A stretch of 64,000 nt of DNA, taken from the NCBI RefSeq assembly GCF_030177755.1, contig NZ_CP126539.1, forward strand, positions 1,388,001 through 1,452,000. Direction: 5' to 3'. Under the pieces are notes generated by a model, which saw nothing but the letters and a program-made list of their open reading frames with translations, did not search any database and was not told the origin of the DNA. Below are positions 1-64,000 of the stretch, in pieces. Within the stretch, counting starts at the first letter, position 1; each line of letters opens with the position of its first letter. Source of the DNA: Devosia sp. RR2S18. GTDB taxonomy: Bacteria > Pseudomonadota > Alphaproteobacteria > Rhizobiales > Devosiaceae. The position numbers were made by a program, and so were the translations under genes.

Positions 1-1468
1 CCGATGCTGACGCCAACAGCACCTCGACGCCGCCGACGTTCCCCGACACGCCCTTGCCGGCCAGCGCCTTCGCTCCGAAGGCGGGCGGCACCGGCGCCTT
101 GCTATCCTTGGCTTTGGTCAGGATAGCAAGGGCGAGGGGATGCGAAGACCCGCTCTCGAGCGCCGCCGCCATGGATAGCAGCTGGGTCTCGGTGCGCCCG
201 ATTGCGACGATGTCGGTGACGACCGGCTTGCCCGCCGTCAGCGTACCGGTCTTGTCAAAGGCGACGGCTGTGATCTTGCGCAAGCCTTCCAGCACGGCGC
301 CGCCTTTGAGCAGCAAACCGCGGCGTGCGCCTGCCGACAGTCCTGCGGCAATGGCGGCCGGCGTGGAGATCACCAGGGCGCACGGGCACCCGATCAGGAG
401 AACGGCCAGTCCCTTGTAGATCCACTCGTTCCAGTCCCACCCCAGCACTAGGGGCGGCACAACAGCAACCAGTGTGCCGGCGACCAGGACGCCGGGCGTG
501 TAGACCTTCGAGAACCGGTCGATGAAGCGCTCGGTCGGCGCCTTGCTCTCCTGGGCCTCCTCGACCAGCTTGACCACACGCGCGATGGTGTTGTCGGCGG
601 CAGCGGCGGTGACCTTCACGCGCAGCACGGCATCGGTATTGATGGTGCCGGCGAACACAGGATCCCCCGCGCCCTTGCGCTTGGGCACACTTTCGCCGGT
701 GACAGGTGCCTCGTCGATCGAACTGTTGCCTTCCACGATGTCGCCATCGGCGGCGATCCGGTCGCCTGGCCGGATCATCAGGATATCGCCGATAGCTAAG
801 GCGTCAGCCTGGATCTCTTCGGTCTGGCCGTTCCGCTCCACCAAGGCGTTCTTAGGCACCAAGTTCGTTAGGCCCCGGATGCTGGCCCGCGCCCGACCGG
901 CGGCGACACCCTCGAGGAGTTCGCCAACCAGGAAGAGAAGCACCACGGTGGCCGCCTCCTCGGTGGCGCCGATGAACACGGCACCGATGGCAGCGATGCT
1001 CATAAGGGTCTCGATTGAGAACGGCGTCCCGTGCATGGCGCCGGAGATGGCACGACGCCCGATCGGCACCAACCCGAACAGCAGCGCCGCAAGGAATGCC
1101 CAATGTCCGACCTGGGGTAGCATCTGGCCAATCAGGTAAGCCGCCAACAACGCAAGCCCGCAGCCCCAAGTCAGGATGGCCTTCCGGGTTCTCCACCATG
1201 GCCCGTCGCCGAGTTCAAAGTGATCGTCAGTATGCCCCCCTTCGGGGGCAGCATCGGTGGCTATGGCGGTATAGCCAACTGCCTTCACGGCATTCCGGAT
1301 GGCAGCGAGAGGGACGCCGGTGTGCGTAACCGTCATTGACTGGGCGGTGTAGGAGGCACCCACCTCAGTGACGCCGGGCACCCGGGAGACAGCTTTTTCG
1401 ACCTTGCTCGCGCAGTTTGCACAGTCCATGCCGCCGATGCGGAACTTGGTGGCTATGGCTTCGGTCAT
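1..1468 (-). CDS. zntA: Zn/Cd/Pb-exporting P1B-type ATPase (partial, C-terminus outside window)
   Basis: An inner-membrane P-type ATPase that exports soft divalent metals from the cytoplasm. About 489 residues are visible. An N-terminal heavy-metal-associated domain carries MDCANC (Cys16, Cys19). The actuator loop has the TGES motif near residue 256, the transport site is Cys-Pro-Cys at about 361-363, and the phosphorylation motif DKTGT starts at about Asp405. The residues after CPC read ALVIST, which is typical of the Zn/Cd/Pb branch; copper pumps usually read ALGLAT. The ATP-binding domain end and last helices lie outside the window. The gene is divergent from a MerR-family regulator, and a 19-bp-spacer promoter lies between them. 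The start ATG at 1468 fits the HMA domain. The exact metal preference is inference. Confidence 0.93.
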   Translation of the reverse strand, partial: MTEAIATKFRIGGMDCANCASKVEKAVSRVPGVTEVGASYTAQSMTVTHTGVPLAAIRNAVKAVGYTAIATDAAPEGGHTDDHFELGDGPWWRTRKAILTWGCGLALLAAYLIGQMLPQVGHWAFLAALLFGLVPIGRRAISGAMHGTPFSIETLMSIAAIGAVFIGATEEAATVVLLFLVGELLEGVAAGRARASIRGLTNLVPKNALVERNGQTEEIQADALAIGDILMIRPGDRIAADGDIVEGNSSIDEAPVTGESVPKRKGAGDPVFAGTINTDAVLRVKVTAAAADNTIARVVKLVEEAQESKAPTERFIDRFSKVYTPGVLVAGTLVAVVPPLVLGWDWNEWIYKGLAVLLIGCPCALVISTPAAIAAGLSAGARRGLLLKGGAVLEGLRKITAVAFDKTGTLTAGKPVVTDIVAIGRTETQLLSMAAALESGSSHPLALAILTKAKDSKAPVPPAFGAKALAGKGVSGNVGGVEVLLASAS

Positions 1469-1494
1469 GGCAGTCTTCCTAATGAGTCGGCCCG

Positions 1495-1525
1495 ATGCTA
1501 ATCCCTCTAGTCGCTAGAGCATCAA
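1495..1525 (-). promoter_or_regulatory. MerR-type promoter/operator of the metal ATPase
   Basis: Read on the minus strand there is a -35 TTGATG (1520-1525), a 19-bp spacer, and a -10 TAGCAT (1495-1500). The spacer contains the perfect dyad CTCTAG-CGA-CTAGAG (1505-1519). An over-long 19-20 bp spacer around a dyad is the hallmark of promoters activated by DNA distortion by MerR/ZntR/CueR regulators. It sits between the ATPase gene and the divergent MerR gene, so the regulator probably acts on both. Confidence 0.85.
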
Positions 1526-1536
1526 GAGGTGATCCG

Positions 1537-1953
1537 ATGAATTTTCCGATTGGCGAATTGTCGAAGCGAACAGGCGTGAAAGTTCCGACTATCCGGTTCT
1601 ACGAACAAATCGGCCTGCTGCCGGAGCCGCCTCGCACCGAGAGCAACCAGCGCCGTTATGGCAAGGCCGAGGCCGACCGGCTGAACTTCATCCGGCATTC
1701 CCGCGAACTCGGGTTCGAGGTTGAGGACATCCGGGCGCTGCTGGCGATGACGTCGGAGCCCCAAGCTTCCTGCCACCAAGCTGACAGCATAGCCCGTAGC
1801 CACCTGTCGGAGATCGACCGCCGTATATCCAGCCTGCAGGCCCTCAAGGGCGAACTTACACGGATGATCGAGGAGTGTGGTCATGGCAGGATCTGCGACT
1901 GCCGGATTATCGAGGCCTTGGCCGATCATGGCCACTGCAGTACGGAGCATTGA
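1537..1953 (+). CDS. MerR-family heavy-metal-responsive regulator (ZntR/CadR/PbrR-like)
   Basis: A metal-sensing transcription regulator of 138 aa. The N-terminal winged helix-turn-helix starts MNFPIGELSKRTGV and includes the TIRFYEQIGLL stretch typical of the family. A dimerisation helix follows (about residues 80-115). The C-terminal part has Cys-rich metal ligands: a cysteine in the ASCHQ segment before the long helix, then the CGHGRICDC loop and a late Cys, the arrangement of ZntR/CadR/PbrR sensors. It is divergent from the P-type ATPase and faces the dyad operator at 1505-1519, so it is almost certainly that pump's regulator. The ATG at 1537 follows an AGAGGTG ribosome-binding site; an upstream in-frame ATG at 1495 would start inside the promoter. 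Confidence 0.92.
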   Translation: MNFPIGELSKRTGVKVPTIRFYEQIGLLPEPPRTESNQRRYGKAEADRLNFIRHSRELGFEVEDIRALLAMTSEPQASCHQADSIARSHLSEIDRRISSLQALKGELTRMIEECGHGRICDCRIIEALADHGHCSTEH

Positions 1954-2054
1954 TGATGCCGATCTATGCCACCATCGCCATCGTCTATGCTGGTGCTGCT
2001 CTCGCCGAGATTGTCGGCTGCCTCGCCTTCTGGGCATGGCTTCTGCAGAGATAG
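1953..2054 (+). pseudogene. Truncated YnfA/UPF0060 small membrane protein (33-aa stub)
   Basis: The ATG overlaps the stop of the MerR gene (TGATG) and opens a 33-codon frame. It contains AALAEIVGC followed by LAFWAWL, the N-terminal signature of the YnfA/UPF0060 family of roughly 110-residue, four-helix inner-membrane proteins. The frame stops at TAG directly after the first helix. I see no continuation in the other frames downstream, so about 70 residues are missing rather than frameshifted. Coupling to a metal regulator suggests it was once part of the resistance operon. Confidence 0.6.
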
Positions 2055-2303
2055 TCTCGTTGTGGGCAATAGCCGAGTAATGGTGAGTGAGCCGTCATGC
2101 GGCAGGAACCACCTGGACCGAGTGGGTCTGCGCACAGAGTTCGTCGATTAAAGAATATGGCGCCTCTGACACACATTCAAGGAGGGGGAAGCGTTGGAAA
2201 CGGTCTACCCGAAGCGAGCGTCGCCGCTTAGTTCGGTATCCACGGTTGAGACAGCAGGCCCAGCCAGGATCCCGGGGCGGCCGGTTACCTGCCGGCCGCC
2301 TGC

Positions 2304-2480
2304 TCAGAGCTTGAACGCCGACAAGATCGGGCAGGGACCTTCAGTGCCTTCGGCGCACTCATGGGCCAAACGCTCGAGGGAATCTCTAGCCCGCTGGAGA
2401 TCGGCAATCTTCCTGTTGAGGCCTTCAAGGCGCTCCCTGGCCAATGCTCGGACTCGGCTTCGGTCTGAGATCTGAAACAT
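2304..2480 (-). pseudogene. C-terminal fragment of a second MerR-family regulator
   Basis: A 58-codon frame reading a long basic helix (RVRALARERLEGL onward) and ending HEC-AEGTEG-PCPIL. This matches the dimerisation helix plus C-terminal Cys loop of MerR-family metal regulators. The whole DNA-binding domain is missing. The fragment begins exactly where the ene-reductase homology of the neighbouring frame runs out (about 2480), so it is joined head-on to a foreign gene. It is distinct from the intact MerR protein at 1537-1953, whose tail differs. It is probably a relic; translation from the ATG at 2480 cannot be excluded. Confidence 0.6.
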
Positions 2481-2859
2481 GCCCTGCAGCGGCGATGGCG
2501 CTGGGCGCTACCGGAAGTTGACCGCCAAGCAGTTCGGGATCGGAGATGCGCCCAACATGCCAGAGCTGGAGGAAGATGCGGCCGCCCGCTGCGTGCACCT
2601 CGTTCGTGACCAGCCGCCAGCCTTCCACCTGCTGATCGCTCCAAATGCCTGGTGTACCCCGATAGCCAACGCCCTGCGGCGAAACTGACGTTGCCTGGCT
2701 CAGGATCAGTCCAGCTCCGGCGCGTTGGCGATAGTACTCCGCCATCAGGGCATTCGGCACCCGATCAGCACCGGCACGCTTGCGGGTGAGTGGGGCCATG
2801 ATAATGCGGTTCGGCAGCTCGAGGGCGCCGACCTTCAGTGGGTCAAACAAGCGGGACAT
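2425..2859 (-). pseudogene. Truncated old-yellow-enzyme family ene-reductase (NemA-like)
   Basis: The first ~127 residues match the N-terminal part of FMN-dependent alkene/N-ethylmaleimide reductases. They include the opening LFDPLKVGALELPNRI, the MAPLTR segment, the QATSVSPQGVGY strand and the LQLWHVGR active-site region. Full enzymes have about 360 residues; here homology stops near residue 127 (about position 2480) and the frame ends at residue 144 in sequence read in another frame by the MerR fragment. The catalytic barrel is incomplete and the product should not be functional. It is divergent from an intact LysR regulator that probably once controlled it. Confidence 0.7.
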
Positions 2860-2964
2860 CTACAACTCCTTGGACCCACTCCATATGGCTGCAGCAAGGT
2901 TCTTCGACAATTGCGCTTCAAGTTGTCACACCGTAGACTTGAGGTGGACAGTCGAGGAGCGTCG

Positions 2965-3873
2965 ATGGCTATTGCCAACCCCTTCGCCGGAGTCGAGGTC
3001 TTTGTCGCGGCGATCAGAGCTGGTTCGTTCACCGCGGCTGCCGCTCACCTCGGTGTTACCAAGTCAGCTGTGGCAAAGGCGGTGACGCAGCTCGAAGGGC
3101 GGCTTGGGGTCAAACTGCTACATCGCACAACACGGAGACTGTCCCTCACACCGGAAGGCGCCGCATTCTTCGAGCAGGCTGAAGCTTCCCTTGATCAGCT
3201 TCGTGCAGCGGAAGACGCCGCTCGTTCCAGGGCAAGTACGGTGCGCGGTGTGCTGCGGGTCGATATGCCGGCGGCATTTGGCCGTCGTGTGGCAATGCCG
3301 GTCCTGCTGGACATCCTCAAGGCTCACCCCGGCCTGCGTCTAGCCGCGAGCTTTTCCGACCGCATCATTGACCCGGTGGAGGAAGGCATGGACCTGTGCC
3401 TTCGTTTCGGCGAGCTGCCGGATCGAATTGACATCGTGGCCCGGCGGCTCGGGTCGCAGCGCCTCGTCATATGTGCGTCGCCGGGCTATCTGGCCGCTGC
3501 TGGGATCCCATCAGACCTCGACGATCTGCAGCATCACTCCTGCATTCTTGGAAGCCGCCCGGAAAGGCCGGTGTCCTGGCGCATAGTTGACGACCAAGGT
3601 CGCGCCCGCTCCATCGATCCACCGGCAACTCATCTGGTGAGCGATGGGGAGGCCGTGATTGCCATGACCTTGGCGGGCTTTGGCCTGTGCCAGATGCCAC
3701 AGTCCTTGGTTCGAGCCCACATCGACGGCGGCGAGTTGACCGTAGTGCTGCCGGATCGTTGCCTCGTGGAGTCTCCCATTAGTGCTCTGTGGCCGGCAAC
3801 ACGGATAATGCTCCCCAGGGTTCGGGTCGTTGTCGACGAGTTGGTCCGGCGGGCTGAAGCTGGGCGGCTGTAG
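2965..3873 (+). CDS. LysR-family transcriptional regulator
   Basis: A 302-aa LysR-type regulator. An N-terminal winged helix-turn-helix (about residues 5-64, with AGSFTAAAAHLGVTKSAVAK and then LLHRTTRRLSLT) is followed by a LysR substrate-binding domain (about 90-295). The AxxLxVTKSAV wording is typical of the CrgA/DsdC-like group that often regulates nearby oxidoreductases. I chose the ATG at 2965 because GAGGAGCG lies just upstream and the helix-turn-helix begins there; the frame is open further upstream but that part has no homology. Its divergent partner is the truncated ene-reductase, so its natural local target appears lost. The effector is unknown. Confidence 0.88.
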   Translation: MAIANPFAGVEVFVAAIRAGSFTAAAAHLGVTKSAVAKAVTQLEGRLGVKLLHRTTRRLSLTPEGAAFFEQAEASLDQLRAAEDAARSRASTVRGVLRVDMPAAFGRRVAMPVLLDILKAHPGLRLAASFSDRIIDPVEEGMDLCLRFGELPDRIDIVARRLGSQRLVICASPGYLAAAGIPSDLDDLQHHSCILGSRPERPVSWRIVDDQGRARSIDPPATHLVSDGEAVIAMTLAGFGLCQMPQSLVRAHIDGGELTVVLPDRCLVESPISALWPATRIMLPRVRVVVDELVRRAEAGRL

Positions 3874-3925
3874 CGAAGGTCGTTAGCTTCTTGGGGTGGT
3901 CGCGAGCTGCCAGACAGCTACTCCC

Positions 3926-4255
3926 CTACGACAAAGGCCCATAGTACTCGTCCTTCCAGAGCTGGATCCGCCGCTCTCCCGCCGGCCGCCTGATCACGGT
4001 GTGCCCGACATCATCGGAGTTGGCATATCGCTCCCGCACCCGGAAGAAATTTGGGCTGTCGCAATGCGGGCACCGGGGACCGAACAGCTCCTCGACGAAC
4101 AGCTCCGGAGCGTAGCCGCACTCGAGGAGATCGCTGGCCAGGTAGTGGCGGGAGCGCATGCACAGCTTGCACCTCGCGACGATCAGCATCTGGGCGGCAG
4201 CGGCCTGGTGGAGACGTGTCCGGTATCGCAGGCTGGACCTGGGCGTCTTGCTCAC
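3926..4255 (-). CDS. Conserved hypothetical zinc-ribbon protein
   Basis: A 109-aa protein starting SKTPRSSLRYRTRLHQ. A CKLC motif lies in the first half and CPHC near residue 63, a spacing consistent with one zinc ribbon. The N-terminus is basic, and the tail ends with aromatic and acidic residues. I recall similar short proteins in Hyphomicrobiales genomes but know no function. The start is GTG at 4255, overlapping the stop of the upstream 58-aa gene (GTGA), so the two are translationally coupled and presumably co-regulated by the LexA-box promoter upstream. Confidence 0.7.
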   Translation of the reverse strand: MSKTPRSSLRYRTRLHQAAAAQMLIVARCKLCMRSRHYLASDLLECGYAPELFVEELFGPRCPHCDSPNFFRVRERYANSDDVGHTVIRRPAGERRIQLWKDEYYGPLS

Positions 4256-4428
4256 GCGCGCTGCTTGCCATTGGCTTCGATACCACGGCTCCGCAGCGCT
4301 TCCTTTACCCGGCCGAGCTTCACGCCGAAACGGGCGGCCAGGTCGTGCTCGGTGGCCGACGGGTCGGCGGCCTTGGCGCGGCGGATGAGTTCGGCGGTGT
4401 TGGTCTTAGCGGCAATGGAAATGGACAT
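4252..4428 (-). CDS. Small (58 aa) putative helix-turn-helix protein
   Basis: A short gene with a good ribosome-binding site (GAGGAG, 7 bases before the ATG at 4428). After a hydrophobic start, the product has an AADPSATEHDLAARFGV stretch followed by a basic helix (KLGRVKEALRSRG), which reads as a helix-turn-helix of about 35 residues. It overlaps the zinc-ribbon gene by GTGA. A LexA-type box covers the -35 region of its promoter. The function is not recognised; a small DNA-binding regulator is a guess from the fold-like pattern. Confidence 0.6.
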   Translation of the reverse strand: MSISIAAKTNTAELIRRAKAADPSATEHDLAARFGVKLGRVKEALRSRGIEANGKQRA

Positions 4429-4458
4429 GACAGTCTCCTCGGTGGTCTGAGGAGTCGG

Positions 4459-4488
4459 TATCTACCACCGAGAACAGAACGGGAACAA
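4459..4488 (-). promoter_or_regulatory. LexA-box promoter of the two-gene mini-operon
   Basis: On the minus strand GTTC-CCGTTCT-GTTC (4472-4486) is an exact GTTC-N7-GTTC, the LexA (SOS) operator of alphaproteobacteria. It overlaps a candidate -35 TTGTTC (4483-4488), with an 18-bp spacer to a -10-like TAGATA (4459-4464). The start codon of the 58-aa gene is 31 bases downstream of that -10. Repression by LexA and induction by DNA damage is the natural reading, but it is inferred from the motif alone. Confidence 0.65.
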
Positions 4489-4510
4489 GATTGACCCACA
4501 AATTTACGGC

Positions 4511-4545
4511 ACTTCACCACTGGTTTCACCCACATGTGGTGAAGT
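4511..4545. repeat. Inverted repeat, 10-bp arms
   Basis: Perfect arms ACTTCACCAC (4511-4520) and GTGGTGAAGT (4536-4545) flank a 15-base loop. It lies upstream of the LexA-box promoter in non-coding sequence. It could be an operator, or part of the debris around the integrase relic; no T-tract follows, so it does not look like a terminator. Confidence 0.6.
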
Positions 4546-4567
4546 TCCGTGGGAGAAATGGTTTGCG

Positions 4568-4602
4568 ACCTGCGGGCAGGTTCCGGGAACCTGCCCGCAG
4601 GT
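4568..4602. repeat. Perfect 17-bp palindrome with nested palindromic arms
   Basis: The left arm starting ACCTGCGGGCAGG and its exact reverse complement are separated by a single G (centre 4585). Each arm contains its own small palindrome (CCTGC-GG-GCAGG and CCTGC-CC-GCAGG), so the strand could fold as one long hairpin or as two small ones. There is no T-tract. It is non-coding and lies between the LexA-box promoter and the integrase relic. Confidence 0.7.
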
Positions 4603-4689
4603 TGCCCGTAAGTTGGCTGCAACTCGACTTAAAGTATCAGGTTAACGGACATTAACGAACATCCCCACGAAATCTGGACATCTCCACGT

Positions 4690-5097
4690 CGCCGGATAGG
4701 CCTGCTGCGACGCTGGTGAGGCGAGATGAGAGCAAGCTTCCATTCGGGTATTCTGACCACGTATGGGCAAGCGCCCGAGATCGTGCGCGTGTTGTCGCAT
4801 CGACTGGCCTCAAGGAGTGATGCCCTGCTGCCGCTGAAGCAAGCTGTGGCGCTGCCGGAGCTTGGGGTCCGAGACCGCACTCCGCGACCAGGACGGCGAA
4901 CTCATTGTTGACCTCCTTCACGGGCTTGCCACGATACTCGACGACCCACTTCATGGCAGGATTAGCTCGCTTCCAGCGCCGGATGTGCATGAGCAGGCGC
5001 CGGGGGATCAGGATCGTCGGCTGACGCTTGTTGGTCTCGCCCCCCCTTCGGCAGCGCGATAGTAGCGACCGGTCCGGAGATCGATCCATCCGTGGCC
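4690..5097 (-). pseudogene. Decayed tyrosine-recombinase (phage-type integrase) gene
   Basis: Catalytic-domain pieces appear in three minus-strand frames, in the right order. A GWIDLRTGRYYRAAEGG segment ends at a run of seven G (plus-strand C run 5040-5046). Removing one G restores the frame into ETNKRQPTILIPRRLL, then the RRWKRANP and VVEYRGKPVK segments. Next comes a shifted LRQRHSLLQRQQGITP block (degenerate arginine/histidine box), a stop, and an EAS...PYVVRIP block where family members read RVYGHHHP. The catalytic box residues are eroded and at least three frame breaks or stops are present, so it is inactive. No tRNA or clear attachment site is visible nearby. Confidence 0.65.
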
Positions 5098-5306
5098 AGG
5101 CGTCGGCTGCAGAGCCGCGCCACAAATCGCCGCCGAACGCGGAAGGCCGACGCCCGGCGCGGACATGAGAGCCGGCCAGCCGGTGGAATTGGTGCCCCTC
5201 TGCGTGGCCTTAGCCGACCCCGCCTTCAGCTATTCTACTGGCCAGGTGTTTGGCGCAATGGATGGCGTCCCTCAGCCCGCTTAAGCTTCAGAACAGGTGT
5301 GAACGT
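5098..5306. other. Gene-free stretch next to the integrase relic
   Basis: No supported gene, tRNA or clear repeat. Open frames here lack ribosome-binding sites and recognisable content. It may hold the eroded N-terminal half of the integrase, but I could not identify matching segments. Together with 4489-5496 it forms the longest gene-poor stretch of the window (about 1 kb). Confidence 0.5.
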
Positions 5307-5332
5307 ACCAGGAGGACGGCGGTCCTCCTGGT
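5307..5332. repeat. Strong 11-bp hairpin, GGCG loop
   Basis: ACCAGGAGGAC (5307-5317), loop GGCG, then GTCCTCCTGGT (5322-5332), a perfect stem. No T-run follows on either strand, so it is not a typical intrinsic terminator. It may be a structural element of an RNA ending at the terminator at 5429-5467. Confidence 0.55.
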
Positions 5333-5428
5333 CTGCAGCGGCTTCCGTACCTTGGGGGAGGCAATCTAAACCGATCAATCGCGACATCGACAATCCGCAA
5401 GGGGCAACAAGTTCGCCCACCAAAGATC

Positions 5429-5467
5429 AGGGCGCCGTCGCGGATGCGAGGGCGCCCTTTGATTTTT
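5429..5467 (+). terminator. Intrinsic terminator on the plus strand (orphan)
   Basis: Stem AGGGCGCC (5429-5436) pairs with GGCGCCCT (5451-5458) and is followed by TTTGATTTTT on the plus strand. No plus-strand gene ends upstream. On the minus strand, where the DUF3618 gene ends at 5497, the bases after the hairpin are not T-rich. It either terminates an unrecognised plus-strand RNA or works weakly for the minus-strand operon. Confidence 0.6.
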
Positions 5468-5496
5468 GCTGCTGGAGGATCAGCAGGTTTCATGGA

Positions 5497-6087
5497 TCAG
5501 GTGGGGTTCGGCCACCCGGCTGAACTGCCGGGTTTTGGGGTCGGGCCGGTCCCCGGAGTTGTGCTGCTGCGATCTCCGCCGAAAGCGTCCTTGACTTCGC
5601 CCTCGGTGATGCGGGCGCCCGGGTTACCGGTCTGGCCCAGGTTCTGCTCCTCGGTTCCGTCCCCCATCACGCCAGGACGCGATGCGCCCGTCGTGGCGGA
5701 AGTACCGGATCCGATGCCGGCTGATGCGGCTGCGGACAGCGGTGCTGCGGAACTGGTGGTTGTGGTCGTCCCGCGTGTCCGTACAGAAGGGGTGCGAGCT
5801 GGAACGGCAATTTTCCGCTCCACGACTTCAACCCGGCGGGGCGGCCGGCTTGCGGTCTGGAGTAGCCAGGCAAGGCCGGCACCGGTCACCAACAGAGCCA
5901 ACGGGTTCTCACGCGCCGCGCGCATCAGTCTTTCCCCACCAGAGCCGCGCAGATACTCCACGCCCCGCTCGATCAGGGTGTCGGGCGAGAGCCGATCCTT
6001 CAGTTCATCGGCCGTATGGGCAATCTCGGACCGCTGCCGGTCAAGTTCATGTTCGAGCTCCTTGGAGCTTTCGTGACGGTCGCTCAT
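5497..6087 (-). CDS. DUF3618 domain-containing protein
   Basis: A 196-aa protein. The N-terminal 45 residues are an acidic/basic amphipathic helix (ELEHELDRQRSEIAHTADEL, then KDRLSP), the DUF3618 signature. A short hydrophobic segment NPLALLVTGAGLAWLLQ (about residues 62-78) probably anchors it in the inner membrane. The second half is low-complexity, rich in Gly, Thr, Ser and Pro, and probably disordered. The start overlaps the stop of the upstream holin-like gene, so the two form an operon. The pairing recurs in Hyphomicrobiales and is often stress-linked; the molecular role is unknown. Confidence 0.85.
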   Translation of the reverse strand: MSDRHESSKELEHELDRQRSEIAHTADELKDRLSPDTLIERGVEYLRGSGGERLMRAARENPLALLVTGAGLAWLLQTASRPPRRVEVVERKIAVPARTPSVRTRGTTTTTSSAAPLSAAASAGIGSGTSATTGASRPGVMGDGTEEQNLGQTGNPGARITEGEVKDAFGGDRSSTTPGTGPTPKPGSSAGWPNPT

Positions 6088-6479
6088 CGTGTCATCTCCG
6101 CTTTGCCCAACTCAACGTCACGTTTGACGGAGTGGATGGTACGTTCAGGTTTAAGGTTGTTCGCCGAAAGATTGCTCTTGCCCTTCATCAGCACGACAGC
6201 GCCGACGATCAGCACCACGGCCCCAATGATCAATGCTGAGAGCCAGGGCTCAACGACGTTGGCGAGGGCGAAGACAGCCGCCAGCAGCAAAATAAGAAAG
6301 CCCGAAAACGCAATGATGCCGCCAGCTGCGAGCATTGCCGCGCCGCTGGTCGCCTGCGAGACTTTCTCATTCACCTCCGTTTTAGCGAGCTGAACTTCAC
6401 CACGGATCAGCTTGGTTATATCGTTGGCCAGCCCGCCTACCAGCTCGGGCAGCGACTGGCTCTCGGGAGCAGTTGCCAT
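6084..6479 (-). CDS. Phage-holin-superfamily (DUF1469) membrane protein
   Basis: A 131-aa protein. A conserved N-terminal amphipathic helix (LPELVGGLANDITKLIRGEV) is followed by two hydrophobic hairpin helices (about residues 48-70 and 77-97) and a short charged tail. This is the DUF1469/Actinobacterial-holin superfamily layout, which in proteobacteria is usually chromosomal rather than phage-borne. The ATG at 6479 begins the conserved part; an upstream in-frame ATG at 6551 adds unlikely sequence covering the promoter. It overlaps the DUF3618 gene by four bases and is probably expressed under stress from the EcfG-like promoter upstream. Confidence 0.85.
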   Translation of the reverse strand: MATAPESQSLPELVGGLANDITKLIRGEVQLAKTEVNEKVSQATSGAAMLAAGGIIAFSGFLILLLAAVFALANVVEPWLSALIIGAVVLIVGAVVLMKGKSNLSANNLKPERTIHSVKRDVELGKAEMTR

Positions 6480-6514
6480 GGGTTTCGGTCCGTCTTCTGT
6501 TGTGGTGAAATGCC

Positions 6515-6539
6515 AATGCTTCGACGGGCTGCTCGTTCC
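6515..6539 (-). promoter_or_regulatory. EcfG-like promoter (one mismatch) for the holin/DUF3618 operon
   Basis: On the minus strand GGAAC (6535-6539), a 16-base spacer and CATT (6515-6518). This matches the general-stress sigma factor consensus GGAAC-N16/17-CGTT except for one base in the -10. The start codon at 6479 is 35 bases downstream. Confidence 0.45.
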
Positions 6540-6633
6540 CTGGATGCGCAAGTTTGTTCGGCTTGGCTACAATGGCGCCTACAAATCTCACGCAATTCCG
6601 GCATTTCTTTCCCGGGGAGAAGACCTGAGCGGG

Positions 6634-7311
6634 TCAGGCAATCTGTCGCTTTTGCATGGAGCTTCTATCTTCAAGATAGTGGAGTACAATCAGCGAAAGA
6701 AGCGCCCAGGCGGCACCAAGCGACCAGCCGGCAACGATGTCGGTCGGGAAATGGACCCCGAGGTAAAGGCGACTGAAACCGACCAGGAAGGTCAGAAATC
6801 CTGCAAAGGAAAAGAAGAAGATCTTGGCCTTCCGGCTCGTTGATCTATCCGCGAGAATCGCGCCTAGCGTCAGGTAAACAACTGCTGAGACCATGGCGTG
6901 GCCGCTGGGGAAACTTGCGGTGAACACGCGCGCGACGCCTTCGATTTCCGGCCGCGGCCGGTCGAAGATCGCCTTAAACACCATGCTTGCCGAAGCACCT
7001 CCGATGATTGCCACCGTAACAAAACCGGCAAGACGCCGGTGGCTGGTAAGAACGAGGAAAATCACCACGGCGGCCACCAGAATTGCGAGCACACTGAAGC
7101 TACCCAGAGCGGTTATGTCGCGCATCGCCTCGGCGAGCCAGGCCGGGCCAATTGGTTCGGCTTGGTTGTCTTGCTGCCGCATCGCGGCTAGTACGGCTTC
7201 GTCGAAGGCGAGCGTGTCTCCTTCAAGGACCTCGTCGGCAAGAAGGCCAAAGCCCCCAAGCGATGCTGCCGATACGGCCAGCGCAATGAAACGGGTTCTC
7301 TTTCGATGCAC
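6634..7311 (-). CDS. PAP2-superfamily phosphatase
   Basis: A 225-aa integral membrane protein with about six hydrophobic segments, the first also resembling a signal anchor. The three PAP2 phosphatase motifs are present in order: KAIFDRPRP (motif 1), PSGHAM (motif 2) and SRLYLGVHFPTDIVAG (motif 3, catalytic His). Such enzymes dephosphorylate lipid phosphates such as undecaprenyl pyrophosphate or phosphatidate at the periplasmic face. The substrate cannot be told from sequence. It stands alone on the minus strand between the holin operon and a short hypothetical gene. Confidence 0.9.
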   Translation of the reverse strand: MHRKRTRFIALAVSAASLGGFGLLADEVLEGDTLAFDEAVLAAMRQQDNQAEPIGPAWLAEAMRDITALGSFSVLAILVAAVVIFLVLTSHRRLAGFVTVAIIGGASASMVFKAIFDRPRPEIEGVARVFTASFPSGHAMVSAVVYLTLGAILADRSTSRKAKIFFFSFAGFLTFLVGFSRLYLGVHFPTDIVAGWSLGAAWALLSLIVLHYLEDRSSMQKRQIA

Positions 7312-7365
7312 GCTGTGACTACTCCAAGTGGCGAAATTGCTAGTGAACTGGGGCTTGGCTCGCCA

Positions 7366-7638
7366 CTAGGGGCGGGCATCTAGCTCCTGAAAGAGACGCT
7401 CAGCATAGCGGTGAATTTCGTCTAGCCGGTCGGACGAGAGAAGTTCGTCGTGGCCATTGGAGCTTAGGGGCACGACCTTGGTTTCGGTCGCCGGTTCGAT
7501 GCTGCCTTCCACGCTGAACTCGTAGTCGGGAAACTCTGCCTCCAACATGCGGCGGAGCGGCTGTGCCGCAGCGGAGAATTGCGCGCGGTGCCGCTCGTGC
7601 ACATCAAAGGGCACAACAATGGAGATGGCAGGCTTCAC
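7366..7638 (-). CDS. Hypothetical protein, 90 aa
   Basis: A small soluble protein with no signal peptide. It opens MKPAISIVVPFDVHERHRAQF, continues with a helical LRRMLEAEFPDYEFSV segment, and ends in an acidic helix (DEIHRYAERLFQELDAR). An upstream GAGGAGAACTCC sequence gives a ribosome-binding site for the ATG at 7638. I do not recognise the family. Composition and codon usage resemble the neighbouring genes, which favours a real gene. Confidence 0.6.
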   Translation of the reverse strand: MKPAISIVVPFDVHERHRAQFSAAAQPLRRMLEAEFPDYEFSVEGSIEPATETKVVPLSSNGHDELLSSDRLDEIHRYAERLFQELDARP

Positions 7639-7755
7639 GGAGTTCTCCTCGGTGGCGGATACATCGCGGCCTGCAGAGTCCGATGAACGGTTTCAGGAAG
7701 GCCACACTTGGTAACGCAGCAAATTGGCTGAGGTTCAGTTGCAGAGTTGGAGTCG

Positions 7756-8367
7756 TCAGTGCTGCCACACCACAAGTCCGGCTGCCGTTGCCATCATCAC
7801 CCCAGCCGTCTTGTTGAGGCGCCCTAATGCCTTCGGACTCTTGAACACTTCCCGTGCGGCGGAAGCCAAGTAGGCGTAACCGCAGCCAATAAAAAGAAGA
7901 ACAACCACCACGATTGCGGTGAGCTCTGCAAATGCCAGCAGCGTCATCTGATCGAGCGGAATGACAGTGGGAAGGATCGCCAGATAGAAAACAATGGTCT
8001 TGGGATTTCCCATGGTCAGCGAAAACCCGGCTAGGAAAGTCTTCCAGGCGTCTTCCGACTTGGGCTTCATCTGTTCGGAGCCAGGTCGCGCTGTCCAGAA
8101 CTTGTAGGCGATGTAGAGCAGGTAGGCAGCACCTGCCCAGCGGATGATCGTGAAGACGGGTCCGAACCAAGTGGCGATCGCGGCTAGGCCGAATACAGCG
8201 AAAACAAAGTAGACCAGATCGCCCGCGAGGATGCCCAGAACCATCGGGAACGCTCCCCGAAACCCGCCTCCCAGTGCGCGTGCTACGACAGCTGCCACAC
8301 CTGGTCCTGGCACCAGCACCGCTATGGCATAAGCAAGGGTGAACGCAAGTAGGGTGAAGAGGTCCAT
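7756..8367 (-). CDS. LysE/RhtB-family amino-acid exporter
   Basis: A 203-aa inner-membrane exporter with six predicted helices. The first helix contains the family signature VPGPGVAAVVARAL with GGGFRGAF after it, and the central loop contains GNPKTIVFYLAILP, a hallmark of LysE/RhtB proteins that export amino acids or homoserine lactones. The ATG at 8367 starts directly before the first helix (MDLFTLLAF) after a CCGGAG sequence; an in-frame ATG at 8397 is a less likely alternative. It stands between a small hypothetical gene and the nucleoside hydrolase gene. The substrate is not predictable. Confidence 0.9.
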   Translation of the reverse strand: MDLFTLLAFTLAYAIAVLVPGPGVAAVVARALGGGFRGAFPMVLGILAGDLVYFVFAVFGLAAIATWFGPVFTIIRWAGAAYLLYIAYKFWTARPGSEQMKPKSEDAWKTFLAGFSLTMGNPKTIVFYLAILPTVIPLDQMTLLAFAELTAIVVVVLLFIGCGYAYLASAAREVFKSPKALGRLNKTAGVMMATAAGLVVWQH

Positions 8368-8442
8368 GATGTTGGCTCCGGCAGCTTTGCCGGACAATAT
8401 GTCAGCCTCTGAGTATCGCCAATGGGAGAAAACGTGGTTACT

Positions 8443-9384
8443 CTAGGGCAGTCGCGCCAGCCGCTCCAACAGGAGGGCATAGAACCTCTCCGCGTCTCCG
8501 CTGCGCAGGTAGTTCACGTTTCTGACCTTGCCGGTGACATGCCAATAATCAACGACGGTCATGCCCGCCGTTAGCTCGCTGGCTGTCTCGATGGAGACAT
8601 TGCAGTGCCGCCCCTCAAAGAGCTCCGGTTGCAGGAGATAGGCGATCACCGTCGGATCATGCAGCGGCGCCCCCTCCCAGCCATACTTGTTGAGATCAAA
8701 CCCTTCCGAGAAGGTGAGCATCTCGTAGACGGCGGTTCCGGTGCGGTTGCCCAGGTCTCGAATTGCCTGCAATCGTGCTGGGGTGGACTGCATCTGGTGG
8801 GTGACGTCGAGGGGCAGCATGGTGATGGGAGCGCCGCAGCGCATCACGACATCGGCGGCTTCGGGGTCCACATAGATGTTGAATTCGGCAGCAGGAGTGA
8901 TGTTGCCCACTTCGAAGTAGGCACCGCCCATCATTACGATTTCGGCGAGGCGTTCGGCGATTGCCGGCTCCTTGATCAGTGCCATTGCAATGTTGGTCAG
9001 GGGACCCAGCGTGCAGAGCGTAACGGTTCCCTTCTCCTCCGCCATGAGAGTGTCGATGATGTAATCCACGCCGTGCTTGATCTGCAGGGGGATCTTCGGG
9101 GCAGGAAGCTCTGGGCCATTGAGGCCGGTCTCGCCATGCACGTGTTCGGCGGTAACGAGGTGACGCCGCATGGGACGCGGACAGCCGGCATAGACCGGCA
9201 CTTCGTTGCGTCCGGAAAGCTCAATCACCTTGCGCGCGTTGGTTGAGTTGTGGTGGAGCCCGACATTACCCGCGACGGCCACAACGCCCAGCACGTCCAG
9301 TTCCGCTGGAGAGGCAAGCGCCATTAGTATGGCGACGGCGTCGTCCTGGCCAGGATCGGTGTCGATGATGATTTTACGCGGCAT
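8443..9384 (-). CDS. Inosine-uridine preferring nucleoside hydrolase
   Basis: A 313-aa cytoplasmic enzyme that hydrolyses the N-glycosidic bond of ribonucleosides to ribose and free base. The calcium-binding, catalytic Asp cluster DTDPGQDD is at residues 8-15. Further family motifs are GNVGLHHNSTNA, the VTLCTLGPLTN strand, MMGGAY and AEFNIYVDPEAA, then the late HDP motif. The length is normal for the family. The gene is single and divergent from the Kef-type antiporter, with a 167-base intergenic region. Base preference (purine or pyrimidine) cannot be assigned. Confidence 0.93.
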   Translation of the reverse strand: MPRKIIIDTDPGQDDAVAILMALASPAELDVLGVVAVAGNVGLHHNSTNARKVIELSGRNEVPVYAGCPRPMRRHLVTAEHVHGETGLNGPELPAPKIPLQIKHGVDYIIDTLMAEEKGTVTLCTLGPLTNIAMALIKEPAIAERLAEIVMMGGAYFEVGNITPAAEFNIYVDPEAADVVMRCGAPITMLPLDVTHQMQSTPARLQAIRDLGNRTGTAVYEMLTFSEGFDLNKYGWEGAPLHDPTVIAYLLQPELFEGRHCNVSIETASELTAGMTVVDYWHVTGKVRNVNYLRSGDAERFYALLLERLARLP

Positions 9385-9551
9385 GTGACGATCGACTCGG
9401 TGAGGGGAGTGCAGAGACTAGCTGTCTGCGCGTGGCCGGTCGACTAGTGCCAGCTCGCCACTTCCGTTGTGGCCGGCTCCTATGCGTGGGGTGCGCTTGA
9501 CGAATGCGAGGCGAGGCGGAAAAGTCCCGCCCCTCACGGAGAGCGATTTTC

Positions 9552-11399
9552 ATGGCGGGCGAGTTGGTCGAGCATGCGGTGGCGGCTGGGACACATGGCG
9601 TGGACTTGGTGCCAGTGGTGGCACTGCTCGGGGCAGCGGTAATCGGTGTTCCGCTGTTTAAACGCATCGGCTTGGGCTCGGTACTGGGCTATCTGGCAGC
9701 CGGTTTGTTGCTCGGGCCGTCAGGCATTGGCTTGATCAGCGATCCGGAGTCGGTGCTGACGATTGCTGAACTGGGCGTCGTGCTCTTTCTCTTCATTATT
9801 GGCCTGGAGATGGAGCCGGCCAAGCTCTGGGCACTGCGCAACCAGATATTCGGGCTTGGCGTGATCCAGGTTGCCGTCTGCGGTGCGCTTCTTACCGGCG
9901 TCGGCGTGCTCCTGGGCTTTCCTCTGGTGGTGGCCTTCGTTTTTGGGATGGGCTTTGTCCTCACGTCCACAGCCATCGTCATGCAGATCCTAGGCGAGCG
10001 TGGAGAGCTCTCAAGCCCCGGCGGCCAGCGCATGGTCTCGATCCTGCTGCTGGAGGACCTTGCTATCGTGCCTTTGTTGGCGATCGTTGCTCTGCTGGCA
10101 CCATCCGGCGAGGACGGAGGTATGCTGGCGCGGGTGGCAGGGGTTGGCGTTGCACTGGGCGCGATTCTGTTGCTGATCTTCCTTGGGCAGCGGATTATGA
10201 ACCCGTTCTTCTCGCTTCTGGCGTCTACCAAGTTACGCGAGGTGATGACGGCTGCGGCACTGCTGGTGGTCTTTGGGGCCGCCCTGTTGTTTCAGGCAAG
10301 CGGCCTTTCGATGGCCATGGGAGCATTTCTTGCCGGCGTGTTGCTGTCGACCTCGAGCTTCCGCCATCAGCTCGAAGCAGACGTCGAGCCATTCCGCGGC
10401 ATCCTGCTGGGCCTGTTCTTCCTGGCCGTGGGCATGTCGCTCGACACGGCGGTGGTCGCAGCGAACTGGTCAATCATTGCGATCAGCGTCGCCGCCTTCA
10501 TGGTCATCAAGGCTCTGGCGATATACGGAATTGCCCGCCTCCTGCGGTCAGGCCATGGTGAGGCGCTGGAGCGTGCCGTGCTCATGGGGCAGGGGGGCGA
10601 GTTCGCCTTCGTGCTCTATACGACCGCGCTTGGCGTAGGCCTCATCAGCGGCACTACCAACGCGATCTTCACCGCCACGGTCATCATCTCGATGGTGCTG
10701 ACGCCGCTAGCGCTTATCGGCATGCGCTTCTTCATGCCCAAGCCAGTGCAATCGCTTGACGGCGTAGAACGGCCCGATGGGTTGTCGGGCAATATCCTGA
10801 TCATCGGCTTCGGCCGCTTCGGCCAGATTGCCAGCCAGCCCTTGCTGGCGATGCGGCACTCGGTCTCCATCATCGACAATGACACCGAGATGATCCGTGC
10901 CGCAGCGCAGATCGGTTTCAAGGTTTATTATGGCGATGGCACCCGGCTCGACATACTGCATGCGGCGGGTGCCAGCACCGCAACGCTCATTCTCATCTGC
11001 ACCGACAAGAAAGAGCAGACGACGCGGATTGCCGAGCTGGTTCGCGACGAGTTCCCGCTAGTACGGGTCATGGCCCGCGCCTTTGACCGGGGCCACGCAA
11101 TCGAGCTGGTGAAAGCTGGTGTTGAGTACCAGATACGCGAGTTATTCGAATCCGCACTGGTGTTTGGTGGCGATGCCATTGAGATGCTCGGGGCGACGCG
11201 GGAGCAAGCGGTCGAGGTGGTGGAGGGCGTGAGAGACCGCGACCGCCAGCGTTTCGAACTGCAGATGGCAGGCGAGGACTGGCGGGTGGGGCGCAAACTG
11301 CTGCTTAGCAATGCTGAGGAGCAGGCGCGGGATGTGGGCGTCGAGGTGCCAGCTGAGGCCGTCGAGCAACGTATCAAGCAGAGTGCCGGACTGGGATAA
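9552..11399 (+). CDS. Kef-type monovalent cation:proton antiporter with RCK domain
   Basis: A 615-aa CPA2-family transporter. About twelve hydrophobic helices (residues ~15-385) carry the conserved LGYLAAGLLLGPSGIG start and the MGQGGEFAFV helix. A cytoplasmic RCK/TrkA-N Rossmann domain follows (about 415-540) with the NAD-binding GFGRFGQ loop and an Asp ending the second strand. The family moves K+ in exchange for protons, often gated by glutathione adducts or nucleotides. The ATG at 9552 follows GGAGAG; an in-frame ATG at 9504 is possible. No KefG/F-like ancillary subunit is adjacent. It precedes the glycogen operon but is probably independent. Confidence 0.9.
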   Translation: MAGELVEHAVAAGTHGVDLVPVVALLGAAVIGVPLFKRIGLGSVLGYLAAGLLLGPSGIGLISDPESVLTIAELGVVLFLFIIGLEMEPAKLWALRNQIFGLGVIQVAVCGALLTGVGVLLGFPLVVAFVFGMGFVLTSTAIVMQILGERGELSSPGGQRMVSILLLEDLAIVPLLAIVALLAPSGEDGGMLARVAGVGVALGAILLLIFLGQRIMNPFFSLLASTKLREVMTAAALLVVFGAALLFQASGLSMAMGAFLAGVLLSTSSFRHQLEADVEPFRGILLGLFFLAVGMSLDTAVVAANWSIIAISVAAFMVIKALAIYGIARLLRSGHGEALERAVLMGQGGEFAFVLYTTALGVGLISGTTNAIFTATVIISMVLTPLALIGMRFFMPKPVQSLDGVERPDGLSGNILIIGFGRFGQIASQPLLAMRHSVSIIDNDTEMIRAAAQIGFKVYYGDGTRLDILHAAGASTATLILICTDKKEQTTRIAELVRDEFPLVRVMARAFDRGHAIELVKAGVEYQIRELFESALVFGGDAIEMLGATREQAVEVVEGVRDRDRQRFELQMAGEDWRVGRKLLLSNAEEQARDVGVEVPAEAVEQRIKQSAGLG

Positions 11400-11498
11400 A
11401 GGGCGATGCCTTGAGGGGCTTTCGTCTGCACCCTTTAAGTGCAAGACTAAAGTCGAATGCCCGGGGGGCAATCGCTGTTTAAAAAATTGGACTGCTAC

Positions 11499-13970
11499 AT
11501 GCCGCAAAAGCCCATTGTTTATGATGCTCCAAAGCTTGAGCGCCCCGCCCCGACTGCTGAAGCCATCCAGAGCGAAATCCTTGAAAGACTGGTCTATTCA
11601 GTGGGCAAGGACCCCATTGTCGCGCGCCCACATGACTGGCTTGCCGCCACGATCCTGGCAGTGCGCGATCGGGTTATGGATCGCTGGATGGAATCATCCC
11701 GCGAGACGTGGCGAACGTCCCACAAGCGCGTTTACTACCTGAGCCTCGAATTCCTGATCGGCCGGCTCATGCGCGATGCCATGAGTAATGTCGGCCTGAT
11801 GGAGCCCGTGCGCGAAGCGCTCAAGAACCTCAATGTCGATCTCGGTGACCTCATTGATCTCGAGCCCGATGCAGCGCTTGGTAATGGTGGCCTCGGGCGC
11901 CTCGCCGCGTGCTTTCTGGAGTCGATGTCCTCGCTCAAGATCCCCGCTTACGGCTACGGCATTCGATATGTCCACGGCCTGTTCCGGCAGGAGATGAGCG
12001 AAGGCTGGCAGGTCGAACTGCCCGAGGATTGGCTCGCCCACGGCAACCCCTGGGAATTCGAGCGCCGCGAGAGCGCTTATGAAATTGGCTTTGGCGGACA
12101 TGTCGAGCCGGTTACAGATCCTGATGGCACGCAGCGGCAGGAGTGGCGTCCCAATGACCATCTGCTGGCGGTCGCCTTCGACACGCCAATCGTGGGTTGG
12201 CGGGGTGCCCGGGTGAACACGTTGCGGCTCTGGAGCGCGCAGCCGATCGATCCTATCCTGCTCGACAAATTCAATTCCGGGGATCACATCGGCGCCCTGG
12301 AAGAAAGCGCTCGCGCCGAGGCGATCACCCGGGTGCTTTATCCCGCTGACTCGACCGCCGCGGGCCAGGAACTGCGGCTGCGCCAGGAGTTTTTCTTCTC
12401 CTCGGCGTCCCTTCAGGACATTGTGCGTCGACACATCCAGCAGTACGGCGATTTGGCTTCCCTGCCGGACAAGGTTGCCATCCAACTAAACGATACGCAC
12501 CCGGCAATCTCCATCGCCGAGATGATGCGAATTCTGGTGGATCAGAACGGGTTGGAATGGGCTGAAGCCTGGAAGCTCACCCGGGCCACTTTCAGCTACA
12601 CCAACCACACGCTGTTGCCCGAAGCCCTTGAGAGTTGGTCTGTTGCCTTGCTGGAGCGGTTGCTGCCGCGGCACATGCAGATCATCTATCAAATCAATGC
12701 GGATGTGCTGAGCGAAGCCCGCCAGCGGGCGAAGTTCAACGACGCGCAAATTGCCAATGTATCCCTGATCGATGAGAACGGCGGGCGCCGGGTTCGCATG
12801 GGGCAACTCGCCTTTGTAGGGTCGCACAACATCAATGGCGTCTCGGCCCTGCACACCGACCTCATGAAGCAGACTGTGTTCTCGGACCTGCACAAGCTCT
12901 ATCCCGATCGCATCCAGAATAAGACCAATGGCATCACGCCGCGCCGCTGGATCCTCCAGAGCAATCCCGGTTTGACCAAGCTCATCACCGACCGGATCGG
13001 GCCTGCGTTCATGGACGACATCACGCTCCTGCGGGAGCTCGATGCACATGCCGAGGATCCGGGATTCCAGGAGCAGTTTGCGCAGGTCAAGCATGCCAAC
13101 AAGCTGCGCCTGACCAAGCTGATCAAGGACCGCATGAACATTATCGTCTCACCCGACGCCATGTTCGACGTGCAGATCAAACGCATTCACGAGTACAAGC
13201 GGCAGTTACTAAATATTATCCAAGCCGTTGCGCTTTATGATGAAATCCGCGCGCACCCGGAACGGGATTGGGTTCCTCGCGTTAAAATCTTCGCAGGCAA
13301 GGCCGCGCCAGGATACTGGAACGCCAAGCTCATCATCAAGCTGATCAACGACGTGGCTCGGGTCATCAACAACGACCCGGCCGTACGTGGGCTGCTCAAG
13401 GTGGTGTTCGTACCGAACTACAATGTGAGCTTGGCCGAAGTGATCGTTCCCGCTGCTGACCTTTCCGAGCAGATTTCCACCGCTGGCATGGAAGCTTCAG
13501 GCACCGGCAACATGAAGTTCATGGCCAATGGCGCCGTCACCATCGGCACCATGGACGGCGCCAATGTCGAGATGCACAAGGAAGTCGGGCCGGACAACAT
13601 CGTCATCTTTGGCCTCACCACTGAACAAGTCGATGAGAAGCGTGCCCGGAGCGAAGTGCCCCGTAGCGCCATCGATGCGTCGCCACGTCTCAAGGAAGCG
13701 CTGGATGCGATTTCGTCAGGCGTGTTCTCACCCGACGATCCCCATCGCTACCGAGATCTCGTTGGCGGGCTATATGATCATGACTGGTTCATGGTGGCGC
13801 GAGACTTTGACGCCTACACCGAGGCCCAGGCCAGGGTCGACGAGCTCTGGAATGACAAGCGGCGCTGGCGTGCGATGGCTATTCGCAATACCGCGCGGGT
13901 GGGCTTTTTCTCTTCTGACCGTACCATCCGCCAGTACGCCGAGGAAATCTGGGGCGTTCCGGTAGCATAG
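11499..13970 (+). CDS. glgP: Glycogen/starch phosphorylase
   Basis: Releases glucose-1-phosphate from glycogen by phosphorolysis. 823 aa, usual length. The conserved N-terminal blocks VYYLSLEFLIGR and ALGNGGLGRLAACFLES are present, and the pyridoxal-phosphate lysine motif ASGTGNMKFMANGAVTIGT lies near the C-terminus. I chose the ATG at 11499 because the family N-terminus starts about 20 residues before the EILERLVYSVGKDP helix; an in-frame ATG at 11457 adds 14 residues. First gene of the cluster glgP-glgB-glgC-glgA-pgm-glgX, all on the plus strand with small gaps, as in Agrobacterium. Confidence 0.95.
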   Translation: MPQKPIVYDAPKLERPAPTAEAIQSEILERLVYSVGKDPIVARPHDWLAATILAVRDRVMDRWMESSRETWRTSHKRVYYLSLEFLIGRLMRDAMSNVGLMEPVREALKNLNVDLGDLIDLEPDAALGNGGLGRLAACFLESMSSLKIPAYGYGIRYVHGLFRQEMSEGWQVELPEDWLAHGNPWEFERRESAYEIGFGGHVEPVTDPDGTQRQEWRPNDHLLAVAFDTPIVGWRGARVNTLRLWSAQPIDPILLDKFNSGDHIGALEESARAEAITRVLYPADSTAAGQELRLRQEFFFSSASLQDIVRRHIQQYGDLASLPDKVAIQLNDTHPAISIAEMMRILVDQNGLEWAEAWKLTRATFSYTNHTLLPEALESWSVALLERLLPRHMQIIYQINADVLSEARQRAKFNDAQIANVSLIDENGGRRVRMGQLAFVGSHNINGVSALHTDLMKQTVFSDLHKLYPDRIQNKTNGITPRRWILQSNPGLTKLITDRIGPAFMDDITLLRELDAHAEDPGFQEQFAQVKHANKLRLTKLIKDRMNIIVSPDAMFDVQIKRIHEYKRQLLNIIQAVALYDEIRAHPERDWVPRVKIFAGKAAPGYWNAKLIIKLINDVARVINNDPAVRGLLKVVFVPNYNVSLAEVIVPAADLSEQISTAGMEASGTGNMKFMANGAVTIGTMDGANVEMHKEVGPDNIVIFGLTTEQVDEKRARSEVPRSAIDASPRLKEALDAISSGVFSPDDPHRYRDLVGGLYDHDWFMVARDFDAYTEAQARVDELWNDKRRWRAMAIRNTARVGFFSSDRTIRQYAEEIWGVPVA

Positions 13971-14066
13971 TGACAGCGCAATGGTAGGCTTAGGTGAAAT
14001 GGTCAGCATAGCTGGGGTGCGGCAGGCTTCTGCTCGCCCCTCTAGTTGGCTTGGGGGAGTGCCCGG

Positions 14067-16262
14067 GTGAGCGCAGGTCAGTGGCAGGCCGATAGCGGTG
14101 AGGTCGAGGCAATCGTCCGCGGGCGACACTCAAATCCGTTTGCATTTCTCGGACTGCACGAAGTGGGCGGCCAGCAGGTTCTGCGGGCATTTATTCCGCA
14201 CGCGGAAGTCGTAACCGCCTACACTCTCGACGGTGCTAAAATCGCTACGCTCCGCCGTAGCCACCCCGAGGGTTTTTTTGAGGGAGCGATCGCTTCTATC
14301 GAGCGGCAGCCCATCCGCTATCGGGCGCAAAACGAAGGCGGCGAATGGGACGTCTATGATCCCTATTCCTTTGGTCCGGTGCTCGGACCTATGGACGATT
14401 ACTATATTGGGGAGGGCAGTCATCTTCGGCTGTTCGACAAGCTTGGCGCCCACGCAATGGCGTTCGAGGGCATTGCGGGCACGCATTTCGCAGTTTGGAC
14501 ACCCAACGCGCAGCGCGTGAGCGTTGTTGGCCCGTTCAATGATTGGGACGGTCGCCGCCACCCCATGCGCAATCGGTTGGAAACGGGCATCTGGGAAGTG
14601 TTTATTCCCGTAGTGGGTCCAGGCACGCTCTACAAATATGAGATTGTCGGACCGAGCGGCGAGCTCCTGCCGCTCAAGGCCGATCCGTTCGCGCGCCAAT
14701 CCGAGTTGCGGCCGCGAACAGCTTCGGTTGTGCCCGATCCGGAGCCCTTCGTCTGGACCGACCAGAAATATATGGACGAGCGGAGCCATAAGGATTGGCG
14801 TCGGACGCCGATGTCCATCTACGAGGTGCATCTGGGGTCCTGGCGCCGCCGGCCGGATGGCGAGTTCCTGAGCTACGATCAACTGGCTGAACAACTCGTG
14901 CCCTATGCCGCCGACATGGGCTACACCCATATCGAGTTGATGCCGATCAGTGAGCATCCGTTCGACCCCAGCTGGGGCTATCAGCCCACGGGCCTTTATG
15001 CTCCCACGGCTCGGTTCGGCGATCCGGCGGGTTTCGCGCGGCTGGTGAACGCAGCGCACGAAGCGGGCCTAGGCATCATCCTTGATTGGGTGCCGGCGCA
15101 TTTTCCAACCGATGCGCACGGGCTGAGCAATTTCGATGGCACGGCGCTCTATGAACATGCCGACCCGCGCCAGGGCTTTCATCCGGACTGGAACACGGCG
15201 ATCTACAATTTCGGCCGGCGTGAGGTGGTCAGCTACCTCGTCAACAACGCCCTTTACTGGCTGGAGACGTTCCACATCGATGGCCTGCGCGTCGACGCGG
15301 TCGCGTCGATGCTTTACCTCGACTACTCCCGCCAGTCGGGCCAGTGGGTGCCGAACCGGCATGGTGGCAACGAGAACCTCGAAGCGGTGGAGTTCCTGCG
15401 CCGGGTCAATGCGGAAGCCTACCGGCTGCATCCGGGCACTTTTATGATTGCCGAGGAATCCACCTCCTGGCCCGGCGTCAGCCATCCGGTAGACACGGGC
15501 GGGCTGGGCTTCGGCTTCAAGTGGAACATGGGCTTCATGAACGACACTTTGCGTTACATGAACCGCGAAACCATCCATCGGAAGTACCACCACAACGACA
15601 TGACCTTCGGCATGGTCTATGCGTTCTCCGAGAACTTCATCTTGCCGCTCAGCCATGACGAGGTGGTGCACGGCAAGGGATCCTTGCTGGCCAAGATGCC
15701 CGGCGACGACTGGCAGCAATTTGCCAATCTGCGGGCCTATTATGCGTTCATGTGGGGTCATCCGGGCAAGAAGCTCTTGTTCATGGGACAAGAATTCGCG
15801 CAGCGGCATGAATGGCGGGAAGCTCAGGCGTTGGAGTGGGGCCTACTTGAAGCGGGCATGCATGAAGGCGTGCGGCGGCTGATCGCCGACCTCAACGCGG
15901 CCTACCGCCAACTTCCAGCGCTGCATGAGCGCGATTGCGAGCCCGAGGGGTTCGAGTGGGTGATTGGCAATGATCACCAGAACTCTGTCTTTGCCTGGCT
16001 GCGCAAGGCGCCGGGCGCCGATCCGGTCTTGGTGGTATCGAATCTAACACCGGTGCCGCGCAGCGGGTATAAGATCCCCATGCCCTTGGCAGGGCGCTGG
16101 GTGGAGCGCATCAATACGGATGCCGGCTGGTATTCAGGGTCGAATACCGGCAATCAGGGTGGCATCCGGGCTTATCCCGTCGAGGGGCAGCACTGGCCAG
16201 CCGAAGCGGAACTTTATCTGCCGCCGCTGGCAACTCTGTATCTGAAATATGAGCCGGCGTGA
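14067..16262 (+). CDS. glgB: 1,4-alpha-glucan branching enzyme
   Basis: Makes alpha-1,6 branches in glycogen. 731 aa. Two N-terminal carbohydrate-binding beta domains (about residues 10-110 and 115-220, the second with FAVWTPNAQRVSVVGPFNDW) precede a GH13 barrel. Catalytic motifs are GLRVDAVASMLY (nucleophile Asp), AEEST (acid Glu) and LSHDEVVHGKGS. The start is taken as GTG at 14067 because GGGGGAG lies 8 bases upstream; a TTG at 14046 is in frame but has no such site. It follows glgP by about 95 bases and precedes glgC. Confidence 0.95.
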   Translation: MSAGQWQADSGEVEAIVRGRHSNPFAFLGLHEVGGQQVLRAFIPHAEVVTAYTLDGAKIATLRRSHPEGFFEGAIASIERQPIRYRAQNEGGEWDVYDPYSFGPVLGPMDDYYIGEGSHLRLFDKLGAHAMAFEGIAGTHFAVWTPNAQRVSVVGPFNDWDGRRHPMRNRLETGIWEVFIPVVGPGTLYKYEIVGPSGELLPLKADPFARQSELRPRTASVVPDPEPFVWTDQKYMDERSHKDWRRTPMSIYEVHLGSWRRRPDGEFLSYDQLAEQLVPYAADMGYTHIELMPISEHPFDPSWGYQPTGLYAPTARFGDPAGFARLVNAAHEAGLGIILDWVPAHFPTDAHGLSNFDGTALYEHADPRQGFHPDWNTAIYNFGRREVVSYLVNNALYWLETFHIDGLRVDAVASMLYLDYSRQSGQWVPNRHGGNENLEAVEFLRRVNAEAYRLHPGTFMIAEESTSWPGVSHPVDTGGLGFGFKWNMGFMNDTLRYMNRETIHRKYHHNDMTFGMVYAFSENFILPLSHDEVVHGKGSLLAKMPGDDWQQFANLRAYYAFMWGHPGKKLLFMGQEFAQRHEWREAQALEWGLLEAGMHEGVRRLIADLNAAYRQLPALHERDCEPEGFEWVIGNDHQNSVFAWLRKAPGADPVLVVSNLTPVPRSGYKIPMPLAGRWVERINTDAGWYSGSNTGNQGGIRAYPVEGQHWPAEAELYLPPLATLYLKYEPA

Positions 16263-16314
16263 GCCGGAAGGTTTGAATACGTCCCGGTGAACGGGAGTCG
16301 TGGAGGGCATTGAA

Positions 16315-17582
16315 GTGGCAGACTACAGAGTACCATCACCGCTGGCCCGTGAGGCCATGGCTTACGTGCTGGCAGGAGGGCGCGGCACACGCCTCATGGA
16401 ATTGACGGACCGGCGCGCCAAGCCAGCCGTCTATTTCGGCGGCAAGTCACGCATCATCGACTTTGCGCTCTCGAATGCCATCAACTCGGGCATCCGGCGT
16501 ATTTCCGTCGCGACGCAATACCAGGCGCATAGCCTCATCCGACACCTGTCGCGGGGCTGGAACTTCCTGCGCCCCGAGCGCAACGAGAGCTTCGACGTGC
16601 TGCCCGCCAGCCAACGGGTCCGCGAGGACATGTGGTATGCCGGCACCGCCGACGCCGTTTACCAAAACATGGACATCATTGAGGATTCGGGCGCTCGCTA
16701 CATCGTCATTCTAGCCGGCGACCACATCTACAAGATGGACTACGAAATCATGCTCCGCCAGCATGTGGACACCGGCGCCGATGTGACCATCGGCTGCCTT
16801 GAAGTGCCGCGCATGGAAGCGACGGGCTTTGGCGTCATGCATGTTGATGGGCGTGATCGGGTCATCGACTTCATCGAAAAGCCCAAGGACCCGCCGGGCA
16901 TTCCGGACAAGCCGGAAGTGGCGTTGGCTTCAATGGGCATCTACGTCTTCGAGACGCGGTTCCTGATGGAGCAGTTGCGCCGTGACGCGGCGACGGAAGG
17001 TTCCAACCGTGACTTCGGCAAGGATGTCATTCCCTATATCGTCAAGAACGGCACGGCCTGGGCTCACCGCTTCACCCGCTCCTGCGTCCGCTCGAGCAAG
17101 GAAGAAGTCTCCTACTGGCGCGACGTCGGTACCATCGACGCCTATTGGAAGGCTTCGATCGATCTCACCGACATCGAGCCGCAGCTTGATCTTTATGACC
17201 GTGATTGGCCGATCTGGACCTATGCGGAGATCACCCCACCTGCCAAGTTCGTCCATGACTTCGATGGCCGGCGTGGATCTGCCGTGAACTCGCTGGTCTC
17301 GGGCGATTGCATCATCTCGGGTGGCCATCTGTCCCGCACACTGCTTTCCACCGGTTCGCGCGTGCACTCCTATTCGGAACTCGAGCATGCTGTGGTTCTG
17401 CCCTATTGCGACATTGGCCGGAATGCGCGCCTCAAGAATGTGGTGATCGACCGCGGCGTCACCATCCCCGAAGGGCTTGTCGTGGGCGAGGATCCTGAAT
17501 TTGACGCCAAGTGGTTCCGGCGGACCGACGACGGGGTGACATTGGTCACTCAGGCGATGATCAACCGATATCTGGCCGATAG

Positions 17583-17586
<4 letters not shown>
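16315..17586 (+). CDS. glgC: Glucose-1-phosphate adenylyltransferase
   Basis: Makes ADP-glucose from ATP and glucose-1-phosphate, the committed step of glycogen synthesis. 423 aa. The nucleotidyltransferase domain starts with [20 protein letters not shown] and [21 protein letters not shown]-terminal left-handed beta-helix carries the allosteric region. The family is activated by fructose-6-phosphate or pyruvate, depending on lineage. Of two in-frame GTG codons (16300 and 16315) the second is preferred because GGAGGG lies 7 bases before it. The stop overlaps the glgA start (ATGA). Confidence 0.95.
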
Positions 17587-22683
<5,097 letters not shown>

Positions 22684-22687
<4 letters not shown>

Positions 22688-23415
22688 TCGTTGCGCAGTT
22701 GAGCGACATTCATGCCGATGGAAGCCGCGAGGCCCTCGACCGGCTCGATCGCGTGCTTAAGTGGCTGCGGCCGGTCCGTCCGGATTGGCTGATCGTCAGT
22801 GGTGATCTAGCCGAAGCTGAGCAACGAGAAAGCTATGCGGAGATCCGGGAGCGCTTCGAGGATTTGGGCAGCGGCTTCTCGATCGTGCCGGGTAATGTTG
22901 ATGACCGCGAAAAACTGCGCAACGCATTCGGCGACCTGCATGACTGGGCCGAGGCGGGACCGCTCAATTCAAGCGCCAACGCTGGCGATCTTCGTCTAGT
23001 GGGGCTTGATGTCACCGTTCCCGGCGCGCATCACGGCGAGGCGGGGCAGGTGCTCGACTGGCTCAAGGCGACACTTCCCGGGGGTGACGCGCCTACGATC
23101 ATCTTCCAACACCAGCATCCATTCCTGTGCGGCATCGATGGAAAAGACAAGAACATCTGTCGGAGTGGTGACGAATTGGCGGATGTCATCAATCGGTCGG
23201 AGGCCGAGATCGTTCTTCTGACCTGTGGCCATGTGCATAGGCCGCTGTTCACGCAATTTGCCGGCCGGCCCGCGACCATGGCTCCTTCAGTGGCGAGAGC
23301 CAATAAGCTTCGGCTCAATGGCCGGGAGCCCACTATCGTTGAACCGCCGGGTCTTCTGCTGCATCACTGGTCGGAAAAGCGGCTGGTCAGCCATGTGGTG
23401 ATGGTGACCGACTAA
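22684..23415 (+). CDS. Calcineurin-like metallophosphoesterase (CpdA/GpdQ-type)
   Basis: A 243-aa cytoplasmic phosphoesterase with the two-metal motifs in order: SDIHAD (residues 7-12), VSGDLAE, PGNVDD (GNxD instead of GNHD), then QHQHP and the GHVHRP motif. Best match in style is the class III cyclic-nucleotide phosphodiesterase/glycerophosphodiesterase group. The Asn-His of the usual GNHD box is replaced by Asn-Val, a noticeable change at the catalytic His. The start overlaps the glgX stop (ATGA), so it is translated as part of the glycogen operon, suggesting a phosphorylated or cyclic-nucleotide signal tied to glycogen metabolism; this link is inference. Confidence 0.85.
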
Positions 23416-23443
23416 CGGCCATCACAGGCAGTGGGGGCAGCAG

Positions 23444-24076
23444 CTATTCGGCAGCCTGTATGCTGGTGAATCCGCCCATCTTTTCGATGAAGCCGATGAT
23501 CTCCTCGAGGCTCTCGCGGCGCAGCAAATCCGTGAACACATATGGCCGACCTTCGCGCACCTTCTGCGTATCGCTCTCCATCACCTCGACGCTCGCGCCG
23601 ACATATTGCGCCAGGTCCGTGTGGGTGATGACCAACAGGTCCGACCGGGAGATCGCCGGCCCACCTTTACGGGGGATCTTCTCGCCTTGCGCGACCGAGA
23701 TCACATAGATGGTGATGTCGGCCAGATCGGGCGAGAAGGTGGCGGCGAGATTGTCCCCACCGCTTTCGATGAGAATGATGTCGAGATCGGGAAACTTGCG
23801 GTTCAGCTCATCGATCGCTGCCAGGTTGAGCGAAGCGTCCTCACGAATGGCAGTGTGCGGGCAGCCACCCGTCTCGACACCCACGATGCGGTCTTCCGAG
23901 ATCGCCTGCACGCGAGCGAGGATCAGCGCGTCTTCCCGCGTGTAGATGTCATTGGTCACCACCGCCATCGAGTAGCGATCCCGCATGGCCTTGAGGAGCA
24001 TCTCGCACAGTGTCGTCTTGCCAGACCCCACAGGGCCGCCGATGCCGATGCGCAGAGGGCCGTTAAGCGATTTCAT
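23444..24076 (-). CDS. ureG: Urease accessory GTPase UreG
   Basis: A 210-aa SIMIBI-class GTPase that delivers nickel to urease with UreE, UreF and UreD. P-loop [10 protein letters not shown] near the N-terminus, the metal-site motif [15 protein letters not shown] with the conserved Cys-Pro-His, then [15 protein letters not shown] and the guanine-specificity region ITHTDL. The ATG at 24076 gives the standard N-terminus; a longer in-frame start at 24127 adds unrelated residues. Last gene of the urea/urease block; it faces the glycogen operon tail, with 28 bases between stops. Confidence 0.95.
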
Positions 24077-24504
24077 AGCAGCCTCATAAGGACGAGCACC
24101 AGAAAGCCGGCGCCAAGGAAAAGACAAAGCGGCGAATAGACCCGCCGGTCATTAAGCCGGAAGATTGGCTCGGGCGTCTTGCTCACCCACCAATCGGTGT
24201 ATCCGGCCACGCCGCGCGCCAGAAATATGACTGCGAGAGCGAAACCCAGCAGCGTTAGCGACGCCCCGCCGCCATCATGATCGGCCAGGGCCAAAGCGAT
24301 GATGCCTGCCGCAAGGGTTCCCACTGCAACCATCAAGGATGCAAGGCGCGGCGGCATGCGCTCGACGCCCTCGAAGCCAACAACAGTTTGCGCCAGCAGC
24401 TTCTCGTCCCGGATGGGCCAGGTCTGCCCGAACGACCACAACAAATGGGCGAAGCTGACCGCAAGCAGCGGGATGAACATGAACGAGGAGATCAGCATGC
24501 TCAT
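24073..24504 (-). CDS. DUF3995 membrane protein in the urease operon
   Basis: A 143-aa membrane protein with about four hydrophobic helices (near residues 4-24, 55-75, 82-101 and 125-143). The first holds [14 protein letters not shown], typical of DUF3995. Start and stop overlap ureF and ureG (ATGA-type junctions), so it is fully embedded in the accessory operon. The position suggests a link to nickel or urea handling, but no function is established to my knowledge. The frame is open far upstream into ureF; only the part from 24504 is conserved. Confidence 0.85.
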
Positions 24505-25163
24505 GAACGGAATATTCTCGTGGTGAGTGTTTCGTGCGTCATTTGGGCGATGTCGGCGGCATAGGCCACCGATCCGATGTCGTCCAGTGTGGCACGCTCG
24601 CACTGCGCCGCCAATGCGGCGATCTGCGCTTCGAGCGCTGCCATGATCGCCAGACCATCCGACTGGCCGATCGGCACCAGCCGCACCGCTACCGAAACCT
24701 GGCTGTGAACCGAAGCGGTGAGCCAGGCGAGCAGCACCGCATCGAGCGCAATCTTGTGGGCACCAGCCATGGCGCCTACTGCGATCGGGTAAGGGCAGGG
24801 GCTGGGTAGCTCCACCGGCAGCGGCATGGGCCAGGCCGTTACCGCAGCGGCGAAGGACCCTCCCGTGATGGTGGTTTCGTCCAGTCGCTCCCGAGCCGGA
24901 ACCAGGGCCAGGCAGAGATCGGAGAGCTCTTGTAGCGCTTCTTGAGATGCCGTTTGCCGGTGCGCTGCAGCCAACAAGATGGCGTCGGTCCGCATGCTGC
25001 CATGCTGCAGCGCGCCCACTATCCAGTCCTGCGTGGTGGCCCCATCGATGACTGTGCTCCGTGCAATGGCGCTTTCCAGCCCGGCCGACCAGGCGAATGC
25101 CCCCACGGGGAACGCCGGGGAGAGCCAGGTGAGGAGTTTCTGTAGGTCCGAAGCGGCACTCAT
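24501..25163 (-). CDS. ureF: Urease accessory protein UreF
   Basis: A 220-aa all-helical protein that complexes with UreD and UreG and acts in nickel insertion into apo-urease. Characteristic segments are [20 protein letters not shown] near the N-terminus and the central [19 protein letters not shown] and [11 protein letters not shown] stretches. It overlaps ureE upstream and the DUF3995 gene downstream by four bases each. The length is normal. Confidence 0.93.
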
Positions 25164-25624
25164 CGGGCGAGCAAAGCATGCCCATGCTCACCATGGCTGT
25201 GATAAGCGCCATGCTCGGCAAAAAACGGCTCGGTCGCGTTCTCTACCTTGGCGCCCAGCCCTTCGAGCATTGCCTTGAGCACATGATCGCGCTTGATGAG
25301 CAACCGATCCATCTCCAATTGGGCCGGTGTATGCCTGTTGCCTATGTGCCAGGCGAGCCGCACCAGATGCGCGGTGTCGCGGCCCCGCACCGCGTACAAC
25401 AATTCCTCGGCTGCCCGGACTTCGACATGGCTGCCATCTTCCAGCTCGAGGGCCCCGCCGTGCTCCAGCGTAACCACCTGCGGAAAGTCGAGCAGAACCT
25501 CCGTACCGCCCTTCGTCGTTAGGACTTTGCGACGCAAGCGGCGCTCGTCAAAGGCAAGGGTAATCGTATCGAGCGGGGCGGGGCGGCTGGTGTCAGCAGG
25601 CAGGTGGGTAATAGCGCGGAGCAT
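25160..25624 (-). CDS. ureE: Urease accessory nickel chaperone UreE
   Basis: A 154-aa metallochaperone that carries nickel to the UreDFG complex. The N-terminal peptide-binding-like domain (residues ~1-70) and a C-terminal domain with the [14 protein letters not shown] motif are visible. The conserved metal His is in the segment [17 protein letters not shown], and a short His-rich tail ([12 protein letters not shown]) probably binds extra nickel. It is separated from ureC by two unrelated genes. Confidence 0.94.
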
Positions 25625-25704
25625 CAGAGTCTTTCTGGTTCAATGACGGCAAGGCAATCAGCCCTTGCCGTCACGAAGGCCTCGTGGATGAGGGACGCGG
25701 AGAG

Positions 25705-26091
25705 CTACGGGGTGTTGATCACTTCCGAACAACTCAGGACCGGGTCGGCGTCCTCGCCTTGAGTTTGGTCATAGAGTTCGGCCTCGGGGCCGCTCTGCCA
25801 CCAGACCCACTGGCCAGACGCATAGCGTGCAGCCGATGCAGAGAGCACGGCAGCAAACAGACGCGCCTCGGTTTCGTCCGGGGGCGTGACCATGGCCAGG
25901 AAGTTGGGTGCAGAGTTCACATAAGTGACGGTGAGCGGCGCCTCGGTGCCGCAGTCATAAGTGACGGTACGCCGTTCGAAATCACTGACATTGCCGCTTA
26001 GTTCGATTTGCAGGTTCGCCTCGAGCGCCGAAGCCGCACCAGCGGAAAGAAGAAGGGCTGCAAGCGCAACCGATAGTCTGGAGATCATCAT
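25705..26091 (-). CDS. MliC-family periplasmic lysozyme-inhibitor-like protein
   Basis: A 128-aa protein with a clear signal peptide (two Met, a basic residue, then LSVALAALLLSAGAASA, predicted cleavage after ASA). The mature part contains TVTYDCGTEAPLTVTYVN and the strand ASGQWVWWQSG near the end, plus a second Cys (SCSEV), matching the MliC/PliC fold of C-type lysozyme inhibitors. There is no lipobox Cys, so it is probably soluble and periplasmic. The ATG at 26091 follows GGAGGAAC. It interrupts the urease operon between ureC and ureE, which is unexpected for this function. Confidence 0.8.
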   Translation of the reverse strand: MMISRLSVALAALLLSAGAASALEANLQIELSGNVSDFERRTVTYDCGTEAPLTVTYVNSAPNFLAMVTPPDETEARLFAAVLSASAARYASGQWVWWQSGPEAELYDQTQGEDADPVLSCSEVINTP

Positions 26092-26161
26092 GTTCCTCCG
26101 AAATGCCCCAGGGTAGAACAGCAGGTGTGCGCGGCAGAATTTTGTCTTTGTTCCACTGTGA

Positions 26162-27262
26162 TCACTCCGCCTGCAGGAGATAAAGCGCGCCGGGAATGGG
26201 TTCATTCCGCTCATGGCGGATCGGCATGTCATGCCGCTCCAAAAGCCGAAATCCGTGCTGGTCGGCAAGAGTGCCGATATAATCCACTGAATGTGCGAAG
26301 CGTCCGCTGGATCGTACCGCGACTGGTTCTTCCATGGAGTGTTCCACCGAGAAAGCGAACAGTCCTGCTGGCGTCAGCACCTGGCAAATGGCCGGGAATA
26401 CCTCTTCGAGTTGCCCCACATAAATGAAGACATCGGCAGCCGTGACAAGGTCATAAGGCCCCCTAAAGGCTTGGTCGCGGCTCAGAACCTCCATTAGATC
26501 GCCCGCTCGGAGCTCACGATAGAGTCCGCGCTCCCGCGCCTTGGCGACCATCTGCCGGGAAATGTCGATTCCGTCGATCGCCTCAACGATGCCTTGCAGT
26601 TCGAGGGCAACAAGTCCGGTGCCGCAGCCCAGGTCGAGCGCTGTCAACCCGCCCGCCGAGTGGTGCCGGCCGAGCGTATCCCGGATCGCCGCCGGAACGC
26701 GGTAGCCAAGAGTTTCCGTCAGATGTTGGTCGAAGTGCTCGGAGTAATGGTCGAACAAATCCTGCACATAGCTGGAGGTGAGCTTGCTAGGCTCGCCGCT
26801 CAGCGCCGCCGCCATGTGCGCGGCGTACTGATCATACGGAAGAACTGTAAGCACCTTGCGAAAGCTCTTGAGAGCATCGTCGCGGTTGCCGGCGTCCAGC
26901 TGGGCCTGGGCTAATCCTCGGAATGCGGCTCCGTCTTTGGGGCGTAGCGTCAGCGCCTTGCGAAACACGGTCACGGCGTCTTGGGCACGCTTTCCCGCGG
27001 TCAGCGCCTCGCCGAGGCGGATGTAAGCATCGGCCGATTTTGGCGCAGCCGCGACCGCCCGCTCCAGGCTGCCAATTGCAAGTTCAGTGGCTCCTGTCTG
27101 CATGGCCAGCGAGCCCAGCAGCAACAGGCCATCGGCGTTCTCGGGGTCTCGCTTGATCAGTTCCACACAAACTGCCGCCGCTTCGGCAACTTTGCCCGCA
27201 GCGCGCAGCTTGCCCGCTTGCGCGAGCATGGCTGCGGACTGGGGCGCGAGCACCGGGTCCAA
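26162..27262 (-). CDS. TPR-repeat SAM-dependent methyltransferase
   Basis: A two-part protein of about 366 aa. Residues ~10-150 form three to four tetratricopeptide repeats (for example SADAYIRLGEALTAG). Residues ~180-366 are a class I methyltransferase with the SAM-binding motif ALDLGCGTGLVAL and a second motif ITAADVFIYVG-like (TAADVFIYVG). The substrate is unknown. The start is uncertain. TTG at 27262 has no good ribosome-binding site, whereas a CTG at 27286 in the same frame follows AAGGAG by 7 bases and gives a natural basic N-terminus (AKNRNAK); an in-frame TGA lies just upstream. It sits between ureC and MliC. Confidence 0.82.
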   Translation of the reverse strand: MDPVLAPQSAAMLAQAGKLRAAGKVAEAAAVCVELIKRDPENADGLLLLGSLAMQTGATELAIGSLERAVAAAPKSADAYIRLGEALTAGKRAQDAVTVFRKALTLRPKDGAAFRGLAQAQLDAGNRDDALKSFRKVLTVLPYDQYAAHMAAALSGEPSKLTSSYVQDLFDHYSEHFDQHLTETLGYRVPAAIRDTLGRHHSAGGLTALDLGCGTGLVALELQGIVEAIDGIDISRQMVAKARERGLYRELRAGDLMEVLSRDQAFRGPYDLVTAADVFIYVGQLEEVFPAICQVLTPAGLFAFSVEHSMEEPVAVRSSGRFAHSVDYIGTLADQHGFRLLERHDMPIRHERNEPIPGALYLLQAE

Positions 27263-27323
27263 CTTGGCGTTGCGGTTCTTAGCCAGGTGGCGACTCCTTC
27301 AAATCTCTGCCCCGAGAAAGGTC

Positions 27324-29033
27324 TCAGAACAGAAAGTAGCGTTGCGCCATAGGAAGAACTGTCGCTGGCTCGCAGGTCAAGAGTTCGCCATCCGCCCGCA
27401 CTTCATAAGTCTCCGGGTCAACCTCGATTTGCGGCGTGGCGGCATTGTGCACCATCGCGGCCTTGCCGATGCCGCTCCGCGTGTTCTTGACCGGCAGGAG
27501 TTGCTTTTCCACCCCGAGCTTGTTCCGCAGCCCGTCGTCGTGGGCAGCTTGAGACACGAAAACCACCGAAGAGCGCGTGAGGAGCTTGCCGAAGGAAGCA
27601 AACATGGGCCGATAGTGCATGGGCTGCGGCGTCGGAATGGAGGCGTTCGGATCGCCCATAGGTGCCGCAGCGATAGAGCCTCCAAGGAGGATCATTTCGG
27701 GCTTCACCCCAAAGAAAGCGGGGTGCCACAGCACCAGGTCGGCGCGCTTGCCAACTTTGATCGAGCCGATGTGCTGGCTCATGCCATGGGCGATGGCTGG
27801 GTTGATCGTGTACTTCGCAATATACCGCTTCACGCGGAAGTTGTCGTTCTCACCGGTTTCCTCCGGCAGGCGACCGCGCTGCCGCTTCATCTTGTCTGCT
27901 GTCTGCCAGGTGCGGATGATTACCTCACCAACTCGACCCATGGCCTGGCTGTCCGACGCGATAACCGAAAAGGCGCCCATGTCGTGGAGGATGTCTTCGG
28001 CCGCAATGGTCTCCTTGCGGATACGGCTCTCGGCGAAAGCCACGTCCTCGGGAATCGATGGATCGAGGTGGTGGCAGACCATCAGCATGTCGAGATGTTC
28101 GGCGATGGTGTTGACCGTATAGGGCCGGGTCGGGTTGGTGGAGGAGGGAATCACATTGGGGAACCCCACGGCCTTGATGATGTCGGGTGCGTGCCCGCCG
28201 CCAGCCCCTTCGGTGTGATAGGCATGGATGGTGCGGCCCTTGAGCGCTGCGATAGTGTCTTCCACAAAGCCGCTCTCATTGAGCGTGTCGGTGTGGATCA
28301 TCACCTGGACGTCGTAGTCGTCGGCCACCGCAAGGCAGTTGTCGATTGCGGCCGGGGTGGTGCCCCAATCCTCGTGCAGCTTCATGCAGGCGGCGCCGGC
28401 TAGGATCATTTCCGCCAGCGGTGCCGGCAGCGAGGCATTGCCTTTTCCAGCTAAAGCCAGGTTCATGGGAAAGGCATCAAAGCTCTCGATCATGCGCTGG
28501 ATATGCCAGGCCCCGGTGCAGGTGGTCGCAAGTGTCCCATGCGCCGGTCCTGACCCACCGCCCAACATCGTCGTAATGCCGCTCATCAGCGCTTCCTCGA
28601 TCTGCTGGGGAGCGATGAAGTGGATATGGGCGTCCATACCGCCCGCGGTCAGAATGCGGCCTTCGCCGGCAATGGCCTCGGTCGAGGGGCCGATGATGAT
28701 GTCGACGCCCGGTTGCGTATCGGGATTGCCCGCCTTGCCGATGGCTGCGATCACCCCGTCCTTCAAGCCGATATCGGCTTTGTAAATGCCGGTGACGTCG
28801 ACAACGAGGGCGTTGGTGATAACGGTATCCACGGCACCTTCCGCACGGGTACGTTGGGATTGACCCATGCCGTCCCGGATCACCTTGCCGCCGCCGAACT
28901 TCACCTCCTCGCCATAGGTGGTGAAATCCTTTTCAACTTCGATGAAGAGCTCGGTATCCGCCAGACGGACCTTGTCGCCCGTGGTGGGGCCATACATGTC
29001 GGCATAGGTGGCGCGGGGAATGCGAGCGGGCAT
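27324..29033 (-). CDS. ureC: Urease alpha subunit
   Basis: Catalytic subunit of nickel urease: urea to ammonia and carbamate. 569 aa, usual length. Visible are the metal-binding His pair in [12 protein letters not shown], the lysine that is carbamylated to bridge both nickels (Lys218 in CMKLHEDWG), and the mobile flap MVCHHLDP with Cys320 and catalytic His321. All active-site residues expected from Klebsiella urease are present with an offset of one. The order is ureD-A-B-(orf)-C. It works in the cytoplasm as an (ABC)3-type complex. Confidence 0.97.
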
Positions 29034-29045
29034 TGGTGGCTCCGG

Positions 29046-29447
29046 CTAGTTGGCCCGGTTGGGCGATTGCGCGTGTTGGCGATAGTTGGCGACGGTCTTG
29101 TCGATCACCGCATCGAGCAGTCGCTCTCCCTCCCGGATATCCGGGTCGGTCTGCGTGCGAGCGACGAGTGACATGGCCAGTGCCTGGATGGCGTAGGCAG
29201 CTTTCTGCTTGCCTTCGGCGGCATAGCTGTTGCCCTCGGTGCGGCATTGCTCGATCAGCCGGTCATAGTCTGCTTGGGAGAGAGCCTGCTTGAGTTCGGT
29301 CCAGCTGGCTTTCTGGCCCATGTCACAGATGCGGGCTGCACCGGCGCCCAGCAGGAACATGGCCTCACCATCCTCAACACCGTCCTGGTGGAGATCGGCT
29401 AGCACGCTCGCGAAGCGGGTTTTGAACTGTTCTTCTTTGGTGGTCAT
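29046..29447 (-). CDS. Conserved hypothetical protein between ureB and ureC
   Basis: A 133-aa soluble, mostly helical protein (KTRFASVLADLHQDGVEDGE at the start; a central KASWTELKQALSQADYDRLI stretch). No signal peptide and no membrane segment. Similar short ORFs lie inside urease operons of several Hyphomicrobiales, as far as I recall, but no function is assigned. It is 12 bases from the ureC start and 45 from the ureB stop, so it is surely co-transcribed. A role in urease maturation or regulation is a guess from position. Confidence 0.75.
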   Translation of the reverse strand: MTTKEEQFKTRFASVLADLHQDGVEDGEAMFLLGAGAARICDMGQKASWTELKQALSQADYDRLIEQCRTEGNSYAAEGKQKAAYAIQALAMSLVARTQTDPDIREGERLLDAVIDKTVANYRQHAQSPNRAN

Positions 29448-29492
29448 GGCTTGATCCGGGGATAATGGGGTGCCGCCCGTTTATCCCACACC

Positions 29493-29798
29493 CTAGAGCT
29501 TGCCCATGATCTTCTGGCGAAAGCCGAAGACGGTTCTGTCTCCACCCATCGGGATCAGCCGCACTTCGCGGGTTTGCCCCGGCTCAAACCGAACGGCGGT
29601 GCCCGAAGCAATGTCGAGGCGCATGCCACGGGCCTGCTCGCGGTCGAAGCGCAAGCCCTCATTGGTCTCAAAGAAGTGGTAATGCGAACCCACCTGAATG
29701 GGGCGGTCGCCGGAATTGGCCACTTCAATGGTGACTTGCGGCAGATCGCGATTGAGCTCGATCTCTCCCGACTGGGTGATGACTTCACCTGGGATCAT
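29493..29798 (-). CDS. ureB: Urease beta subunit
   Basis: A 101-aa structural subunit of urease. It starts [16 protein letters not shown] and contains the hallmark [11 protein letters not shown] segment and [14 protein letters not shown]. Normal length for the three-subunit bacterial enzyme. It lies 12 bases downstream of ureA and precedes the small hypothetical gene and ureC. Confidence 0.96.
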
Positions 29799-29810
29799 CC
29801 CCGTTCTCCT

Positions 29811-30113
29811 TCAGCGGATCGGTTGGTGGACGGTCACCAGCTTGGTGCCGTCGGGAAAAGTGGCTTCCACCTGCACATCGTGGATCATCTCGGCGATGCC
29901 CTCCATCACCTGAGTTCTGTTCACCACATGAGCGCCCGCTTCCATCAGTTCTGCTACCGGCCGGCCGTCACGGGCCCCCTCGACCACGAAGTCAGTAATG
30001 AGAGCTATGGCTTCAGGGTGGTTGAGTTTGACGCCTCGCTCGAGGCGTTTGCGCGCCACCATCGCGGCCATGGCAATGAGCAGTTTGTCTTTTTCTCGCG
30101 GGGTGAGGTTCAT
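29811..30113 (-). CDS. ureA: Urease gamma subunit
   Basis: A 100-aa subunit. It starts [20 protein letters not shown] and has the family blocks [22 protein letters not shown] and the C-terminal [15 protein letters not shown]. The ATG at 30113 gives the standard N-terminus. The frame is open upstream into ureD but without homology. The gap to ureD is 10 bases. Confidence 0.96.
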
Positions 30114-30123
30114 CGCAATCGTC

Positions 30124-30960
30124 CTATAGATGCCAAAGGCGCGGCAATGTGCCGGCGCCAGAGAGTTCGTACAGAATTGGGACGATGCGGCGGCGGAGCG
30201 CAAGCCCACTCTGCGCCAAAACCCTAACCACAAGCCGCTCGCCCATGGCGCTCGCACCGATCGATCCATCATCGGCCATCAAGTTGCGGACCCGCTCCAG
30301 TCGTCCGACTACGCGCTCGGCGTCCGCCGCAACGTGCACAATCGTGGCCAGGGCGCGGTTCCCCGCGAGCAGCGATATCCCGTTGCGCTCGGCCGGTGCG
30401 CCGCTCAACTGTGTCGCTTCCGCATGGAGCAAGCGGCCGTTGCGGCGAATGCGCCAATTGTCCCGCAAGCGGGCATCGCGTGCTTCTTCCCCCATGGCGT
30501 CCCGTCCCAGCAAGATCGCCTCCACCGCTGTGACACTTGCTTCCGGCGCCAGATCTATCTCGATGCTACGCTGCAAGGCACTCGACTGGAACAGGATTGT
30601 CTCCTGCGGCAGCCAATCGAGATGGGCGCCTTCCCCCACGTGCAGTTTGGTCCGCACCTGTGCCGCCCCGCCAATGGAACGGTAAATGCGCTCACAGGCC
30701 TGGGTGGTGATCACGGCCCGTCCCGCTGGCGCGATCTCTGCCGACCATTGGAGGTCGTCGCCCCCCGTTAGGCCGCCTGCGGTGTTGATCAGCACGGCTT
30801 CGAGCGCATCGGAATGCGTGTTGGGCAGCCTGATCTTGGCGCAGCCGTCCTGATAAAGCTGTTTCAGATGTGTTTGACCATTCCGCTGCTTCGTGGCTAA
30901 GCGTGCCACACCGCGGGCGCGCTGCATCGCACTTGCCTGCGGCTGCACAATCGCTTCCAA
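30124..30960 (-). CDS. ureD: Urease accessory protein UreD
   Basis: A 278-aa scaffold protein that binds apo-urease and recruits UreF/UreG for nickel insertion. Family signatures are [26 protein letters not shown] and the [10 protein letters not shown] strand. The longest frame starts with TTG at 30960; GTG at 30948 and ATG at 30927 are alternatives. It lies 17 bases downstream of urtE, which ties the urea transporter and urease genes into one transcription unit. Confidence 0.93.
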
Positions 30961-30977
30961 TAGCTTCGCCCCTGCGT

Positions 30978-31679
30978 TCAGACCATCAGGTGACGACGCA
31001 CATCCGGCCGGTCGAGATCGCTCGCCGGCCCGGTGTGCTGGATCTCACCGCGGTCCATCACATAGATGTCGTCGGCGATCTCGCGACAAAAGTCGAGGAA
31101 TTGCTCGACCAGGAGAATGGTCATGCCCTTCTCGTCGCGAAGGAACTGCAATGCGCGGCCAATATCCTTGATGATGGAGGGCTGGATGCCCTCGGTCGGC
31201 TCGTCCAGCACCAACACCTTGGGCCGCGTGACCAGCGCCCGACCAATGGCCAATTGCTGCTGTTGCCCCCCAGAAAGGTCGCCACCGCGCCGTCCCAGCA
31301 TGGATTTGAGCACCGGAAAGAGCTCGAAGATATAGCTTGGTACGTTCCGGTCCGAGCGCTTGAGCCCGGCATAACCGGTTTCGAGGTTTTCCTTGACCGT
31401 GAGCAGGGGGAAGATCTCGCGGCCTTGCGGCACATAGCCGATGCCCATGCGCGCCCGCTTATAGGGCGGCGTGCGGCGCAGCATCGTCTCGCCCAGGGTG
31501 ATGTCGCCTGCAGTAACGGCGTTGATGCCGGTTATAGCGCGCAGCGTGGAGGACTTGCCCACCCCGTTCCGCCCCAGCACGGCGGTGATGCGGTTGGGTT
31601 GGCACTCGATGGATACGCGGCGCAGGGCCTGAGCGGCACCATAGTGCAGATCGATCGCGTCGATGGAGAGGGCGGTCAT
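30978..31679 (-). CDS. urtE: Urea ABC transporter ATP-binding protein UrtE
   Basis: A 233-aa ABC ATPase of the branched-chain-amino-acid (LivF-like) group. Walker A is GRNGVGKSS, the Q-loop reads YVPQGREIFPLLTV, the signature is LSGGQQQQLAIGRAL, and Walker B is VLVLDEPTEGIQPS. The ATG at 31679 begins the conserved part. Together with UrtD it energises the UrtBC permease. Fifth gene of urtABCDE; the start almost touches the urtD stop. Confidence 0.94.
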   Translation of the reverse strand: MTALSIDAIDLHYGAAQALRRVSIECQPNRITAVLGRNGVGKSSTLRAITGINAVTAGDITLGETMLRRTPPYKRARMGIGYVPQGREIFPLLTVKENLETGYAGLKRSDRNVPSYIFELFPVLKSMLGRRGGDLSGGQQQQLAIGRALVTRPKVLVLDEPTEGIQPSIIKDIGRALQFLRDEKGMTILLVEQFLDFCREIADDIYVMDRGEIQHTGPASDLDRPDVRRHLMV

Positions 31680-31680
31680 G

Positions 31681-32430
31681 CTAGCGTCCCAGATAGCGTT
31701 CGATGACGATAGGGTTAGCGCTGACCTGCTCAAGGGAGCCCTCCGCCAATACTGCCCCTTCCGCCAGGCAGGTGACGCGGGAGCCAAGGTCGCGAACAAA
31801 GCTCATGTCGTGTTCAACAACGACGACAGAGCGCGTCTTGGCGATTTCCTTGAGCAGTTTGGCCGTTTCTATGGTCTCGCTATCGGTCATGCCGGCCACT
31901 GGTTCGTCGACCAAGAGGAGCTTTGGATCCTGCGCCAGCAGCATGCCAATTTCGAGCCACTGCTTCTGGCCATGACTGAGATCGGCGGCGAGATCATCCT
32001 TGCGGCCAAGGAGGCGCACGGTCTCGAGTATCTCGGTGATGCGGTCTATATCGCCCTGGCTGGCGGTGTAGAACAGTGTCTGAAAGATGCTGCGCGGCTT
32101 CTTGAGCGCCATCTCCAGATTGTCCCAAACCGTGTGGCTCTCGAACACTGTCGGCTTCTGGAATTTTCGGCCGATGCCCAAATTGGCGATGGTGGCCTCG
32201 TCGAGCTTGGTGAGGTCCGTCCGGCCGTCGAACAGAACGTCTCCACTGTCGGGCCGGGTCTTGCCGGTGATGATGTCCATCATGGTTGTTTTGCCGGCCC
32301 CATTCGGGCCGATAATGGCGAGCATTTCCGCCGGCCGGACGATCACCGAGAGATTGTTGATCGCCTTGAAGCCGTCGAAGGCCACCGACACGCCATCGAG
32401 ATAGAGCATGGTATCGTTTGCCGAGCTCAT
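31681..32430 (-). CDS. urtD: Urea ABC transporter ATP-binding protein UrtD
   Basis: A 249-aa LivG-like ABC ATPase. Walker A GPNGAGKTT, signature LSHGQKQWLEIG (the LSHGQ variant is typical of UrtD) and Walker B LLLVDEPVAGMTD. It pairs with UrtE. Three bases separate it from urtC. Confidence 0.95.
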   Translation of the reverse strand: MSSANDTMLYLDGVSVAFDGFKAINNLSVIVRPAEMLAIIGPNGAGKTTMMDIITGKTRPDSGDVLFDGRTDLTKLDEATIANLGIGRKFQKPTVFESHTVWDNLEMALKKPRSIFQTLFYTASQGDIDRITEILETVRLLGRKDDLAADLSHGQKQWLEIGMLLAQDPKLLLVDEPVAGMTDSETIETAKLLKEIAKTRSVVVVEHDMSFVRDLGSRVTCLAEGAVLAEGSLEQVSANPIVIERYLGR

Positions 32431-32433
32431 CTT

Positions 32434-33648
32434 TTACTCCGCTGGCTTGGGTTGAGCATGGTCGGGACCGAACGTGGTCGGTTCCACCCCGCGCTCGGCA
32501 GCACGGGACTGCGCCGGCGAAAGTTCCGGCGGCTGGTGATCGGTGGTCTCGCGTTTCGTCGTCAACTTGCGGTATTGCCCCAGCAGACCAACGATGCCCT
32601 TGGGCATGAAGAGGGTCACGAACACGAAGAGGGCACCCAGCGCGAAGAGCCACAGATCGGGTAGGGCGCTGGTGAAATAGGACTTGCCCAGGTTGACGAG
32701 GATGGCGCCGATGATCGGCCCCACAATCGTGCCGCGCCCGCCGACAGCGGTCCAGATGACCACCTCGATGGAGTTGCTTGGCTCAAACTCGCTGGGATTG
32801 ATGATGCCCACCTGCGGCACATAGAGCGCCCCCGCAATACCCGCCATCACGGCCGAGACCACAAAAGCGAACAGCTTCACATATTCCACGCGATAGCCGA
32901 TGAACCGGGTGCGGCTCTCGGCGTCGCGCACGGCAATCATCACCTTGCCCAGCTTGGAATTGACGATCATCGAACACACCAGAACCGAGAGCGCCAGGGC
33001 GATTGCCGTGGCGGCAAAAAGCGCCGAGCGGGTAGTTTGCGCCTGGAGGGGCTGGCCGAGGATTTCCTTGAAGTCGGTCAGGCCATTATTGCCGCCGAAC
33101 CCCATGTCGTTGCGGAAGAACGCCAGGAGGAGCGCGAAGGTCATCGCCTGGGTGATGATGGAGAGGTAAACCCCGGTGACGCGGCTGCGGAAGGCGAGGA
33201 AGCCGAAGATGAAAGCCAAGAGCCCGGGCACCAGCACCACCATGGCGCAGGCGAACCAGAACTGGTCGAATCCCAGCCAGTACCAGGGCAGTTCCTGATA
33301 GTTCAGGAACACCATGAAGTCAGGCAGCACGGGATTGCCATAGACGCCGCGGTTGCCGATCTGGCGCATCAGATACATGCCCATGGCATAGCCCCCAAGG
33401 GCGAAAAAGGCGCCGTGCCCGAGCGAAAGGATGCCGCAATATCCCCAGACCAGGTCCAGGGCCAGCGCCAGAATGGCGTAGCTCAGATACTTGCCCATTA
33501 GCGACACCAGATAGGTCGGCACGTGCCCGAACTGCCCCGGTGGAATGAGCAGGTTGGCAAGCGGCACCAACAGCGCCACGGCGAGAAAAATGCCGACGAG
33601 CCAGCTTGCCTTCTTGTCGAGGGCGCGGAAGAGGGCCTGCGTGATCAT
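32434..33648 (-). CDS. urtC: Urea ABC transporter permease UrtC
   Basis: A 404-aa LivM-like permease with about ten membrane helices. Typical blocks are LDLVWGYCGILSLGHGAFFALGGYAMGMYL (read in part) and the EAA-type loop near RDAESRTRFIGYRVEYVK. The ~35-residue C-terminal tail is charged and rich in Pro. It forms the urea channel with UrtB. Confidence 0.94.
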   Translation of the reverse strand: MITQALFRALDKKASWLVGIFLAVALLVPLANLLIPPGQFGHVPTYLVSLMGKYLSYAILALALDLVWGYCGILSLGHGAFFALGGYAMGMYLMRQIGNRGVYGNPVLPDFMVFLNYQELPWYWLGFDQFWFACAMVVLVPGLLAFIFGFLAFRSRVTGVYLSIITQAMTFALLLAFFRNDMGFGGNNGLTDFKEILGQPLQAQTTRSALFAATAIALALSVLVCSMIVNSKLGKVMIAVRDAESRTRFIGYRVEYVKLFAFVVSAVMAGIAGALYVPQVGIINPSEFEPSNSIEVVIWTAVGGRGTIVGPIIGAILVNLGKSYFTSALPDLWLFALGALFVFVTLFMPKGIVGLLGQYRKLTTKRETTDHQPPELSPAQSRAAERGVEPTTFGPDHAQPKPAE

Positions 33649-33673
33649 GGGCGTGCTCCCGGGTTCTCTCGAC

Positions 33674-35281
33674 TCATGCTTCCACCGCCCGGCCCCTGAG
33701 CGCGAACAGACCGCGCGGCCGGCGCTGGATGAAGAGGATGATGAGGACGAGGATCAGGATCTTGCCGAGTACCGCGCCTGCATAGGGCTCGAGGAATTTG
33801 TTGGCGATACCCAGCGTCATGGCACCGATCAGCGTGCCCCAAAGATTGCCGACACCGCCGAACACCACCACCATGAAGCTGTCGATGATGTAAGCCTGGC
33901 CGAGATTGGGCGAGACATTGTCGATCTGGGTCAACGCCACACCGGCAAGGCCAGCAACGCCCGAGCCCAGTCCGAAGGTCATGGCATCGACAAAGGGGGT
34001 CCTGATCCCCATGGCCGAGGCCATGCGGCGGTTCTGCGTAACGGCGCGCATCTGCAGGCCAAGCGGGGTGCGGTTGAGCACGACCAGAAGCAGCGCAAAG
34101 ACCGTGAGGGCAAACACAACGATCCAGAGGCGATTATTAGTAATGGCAAGACCGTAGAAATCGAAGGTACCGGACATCCAGCTTGGGGCAATGACCATCT
34201 GGTTGGTGGGCCCGAAGATCGTCCGCACCGTCTGCTGTAAGATCAGTGACAGGCCCCAGGTGGCCAGCAGCGTTTCGAGCGGCCGTCCATAAAGCCAACG
34301 GATGATGCCGCGTTCGATGGCAATCCCGACAAGGCCTGTGAACAGGAATGCTGCAGGCAGGGCGATCGCGAGAGAATAGTCGAGGAGCCCGGGGAACGAG
34401 GTGCGGATCACGCTTTGGACCATAAAGGTTGTGTAGGCGCCCAGCATCACCATCTCGCCATGCGCCATGTTGATGACGCCCATCACGCCAAAGGTAATCG
34501 CCAGCCCAATGGCGGCGAGCAGCAGGACCGATCCCAGGGACAGGCCGAACCAGACGTTCTGCAGCGCGGCCCAAATAGCGCGCTCCTGTTCGAGCCCGGC
34601 TATGGCCGACTGCAGGGCTGGCTGGAGTTCTTCCGGCACAGTGCTACGGGCAGCGCTTAGAATGGTGATGGCGTTGCGCCCGCCATTTTGCACCACCACG
34701 GGAATGGCTGTCTGCTTGTCCTCCAAGCTCGCTTCTGCGCTGGCAAGGATCGTGACCGCGTGCGCTGTCCGCATGGTTCTGAGCACATCGGCGTTGGTCT
34801 CGGCCGTGATAGCCTCATCGAGCAGCGGCAGGTTCGCGGGATCTGGATTGGCCTGCAGGGACTGCGCCGCACTCAGGCGGGTCCGGGGATTGTCGCTCAT
34901 CAACGTCATGAAGCTGAGCGCCGAACCGATATCGCGGCGGAGGCTGTTGTTGACCCGAATGCGGGAGAGGTCGGCGCCAGCAGGCGCTTCCACTTCCTCT
35001 CCGCTCAGCGGCTCGAGCAGGGCACTGCCACGCTGAATGTAAACGCCGCCACCCACTTCGTCATAATAGAGATCGCCCGCGGCGAGGGCCTGCAAGGTCG
35101 GAACGATCGCCGGATCGCCCGTGGCGGCAAGATCGGCGACGATTTCCTCGAGTTCGCGCAGCTTGGCCTCGCCCATGGCGGCGATCCGCGAGGGTATGTC
35201 GGCGCTGGTCTGTTGTGCCGTAGCGGCGGTCGTCAGCGCAAGGATCAGCAGCAGAAAGCGAGCGGCGCGGAGCAGGAGCAT
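33674..35281 (-). CDS. urtB: Urea ABC transporter permease UrtB with N-terminal periplasmic domain
   Basis: A 535-aa protein. A signal peptide (FLLLILALTTAATA) is followed by a ~200-residue soluble region with helical repeats (for example DIPSRIAAMGEAKLRELEEI and NPDPANLPLLDEAI). The LivH-like permease begins near residue 245 (VLLLAAIGLAITFGVMGVIN and NMAHGEMVMLGAY). The long form is common among proteobacterial UrtB proteins; the role of the extra domain is unclear and it resembles HEAT-type repeats. It pairs with UrtC. Confidence 0.94.
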   Translation of the reverse strand: MLLLRAARFLLLILALTTAATAQQTSADIPSRIAAMGEAKLRELEEIVADLAATGDPAIVPTLQALAAGDLYYDEVGGGVYIQRGSALLEPLSGEEVEAPAGADLSRIRVNNSLRRDIGSALSFMTLMSDNPRTRLSAAQSLQANPDPANLPLLDEAITAETNADVLRTMRTAHAVTILASAEASLEDKQTAIPVVVQNGGRNAITILSAARSTVPEELQPALQSAIAGLEQERAIWAALQNVWFGLSLGSVLLLAAIGLAITFGVMGVINMAHGEMVMLGAYTTFMVQSVIRTSFPGLLDYSLAIALPAAFLFTGLVGIAIERGIIRWLYGRPLETLLATWGLSLILQQTVRTIFGPTNQMVIAPSWMSGTFDFYGLAITNNRLWIVVFALTVFALLLVVLNRTPLGLQMRAVTQNRRMASAMGIRTPFVDAMTFGLGSGVAGLAGVALTQIDNVSPNLGQAYIIDSFMVVVFGGVGNLWGTLIGAMTLGIANKFLEPYAGAVLGKILILVLIILFIQRRPRGLFALRGRAVEA

Positions 35282-35344
35282 GGGGGATAGCCTCGTCGTC
35301 GAAGAGCAGGGGCGGCAAACCGCCCCTGCGAGGATGGTCTACGC

Positions 35345-36652
35345 CTACTCGGCCGCAGCCGTGCCGCCGCAGGTTTCCGTCTCGGTGTTGTAGTTGCCGC
35401 AGTTGATCGGGGCGGTCCAATCAGCCTCCAGCATGGCGCTCTCGGGCAGGAAGTCCGACCAGGCGTCACCGGGCACCAGATCCTCGGTTTCCCACACGAC
35501 GAAGAACTGCCCGTCGTCCTGGATTTCGCCGATCAGCACGGGCTTGGTGATGTGGTGGTTGGGGAGCATCTCGGCGGTACCGCCGGTCAGGTTCGGCGTT
35601 TCAAGGCCGACGATGGCATCGATGACGGCGTCCGTCTCAGTGGTGCCGGCTTCTTCCACCGCCTTCACCCACAGGTTGAAGCCGATATAGTGGGCTTCCA
35701 TTGGGTCGTTAATGACGCGATCGGTGGAGCCGATATAGTCCTGCCAAGCGGCGATGAACTCTTCGTTTTCTGGCGTTTCGACGCTCATGAAGTAGTTCCA
35801 GGCAGCCAAATGGCCCACCAGCGGCGTGGTGTCAAAACCGGAGAGCTCTTCTTCACCCACCGAGAAAGCGACGACAGGAATGTCCTCGGCGGCAATGCCC
35901 TGGTTGGCCAGTTCACGGTAGAAGGGCACGTTGGCGTCACCGTTGATGGTGGAGACCACGGCAGTCTTCTTGCCTTCTGAGCCAAAGGCGCTGATGTCAG
36001 AAACGATCGTCTGCCAGTCGGAATGACCGAACGGCGTATAGTTGATCATGATGTCTTCGGAGGCCACGCCCTTATCCATGAGGTACTGCTCAAGGATTTT
36101 GTTGGTGGTCTGCGGATAGACATAGTCGGTGCCGGCCAACACCCAGCGCTCTACGCCTTCCTCGTTCATAAGGTAGTCGACGGCGGGGATCGCCTGCTGG
36201 TTGGGAGAGGCGCCCGTATAGAAGACATTGCGCTGCGATTCTTCGCCTTCGTACTGCACAGGATAAAAGAGCAGGCTGTTGAGTTCTTCGAAGACCGGCA
36301 GGACCGACTTGCGGCATACAGACGTCCAGCAGCCGAAGACGACATCGACGTCGTCCACTTCGATCAGCTGGCGAGCAAGTTCGGCGGCCAACGGCCAGTC
36401 CGAGGCGATGTCCACCACCACCGGTTCGAGTTGCCGGCCGAGCACGCCGCCGGCTTCGTTCTGCTGTTCGATCAGGAACAGCATGGTGTCCTTAAGGGTA
36501 GTTTCCGAGATCGCCATCGTACCCGACAGCGAGTGGAGGATGCCGACCTTGATCGGACCTTCATCCTGCGCGATCGCCGGTACGGCTACCGCTGTGGTCG
36601 CCAGTGTTACGCCAAGCCCCAGTCCCGCAATCATGCGGTTTAACACTGTCAT
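35345..36652 (-). CDS. urtA: Urea ABC transporter substrate-binding protein UrtA
   Basis: A 435-aa periplasmic urea-binding protein of the LivK/AmiC fold. The signal peptide ends TTAVAVPAIA. The mature protein starts with IKVGILHSLSGTMAISE, and FGCWTSVCRKSVLPVFEE and LLFYPVQYEGEE are typical for UrtA/FmdD. The ATG at 36652 follows GGAGG; the longer frame upstream runs into the promoter. First gene of the urt-ure transcription unit, under a sigma-54 promoter. Confidence 0.96.
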   Translation of the reverse strand: MTVLNRMIAGLGLGVTLATTAVAVPAIAQDEGPIKVGILHSLSGTMAISETTLKDTMLFLIEQQNEAGGVLGRQLEPVVVDIASDWPLAAELARQLIEVDDVDVVFGCWTSVCRKSVLPVFEELNSLLFYPVQYEGEESQRNVFYTGASPNQQAIPAVDYLMNEEGVERWVLAGTDYVYPQTTNKILEQYLMDKGVASEDIMINYTPFGHSDWQTIVSDISAFGSEGKKTAVVSTINGDANVPFYRELANQGIAAEDIPVVAFSVGEEELSGFDTTPLVGHLAAWNYFMSVETPENEEFIAAWQDYIGSTDRVINDPMEAHYIGFNLWVKAVEEAGTTETDAVIDAIVGLETPNLTGGTAEMLPNHHITKPVLIGEIQDDGQFFVVWETEDLVPGDAWSDFLPESAMLEADWTAPINCGNYNTETETCGGTAAAE

Positions 36653-36693
36653 GTTTTCCTCCGACAGTTGTGTGGTTGCACCGTCGAGGAATT

Positions 36694-36709
36694 TGCAAGG
36701 GTCGTGCCA
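36694..36709 (-). promoter_or_regulatory. Sigma-54 (RpoN) promoter of urtA
   Basis: Read on the minus strand: TGGCAC-GACCC-TTGCA, an exact match to the -24/-12 consensus TGGCAC-N5-TTGCW. The predicted start of transcription is near 36683, about 30 bases before the urtA ATG. RpoN promoters need an enhancer-binding activator such as NtrC. A weak dyad, CGCAT-N7-GTGCG on the plus strand (36792-36808), lies about 110 bases upstream and could be such a site. Confidence 0.85.
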
Positions 36710-36950
36710 GCCCACGGGGGCGGAGGCTAAGGTATTGAATCCGAGGAAAAGAAGCCGGCGATCGGCCGTGAACTTTCATGCTAGGCGAGGCCGCATGGAG
36801 GCAGTGCGCCTATTTTCCGCCCAGATGAAACATGACCTGATTATTTGTTGAGCAATTTAGCCGTTGCGCCGTGCCTGTGAGCTGCGCAGTTACCTCCTTC
36901 GCTGGCGCATCCGGCGCCCGAGGCCGTTCTGATCACAGATGAAATTGCGC

Positions 36951-36975
36951 GGAACTCAAGTGTGGTCGTGCCGTT
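36951..36975 (+). promoter_or_regulatory. EcfG-type general-stress promoter for the small RNA
   Basis: GGAAC (36951-36955), 16-base spacer, CGTT (36972-36975): exact consensus for the alphaproteobacterial general stress sigma factor EcfG/RpoE2. Transcription should start near 36982. No protein gene follows on this strand before the terminator at 37106-37140. Confidence 0.75.
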
Positions 36976-36981
36976 AATCGA

Positions 36982-37140
36982 CGGACCGGGCAACACGAAA
37001 ACCTCCCCTGCACCGGACAAGTTTTGGCGTTCGTCTCCTCCCCGGACGCCAATCGATCGGTGGACTGCCGCAGAGGCTGACGCTCCTTTGTGGTGTCTCC
37101 GGTGGGGGCGCGAAACTTCGGTTTCGCGCCCTTTTTCTTT
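36982..37140 (+). ncRNA. Predicted stress-induced small RNA with anti-Shine-Dalgarno loops (alpha-r14/cuckoo-like)
   Basis: The 159-base interval runs from an exact EcfG promoter to a strong intrinsic terminator and contains no ATG on this strand. Hairpin 1 (about 36986-37016) exposes ACCTCCCC. Hairpin 2 has a 7-bp stem GGCGTTC/GGACGCC (37026-37032 and 37044-37050) with an 11-base loop holding CTCCTCCCC (37035-37043). The terminator hairpin follows. C-rich anti-Shine-Dalgarno loops plus a terminator are the defining look of the rhizobial alpha-r14 and Rhodobacter CcsR/cuckoo RNAs, which pair with ribosome-binding sites of target mRNAs. Expression and targets are inference. It is divergent from urtA. 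Confidence 0.65.
37106..37140 (+). terminator. Intrinsic terminator of the small RNA
   Basis: Stem GGGCGCGAAAC (37106-37116), loop TTCG, stem GTTTCGCGCCC (37121-37131), then TTTTTCTTT. A perfect 11-bp stem with an extra-stable UUCG tetraloop and a T-tract, oriented on the plus strand. The ald gene ends just beyond it on the other strand, where no T-tract follows the hairpin. Confidence 0.9.
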
Positions 37141-37142
37141 TG

Positions 37143-38261
37143 CTAGCTGGCGAGTGCCAGTTCGGGCGCGACATAGTCGTAGCCCTGCACCTTGGCGACG
37201 GGCTCGCAGGTGACCTTGCCATCCCAAACGTTGAGGCCAGCGCGCAAATGCGGGTCGGCCTTGAGCGCCTCCTTCCAACCCTTGCTCGCCAGTCGCGTGA
37301 CATGGGGCAGGGTGGCATTGTTGAGGGCGTAGGTAGAGGTGCGCGCGACACCACCGGGCATGTTGGCAACGCAATAGTGCACGATGCCATCTATCACGAA
37401 GGTGGGTTCGGCATGCGTGGTAGGGTGGGAGGTCTCGAAACATCCGCCCTGGTCGATGGCGACATCGACGAGCACCGCACCCGTCTTCATGGTCGACAGC
37501 ATTTCGCGCGTTACCAGCTTGGGCGCCGATGCACCCGGTATCAACACTGCCCCGATGACGAGATCGGCGTTGGCGATTTGCTCGGCGATGGCCGCCTTGT
37601 TGGAGTAAAGCACGCGCGCCCGGGCGCCGAAGTGGCTGGAAAGGCGCTCCAGGGCCATTGGGCTTTTGTCGAAAATGGTGACGTCGGCCTGGAGACCGAC
37701 GGCATTCTCCGCCGCATGAAAACCGACCACACCGCCCCCCAGGATGACAACTTTGGCCGGTTGCACGCCGGGAACGCCGCCGAGCAACACGCCGCGGCCG
37801 CCATGCGCCTTCTCCAATGCGGTGGCGCCGGCCTGGATCGACATGCGGCCGGCAACCTGGCTCATGGGCTTGAGCAGCGGGAGGGCGCCGCTGCTATCCG
37901 TCACGGTTTCATAGGCAATGGCCGTGGCGCCGGAACTAACCAACTCACGGGTCTGATCAGGATCGGGCGCCAAGTGTAGATAGGTAAACAGTAATTGCCC
38001 CCGTTGCAGCATTGCACGTTCAATTGCCTGGGGCTCCTTGACCTTGACGATCATTTCGGCGCTCTCAAAAACCGCCTGCGCATCGGGGGCGATCTCGGCG
38101 CCGGCGGCGCGATAGTCCTCGTCGCTGTCGCCAATCCCGGCGCCAGCCTGGGTTTCGATCAGAACCTGATGTCCCAGATGGGTCAGCTCTGCCACGCTCT
38201 CGGGTGTCAGGCCGACCCGATATTCATGGTTTTTGATTTCTTTGGGCACCCCAATTCGCAT
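37143..38261 (-). CDS. ald: Alanine dehydrogenase
   Basis: A 372-aa NAD-dependent enzyme converting L-alanine and pyruvate + ammonia reversibly. It starts [20 protein letters not shown]; the pyruvate-binding region has the VKVKEPQ segment; the Rossmann fold carries [20 protein letters not shown]; and the late [13 protein letters not shown] block is characteristic. The length is normal. It is divergent from an Lrp-family gene that is probably its regulator (AldR type). It may work with urease-derived ammonia, but that is inference. Confidence 0.96.
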
Positions 38262-38382
38262 TCTCGTCTCCCGTGCTGCTTAAGCAGACAGCAGAGCAAG
38301 GCTGTGGCGAAATGTCCTTGCAAACTGCGCGCAAAACTGTCCCACTTCTGGAAATAGTTCGAAGGTTGGGCTAGCACGCGCA

Positions 38383-38847
38383 ATGGAATTGCAGATCGAT
38401 GCCATAGACCGGAAGCTCTTGCGTGCGCTCCAGGAGGATAGCCGCCGCAGCGTGCAGGATTTGGGCGAGCTCGTCGGTCTATCGGCATCCGCCTGCCATC
38501 GCCGTCTTAAGGGGCTGGAAGACCGAGGGTTGGTGGAAGGCTATAGGGCCGTGCTCAACGCCAAGCGGCTGGGCTATGCCATGCAGTTTTTTATCGAAGT
38601 GGGGCTCAACAGCCAGAGCGAAACCGCGCTGGAGGCGTTCGAGTCAGCGGTGCGCGATATTCCGGAGGTGCTCGAGTGCCATTTGATGGCCGGGCAATCG
38701 GACTATATCCTGCGCATCGTCTGTCGGGACCATGAAGATTTCGAGCGCGTGCACCGGCGGCTAAGTGCCCGCCTACCGGGCGTGGCGCGCATCCATTCCA
38801 ACATGAGCATCCGCACCGTAAAGGCGCGGATGGGTCTGCCGATCTAG
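38383..38847 (+). CDS. aldR: Lrp/AsnC-family regulator (probable AldR)
   Basis: A 154-aa protein. The N-terminal helix-turn-helix (about residues 5-60) reads IDRKLLRALQEDSRRSVQDL followed by VGLSASACHRRLKGLEDRG. A C-terminal RAM/AsnC ligand-binding domain (about 68-145) follows, with VLECHLMAGQSDYILRIV. Its divergent position 121 bases from ald strongly suggests it controls alanine catabolism, as AldR/Lrp-like regulators do in other alphaproteobacteria. Function is assigned by context. Confidence 0.85.
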   Translation: MELQIDAIDRKLLRALQEDSRRSVQDLGELVGLSASACHRRLKGLEDRGLVEGYRAVLNAKRLGYAMQFFIEVGLNSQSETALEAFESAVRDIPEVLECHLMAGQSDYILRIVCRDHEDFERVHRRLSARLPGVARIHSNMSIRTVKARMGLPI

Positions 38848-38853
38848 CAGGAA

Positions 38854-38876
38854 AGCCCCGGCATAAGGCCGGGGCT
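38854..38876. terminator. Bidirectional hairpin terminator between lrp-type gene and sodC
   Basis: AGCCCCGGC (38854-38862), loop ATAAG, GCCGGGGCT (38868-38876). It lies in the 38-base gap between two convergent stop codons. T-rich sequence is short on the minus side (TTTCC) and absent on the plus side, so efficiency is uncertain. Confidence 0.65.
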
Positions 38877-38885
38877 GAAAAGAAG

Positions 38886-39461
38886 TTATTCGACGGCAGC
38901 GCCGGCTTCCACGACGGCGCAGGCGATCCGGTCGCCCGAATTGCCGGAAGGATCGGTCATCTGGTCGTCCTCGCCGGCATGCAGAACAATAGCCGTGCCG
39001 TCCTCGTCAAAGAGATAGCCTTCCTCACCCTCGGTTAGGGATACCAACTCGCTGGTGAGATCGATCTCCACCGTGCCATCCTCGGCAGCCGTCACGTTGG
39101 GCAAGTCACCCACATGCGGGCCATCTTCGCTCTCCAGCCCGTGGTCCATGTCCGTTGGGTTGAAGTGTGAGCCGGCGGATTCAAAATTGCCCGAGGCATC
39201 ACAGTCGCCTGTCTGGTGAAAGTGGATGCCATGCGGGCCGGCCGGGGTGACATCACGCAGACCACCTGCAATGGTGACGCCGCTCTCGCCGGGCGTCAGT
39301 GTCACGGAACCGATTTCATTGCCGTCCGTGTCGGTGAAAACCGCGAGCGCGGAATTGCCGCCCTTGGCGTCCGGGCTGCTGGCAGTGGTGGTGTCCTGCG
39401 CAGCTGCAGGCAGGCTAAGTGCCAGGGCGAATGCGGAGGTCAATAGAAGTGTCTTATGCAT
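38886..39461 (-). CDS. sodC: Cu/Zn superoxide dismutase (periplasmic)
   Basis: A 191-aa enzyme that dismutates superoxide in the periplasm. Signal peptide with cleavage after PAAA or so (LLLTSAFALALSLPAAAQ). Copper ligands are in GIHFHQTGDC, the bridging/zinc region contains GSHFNP and HVGDLPN, and the last ligand is in VLHAGEDD. The disulfide Cys pair is in TGDC and near the C-terminus (IACAVV). The ATG at 39461 follows AAAGGA. It has an exact EcfG promoter at 39504-39528. Confidence 0.93.
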   Translation of the reverse strand: MHKTLLLTSAFALALSLPAAAQDTTTASSPDAKGGNSALAVFTDTDGNEIGSVTLTPGESGVTIAGGLRDVTPAGPHGIHFHQTGDCDASGNFESAGSHFNPTDMDHGLESEDGPHVGDLPNVTAAEDGTVEIDLTSELVSLTEGEEGYLFDEDGTAIVLHAGEDDQMTDPSGNSGDRIACAVVEAGAAVE

Positions 39462-39503
39462 GGGAATGGTCCTTTCGTTGTTGCGAAGCGACGCTCCCTT
39501 GCC

Positions 39504-39528
39504 AACGAATGCCGGCCGCACCTGTTCC
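39504..39528 (-). promoter_or_regulatory. EcfG-type general-stress promoter of sodC
   Basis: On the minus strand GGAAC (39524-39528), 16-base spacer, CGTT (39504-39507), an exact consensus match. Predicted transcription start is near 39497, about 36 bases before the sodC start codon. Confidence 0.75.
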
Positions 39529-39590
39529 CGCATATTGTTCCCCCATTTCGCGCCATTGGGTGCCAAACGGCGCCACAGTCCGTTGCTATT

Positions 39591-41222
39591 TCAGTGCCGC
39601 TCGTTCTCACAGCGCAGCCAGCAATAGCCGAGAGGCGGCAGCTTAATCGGCTCATCGGCCGGAATAATCGCCATGGGCTTGTTGCCGATCAGCATGGGCA
39701 AGAAGCGACTGATGCCCTCAAGCTCCAACCGCACCTGCTTGTCCTTTTCGGAGAAATTATGCAGCGTCACGACGGTATCCCCTCGCCAGTCACAGCGGAG
39801 CACCAGCAATTCGTCATCGCCCACGTCGATAATACTGGCTTCGCCCCAGCCAATCTCAGGCGCACTCCGGCGCGTTGCGATCATCTCACTGATGACCTTG
39901 AGCAGGGATTCTGGATGGCGGACCTGCTCGGAAACATTGACCTCCTTGTAGCCGAACGGCCCCTTCTCCCTGACCGGCCGAACCAGTTGCTTGGCGTCAG
40001 CCGTGGAGAAGCCGCCGTTCTGGTCATCGCTCCACTGCATGGGCGTCCGCACCGCCGCCCGTTCCTTGAGGGACAGGTCTTCCGACATGCCGATCTCCTC
40101 GCCATACCAAAGCATGCAGGTCCCCGGCAGCGCGAATAGGAGGGAATAGGCGAGCCGCAGCCGGTCTTGGTCGCCCTCGAACATGCCTGCCAGGCGCCGG
40201 CGCAGACCGCGGTCGTAGATCTGCATATTGGGCTTGGGACCGAACGCTTCGAAGCACTCCTGCCGCTCCTCGATGGTCAGGCGTTCGAGGCTCAACTCAT
40301 CGTGGCTGCGTAGGAAATTGGTCCATTGGGCTGTTCCGCCGGGCTTTGGTCGGTGCTCCAGGGCACGGCGAACTGGCGCTGCAGTGCGGCGCGCAAAGCC
40401 GAGCATGACGTGCTGGTTGAGCGGGAAGTCGAAGATCATGCTCATCCGGTCGCCGCCATCGAAGAACTCGTCGGACTGGTCATAGGGAATGTTCGCCTCG
40501 GCGAGCAGCACCGCTCCGGCGCGTCTCCAGGCTAGGAAGTCGTGCATCTCGCTCAGGAAATCGTGGGGGTTAGAGTGGCTTTCCTTCTTGATGCCCTTCT
40601 GCTCGATGAGGAACGGTACCGCATCGACGCGGAACCCATAGACCCCCAGCGCGAGCCAGAACCCCATGATCCTGAGGATCTCCTCGCGCACTTGCGGATT
40701 GGCGATATTGAGGTCCGCCTGATGGTCGTAGAAGCGGTGGAGGTACCAGGCCTTGGCAGCCTTGTCATAGGACCAGATGGCTTCCTGAACCCCCGGAAAA
40801 ATGATCCCTTCGTGGATGTTCTCCGGCTTGTCCTCGCTCCAGACGTACCAGTCGCGGTAGTGCGATTTAGGGTCTGAACGAGCCGCCTGGAACCAGGGGT
40901 GATCGATAGAGGTGTGATTGACCACGAGATCGACGATCACGCGCATCCCCCGGTCTTCGGCCGCCTGCATGAACTCCACGAAATCGCCCAGCGAGCCGTA
41001 GCGCGGGTCGACATTGTAGTAATCGGTGATGTCGTAGCCGTTGTCGCGGTTGGGCGATGGATAGAACGGATTCAGCCAGATGCAGGTGACGCCAAGCCGC
41101 TCAAGATGATCCAGCCGATGCGCGAGACCGGCAAAATCGCCGACCCCATCGTCATTGCCGTCCATGAAGGTCTCGACGTCCACGCAATAGATGACGGCAT
41201 TCTTGTACCAGAGGTTGGGCAT
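39591..41222 (-). CDS. GH13 alpha-glucan enzyme, trehalose-synthase-like
   Basis: A 543-aa GH13-family enzyme closest in wording to trehalose synthase (maltose to trehalose isomerisation). It opens LWYKNAVIYCVDVETFMDG, then LGVTCIWLNPFYPSPNRDNG and VDLVVNHTSIDHPWF. Catalytic residues sit in GVYGFRVDAVPFL (Asp nucleophile), LLAEAN (Glu) and RSHDEL (Asp). A small beta domain follows the barrel. There is no fused maltokinase. The ATG at 41222 follows AAAGGAG. The exact EcfG promoter at 41254-41278 fits a role in osmotic or stress metabolism. Another alpha-glucosidase activity is possible. Confidence 0.82.
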   Translation of the reverse strand: MPNLWYKNAVIYCVDVETFMDGNDDGVGDFAGLAHRLDHLERLGVTCIWLNPFYPSPNRDNGYDITDYYNVDPRYGSLGDFVEFMQAAEDRGMRVIVDLVVNHTSIDHPWFQAARSDPKSHYRDWYVWSEDKPENIHEGIIFPGVQEAIWSYDKAAKAWYLHRFYDHQADLNIANPQVREEILRIMGFWLALGVYGFRVDAVPFLIEQKGIKKESHSNPHDFLSEMHDFLAWRRAGAVLLAEANIPYDQSDEFFDGGDRMSMIFDFPLNQHVMLGFARRTAAPVRRALEHRPKPGGTAQWTNFLRSHDELSLERLTIEERQECFEAFGPKPNMQIYDRGLRRRLAGMFEGDQDRLRLAYSLLFALPGTCMLWYGEEIGMSEDLSLKERAAVRTPMQWSDDQNGGFSTADAKQLVRPVREKGPFGYKEVNVSEQVRHPESLLKVISEMIATRRSAPEIGWGEASIIDVGDDELLVLRCDWRGDTVVTLHNFSEKDKQVRLELEGISRFLPMLIGNKPMAIIPADEPIKLPPLGYCWLRCENERH

Positions 41223-41253
41223 TCCCGCTCCTTTCCCGTTCCGCGATCTACGC

Positions 41254-41278
41254 AACGGGAGCAGGCCAAACCCGTTCC
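41254..41278 (-). promoter_or_regulatory. EcfG-type general-stress promoter of the trehalose-synthase-like gene
   Basis: On the minus strand GGAAC (41274-41278), 16-base spacer, CGTT (41254-41257): exact consensus. It lies just downstream of the stop codon of the PD40 gene (41282), so the enzyme can be expressed independently of that upstream gene. Confidence 0.7.
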
Positions 41279-41281
41279 GGA

Positions 41282-42181
41282 TTAGGTGCTTAGCGGGTAG
41301 GCAACATAGGCAAGCCGCGCACTGTCGGGAGCCCAGCTATTGACGTTGATGGTGCCCTGGCCACCAAAGAAGCTGACCAGCTCGCGCTGATCGTCGCCGT
41401 CTGGAGTCATCAGCCGCAACTTGACCTCCTTGTCCGCTGGATGCCCGATCGTCCCAGCCGGATAGCTAAGGAACACCACGTGCTGCCCGTCGGGGGAGAC
41501 ATGCGGAAACCAGTTCACGCAGGCGTCGAAGGTCAACTGCTCTAGCCCACTGCCGTCGCCCGAATGCATGCGGAAGATCTGCGCATGGCCCGGCTGGCTC
41601 GCGGCCAGCTCGGAGTTGAAATAGATCCACCGGCCGTCGGGCGAATATTCCGGACCGTCATTGGGAACTGACATATGGGTCAGTTGCAGGTCGGGCCCGC
41701 CGGCAGAGGGGATGGTGAAGACGTTGACGCGCCGCTCCGGCCCCTTCTTTTCGACCGCCACATAGGAAAGGGTGCGCCCGTCAGGCGAGATCCCATGCAG
41801 GTAGTAGTGAAAGGGGGTGCTGTGTTCGTTCGAAACGCGTCGGGGGGCACCCCCGCTGAAAGGCACCGCATAGATGTGACCATCATCGGAGCTGACATAG
41901 ATAGTGCTGCCGTCGGGCGAGATCACGTGGTCATTGTTGAGGTCGATCAGTCGGCCGGCATCGATCTGCTCGGGCCCGGCACTCGCGTCGGTTGGCATGC
42001 GATAGATGCAGCCGCCGGCATTGAACACCAGCCATTTGCCATCGGGTGACCAATTGGGTGCCTCGATAGCGGCATTCACGGTCAGCAGCACCTCTTTATT
42101 GCCTTGGAGGTCGATCACGGTCAGTTCGGATCGCTGCCCGGCGGCCAGCGTGCGGCCGCGGCGTGGGAACGCAAAGGTCAT
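41282..42181 (-). CDS. PD40/TolB-type beta-propeller protein
   Basis: A 299-aa protein built of repeated WD40-like PD40 motifs: SPDGKWLVF, SPDGSTIYV, SPDGRTLSYV, SPDGRWIYF and SPDGQHVVF, about five to six blades. It has no signal peptide, unlike TolB of the Tol-Pal system, so it is probably cytoplasmic. The function is unknown; such proteins are often annotated as TolB-family biopolymer-transport proteins. It sits upstream of the trehalose-synthase-like gene and is divergent from ettA. Confidence 0.82.
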   Translation of the reverse strand: MTFAFPRRGRTLAAGQRSELTVIDLQGNKEVLLTVNAAIEAPNWSPDGKWLVFNAGGCIYRMPTDASAGPEQIDAGRLIDLNNDHVISPDGSTIYVSSDDGHIYAVPFSGGAPRRVSNEHSTPFHYYLHGISPDGRTLSYVAVEKKGPERRVNVFTIPSAGGPDLQLTHMSVPNDGPEYSPDGRWIYFNSELAASQPGHAQIFRMHSGDGSGLEQLTFDACVNWFPHVSPDGQHVVFLSYPAGTIGHPADKEVKLRLMTPDGDDQRELVSFFGGQGTINVNSWAPDSARLAYVAYPLST

Positions 42182-42316
42182 GGTATGCCCCTAAGTCGGT
42201 TCTTGAGCGGGGAAGGTAACCTACTCAGCCACTGCTCGCCACCCCCGTTGCTCCTCGCGGGCGCTTGCCCTACATACGGGACCAATTTCCAGGATCGCTA
42301 AGAGGTCAGCAAGCCT

Positions 42317-43972
42317 ATGGCTCGCCAGTTCATCTATCACATGCACGGAATGTCCAAATCCTATGCCGGCGGCAAGAAGGTGTTGGACAACATCCATCTC
42401 AGTTTCTACCCCGATGCCAAGATCGGCGTGCTAGGCCCCAATGGCTCGGGCAAGTCGACCCTGCTCAAGATCATGGCCGGTATCGAGACCGAGTTCCAGG
42501 GGGAAGCCTGGGCGGACAAGGGTGCCAAGGTGGGCTACCTGGCGCAGGAGCCTGAACTGGACCCGGCGCTGAACGTGCTGGGCAACGTGATGATGGGCGT
42601 GAAGGAAAAGAAGGCCATCGTCGATCGCTACAACGAACTGATGATGGACTATTCGGACGAGACCGCAGACGAGGCCACCGCGCTGCAGGACAAGATCGAC
42701 GCCGAAAACCTGTGGGATCTCGAAAGCCAGGTGGAAGTAGCCATGGAGGCGCTAGGCTGCCCGCCCGGCGATGCCGATGTGACCAAGCTGTCGGGTGGTG
42801 AACGCCGCCGCGTGGCGCTGTGCGCTCTGCTGCTCTCCAAGCCGGACCTGCTGCTGCTGGACGAGCCCACCAACCATCTCGATGCCGAGACCACCGCGTG
42901 GCTCGAGCGCCACTTGCGTGAATTTGCTGGGGCCGTGCTGATCATCACCCATGATCGCTATTTCCTCGACAACGTAACAGGTTGGATCCTCGAACTCGAT
43001 CGCGGCCGTGGCGTCGCCTATGAAGGTAATTACTCGGCCTATCTGGGTGCCAAGGCCAAGCGGTTTGCCCAGGAAAAAAGCGAAGATGCCGCGCGTGCCA
43101 AGGTGCTGGAACGCGAACGCGAATGGATGGGCCAGAGCCCGCAGGCGCGTCAATCCAAGTCCAAGGCCCGCATCAAGGCTTATGACGACCTGGTCAAGCT
43201 CAACGATGCCCGCACGCAGTCGAGCACGGCCCAAATCATCATCCCGGCTGGCGAGCGGCTGGGCGACAAAGTCATCGACGTGGAGGGGCTGAGCAAGTCA
43301 TTTGGCGATCGGCTGCTGATCGACAATCTCACCTTCAGGCTGCCGCCCGGCGGCATTGTTGGCATCATCGGCCCCAACGGCGCAGGCAAGACCACCCTGT
43401 TCAAGATGTTGACTGGCCAGGAAAAGCCCGATGCCGGTACGGTGACCGTGGCCGACAACGTGCACCTGGGATATGTCGACCAGAGCCGCGACAGCCTCAA
43501 CCCCAACAAGACGGTGTGGGAGGAAATCTCGGAAGGCGACGAGGTGCTGATGCTGGGCAAGCGCGAGGTTAATTCGCGTGCCTATACGTCCTCGTTCAAC
43601 TTCAAGGGCGGCGACCAGCAGCAGAAAGTTGGCAATCTCTCGGGTGGGCAGCGCAATCGCGTGCACCTGGCCAAAATGCTCAAAAGTGGTGCCAATGTGC
43701 TGCTGCTCGACGAGCCGACCAATGATCTCGACACTGAAACCCTCGCAGCGCTGGAAGAAGCACTCGAGGAGTTCGCCGGTTGCGCCGTCATCATCAGCCA
43801 CGATCGCATGTTCCTCGACCGTCTAGCCACCCACATGCTCGCATTCGAGGGCAACAGCCACGTGGAATGGTTCGAAGGCAATTTCGCCGATTACGAGGCC
43901 GATAAGGTCCGGCGCTTGGGTGCCGATGCTGTCAATCCAAAACGCGCGACATACAAGCCACTGACGCGCTAG
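42317..43972 (+). CDS. ettA: Energy-dependent translational throttle protein EttA (ABC-F)
   Basis: A 551-aa ABC-F ATPase that binds the ribosomal E site and gates translation according to the ATP/ADP ratio. Two ABC domains: Walker A GPNGSGKST near residue 40 and GPNGAGKTT near 355; signatures KLSGGERRRV and LSGGQRNRVHLAK; Walker B LLLLDEPTNHLD and LLLDEPTNDLD. The linker (PtIM) is the basic helix around RQSKSKARIKAYDDL. Catalytic Glu residues are retained. Single gene with its own terminator. Confidence 0.95.
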   Translation: MARQFIYHMHGMSKSYAGGKKVLDNIHLSFYPDAKIGVLGPNGSGKSTLLKIMAGIETEFQGEAWADKGAKVGYLAQEPELDPALNVLGNVMMGVKEKKAIVDRYNELMMDYSDETADEATALQDKIDAENLWDLESQVEVAMEALGCPPGDADVTKLSGGERRRVALCALLLSKPDLLLLDEPTNHLDAETTAWLERHLREFAGAVLIITHDRYFLDNVTGWILELDRGRGVAYEGNYSAYLGAKAKRFAQEKSEDAARAKVLEREREWMGQSPQARQSKSKARIKAYDDLVKLNDARTQSSTAQIIIPAGERLGDKVIDVEGLSKSFGDRLLIDNLTFRLPPGGIVGIIGPNGAGKTTLFKMLTGQEKPDAGTVTVADNVHLGYVDQSRDSLNPNKTVWEEISEGDEVLMLGKREVNSRAYTSSFNFKGGDQQQKVGNLSGGQRNRVHLAKMLKSGANVLLLDEPTNDLDTETLAALEEALEEFAGCAVIISHDRMFLDRLATHMLAFEGNSHVEWFEGNFADYEADKVRRLGADAVNPKRATYKPLTR

Positions 43973-43979
43973 ACTGATG

Positions 43980-44004
43980 GGGCGGGCCAAGCGCCCGCCC
44001 TTTT
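43980..44004 (+). terminator. Intrinsic terminator of ettA
   Basis: GGGCGGGC (43980-43987), loop CAAGC, GCCCGCCC (43993-44000), followed by TTTT. It is 8 bases after the ettA stop codon. Confidence 0.85.
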
Positions 44005-44007
44005 GCT

Positions 44008-44352
44008 GTGGGGGCAGAATTGAGAGTTCTAGGAGCGGTCCTGTGTTGGGCCGTGATGACGACAATCGCGCTTGCCCAGCCCGGCCGATGTTATGTCGAG
44101 GGCTATGACTGGTTCGATTGTGACATTGCCGCCGACGGTGGCGGCATCACTTTCGACTTGCCCGATGGCAAGACCTTCGCCCTGGCCATCTACGAACCAG
44201 AGTTGGGGCAAGGCTTCCTGACTGATCCCGAGAGTGATCGTATCCTGCCCAATGATTTGGGTGAATTCCGGCAGGTCGAGGCTGGCCCGGCATGCTGGAG
44301 GGGCGAGCGCGAGATCGAGTTGTTCTGCGCTCTGGTGAAAAGAACACTATGA
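44008..44352 (+). CDS. Small secreted hypothetical protein
   Basis: A 114-aa protein with an N-terminal hydrophobic segment (LGAVLCWAVMTTIALAQ) that looks like a signal peptide. The mature ~90 residues are acidic, with four Cys (GRCYVEGYDWFDCD; PACW; FCAL) probably forming two disulfides in the periplasm. Family unknown. The longest frame begins with GTG at 44008; TTG at 44020 is an alternative. The stop overlaps the start of the downstream hydrolase gene (ATGA), so both are co-expressed. Confidence 0.65.
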   Translation: MGAELRVLGAVLCWAVMTTIALAQPGRCYVEGYDWFDCDIAADGGGITFDLPDGKTFALAIYEPELGQGFLTDPESDRILPNDLGEFRQVEAGPACWRGEREIELFCALVKRTL

Positions 44353-45209
44353 GCAGTGCAGAAATGGTCGGGGAAACATTCGAACTCGAAATCGGCGGTG
44401 CCGTTCTGGCGGGTACCGAGCTTGGCGAGGGCCTCCCCGTAATCTTCCTGCATGCTGGCGTTTGCGACACGCGGATGTGGCAGCGCCAGATGGAGGTCGT
44501 GGCAGAGGCGGGTTGGCATGCCATCGCCTATGATCGGCGCGGCTACGGTGAGACCGACAGCGCCGACGAACCTTTCAGCCATCTTGAAGACCTCGAAGGG
44601 CTACTCGAGGCCCTCGAAATCCATGCCGCAGTATTTGTTGGCTGCTCGTTGGGGGGCGGTCTCGCCATCGATTTCGCGCTGCGCAATCCAGGGCAGGTGA
44701 TCGGCCTTGTTCTCATCGGGACGTCGGTCACCGGCTCCCCTTGGAGTGCCACGGAAGCCGAATCTCAGATCGAAGCTGCCGAGGAGGACGCTTATGAACG
44801 CGGCGACCTCGACATGCTCAACAGGGTTCAGGCGCATGAGTGGCTCGATGGCCCCCGCGCTCAGAGCGGGCGCGTGAGCGGCGCCGCGCGCGAACTTTTC
44901 CTCGACATGAACGCCAAAGCCCTGAGCAAGCCGGCACTAAATCATCAGGAAAATCCGCCCCCCGCTTGGGATCGCGTGGGCGAGATCGGCGCGCCAACAC
45001 TGCTCATGGTTGGGGACCAGGATTTTACCGCCCTTGTGGATCGGCACGAACACCTCTCCGAGGAGATGCCGAACGCCTTCGCGGCGGTGCTGGAGGGCGT
45101 CGCCCACATCCCCAGCATCGAACGCCCGGAATTGGTCAATTCGCTGCTGCTGCAGTTCCTCGATGCGATCGAAGGTGGGGAGAGCGAGGAGGAGCCACTC
45201 TCCTCATGA
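44349..45209 (+). CDS. Alpha/beta-fold hydrolase
   Basis: A 286-aa hydrolase of the alpha/beta superfamily. The oxyanion strand is VIFLHAGVCDTRMW, the nucleophile elbow is VGCSLGGG (Gly-Cys-Ser-Leu-Gly, Ser as nucleophile), the acid is in VGDQDF, and the catalytic His is in GVAHIPSIERP. An acidic tail closes the protein. The substrate is unknown. The ATG at 44349 overlaps the stop of the small secreted protein. Cytoplasmic, no signal peptide. Confidence 0.88.
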   Translation: MSSAEMVGETFELEIGGAVLAGTELGEGLPVIFLHAGVCDTRMWQRQMEVVAEAGWHAIAYDRRGYGETDSADEPFSHLEDLEGLLEALEIHAAVFVGCSLGGGLAIDFALRNPGQVIGLVLIGTSVTGSPWSATEAESQIEAAEEDAYERGDLDMLNRVQAHEWLDGPRAQSGRVSGAARELFLDMNAKALSKPALNHQENPPPAWDRVGEIGAPTLLMVGDQDFTALVDRHEHLSEEMPNAFAAVLEGVAHIPSIERPELVNSLLLQFLDAIEGGESEEEPLSS

Positions 45210-45241
45210 GGAAGGTGAACGCGCTTACGGCCCGATTCAAA

Positions 45242-45276
45242 CCTTAGCCGCGCCAGATTTGCCAGAGCGGCTAAGG
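45242..45276. terminator. Hairpin between convergent genes
   Basis: CCTTAGCCGC (45242-45251) and GCGGCTAAGG (45267-45276), a perfect 10-bp stem with a 15-base loop. It lies between the hydrolase stop and the stop of the convergent host-attachment-family gene. No long T-run, so terminator function is only likely. Confidence 0.5.
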
Positions 45277-45296
45277 CATTGATTTGTAAGCTCAGA

Positions 45297-45740
45297 CTAC
45301 ACGGCAATGATGCCGTCGATGTGCTGGTTGAGCTGCGGCGTCGGGATATTGGTGAGATCCTTGTTGATCTCGGCGATCACCAGCTTCTTCACCTGCGGCG
45401 ATATGGACTTGCGGATGTCGCCCAGAGCAATCGGGGCGGCGGCGATTACCAGGCGATCGAAAGCACCGCCATGTGCCTTTTTCTCTAGCATCTGCACGAT
45501 GGATTTCACGAACTCGGCCTCGCGGTGATCCACCGGCTGCGTCCGTGGCGCTGAGGACGTGTCGACCTCCGTTGTCGAGGTGCGGGGCGTCTGGTCGCTG
45601 TCGAGCTCGAGGGCACCCAGGTCGCGGTTGGAAAACTCGAGCCCTTCCACCTGATGCAGCCCCTTGCCGGGTCCGGTGTTCTCGAGAATGCGCGCCCGTG
45701 CGCCGTCGGCGACCAAAACCCAGGTAACCGTCTTTTTCAT
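45297..45740 (-). CDS. Host-attachment-family protein (baeRF-like)
   Basis: A 147-aa protein. It begins with the strand TWVLVADGARARILEN, then an acidic variable loop rich in Asp, Thr and Ser (about residues 30-65), and a second half with AFDRLVIAAAPIALGDIR and LVIAEINKDLTN. This is the 'host attachment' family, related to bacterial release-factor-like eRF1 folds; the name comes from old Agrobacterium work and the true role is unclear. The ATG at 45740 follows GAGGAG; six more codons are in frame upstream. Confidence 0.82.
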   Translation of the reverse strand: MKKTVTWVLVADGARARILENTGPGKGLHQVEGLEFSNRDLGALELDSDQTPRTSTTEVDTSSAPRTQPVDHREAEFVKSIVQMLEKKAHGGAFDRLVIAAAPIALGDIRKSISPQVKKLVIAEINKDLTNIPTPQLNQHIDGIIAV

Positions 45741-45933
45741 GGATCTGCTCCTCAGCATAAGATGTCTTCAGTGGCGGTCCGCAGCCGCCATCGGAGACCA
45801 ACGCAATCCGACCCAAAAGGTTGGATCACCTCATCACCCAACCCACGATCATCGATCACAAAGCTTGATTGGCAGGCACTTGCTTCCCCTGCTAGGGGAA
45901 GCAACGGCGTCCCCGTGGACGCGGAGCATCCCC

Positions 45934-46881
45934 ATGGCCATCTCCCACCCCTCCGACGCACCTGAAGCACCCGTCTTGCCGGTCGGCCCTCCCGCCGCCG
46001 ATATGCGCAACGGGGTCATCGCCGCGCTCTTGGCCTATTTCTCCTGGGGCTTTCTGCCCCTGTTGTTCCGCGAACTCGAAAGCGCCGGTTCGGTGCTGAT
46101 CGTGGCGGAGCGCACCGCCTGGTCGCTGGTGCTACTGGCGGGGATACTCCTCGTCACGCGAAAGTTCGGTGAACTCAAGGTCTTGTTCACCGACAAACGC
46201 CGAGCCGGAGGCGTCCTGCTTTCGGCGGTGCTACTGGCGGGCAACTGGCTGCTCTATGTGTGGGCCGTTGAGTCGGGCCAGGTGCTCGAGGCGAGCTTTG
46301 GCTACTTCATCAATCCCCTGGTCAACGTTGCCATGGGCATGATCCTTCTGGGCGAACGGCAGAACCGCTGGCAAACTGTCGCGATTGCTCTGGCAAGTGT
46401 CGCCATCGTCATCCAGGGCGTGGGCCTGGGCAGTTTCCCCTTCATCGCGGTCGGTCTGGCTCTGTCCTTTGGGTTCTACGGCTATTTCCGCAAGACAGCC
46501 TCGCTCGGCCCGGTGTCCGGCCTCTTTGCCGAGGCCTTGATGCTGGCCCCGGCGGCGCTGTCCTACATCGCCTTCAACATCGCCACCGTCGGGCCCGGCG
46601 TTCATACCGACCCGTACCTCATGACCATGCTGGTGCTGACCGGCCCGGCCACGGCGCTGCCGCTCCTGCTGTTCGTCTATGCGGTGCGGCGGTTGCGCCT
46701 CACCACCATGGGCATGTTCCAGTATATCGCCCCGTCCATCCAGTTCTTGGTGGCTATCATCCTCTTTGGCGAACACCTCAACGGCTTGCGACTCTTGAGC
46801 TTTGCGCTGATCTGGCTGTCGCTGGCGATATTTAGCTATGACAGCTTCGCGCGGCGCCGGCGCACTCTCGCTGCCGCTTAG
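45934..46881 (+). CDS. rarD: EamA-family transporter RarD
   Basis: A 315-aa inner-membrane protein with about ten helices. Diagnostic stretches are AYFSWGFLPLLFRELE, LLYVWAVESGQVLEASFGYFINPL and GMFQYIAPSIQFLVAIILFGE, which match RarD of the drug/metabolite transporter superfamily. The ATG at 45934 follows GGAG; the frame upstream is not conserved. The stop codon overlaps that of the convergent oxyR gene by four bases. The substrate is unknown. Confidence 0.92.
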   Translation: MAISHPSDAPEAPVLPVGPPAADMRNGVIAALLAYFSWGFLPLLFRELESAGSVLIVAERTAWSLVLLAGILLVTRKFGELKVLFTDKRRAGGVLLSAVLLAGNWLLYVWAVESGQVLEASFGYFINPLVNVAMGMILLGERQNRWQTVAIALASVAIVIQGVGLGSFPFIAVGLALSFGFYGYFRKTASLGPVSGLFAEALMLAPAALSYIAFNIATVGPGVHTDPYLMTMLVLTGPATALPLLLFVYAVRRLRLTTMGMFQYIAPSIQFLVAIILFGEHLNGLRLLSFALIWLSLAIFSYDSFARRRRTLAAA

Positions 46882-47783
46882 CGGGCGTTCTCCGGCTGGC
46901 GGGCTTCCCGGATCACCTGGGCAATCTGGCTGAAAGTGGCTCTAAAGGGCGTGGCCTCGCGCCAGACTAACGACAACATGCGCCCCGCACCGGGCGAGGC
47001 GAGGGGGTGAATGGCGATCCGCGGATCGGTCGCTTCCTTGCGCAGTGCAATCTGCGGCAACAGGGTCACGCCCTGCCCATTGGCGACAAACTCCACGATG
47101 GTGGAGAGCGAGGTTGCGGCAAAGGTCCTTGAGCCTGGATCGTTGTCCAACCTGCAGGCGGCGATGGTCTGGTCGCGAAAGCAGTGCCCTTCATCCAGAA
47201 GAAGAATACGCTCGGGTGCCACCGCGGCCAGGGAGATCGGTCCCTCCGAGGGTTCATGCTGGCTGGTCGCGAGCACGAATGCATCTTTAAACAATGGCTC
47301 GCAGGTGAGCCGGGGTCCGGCATCGGGCGGTTCGGTGCCGATCAAGGCCAGGTCGAGACTGCCATCCACCAGCCCGCCAACCAGTGCTTCGGTGCGGTTC
47401 TCACTGACGGTGAACTCAAGCTCGGGCAGGCCGCGGGTGAGCGCCGGAAAAATCTCGGGCAGGAGATAGGGCGCGACCGTCGGAATAAGCCCAAACCGGA
47501 TCGGCCGGTCGGGTCGGCTCGCACGCGATCGGGCGAGGGCCGTCAGCGCATCGGCACTGTCGAGCACCTGCCTCGCCCGCAAGACAAACTCGGCGCCGAA
47601 GGGAGTTGGCCGCACGCCCGTCTTGAGGCGATCGAACAAGGGCGTGCCACAGAATTCCTCGATGAGCTGGATCTGTTGGCTGAGGGCCGGCTGGCTCACA
47701 TTGCACAATCGGGCAGCGCGGCCGAAATGCCCCGCTTCTGCCACGGCAATGGCATATCGCATCTGCTTCAGCGAAAGGCTCAC
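46878..47783 (-). CDS. oxyR: Hydrogen-peroxide sensor OxyR
   Basis: A 301-aa LysR-family regulator. The helix-turn-helix (residues ~3-62) has AGHFGRAARLCNVSQPALSQQ. The redox-sensing block LLDEGHCFRDQTIAACRLDN has the peroxide-reactive Cys201 and resolving Cys210, matching Cys199/Cys208 of E. coli with the same spacing. It activates antioxidant genes when oxidised. The start is GTG at 47783. Divergent from the catalase gene, its classical target. Confidence 0.95.
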   Translation of the reverse strand: MSLSLKQMRYAIAVAEAGHFGRAARLCNVSQPALSQQIQLIEEFCGTPLFDRLKTGVRPTPFGAEFVLRARQVLDSADALTALARSRASRPDRPIRFGLIPTVAPYLLPEIFPALTRGLPELEFTVSENRTEALVGGLVDGSLDLALIGTEPPDAGPRLTCEPLFKDAFVLATSQHEPSEGPISLAAVAPERILLLDEGHCFRDQTIAACRLDNDPGSRTFAATSLSTIVEFVANGQGVTLLPQIALRKEATDPRIAIHPLASPGAGRMLSLVWREATPFRATFSQIAQVIREARQPENAR

Positions 47784-47831
47784 GATAGGATCCGCTTATC
47801 GAGGGTAGAAGATCAATCGATTTGCCGTATC
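47784..47831. promoter_or_regulatory. Probable OxyR-binding region between oxyR and katA
   Basis: The divergent gap holds spaced GATA (47784-47787), TATC (47797-47800) and TATC (47828-47831) half-sites with a GATCAATCGAT dyad between them. This resembles the repeated ATAG/CTAT contacts of OxyR sites but is not an exact match. Position between regulator and catalase supports it. Confidence 0.4.
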
Positions 47832-47916
47832 GCGCGGATTGCTAGAGAACAAGCGTCTCAGTTTAGAACTGATCAAATTCTGGCTGCTCGCAGCGGCCAC
47901 AGCGAGGGAGACGGAA

Positions 47917-49434
47917 ATGGCAGATAGGCCAAGACTCACAACCACGGCGGGCGCGCCGGTCGCCGACAACAACAATGCCAAGACGGTTGGGCGGCACGGT
48001 CCCGTGCTGCTCGAGGATTACCAGCTCATCGAAAAGCTGGCCCACCAGAATCGCGAGCGCATTCCCGAGCGCGTCGTGCATGCCAAAGGCTGGGGCGCCT
48101 ATGGCACGTTCACCGTGACCGAAGACATCACCCGCTACACCCGAGCAGCCATCTTCTCTCAAGTCGGCAAGCAGACCGAAATGCTGGCGCGTTTCTCCAC
48201 TGTTGCCGGTGAGCAGGGCGCGGCCGATGCCGAGCGTGACGTCCGCGGCTTTTCTCTCAAATTCTATACTGAAGAGGGCAATTGGGACATCGTGGGCAAT
48301 AACACCCCGGTATTCTTTGTCGCCGATCCCTACAAGTTTCCCGACTTCATTCACACGCAGAAGCGCCATCCGCGCACCAATATGCGGTCGGCCACGGCCA
48401 TGTGGGATTTCTGGTCGCTTTGCCCTGAATCCCTCCACCAGGTCACCATCCTGATGTCGGATCGCGGTATCCCCACCGCACCGATGTTCATGAACGGCTA
48501 TGGCAGCCATACCTTCTCGTTCTGGAACAGCAATGACGAGCGGTTCTGGGTCAAGTTCCACTTCAAGACCAAGCAGGGCCACCGTCACTTCACCAACCGG
48601 GAAGCCGAGCAGGTCATCGCCAAGTCGCGCGAAAGCTACCAGGAAGAGCTCTATTCGACGATCGAGCGTGGCGAGTACCCCAAGTGGGATCTGTTCGTTC
48701 AGATCATGCCCGAAGGCGAAGAGGGAGATTTCGAGCAGAAAACCGGCTGGAGCGCGTTCGACCTCACCAAGGTCTGGCCGCACGGTATGTATCCGCTGAT
48801 CAAGGTCGGCGAGATGGAGCTGAACAAGAATCCGGACAACTACTTCGTCCATATCGAGCAGTCCGCGTTCAACCCGTCCAATGTGGTGCCGGGTATCGGC
48901 TTCTCACCCGACCGGATGCTGCAGGGGCGCCTGTTCTCCTATCCGGACGCGCACCGCTACCGCATCGGCACGCACTACGACGCGCTTGAGCCTAACAAGC
49001 CGCGTTGCCCAGTCTTCCATTACCATCAGGGCGGCGAGATGCCGTTCGGTCTGCGCACCAATCCGGACGCCTACTACGAGCCCAACAGCTTCAACGGTCC
49101 GGTGGAAGATCCAAGCGTCAAGGAGCCGCCGCACCGCTATGCGGGCGAGGTCAATCGCTACGACTACCGCGCCGAGGCCGACCACTTCAGCCAGCCAAAG
49201 GCGCTGTTCAACCTCTTCGACGATGCCCAGAAGGAGCGGCTGTTCCACAACATCGCCGAGGCCATGAACGGCATTCCCCAGTTCATCGAGGATCGGCAGC
49301 TGGCGCTGTTTGACCAGGTGGAACCTGCCTATGGCGCCGGCGTGCGCCAGGCACTGGCAAAGGTGAAAAGCGAAAGCGACTCCGAAAAGCAGACCAGCAT
49401 CAGTACCAGCCACAGCGCCAGCGCTGCGGAGTAA
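47917..49434 (+). CDS. katA: Monofunctional haem catalase (clade of small-subunit catalases)
   Basis: Decomposes hydrogen peroxide. 505 aa, small-subunit length. The distal His is in the [17 protein letters not shown] region, Asn is in GNNTPVFFV, the NADPH and haem region has [19 protein letters not shown], and the proximal haem Tyr is in [15 protein letters not shown]. The ATG at 47917 follows GGGAGACGGAA and gives the normal start [15 protein letters not shown]. The gene is divergent from oxyR and ends at a strong terminator. Confidence 0.96.
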
Positions 49435-49451
49435 TCGACTATTTGATCGGC

Positions 49452-49484
49452 ATGCAGGCGCGACCCTCCGCGCCTGCATTTTTG
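49452..49484 (+). terminator. Intrinsic terminator of katA
   Basis: ATGCAGGCGCG (49452-49462), loop ACCCTC, CGCGCCTGCAT (49469-49479), followed by TTTTG. Perfect 11-bp stem, 17 bases after the katA stop. Confidence 0.9.
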
Positions 49485-49599
49485 TTCCTATGTCGGGATG
49501 TGGACAATTTGAAATAAAATACTGGGCACGAGTAAAGCGCCCGCAAGTGATCCTACCCCCATGCTGATGGTCCGTAACCGCAGAAGCGAGGACAGGACG

Positions 49600-50730
49600 A
49601 TGAGCGAACTAGAACAGGGTCAGCGGGCGTTCTCCAGCTTCCGCGTGCTCAACGGCGACGACGATCACGCCGAACGTGAGCAACTTTTCCGCAACATGGC
49701 GCAGCTGTTCAGCTTCGTCTCGGACCGCTGCGACGATGAGCAGGTCGCGCAGTATGACGAGGTCCTCTGCCAATTGGCCGAGATGGTGGAGGTCCAGGCC
49801 CGCGTCCATGTCGCCAAGCTTCTGGCCCCGCTGGAACGCGCTCCGGGCACCGTGGTGGTCAAGCTGGCCAATGACGACATCGAAGTCGCGCGGCCCCTGC
49901 TTGAGTTCTCTACCGTGCTCTCGGACGACGACCTGATCGATATCATTGGCCGGCAGGGCGAAGAGCATCGGATCGCCATTGCAGGACGCGACAGCGTTCC
50001 CGAGCGAGTCGGCAGTGCCATCGTCGAGCATGGTGAGGGCGCTTCCGTCGTCCGCCTCGTCCGCAACAACAATGCCGAATTCGACAAAGCCACGCTCGAA
50101 AAGCTAGTCAAGCGCGCCACTCAGGACGCCGAGATCGCAGCCGATCTCCGCAACCGTCCGGACATTGATTGGAGCTCCCTGCGGGGCGAGATCGACAGCG
50201 CTGCCAACAAGGTGCTCGAATCCCTCAGTGGTGTCAGCAAGAGCCTCGATCCAGTCGCCGCTGGCAAGGTCAACGCTGTGGTCTACAACCGCATGCGCAA
50301 CCGGGCAGGTTTCTCGGCCAATGAATGGAAGGTCGCCTACAACCAGGTCAAGGCGCTGTACGATCGTAAGCAGCTCAACGACCGGGCACTGGCTCGCTTT
50401 GCGCGCTTCGGCTATGGCCACCATGCCGGCGCTGCTCTGAGTGTTATGCTGCGTGTCGCCCCCGAAGTGTTCGTCAAATGGTTGGCTGCTCAGGACTATG
50501 TGGCGATCACCGTCGCACTGCGCGCCGCAGGCATTTCCGCGGACCTCTACGAGGCGATATTCGCGACGCTTCCCTGGCGCGATCTGCCGTCCGAAGCCGA
50601 TAAAACAATGGTCCGCTCGCGTTTCGAGGCCATCGAGAGCGAAGAGGCGATTGGTATTTTCGAGCTGTGGCGGGCACACTCCTTTCGCAAGCGCGCCGGT
50701 GCAGAGGAACGTGCGCAGTTCGTGGCTTGA
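49600..50730 (+). CDS. DUF2336 domain-containing protein
   Basis: A 376-aa soluble protein, mostly helical. The DUF2336 region (residues ~10-230) is visible as repeated helices with VARPLLEFSTVLSDDDLIDI and GSAIVEHGEGASVVRLVRNN, reminiscent of HEAT-like repeats. The second half contains AGFSANEWKVAYNQVKALYD and a helical tail. DUF2336 proteins are common in alphaproteobacteria, sometimes linked to motility or signalling, but no activity is established. The ATG at 49600 has an upstream GAGGACAGGACG. Single gene between catalase and the ArsR-methyltransferase gene. Confidence 0.85.
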   Translation: MSELEQGQRAFSSFRVLNGDDDHAEREQLFRNMAQLFSFVSDRCDDEQVAQYDEVLCQLAEMVEVQARVHVAKLLAPLERAPGTVVVKLANDDIEVARPLLEFSTVLSDDDLIDIIGRQGEEHRIAIAGRDSVPERVGSAIVEHGEGASVVRLVRNNNAEFDKATLEKLVKRATQDAEIAADLRNRPDIDWSSLRGEIDSAANKVLESLSGVSKSLDPVAAGKVNAVVYNRMRNRAGFSANEWKVAYNQVKALYDRKQLNDRALARFARFGYGHHAGAALSVMLRVAPEVFVKWLAAQDYVAITVALRAAGISADLYEAIFATLPWRDLPSEADKTMVRSRFEAIESEEAIGIFELWRAHSFRKRAGAEERAQFVA

Positions 50731-50765
50731 GGCCCGAACAAGGCACTAGACCAAAGCTAGATCGG

Positions 50766-50787
50766 GATATAAAGACATCTTTATATC
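50766..50787 (+). promoter_or_regulatory. ArsR/SahR-type operator
   Basis: A perfect inverted repeat, GATATAAAGA (50766-50775), two bases, TCTTTATATC (50778-50787). It starts 35 bases upstream of the ArsR-methyltransferase ATG at 50801. It matches the AT-rich ATATAAAG-type palindromes I associate with methionine-cycle ArsR regulators (SahR) in alphaproteobacteria, which respond to S-adenosylhomocysteine. The regulator presumably binds here and represses its own operon with metF. Confidence 0.75.
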
Positions 50788-50800
50788 TCGTGAGGGGGCG

Positions 50801-51748
50801 ATGGTCGAGCTGGCGGATTTAGTGAACAAGCTCAAGGCGGCAGGCGAGGGGACTCGCCTCCGCCTTTTGGCATTGCTCGCCGATGGGGACCATTCGGTCA
50901 AGGATCTCACCGAAATTCTCGAGCAGAGCCAGCCGCGCGTCTCACGTCACTTGAAGCTCCTGGCTGACGCCGGCCTCATCCAGCGCTATGCCGAAGGTGC
51001 CTGGGCCTATTATGGGCTTGCGCAACATGGGGAAGGCGCTGCCGTCGCGCGCTGGCTGATTGGCCGGCTTGATGCACAGGGGGTGGAGCGGCAGCGCGAC
51101 ATCGCGCGCCAGTCCGCCGTCCGCAGCACCCAACAGGCGAAAGCCAGCGAGTACTTCGCCCAGGTAGCCGACAGCTGGGATCTGCTGAGGACCCTCCATG
51201 TTCCCGAACAGGCTGTTGAAGCCGCGGTTATGGAGGCCCTGGAGGGGCGGGTGGTCGACCTTCTGGTTGATCTCGGTACCGGCACCGGCCGCATGCTCGA
51301 GGTCCTCTCCCCATGCTATCGGCGGGGGGTTGGCATTGATTCCAGCCGAGAGATGCTGGCTGTTGCACGGTCGCATCTCGCCAGTGCCGGCATTATCCAT
51401 GCGCAGGCGCGCTTAGGAGACATTGCCGAACTAGACCCCGCAATCGGCCCTGCCGATATCGTGATGCTGCACCAGGTGCTCCACTATTTTGACGACCCGG
51501 GCCGCATGCTGGCGGAGGCGCGGCGCCTGCTGAAGCCGGGCGGGGAGATGCTGATCGTTGATTTCGCGCCGCACGATCTTGAATTCCTGCGGACCGAGCA
51601 CGCCCATCGGCGGCTTGGGCTCTCGCAGCAGCAGATGAGCGGTTGGGCGGAAGGTGCAGGCCTGCGGGTCGCTGCCATTCGGGAATTTCCAGCCACAGAC
51701 GACAACGGGCTGACGGTTTGCCTCTGGCGCCTCAGCGACAGGACCTGA
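50801..51748 (+). CDS. ArsR-family regulator fused to SAM-dependent methyltransferase (SahR-type)
   Basis: A 315-aa two-domain protein. The N-terminal ArsR winged helix (residues ~5-95) has LLALLADGDHSVKDLTEILEQ and SRHLKLLADAGLIQR. The C-terminal class I methyltransferase-like domain (~125-312) has the SAM motif LLVDLGTGTGRMLEVL, then VMLHQVLHYFDDPGRMLAEA and LKPGGEMLIVDF. Fusion proteins of this type next to metF or metH regulate the methionine cycle, and the SAM/SAH-binding domain may be the sensor. A good operator lies directly upstream. metF starts 11 bases downstream, so the two form an operon. Confidence 0.9.
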   Translation: MVELADLVNKLKAAGEGTRLRLLALLADGDHSVKDLTEILEQSQPRVSRHLKLLADAGLIQRYAEGAWAYYGLAQHGEGAAVARWLIGRLDAQGVERQRDIARQSAVRSTQQAKASEYFAQVADSWDLLRTLHVPEQAVEAAVMEALEGRVVDLLVDLGTGTGRMLEVLSPCYRRGVGIDSSREMLAVARSHLASAGIIHAQARLGDIAELDPAIGPADIVMLHQVLHYFDDPGRMLAEARRLLKPGGEMLIVDFAPHDLEFLRTEHAHRRLGLSQQQMSGWAEGAGLRVAAIREFPATDDNGLTVCLWRLSDRT

Positions 51749-51759
51749 TTGGACGAGAC

Positions 51760-52668
51760 ATGCTAGACGACAACGCCCGCGCGAGCCGCCAGGTGGCCGA
51801 AAAGCGCCCACAATTGCAGATCTCGTTCGAGTTTTTCCCCCCCAAGACCGACGCCATGGAAGAACGGTTCTGGGACAGCGTGCATAAGCTGGCGCCCCTC
51901 AACCCGCATTTTGTTTCGGTGACCTACGGTGCCGGCGGCTCGACCCGTGAGCGTACCCTGCGCATGGTCAGTCGCATCAAGTCGGAAACTGGCGTGGACG
52001 CTGCAGCCCATCTCACTTGCGTGGGTGCTACCCGCGATGAGGTCGATGCAGTCGTTCGTGGATACCAGGAGGCCGGCATCAATCGCATTGTTGCGTTGCG
52101 CGGGGATCCACCGGAGGGTGTGGGCCAGCCCTTCACGCCCCATCCTGAAGGCTACCGGAATGCTGCCGAACTGGTGGGTGGCATCCGCCGCATTGGAGAC
52201 TTCGACATCTCGGTTGCCGCCTATCCCGAGCGGCACCCGCAAAGCCCGGACTGGCAGAGCGACATCGACAACCTGAAGCGCAAGCTTGATGCCGGCGCCA
52301 CTCGCGCCATCACGCAAATGTTCTTCTCCAATACCGACTACCTCCGATACCTCGAACGGGCGCGCGCTGCGGGCATCACGGCACCCATCGTGCCGGGCAT
52401 CCAACCCATTCATAGCTTTAAGCAGATCGCCGGCTTTGCTGGGCGATGCGGTGCCTCCATCCCGGCCTGGCTGTCGGACCGGTTTGAAGGGCTTGATGAG
52501 GATCCCGAAACCCATGCCCTTGTTGCCTCGGCCGTGGCGGCTGAACAGGTCACCGAGCTGTTGGATGAGGGCGTTACCGAGTTTCACATCTACACGATGA
52601 ACCGCTCGCCGCTTGCTTTGTCCCTCGCACGTATTCTCGGAAGGCGGCCAGCCACTGGCGAGCATTAA
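51760..52668 (+). CDS. metF: Methylenetetrahydrofolate reductase
   Basis: A 302-aa FAD enzyme that reduces 5,10-methylene-THF to 5-methyl-THF for methionine synthesis. TIM barrel with ISFEFFPPKTDAMEERFW, SVTYGAGGSTRERTL, RIVALRGDPP (folate/FAD region) and the ITQMFFSNTDYLRY and PGIQPI segments. The ATG at 51760 is preceded by GGACGAG. It is the second gene of the ArsR-methyltransferase operon, so its expression should follow the SAH/SAM balance. Confidence 0.96.
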   Translation: MLDDNARASRQVAEKRPQLQISFEFFPPKTDAMEERFWDSVHKLAPLNPHFVSVTYGAGGSTRERTLRMVSRIKSETGVDAAAHLTCVGATRDEVDAVVRGYQEAGINRIVALRGDPPEGVGQPFTPHPEGYRNAAELVGGIRRIGDFDISVAAYPERHPQSPDWQSDIDNLKRKLDAGATRAITQMFFSNTDYLRYLERARAAGITAPIVPGIQPIHSFKQIAGFAGRCGASIPAWLSDRFEGLDEDPETHALVASAVAAEQVTELLDEGVTEFHIYTMNRSPLALSLARILGRRPATGEH

Positions 52669-52853
52669 CCGTCCGTTCACCATGATCTGGCGTCATCGGG
52701 TTCAGTCCGGTGTTCTAAGCGTCCGCTTTTGCGTTCAGCAACCGTTCATGTGCGGGGCTGCATCAAGGCATGGATCGCGCCGTTCCATAATACGGCCATG
52801 AAAACCGGCTCTTTCCCCGCCGAAGGGGAAAAGCAATTCGGGACGTTTTGAAT

Positions 52854-53693
52854 ATGCAGATCAATCGCCGCATCACCAATGGCCTAGCCTGGGCCGGCGC
52901 CTTTCTGGTCGTCGGCGTGCCGACCGCTGACCTCCTTTCAGCCCAGTTTCTGGGCGACGCGACCAGCCAAACCGCTTCCGTTGCGGTGATCGAGCCTGCT
53001 GGCCCGATTGCGCCCTCGCCGCTGCCTGCCTCGTCCCGTCCAGCCGCACCTAAGCCGGTGCAACTCGCTGCAGTCGAGGAGAAACCGGCAACTCCGCCAG
53101 TGGCCGAACCTGCTGCGCCGGCTCTGGAGCCCGCCCAACCACTTGAGAACACCACTGCAGCAGTAGCTGATCCGGTGGATTCCTACATCCAGTCCGGCAA
53201 GCCGCTACCCGCCTATATATCTGGCGGCGACACCCAGCCGACCAAGGTTGCAGCGGTCCCGCCGGCTTTCACCAAGACCGCCGTTACGGCTCCCGAGACT
53301 GTAGCCGCAGCCCCCGCCAGCACCGCAGCGCCCGAAAAGACTGATCCACTCGAAGTGGCATCGCTGCCAGCCAAGGCGGCCCCCATTCCCATGCCGCTGT
53401 CCATGCGCCCCAAGGCCCCAGTGCAAACCAAGGTCGCTGTGGCACCGAGCCGCGATCCGATTGTTATCCCGCCCTCAGTGGCGGCGCCGACCGTCACGGC
53501 AGCCGATCTTGAGGATTGGGAATCGGGTCCCCTGTCGGAGTTCCTGGCGCGCCGTGGGCAGCAGGGCGACCGCGTCGACGCTGGCTATGAGCCGGATGGC
53601 TTCTTCCTCGACGAAGCCCCGCAGCCGCGCCGCGTGCAGCGGGATCGTGTCATCGGGCCGGTCGACGAGTTTTTCTTCCCCTTCATGGATTAA
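52854..53693 (+). CDS. Alanine/proline-rich anchored hypothetical protein
   Basis: A 279-aa protein. The N-terminal segment ITNGLAWAGAFLVVGVPTA (about residues 7-25) looks like a single membrane anchor or signal peptide. The following ~180 residues are low-complexity, dominated by Ala, Pro, Thr and Val, and probably disordered, spanning the periplasm. A short acidic C-terminal part (ADLEDWESGPLSEFLARRG) is more conserved-looking. Family not recognised. The ATG at 52854 is preferred over the TTG two codons earlier. Roughly 180 bases separate it from metF and contain a CCCC/GGGG hairpin near 52815-52833. Confidence 0.65.
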   Translation: MQINRRITNGLAWAGAFLVVGVPTADLLSAQFLGDATSQTASVAVIEPAGPIAPSPLPASSRPAAPKPVQLAAVEEKPATPPVAEPAAPALEPAQPLENTTAAVADPVDSYIQSGKPLPAYISGGDTQPTKVAAVPPAFTKTAVTAPETVAAAPASTAAPEKTDPLEVASLPAKAAPIPMPLSMRPKAPVQTKVAVAPSRDPIVIPPSVAAPTVTAADLEDWESGPLSEFLARRGQQGDRVDAGYEPDGFFLDEAPQPRRVQRDRVIGPVDEFFFPFMD

Positions 53694-53806
53694 CGCCTAT
53701 CGCCTATGCGCCTCGCGCGGTGGACCTGGGCCCGCCTGGGCGATAGAGTGGCGCCATCGCGCTGGCGTCGGGCACGTCTCGTGGTATCGGTTCAGGTGGG
53801 AAGCCC

Positions 53807-54553
53807 ATGCCAAAAGACACTCATGACATGTGGCGCCGGCTCGGCGATTTTGTTGGCTCGTTCACTCGGCGTACGGGTTTGGCCGGTTCGCTCGCCGACG
53901 CCCTTGACCCCGACACCTGGCTTCCCGGCGGTCGTGATGCGGCATTCACGCTAGCGCTGATCGCCCTGGCTGCCAAGATGGCCGTTGCGGACGGCGCAGT
54001 TACCGCCTCGGAAGAGCGGGCGTTCAATGCCACTGTGGAGATCGCGCATGGCCATGAGGAGCAGGTCGAGCGGCTCTTCAACCTCGCCAAGCAGGACGTT
54101 GCAGGGTACGACGCCTATGCCCGTAAGATCGCCCGCTTCTTCGCCGACAGCCCGGCCACACTTGAGCATGTGCTGGATAGCCTTTTCTATATCGCGACAG
54201 CCGACGGGCTCGTGCATGAAGCCGAGCTGGATTATGTCCGATCCGTCAGTGACATCTTCGGCTTCGATGAGGCGCGCTTCGAGCAGTTGGCCAGCCAGCA
54301 TGTGCAACTGGAAGCCGGTGTCGACCCCTATGCGGTGCTTGGGCTCTCCCATGACGCCGATGCTGCCGAGATCAAGCGCGTCTATCGCGTGCTCGTCGCC
54401 GAGCATCATCCTGATCGTCTCATAGCAAAGGGTGTGCCCGAGGATCTGATCGACGTCGCCACGGATCGGATGAAGGCCATCAATCTGGCCTATCAAGCGC
54501 TGACCAAACCGAACTCCCCACCATTATTGACGGCTGACACGTCCAGCGCTTGA
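53807..54553 (+). CDS. TerB-DnaJ protein (DjlA-like)
   Basis: A 248-aa co-chaperone-like protein. A TerB helical domain (residues ~45-165) with LIALAAKMAVADGAVTASEE and FYIATADGLVHEAELDYV is followed by a C-terminal J domain (~178-240) with DPYAVLGLSHDADAAEIKRV and the catalytic HPD motif (AEHHPDRLI). E. coli DjlA has the same order but an extra N-terminal membrane anchor, which is absent here. It should stimulate DnaK at an unknown site. Its stop codon overlaps the -35 box of the rnpB promoter. Confidence 0.9.
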   Translation: MPKDTHDMWRRLGDFVGSFTRRTGLAGSLADALDPDTWLPGGRDAAFTLALIALAAKMAVADGAVTASEERAFNATVEIAHGHEEQVERLFNLAKQDVAGYDAYARKIARFFADSPATLEHVLDSLFYIATADGLVHEAELDYVRSVSDIFGFDEARFEQLASQHVQLEAGVDPYAVLGLSHDADAAEIKRVYRVLVAEHHPDRLIAKGVPEDLIDVATDRMKAINLAYQALTKPNSPPLLTADTSSA

Positions 54554-54578
54554 CGGGGCAGGGGTGGGCTCTCTACAT
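54550..54578 (+). promoter_or_regulatory. Sigma-70-type promoter of rnpB
   Basis: TTGACG (54550-54555), a 17-base spacer, CTACAT (54573-54578). The -35 overlaps the TGA stop of the TerB-DnaJ gene. Transcription would start near 54584, exactly where the RNase P RNA helix P1 begins. Confidence 0.75.
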
Positions 54579-54583
54579 CAGCC

Positions 54584-54977
<394 letters not shown>

Positions 54978-55012
54978 CTGCTCGGACCGCCACCTTTTGG
55001 CGGCCCTCCACG

Positions 55013-56053
55013 CTAGCCGATAGGGAATTGCAACTGCACCCGCGTGCCCCCGCCCGGGCTCGTGTAGTTCACCGTTGCGCCCAGGCTGTGGGCCATCGCC
55101 TTGACGATACGGCTGCCCAGTCCGGTCCCTTTGGGTGTACCGGTGCCGTTCCAGCCGATCCCGTCGTCTTCGACGCTGAGATCAACCACATCATCGGCGA
55201 GCCGCGCGAACAGGATGCGAACCTCGCCCTGCGCCTGGTCTGGATAGGCGTATTTGATAGCATTGGTGACCAGCTCGGTCACGATCACCCCCACAGACGC
55301 GGCCTTCTCGGTGGGAATGGAGACATTGTCTACTGTGAGACGAATGCGAGCGGCGTTGCCGGAAGCCTGCATTGTCGTTTCCAACTCGGCGGCCAGGCTC
55401 GATAGATAGTCGCTGATCTGCACAGAGCGGACATCGTCGGTGCTATAGAGGTGCCGGTGCACACCCGCGATGGCCTGAATACGGGCTTGGGTTTCAGCCA
55501 AGGCGTTCTTGGCTTCACCCTCGTTCATGGCATTGGCCTGAAGACCAACCAGCGAAGCCACCATCGCCAGACTGTTGGCGACGCGGTGGTTCACTTCCCC
55601 CAGCAGCATTTCGGCACGTTCCCGCGCCTCGCGCATGTCCTGCTCGGCCGCGGCCTTGGCGCGGTTAAGTTCGAGCAGGTCGACCGCTTGCGCGATCGCG
55701 GTCCCGAGCAACTCGAGGAAATCCGCGTCCACGGTCTTGAGCACATAGTCTGCCGCACCGGCCTTGAGCGCTGAGACTGCGACCGCCGTCTCCACTGTTC
55801 CGGTGACATAGACGACCGCCGGACGATCAGAGAGATGGTTCATCTGCTCGAGGACGTCCAGGCCCGTGCCTGTGGGCAGATAGTGGTCGAGCGCCACCAC
55901 GTCGATGCCGCCGGCTCGTACTCGCTCCAATCCCTCTTCACCCGTGCCGGCATGCTCGAATGCATAGCCGCGCCGCTCCATCGCCTTCTGCACCAGACGG
56001 GCAAGGCCGAGATCGTCATCGATATAGAGCACACACGGTGCGGGATTCGGCAT
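55013..56053 (-). CDS. Receiver-domain HWE/HisKA_2-type histidine kinase
   Basis: A 346-aa soluble signalling protein. A receiver domain (residues ~6-122) has acidic pocket residues in VLYIDDDLGL, the phospho-acceptor Asp in VVALDHYLP, and Lys in DYVLKTVD. A HisKA_2-type dimerisation/phospho-acceptor helix has EVNHRVANSLAMVASLV (His phosphorylated), followed by an ATP-binding domain with VTELVTNAIKYAY (N box) and VEDDGIGWNG (G1 box). The layout matches response-regulator kinases of general-stress or light-signalling phosphorelays. Third gene of a three-gene cluster; the start follows the response regulator gene stop by three bases. Confidence 0.9.
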   Translation of the reverse strand: MPNPAPCVLYIDDDLGLARLVQKAMERRGYAFEHAGTGEEGLERVRAGGIDVVALDHYLPTGTGLDVLEQMNHLSDRPAVVYVTGTVETAVAVSALKAGAADYVLKTVDADFLELLGTAIAQAVDLLELNRAKAAAEQDMREARERAEMLLGEVNHRVANSLAMVASLVGLQANAMNEGEAKNALAETQARIQAIAGVHRHLYSTDDVRSVQISDYLSSLAAELETTMQASGNAARIRLTVDNVSIPTEKAASVGVIVTELVTNAIKYAYPDQAQGEVRILFARLADDVVDLSVEDDGIGWNGTGTPKGTGLGSRIVKAMAHSLGATVNYTSPGGGTRVQLQFPIG

Positions 56054-56056
56054 CGC

Positions 56057-56503
56057 TTACTCGGTTTCTGGAACCTGAATGACCGAGAAGAACAGGCCCA
56101 GCTGCCGGATGGCATTGGCGAAGCCTTCGTAGTCCACGGGCTTGGTGATATAGACGTTGGCGCCAAGATCATAGCAGCGCTGGATTTCCCGCTGATCGTC
56201 GGTCGTGGTCAGCACGACGACCGGCGAGCGCTTGGTATGTTCGTTGCCCTTGACCTTCTCGAGAATATCCACGCCGGTCATATCGGGCAGGTTGAGGTCC
56301 AGCAGCACCAGCAGCTGGCGACCCTGGTTGACCTCACCGGTGCCATCGGGCCCCATCAGATAGGCGAGGGCGGAGGTGCCGTCCGTGAAGGAGACGATCT
56401 CATTGCTCACGCCGGCGCGGCGGATGTTCTTTTCAATCAGTCGGGCATGGCCTTCGTCATCCTCGACCATGATGATGGTGACGGGCTTGATCGGGTTGCT
56501 CAT
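56057..56503 (-). CDS. Single-domain response regulator (Rcp1-like)
   Basis: A 148-aa protein consisting of one receiver domain. Acidic pocket in IIMVEDDEGHARLIEKNI, phospho-acceptor Asp in LLVLLDLNLPDMTG, Thr in VVLTTTDD, Lys in VYITKPVDYEGF. No output domain; the wording, including the insertion before LLDLNLP, matches Rcp1-type partners of phytochrome-like kinases. The start overlaps the stop of the sensor kinase gene, so the two are almost surely cognate partners. Confidence 0.92.
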   Translation of the reverse strand: MSNPIKPVTIIMVEDDEGHARLIEKNIRRAGVSNEIVSFTDGTSALAYLMGPDGTGEVNQGRQLLVLLDLNLPDMTGVDILEKVKGNEHTKRSPVVVLTTTDDQREIQRCYDLGANVYITKPVDYEGFANAIRQLGLFFSVIQVPETE

Positions 56504-58029
56504 TGCGTCCTGGTCCCCAGATAGCTGCGCAGGTCGCGCGGTAAGGTGATGATGAATGTCGTGCCCACGCTCAGTTCCGAGCGCAAGGTTATGTCGCCGC
56601 CAAGGCTACGCACAACGGTGCGCACATGGGCAAGACCAATGCCTTCTCCCTGCTGGGTCTGTGTTCCAGACCGGCGGAACAGCTCGAATACCCGCTCATG
56701 ATCGGTCGGCGCAATGCCCCGGCCGTTATCTTCAATCTCAATTTCAATGCGGTTTCCAGCTGCTTGGCGAGCTCGAACTGAAATCTCGAGTGGGCGGCCG
56801 GGTTCCCGGTACTTCACAGCGTTGTCCAGGAGATTGCCCAGCGCCTGCTCGAGCGATAGCCGATCCGATACGAGTCGGGGAACTGTTATGTCGGTGGTGA
56901 CGCTACCACCATCCTCGGTAACCTGGTGCTGGATTGCCGAGACGGAATTCTCGACCAGCTCCTGCAGGTTGATCTGCTGAGGTCGCAACTGCCGACGACC
57001 CTCGCGCGAGATCTTGAGAATCGCATTGATCAGGCCGTCCATCTTGCGCGTTGCCGCGCGGATAAAGGTGATTGCTTCGGGCAGGTCCTCGGTGGCAGCG
57101 AGCTTGGCTTCTTTGAAAGCTGGATCGTCCTCGCCTTGTTGCTCCGCCATATAAGTGGAGAGAGTGGCGACGCTGGTCTCGAGTTCGCTGGTGAACCCCA
57201 TGATGTTGACCAGCGGAGCGCGAAGGTCATGGGTGACAATATAGGCGAAGCGCTGGATTTCCTCGTTGGCCCGGCCCAGGTCTGAGGTTCGCTCGCGCAC
57301 GCGCTCTTCCAGGCTTTGATTGGCTTCCTCGATCTCTCGGCGAGCGATACCCAACTCGCGCATATAGGACAAGACGATCCAGACCGAACCCGCGACGACG
57401 GCAAAAATGACGACTGCGCCAATGACCGTGATCCACCGCAGCGCATTTGTTGCGCCACGCTGGTTCTGAATGCCGTCGGCAGTACGTTGGTCGGCCGCAG
57501 CGATGATCCCGTCGAAGAAGGTGGTCGCCTCGGCCATCAACTCTTGTCCGGTGTCGGTACGGATCATAGCAAGCGCGGCCGCGGTGTCGCCTGTCTGAGC
57601 GAGATCAATGGTCCTTGCCATTTCAGCAAGCTTACCCTCGACCGCGGTCGTGATCGTGGCGACAGCATCAGCGGCCTGAGGATAAGGGCGGAGCACCAGC
57701 ACCACCGTGTCCAGATATTGCGGAATGCTCGGCAACGCTTCCCAGTAAGGGTCGAGATAATGTTCTTCCCCCGTCAGTAGGTATCCGCGTTGGCTCGACT
57801 CTGCTGTTTGTAGTGCGTTGCGTAGCCCAACCACCGCAACACGGGCGGTCCGAGCTTCGGTCGTTTCATCGAACCAACGACTATTCTGCTCCACTAGCCA
57901 AATAGTCGTGCCAACAATTCCGGCAAGCGCCAGGAATCCCACGAAGAGCAGGAGCACGGTCGTGCGGATAAACGCGTGATTGGAAATCGGCAAGAAAGGC
58001 CTCCGGAGCGACGCAACTTCATGGCTCAA
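56500..58029 (-). CDS. CHASE3 membrane sensor histidine kinase
   Basis: A 509-aa inner-membrane kinase. Two transmembrane helices (VLLLFVGFLALAGIVGTTIW near 26-46, and WITVIGAVVIFAVVAGSVWI near 199-219) enclose a periplasmic CHASE3-type domain of about 150 residues (NALQTAESSQRGYLLTGEEHY). A coiled coil leads to the HisKA domain with FAYIVTHDLRAPLVNIMGF (phosphorylated His) and the HATPase domain with LGNLLDNAVKYREP and IEDNGRGIAP. The signal is unknown. It heads the cluster kinase - Rcp1-like regulator - receiver-HWE kinase. Confidence 0.92.
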   Translation of the reverse strand: MSHEVASLRRPFLPISNHAFIRTTVLLLFVGFLALAGIVGTTIWLVEQNSRWFDETTEARTARVAVVGLRNALQTAESSQRGYLLTGEEHYLDPYWEALPSIPQYLDTVVLVLRPYPQAADAVATITTAVEGKLAEMARTIDLAQTGDTAAALAMIRTDTGQELMAEATTFFDGIIAAADQRTADGIQNQRGATNALRWITVIGAVVIFAVVAGSVWIVLSYMRELGIARREIEEANQSLEERVRERTSDLGRANEEIQRFAYIVTHDLRAPLVNIMGFTSELETSVATLSTYMAEQQGEDDPAFKEAKLAATEDLPEAITFIRAATRKMDGLINAILKISREGRRQLRPQQINLQELVENSVSAIQHQVTEDGGSVTTDITVPRLVSDRLSLEQALGNLLDNAVKYREPGRPLEISVRARQAAGNRIEIEIEDNGRGIAPTDHERVFELFRRSGTQTQQGEGIGLAHVRTVVRSLGGDITLRSELSVGTTFIITLPRDLRSYLGTRTQ

Positions 58030-58202
58030 AGGGGCAGGTGCAGCAATAGCTAAATCGCAGCAGCTGCTTCTGCTTATCTCTCCGCCCGGCCACGAATGCG
58101 CTTCATCGGGCGCATGGGAAACAGAATCTTAAACGTCCTTGGTCAAAGTGCCCGAATGTTTACGCACCGGTCCATTGTACCGGCAGTGAGGTAGTGGCCT
58201 AG

Positions 58203-59204
58203 ATGGGCAAGCGTTCCATGCCCGATAGCAGCTCAGGTGCTGGTCCCCATGTTCCCGTCCTGTTGGACGAGGTTCTGGCCGCGTTGTCGCCCCTGGAGGG
58301 AAGCCGCATCGTTGATGGTACGTTTGGCGCCGGCGGCTATTCGCGGGCGCTGCTGGCCGCTGGCGCTGTGGTCATTGGCATTGATCGCGATCCAAATGTC
58401 GCGCCTTTCGTCAGGGCGCTGACGGCTGACTACGCCGATCAGTTCGCATTTGTGGCTGGCACATTTTCTGAACTCGACAGCCTCACCGCCGAGCACGGTC
58501 CAATCGACGGGGTCGTGTTGGATATCGGCGTTTCCTCCATGCAGTTGGATGAAGCGGAACGCGGCTTCTCGTTCATGCGGGAGGGGCCGCTCGATATGCG
58601 CATGAGTGGCGAGGGAGAGAGTGCCGCCGACCTCGTCAACGAGCTTGAGTCCGAGGCGCTTGCCAACTTGCTTTATGCATTTGGCGAGGAGCGAAAATCC
58701 CGCCGGATCGCGCAGTTCATCGTTGCAGCGCGCGAGAACGGCCGCATCGAAACCACGACAGAACTGGCCCGGATCGTCGAGAAAGCCATTGGCCGCAAAC
58801 CGGGCGACGCGCATCCCGCGACCCGAACCTTCCAGGCGCTGCGCATCGCGGTAAATGGTGAGTTCGACCAGCTGGTCGAAGGCCTCTTCGCGGCCGAACG
58901 CCTGCTACCGGAGGGCGGCCGTTTGGCCGTCGTCACCTTCCATTCGCTCGAGGATCGCATTGCCAAGCGCTTCTTCGAACCGGAGAAGGGCGGTCCGGCG
59001 CAGTCTCGCCACCTCCCCGCAGTGACGGTCGAGGAGCGCCGCTGGGATGGTCTGGTGAAAGGGGTCAAGCCTGGACCAGCGGAACTGGAGCGCAATCCGC
59101 GTGCACGTTCCGCAATCCTGCGTTCGGCTCAACGCTCTGCCGCTCCCGCACGGCCGGTGCGCTACGAGGGTCTTGGGGTGCCGCGCGTGAGGAGTGCCTC
59201 ATGA
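58203..59204 (+). CDS. rsmH: 16S rRNA (cytosine-1402-N4) methyltransferase
   Basis: A 333-aa methyltransferase (formerly MraW) that modifies the decoding centre of 16S rRNA. SAM motif is IVDGTFGAGGYSRALL; typical blocks are VPVLLDEVLAAL, VVLDIGVSSMQLDEAERGFSF, PLDMRMS and VVTFHSLEDRIAKRFF. ATG at 58203; a Met five codons on is an alternative. First gene of the division/cell-wall cluster. No mraZ gene precedes it: the 173 bases upstream hold only promoter-like sequence, then the divergent kinase gene. Confidence 0.95.
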   Translation: MGKRSMPDSSSGAGPHVPVLLDEVLAALSPLEGSRIVDGTFGAGGYSRALLAAGAVVIGIDRDPNVAPFVRALTADYADQFAFVAGTFSELDSLTAEHGPIDGVVLDIGVSSMQLDEAERGFSFMREGPLDMRMSGEGESAADLVNELESEALANLLYAFGEERKSRRIAQFIVAARENGRIETTTELARIVEKAIGRKPGDAHPATRTFQALRIAVNGEFDQLVEGLFAAERLLPEGGRLAVVTFHSLEDRIAKRFFEPEKGGPAQSRHLPAVTVEERRWDGLVKGVKPGPAELERNPRARSAILRSAQRSAAPARPVRYEGLGVPRVRSAS

Positions 59205-59584
59205 TCCGCCGCATCAATATCTTTCTTGTGTTGACCAGCATAGCGATGCTGGCCGGCGTGTATGCGGTGAAGTTCTCCATCGAGGATACCGCTCGTCACC
59301 GGACCGAGCTGATCGCCCTCATCGACAGCCAGGAAGGCGAGCTGTCGATCCTTAAAGCCGACGAGGCGGTGCTGAGCCAACCGGGGCACATCGAGCCCAT
59401 CATCAAACGTCATGAGGTCGCTCTTGCTATGACGCCGGTTCGGCAAGAGCAGTTCGGCGCATTCGAGGCACTGCCCATGCGACCGGCAAAACCGAACACC
59501 GAAGCTATGGATTCGCTCTTCCTCTCGCTTGAGGCAGGCGTAGATCCGATAGCTGCAATTCTGGAACTCGAGGGGATCGAATAA
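59201..59584 (+). CDS. ftsL: Cell division protein FtsL
   Basis: A 127-aa bitopic membrane protein of the divisome. A short cytoplasmic N-terminus, one transmembrane helix (INIFLVLTSIAMLAGVYAV, about residues 5-23), and a periplasmic coiled coil (TARHRTELIALIDSQEGELS). Sequence conservation in this family is low, so the call rests on the topology and on its place between rsmH and ftsI. Overlaps rsmH by four bases and its last base is shared with the ftsI start. Confidence 0.88.
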   Translation: MIRRINIFLVLTSIAMLAGVYAVKFSIEDTARHRTELIALIDSQEGELSILKADEAVLSQPGHIEPIIKRHEVALAMTPVRQEQFGAFEALPMRPAKPNTEAMDSLFLSLEAGVDPIAAILELEGIE

Positions 59585-61293
59585 TGGCCCTTCTCACCGA
59601 ACCACTCGGCGGCACTATCGCGCTTGAAGGGGCACGCAAAGTCCGCGGCAATCTAACCCAGGCGCGGATCCGCTGGATGATCCTGGCCATGGTCCTCGGC
59701 TTTGGCTTGGTCGGAGGGCGGCTGGTGCAACTGGGCATGGTCGTGCCCGATCACAGCATTGAGGGTCAGACTCGCGATGTGATCACCGCGACGCGCCCGC
59801 CGATCCTCGATCGGAATGGTCTTGAAATGGCCGTCGATATCCGCGTGCCCTCCCTCTTTGCCGAGCCGCGCCGCATTATCGATGTGGAGGAGGCCGTCCG
59901 GGACCTCAGAACCGTACTGCCTGATCTCAAGGAAGATTGGCTTCGTGACCGGCTAACCGGCGACAAAGGGTTCGTCTGGGTTCAACGCGAACTCACCCCG
60001 GCGATCCAGGAGCGCGTGATGCGGCTGGGCATCCCCGGCGTTGACTTCATCACGGAGTCCAAGCGCTTCTACCCGGCGATGAGCGAAGCGAGCCACATCC
60101 TGGGGTCAACCAATATCGACAACCAAGGTATCGCCGGTATTGAGCGTCACATGGACAGCGAAAACGTTGCGCTGCTCCAGGATCTCGGCCTCGCCCGCGG
60201 CAATGCGCTGGCGCCGGTGGAATTGTCCGTGGACATGCGCGTCCAACACGTCATGCACGAGCAGCTCAGCGATGCCATGACCCGCTATCAGGCGATTGCC
60301 GCTGCCGGTGTGATGATGGATGTCCATACCGGCGAGATCGTCGCGATGGCCTCATTGCCCGACTTCAACCCCAACGAGCCTGCGACGGCGCTGGTCAAGG
60401 ACACCTTCAATCGTGTTACCTCGGGCATTTTCGAGCCCGGCTCTACCTTCAAGACAGTGACAGTTGCCGGGGCTCTGGACAGCGGCGCCGTATCGTTGAC
60501 CGACCAGTTCGATGCCCGTTTCGGTATTCGCTTTGGGCGCTTCACCATTGGCGACTTCCACGGCAAGCACCGCATTCTCAGCCTGCCGGAGGTCTTCAAA
60601 TATTCCTCCAACATCGGCACCATCCGCATCATGCAGGCGATGGGCAAGGATAATTTCCGCGAGTTTTTAACGCGCATGGGCTTTGATGAGCGGGTGCCGT
60701 TCGAACTTCCTGAGATGCGCCTTCCCGCCGTCCCCGAGACGCTTTCGGAGGTTGGCGCAGCGACCGTTTCCTTTGGACACGGCCTTTCGGTTTCGCCACT
60801 CCATCTGGTTACCGCTTATGCAGCGTTCTCCAACGGCGGCAATTACGTGCCGCCCACCCTCTACAAGCGGGATGCGACCGAAGCGCAGCAACTCTATCGC
60901 CGTGTCGTCAGTCCGCAGACGAGCGAAGCCATTCGGTACCTCATGCGGCTCAATGCGCTCGAGGGCTCGGGCTCGCAGATGAACAAGGCAGCCGCCGGCT
61001 ATCGCGCCGGTGGTAAGACCGGCACTGCCGAAAAGGTCGTGGATGGCCGGTACTCCTCCAATAAAGTAACCAACTTCTTTGCTTCCGCCTTTCCGCTCGA
61101 CAATCCGCGCTATGCCATGGTCATCATGGTCGATGAGCCCAAGGCCGAAAACCCGCAGTCCGGCACGACAGCCGGCTGGAATGCCGGCGCCATTACCGGG
61201 CGCATCGTGCAGCGGGTTGCGCCCATGCTTGGCATTGCGCCAGACTTCTCTGAGGCTATAGACCTCAACCTCGTTCCACCCGCACTCAGATAG
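59584..61293 (+). CDS. ftsI: Septum-specific peptidoglycan transpeptidase (PBP3 class)
   Basis: A 569-aa class B penicillin-binding protein that cross-links septal peptidoglycan. A single N-terminal membrane helix (WMILAMVLGFGLVGGRLVQL, about 36-55), a PBP dimer domain (RPPILDRNGLEMAVDI), and a transpeptidase domain with active-site motifs STFK (Ser287), SSN (341-343) and KTG (Lys478). All catalytic residues are present. It overlaps ftsL by a single base and is followed by murE. Confidence 0.96.
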   Translation: MALLTEPLGGTIALEGARKVRGNLTQARIRWMILAMVLGFGLVGGRLVQLGMVVPDHSIEGQTRDVITATRPPILDRNGLEMAVDIRVPSLFAEPRRIIDVEEAVRDLRTVLPDLKEDWLRDRLTGDKGFVWVQRELTPAIQERVMRLGIPGVDFITESKRFYPAMSEASHILGSTNIDNQGIAGIERHMDSENVALLQDLGLARGNALAPVELSVDMRVQHVMHEQLSDAMTRYQAIAAAGVMMDVHTGEIVAMASLPDFNPNEPATALVKDTFNRVTSGIFEPGSTFKTVTVAGALDSGAVSLTDQFDARFGIRFGRFTIGDFHGKHRILSLPEVFKYSSNIGTIRIMQAMGKDNFREFLTRMGFDERVPFELPEMRLPAVPETLSEVGAATVSFGHGLSVSPLHLVTAYAAFSNGGNYVPPTLYKRDATEAQQLYRRVVSPQTSEAIRYLMRLNALEGSGSQMNKAAAGYRAGGKTGTAEKVVDGRYSSNKVTNFFASAFPLDNPRYAMVIMVDEPKAENPQSGTTAGWNAGAITGRIVQRVAPMLGIAPDFSEAIDLNLVPPALR

Positions 61294-61312
61294 ATCCAGA
61301 AGGTTTCGTCGC

Positions 61313-62758
61313 GTGTCACTCAGCGTAACCCAATTGCTCGAAGGTTCCGGCGCCCGCCCCAAGAAGGGGCTCGGCGCGGTCTTTGGCCTGAACTCCGATA
61401 GCCGCCGGATCGAGCCGGGTGACATCTTCTTCGCCTTGCCGGGCGCCAATTCGCACGGCAATTCCTTTGTCGCCGAGGCGGTACGCCGTGGCGCCCTGGC
61501 GATCATCAGCGATCAAGCGCCGGTGGGGGATCCTGGTGTTCCGGTCATCATCGTCAAGGATGTGCGGGCTGCCTATGCCCGTGCCGCCTCGCGCATCTTT
61601 GAGCCGCAACCCGAGATCACCGTTGGTGTGACCGGGACTAACGGCAAGACCTCCGTTGCCTCGTTCGTGCGGCAGATCTGGACCTATTCGGGCATTCCCG
61701 GCGCCAGCATCGGCACCTTGGGCGTGGATACCGCTACTCGCCACATCGATGGAGCGCTCACCACCCCAGACTCCCGTACACTGCATCAGTCCCTGCGCGC
61801 GCTTAAAGCCCAGGGGATCGATCACGTCGCGCTGGAAGCATCCAGCCACGGCCTCGACCAGCGGCGCCTCGACGGCATCCATTTCGAAGCTGTTGCTTTC
61901 ACCAATCTCAGCCGCGACCACCTCGACTATCACAAGGACATGGACGAGTACCGCAATGCCAAATTGCGTCTCTTCACGGACCTCCTGGTCGACAGCGGGC
62001 CGGCGGTCGTCAATGTCGACGACCCCGAGCACGAGCCTTTCATGTTCGCCGCGCTCAGTGCCAGCGCAACCCTGCTCACGGTCGGGCGGGAAGGCGCCTA
62101 TATCGAAATCCTCTCCATTAAGCCCGAGGGCTACGGCCAGCGCGTCGAGGTGCGGCACGTCGGCGAAAAGACGAGCTTCCACCTGCCGCTCACCGGCGAA
62201 TTCCAGGTGTCCAACGCGCTGATCGCTGCTGCGCTCGCCATGTCCAGCGGCGTAGACAAGACGCAAGCCTTTGCAGCCTTGTCCGAACTGCAGGGCGCCA
62301 AGGGCCGGCTTGAACTGGTTGGCGCGCCGAACGGGGCTGCCGTGTTTATCGACTATTCGCACAAGCCGGTGGCGCTCGAGTCCGCGCTCGCATCCTTGCG
62401 CCCCTATGCCAAGGGTAAATTGCGCCTTGTCTTTGGCGCAGGTGGTGATCGCGACAAAGGCAAGCGCCCCATGATGGGCGAGGTCGCCCAGCTTATGGCG
62501 GACGATGTGATCGTCACCGACGACAACCCCCGCACCGAAGATCCCCAGACCATTCGCTCCGAGATTCTGGCCGCCGCCAAAAGCGCGCGCGAGATCGGCG
62601 ACCGCAAGCAGGCAATCACCGAAGCAGTGAAATCGCTGCAACCGGGCGACGTCTTGTTGATTGCAGGCAAGGGGCACGAAGATTATCAGATCATCGGAAC
62701 CACGAAACACCACTTCTCCGACCATGAGGTCGTGGCGGAGGCAATGAAGGGGCTCTGA
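61313..62758 (+). CDS. murE: UDP-MurNAc-tripeptide synthetase (meso-DAP adding)
   Basis: A 481-aa cytoplasmic ligase adding meso-diaminopimelate to UDP-MurNAc-Ala-Glu. The ATP-binding loop is TGTNGKTSVASFV, the middle domain has EASSHGLDQRR and NLSRDHLDYHKDMDEY (the K after YH.. aids the carbamylated Lys region), and the diaminopimelate-specific DNPR motif is intact (TDDNPRTEDP). The start is GTG at 61313 (family N-terminus SLSVTQLLEG). The stop overlaps the murF start (TGATG). Confidence 0.96.
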   Translation: MSLSVTQLLEGSGARPKKGLGAVFGLNSDSRRIEPGDIFFALPGANSHGNSFVAEAVRRGALAIISDQAPVGDPGVPVIIVKDVRAAYARAASRIFEPQPEITVGVTGTNGKTSVASFVRQIWTYSGIPGASIGTLGVDTATRHIDGALTTPDSRTLHQSLRALKAQGIDHVALEASSHGLDQRRLDGIHFEAVAFTNLSRDHLDYHKDMDEYRNAKLRLFTDLLVDSGPAVVNVDDPEHEPFMFAALSASATLLTVGREGAYIEILSIKPEGYGQRVEVRHVGEKTSFHLPLTGEFQVSNALIAAALAMSSGVDKTQAFAALSELQGAKGRLELVGAPNGAAVFIDYSHKPVALESALASLRPYAKGKLRLVFGAGGDRDKGKRPMMGEVAQLMADDVIVTDDNPRTEDPQTIRSEILAAAKSAREIGDRKQAITEAVKSLQPGDVLLIAGKGHEDYQIIGTTKHHFSDHEVVAEAMKGL

Positions 62759-64000
62759 TGCCGAAACTGTTCACGGTCGACGAACTCCTGGCCGCAACCG
62801 GTGGCCGCGTAGAGGGTGAGGTCGGAACAGCCATAGGCTCGATATCCATCGACTCGCGCGAGTTAGGGCCCGATGCCTTGTTCGTCGCCATCAAGGGCGA
62901 CCGGTTCGATGGACATGATTTCGTCGACACGGCACTCGCCAACGGCGCCGCCGCGGCGCTGGTCACCGAAGGCAGGAGCCAAGGACCTGGCCGCGTCGTC
63001 GTTCCCGATGCCTTGGAAGGCCTGTGTGATCTAGCGCGTGCAGCGCGGACCCGCAGCCGTGCCATGATCGTCGGTGTGACCGGCAGCGTGGGTAAGACGA
63101 CCACCAAGGAAGCCTTGCGCACGGTCTTTGAAGCCGTCGGGTCGACGCACGCCTCCATCAAGAGCTTCAATAATCACTGGGGCGTGCCCTTGATGGTGGC
63201 CCGCATGCCCGAACAGACGCAGTTCGGCGTCTTTGAAATGGGCATGAGCGGGCCCGACGAAATCCGTCCGCTGTCCCAGTTGGTGCGGCCGCACATCGCC
63301 GTGATCACCACGATCGCTCCGGCACATATCGAGGCTTTCGGATCGCTGGATGGTATCGCGCGCGCCAAGGCGGAAATCTTTGCGGGCCTAGAACCCGGCG
63401 GGACGGCGGTGCTCAACTGTGACCATGAGCAGATCGACCTCTTGCTCGCGGAGGCGAAAGCCGCCGGCGTACAATGCGTGGTGACCTATGGCTTTGCGGA
63501 GGGGGCGGACTGGCGGATCACCAAGATACAAACCGCAGCCGACCGAACCTTCGCTACCGTTGAACATGAAGGCGCTCAGCACGAACTGGTACTCAGCGTG
63601 CTCGGTCGCCACATGGTCGCCAACGCCACGGCTGCTCTTGCCGTCGCCACCCTTGCCGGACTCAAACCCGAAGTAGCGCTCGGCGCGCTTTCCCGGTTTG
63701 GTGCGCAGCCGGGCAGGGGGCAACGCCTCGTTCTTGGCCCCGCCGACAGACCGCTTCTGCTGACGGACGAGAGCTACAACGCCAACAGCGCGTCCATGGC
63801 AGCCGCCCTAGAGGTCTTTGCGGGGCAGCAGGCACCTGGCGGCAAGAAGGTGCTGATCCTGGGCGACATGCTGGAGTTGGGCGAACAGAGCCCAGCCTTT
63901 CACGCCGATCTTGCTCCGGCAGTGGCTTCTTCCGGCGCGGATCAGGTGTATCTCGTCGGCCCGGCAATGACTGCACTGGCCGATGCGCTGGGGCCAGGCC
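62758..64000 (+). CDS. murF: UDP-MurNAc-tripeptide-D-alanyl-D-alanine ligase (partial, C-terminus outside window)
   Basis: Adds D-Ala-D-Ala to the UDP-MurNAc tripeptide, the last cytoplasmic step of the pentapeptide. About 414 residues are visible. Residues 1-80 form the N-terminal UDP-binding domain (SISIDSRELGPDALFVAIKG); the ATP loop is VGVTGSVGKTTTKEAL; then NNHWGVPLMVARMP, FEMGMSGPDEI and the C-terminal DESYNANSASMAAAL. It starts with ATG overlapping the murE stop. The rest of the cluster (mraY, murD, ftsW and so on) is expected downstream. Confidence 0.96.
   Translation, partial: MPKLFTVDELLAATGGRVEGEVGTAIGSISIDSRELGPDALFVAIKGDRFDGHDFVDTALANGAAAALVTEGRSQGPGRVVVPDALEGLCDLARAARTRSRAMIVGVTGSVGKTTTKEALRTVFEAVGSTHASIKSFNNHWGVPLMVARMPEQTQFGVFEMGMSGPDEIRPLSQLVRPHIAVITTIAPAHIEAFGSLDGIARAKAEIFAGLEPGGTAVLNCDHEQIDLLLAEAKAAGVQCVVTYGFAEGADWRITKIQTAADRTFATVEHEGAQHELVLSVLGRHMVANATAALAVATLAGLKPEVALGALSRFGAQPGRGQRLVLGPADRPLLLTDESYNANSASMAAALEVFAGQQAPGGKKVLILGDMLELGEQSPAFHADLAPAVASSGADQVYLVGPAMTALADALGPG

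Follow-up and report, generated by a model that had tools for sequence, protein, structure and literature searches.

The sRNA locus and its predicted structure

The window, i.e., the whole 64,000-nt stretch of DNA analysed in this work, belongs to a Devosia genome of 3.97 Mb in a single contig. Within it, the 36951-37141 region is flanked by two minus-strand genes, a urea-type binding-protein gene and an alanine dehydrogenase gene, and the nearest downstream plus-strand gene with a family match is of lrp type, at 38383. The region most likely corresponds to the gene of an undescribed small regulatory RNA (sRNA) of Devosia, induced in the general stress response (GSR), with the following features:

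36931-36940 (+): GATCACA-type upstream motif, possible activator site; conserved, from ATCAC counts among 43 exact-promoter Devosia copies
36951-36975 (+): EcfG-type promoter GGAAC-N16-CGTT (-35 at 36951-36955, -10 at 36972-36975); exact match, conserved
36980-37141 (+): putative sRNA transcript of about 160 nt, with predicted ends; covariance model R1
36986-37016 (+): 5' hairpin exposing ACCTCCCC (37001-37008); predicted fold
37024-37052 (+): second hairpin, C-rich loop with CTCCTCCCC (37035-37043); predicted fold
37068-37093 (+): core hairpin, seed loop CTGACGCT (37077-37084), then CCTTTG; alignment, covariation and fold
37106-37141 (+): intrinsic terminator, 11 bp, UUCG loop, T-tract; fold, aligned in 30 copies

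The initial annotation placed here an exact EcfG promoter, an ATG-free stretch, exposed C-rich loops and a perfect terminator. The promoter is indeed exact, no ATG occurs on the plus strand in 36982-37140 (a GTG-started ORF of 83 aa crosses this stretch), and the terminator is a perfect 11-bp hairpin with a UUCG loop, TTTTTCTTTT (37106-37131), followed by a T-tract. The C-rich hairpin is present as well, but it was computed as 10 bp with a 9-nt loop, UCUCCUCCC (37024-37052), and not as 7 bp with an 11-nt loop; both C-rich stretches are mostly exposed, with a mean probability of being unpaired of 0.89 for CTCCTCCCC and 0.85 for ACCTCCCC. Further, the 36975-37140 segment (166 nt) folds with z = -3.69, none of 200 shuffles being equally stable, and a scan of 600 bp yielded 3 terminator-like sites against 0.8 in shuffles. 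The full-transcript covariance model R1, built from the window copy and 29 others, matches 36980-37146 with 141.5 bits.

An Rfam search at the sRNA returned no family over threshold, the library used perhaps lacking an alpha-r14 model; there were five sub-threshold matches, the best four of which overlap the terminator on the plus strand. Elsewhere in the window, Rfam matched 5_ureB_sRNA at 28592-28880 (+) with 109 bits, perhaps merely reflecting urease sequence conservation.

Distribution, promoter and conserved core hairpin

By blastn, a homologue was detected in 34 of 61 genomes, all of these being among the 37 Devosia genomes (own genome included) and none among the 24 from other families. 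Since R1 matches terminators of protein genes across the order, with the core present in only 7 of the 30 matched loci that were read, all 7 of the family, a core-hairpin covariance model was made from 37 copies (R2). At E <= 0.1, R2 detected the core in 89 of 136 family genomes (68/75 of Devosia and 21/61 of the others), and, of 397 genomes sampled from the order, 15 matched, 12 of them in the family; these model searches used filters able to lose weak matches. The three matches outside the family were discarded, being weak (E 0.002-0.04) and with GACGCTCC nowhere in their loci. In total, 68 copies from 68 genomes were read, 47 from Devosia and 21 from other genera. Searching named genomes for a 21-base core pattern returned 25 stretches, 22 of them labelled as Devosia. 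One contig labelled as a Methanomicrobiales archaeon (L242) carries a Devosia-type sRNA core and is probably mis-binned.

The genes around the sRNA differ among relatives. Within 37 three-kb loci (own included), relatives of ald were found in 5, of urtA in 7 and of lrp in 16, the remaining neighbours resembling, by eye, LuxR-type or outer-membrane genes; in longer stretches of 12-14 kb, a urtA relative was present in 24 of 33. In Devosia the promoter-RNA-terminator unit stays constant while its neighbouring genes change between relatives, and on the evidence of genome comparison the 36951-37141 region is a genuine sRNA gene, as originally proposed.

The promoter GGAAC-N16-CGTT is exact in 43 of the 47 Devosia copies, with a near version in 2 and none in 2, and the 21 copies from other genera display GCAAC-N16-CGTT in 13, a near version in 2 and none in 6. 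Reversed and antisense patterns, used as controls, occurred in 0 of the 68 copies; of the 30 blastn homologue loci, 29 have the exact promoter ahead of the RNA and 1 has a near version. The sRNA promoter is credible because of this conservation, the motif by itself being weak evidence, with 57 exact matches genome-wide against 61 for the reversed pattern. Transcription of the RNA and its dependence on EcfG are predictions. Within the window, 5 promoter matches (N16 or N17) were found against 0.91 expected, of which those at 13259 and 20488 were dropped, as both lie inside coding ORFs. Exact EcfG-type promoters also occur at 39504-39528 (-) and 41254-41278 (-), directly before Cu/Zn superoxide dismutase and alpha-amylase genes, 2.5-4 kb from the sRNA.

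Upstream of the promoter, ATCAC starts 19-20 bp before GGAAC in 13 of the 43 exact-promoter Devosia copies and 30 bp before it in another 13; it shows other spacings in 3 and is absent within 60 bp in 14. The two main spacings, covering 26/43 copies, are about 11 bp apart, approximately one helical turn, which suggests that the motif is an activator site; ATCAC is missing from 12 of the 13 GCAAC-type copies.

Regarding the GSR itself, phyR, preceded by this promoter motif, is present in the genome together with a divergent ECF sigma gene, and a PhyR_sigma2 match was found in 60 of the 61 genus genomes searched. Three or four such matches occur in 52 of these 61, against two in the own genome (G000), from which an additional ECF sigma (about 175 aa) is seemingly missing.

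The constant part of the RNA, and the most conserved, is the third hairpin (37068-37093), which the initial annotation overlooked. It carries the loop YYGACGCU, then CC, on a covarying stem. Every one of the 68 aligned copies contains GACGCTCC, in part as a result of how they were selected, since the copies were placed by that string and rewarded for it by the model; it is also present in 31 of the 32 stretches fetched for R2 matches, the exception being a weak second match in one genome (G009), which lacks the loop and was dropped. The seed loop has a mean probability of being unpaired of 0.96 in the window copy, and is fully unpaired in 34 of 35 Devosia folds.

When 48 distinct core sequences were compared, the 9-bp stem was formed in 92.6% of cells (79.4% in shuffled alignments), 67 cells were changed on both sides (24.7 shuffled) and the covariation score was 0.539 (0.279 shuffled); none of 500 shuffles reached any of these three values, and these controls remove relatedness only in part. 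Double changes affect 7 of the 9 stem pairs (5.3 shuffled), a number reached by 41 of the 500 shuffles. Slid structures all scored below the true stem, and one stem pair is A-U in 28 sequences and G-C in 20. The aligned sequences thus draw the picture of a fixed loop on a freely varying stem.

The C-rich loops, which the initial annotation singled out, are not the constant part in the comparison across Devosia: ACCTCCCC is present in 1 of 35 transcripts, 22 have CCTCC upstream of the core (10 of them with the motif exposed in the minimum-energy fold), and the alpha-r14 motif CCUCCUCCC is found in none of the 35. These loops may be a variable addition that contributes in some species. A plausible C-rich loop taken from one genome can therefore mislead, the comparison pointing to another hairpin.

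The glsB start site as a candidate target

The complement of the core loop GACGCU plus CC is GGAGCGUC, a Shine-Dalgarno plus spacer. In the own genome, GGAGCGTC-N0-10-ATG has 33 occurrences, against 12 for the reversed pattern; of the 30 looked at, the credible starts were those of glsB (84 aa), ino1, a 60-aa protein, a LysR-type gene and transposases, some of these names being assigned by eye. We take glsB to encode a GlsB/YeaQ/YmgE-type small membrane stress protein. It was chosen because the own genome has GGAGCGTC there. The other two candidates picked in this way, ino1 (matched in three genus genomes) and the 60-aa protein, were rejected as targets, the site not being kept in relatives.

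Among the 53 glsB matches listed, 50 leaders were read, and 35 genus leaders without an EcfG-type promoter were aligned on the Shine-Dalgarno. Exact GGAGCGTC is present in 22 of these 35, and the CGTC after GGAG holds 0.78-1.19 bits per column, against 0.04-0.83 in the 20 upstream columns, the highest of which are the A-rich ones that immediately precede the Shine-Dalgarno. At position +8 there is an A in 19/35 leaders and a G in 12/35, and the U of the loop can pair with either. Complementarity to the 16S tail does not account for CGTC.

Leaving out the own genome and three leaders from other families, the final 13 nt contain GCGTC in 22 of 34 genus leaders that lack an EcfG-type promoter, and in 6 of 12 EcfG-promoter leaders, in which the Shine-Dalgarno spacing is shifted. 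In the genus g126, GCGTC was found in 7 of 26 glsB leaders and full GGAGCGTC in 1 of 26; there, 31 matches gave 29 leaders read (one without locus and one weak match omitted), of which two unplaceable at contig ends and one without a Shine-Dalgarno (L295) were left uncounted. The background frequency was 7 of 534 mechanically chosen ATG starts (ORFs of >=100 aa with a Shine-Dalgarno-like motif, from the fetched loci and the window; 541 less 7 from motif-chosen loci or resembling glsB). Of all orderings of its letters, GCGTC is the most frequent in each of the three glsB groups, and is tied with three others in the background. Further, 28 of the 50 glsB leaders had a seed-leader duplex energy no higher than the 5% point of the background. 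The leaders share ancestry, so that the counts are not independent and are inflated by relatedness. GCGTC was absent from the three other-family glsB leaders.

By genome, GCGTC occurs in one or more glsB leaders of 24 of the 35 sRNA-positive genus genomes, and the other 11 lack it in any glsB leader read, several being off by one letter (G007, G010, G013, G015, G019, G021, G022, G024, G034, G035 and G036). Two of the genus genomes in which no sRNA was detected were read as well: GCGTC is present in G016 (62% complete) and absent from G020. We consider the glsB site conserved but, given these 11 genomes and the split between G016 and G020, do not claim a strict sRNA-target coupling. The initial idea of anti-Shine-Dalgarno pairing survives, with the complement GGAGCGUC conserved at many glsB starts, but through a hairpin other than the one claimed. 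A promoter-like pair, TTGCAACC ... CGACTTAT, recurs before one class of glsB genes (e.g., L104, L111 and L117); it is unlike the EcfG motif and possibly belongs to another ECF sigma.

Proposed mechanism and comparison with known sRNAs

By computation, we observed conservation, covariation, a promoter, a terminator and a conserved complementary site. We think it somewhat probable that the locus encodes a free-standing, trans-acting sRNA, induced in the GSR through PhyR/EcfG, which blocks the glsB start site. EcfG would start the RNA about 7 nt past the -10 element, and the transcript would fold into variable 5' hairpins, the constant seed hairpin and the terminator. The exposed YYGACGCU would nucleate pairing with GGAGCGUC(A/G) in the Shine-Dalgarno/spacer region of the glsB mRNA, the 3' arm CC(UUUG) would lengthen the duplex, and ribosome binding would be occluded by it, with the C-rich loops perhaps widening the target range in some species. 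The effect would probably be a dampening of the small membrane stress protein, via a loop, strongly conserved in the family, over its ribosome-binding site; the pairing with glsB is thus putative, repression is its predicted direction, and any role of Hfq is presumed. A broader proposal, made tentatively and with more doubt than conviction, is that of a family-wide sRNA of Devosia and relatives whose single constant loop, YYGACGCU plus CC, has kept its match to the glsB start. Over the same time, changes would have affected the promoter of the sRNA (GGAAC or GCAAC), that of glsB (TTGCAAC-type or EcfG-type) and the spacing of the Shine-Dalgarno, and the result would be a long-lived sRNA-mRNA pair tying the GSR to a second stress regulon.

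A real EcfG-driven sRNA could also use its constant loop mainly on other mRNAs or RNA, with glsB as a secondary target, which we regard as unlikely, although it has several points in its favour: further own-genome starts carry GGAGCGTC (the LysR-type gene, transposases and ino1), GGAGCGTCG is found downstream of the EcfG-type promoter in the 5' leader of the window's sodC gene, g126 keeps the loop constant even though the site is missing from most of its glsB leaders, and 11/35 sRNA-positive genomes lack the site. Against it, the glsB site forms a conservation island that matches the loop complement and recurs at different Shine-Dalgarno spacing. The sodC site was itself dropped as a conserved target, three nearby matches having offered no credible start for comparison.

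That the sRNA acts in the GSR chiefly through C-rich anti-Shine-Dalgarno loops, as first proposed, now appears improbable; the window copy does expose two such loops, and CCTCC lies 5' of the core in 22/35 copies, but it is exposed in 10/35, ACCTCCCC and CCUCCUCCC occur in 1/35 and 0/35, and copies without C-rich loops retain the seed hairpin, its loop unpaired in 34/35 folds. A protein-binding site would likewise show a fixed loop on a covarying stem, yet the conservation of the loop complement at glsB starts makes it very improbable that the hairpin binds a protein instead of an mRNA. Lastly, family-wide conservation and covariation leave it scarcely credible that a chance promoter and an unused terminator lie here with no gene, even with a promoter motif that alone is not enriched genome-wide. 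The reading that we prefer is still that of a GSR-induced sRNA with glsB as its putative target.

The open-licence literature, as far as its accessible portion goes, yielded nothing beyond a review for Devosia and sRNAs, and only apparently unrelated mentions of the loop sequence CUGACGCU, judged from the listing. The initial annotation proposed an unannotated GSR sRNA of the alpha-r14 or CcsR/cuckoo kind: the sRNA gene, with its conserved EcfG-type promoter, hairpins and terminator, stands, but the membership is not supported. As described, alpha-r14 RNAs resemble the Devosia sRNA in having loops complementary to the Shine-Dalgarno that stay constant while stems vary, and differ in their three hairpins each with CCUCCUCCC (PMC10746234, PMC3927594), a motif absent from 35/35 copies here. 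The founder of that family, NfeR1, which works by anti-Shine-Dalgarno silencing, is described with a sigma70 promoter (PMC10746234), in contrast to the EcfG-type one of the Devosia sRNA. CcsR/cuckoo RNAs are likewise stress-linked alphaproteobacterial sRNAs, and they are described as sharing a transcript with a DUF1127 gene, driven by an RpoHI/RpoHII promoter, and as being processed out of a precursor (PMC10253847); unlike these, the Devosia sRNA is one RNA with its own EcfG-type promoter, and its flanking genes, the binding-protein and alanine dehydrogenase genes (both -), include no DUF1127 gene.

The resemblance to GsrN of Caulobacter is broader. GsrN is free-standing, has a sigma-EcfG/SigT promoter and pairs with mRNA leaders through an exposed loop (PMC5869019); similarly, the Devosia sRNA has an EcfG-type promoter directly upstream (43/47 Devosia copies exact) in a genome with PhyR and an EcfG-like sigma. 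The best conserved part of GsrN is a 5' C-rich loop (PMC5869019), whereas here it is GACGCU plus CC in the third hairpin, CCTCC being found in 22/35 transcripts and exposed in 10. Predicted GsrN homologues typically lie near ecfG-nepR-phyR, C. crescentus gsrN itself being an exception (PMC5869019), and the Devosia sRNA, at 1,424,940 of the own genome, is about 317 kb from the phyR domain at 1,108,084. GsrN is also cleaved into a stable 5' isoform and activates katG (PMC5869019), in contrast to the repressor role predicted here. If true, our proposal would add another EcfG-driven sRNA, minus the defining loop of the known kind, with a named and easily tested target and seed. In our best reading, the Devosia sRNA, which lacks tested defining features of GsrN, NfeR1 and CcsR, would work in a mode like those of GsrN and NfeR1, and is a member of neither.
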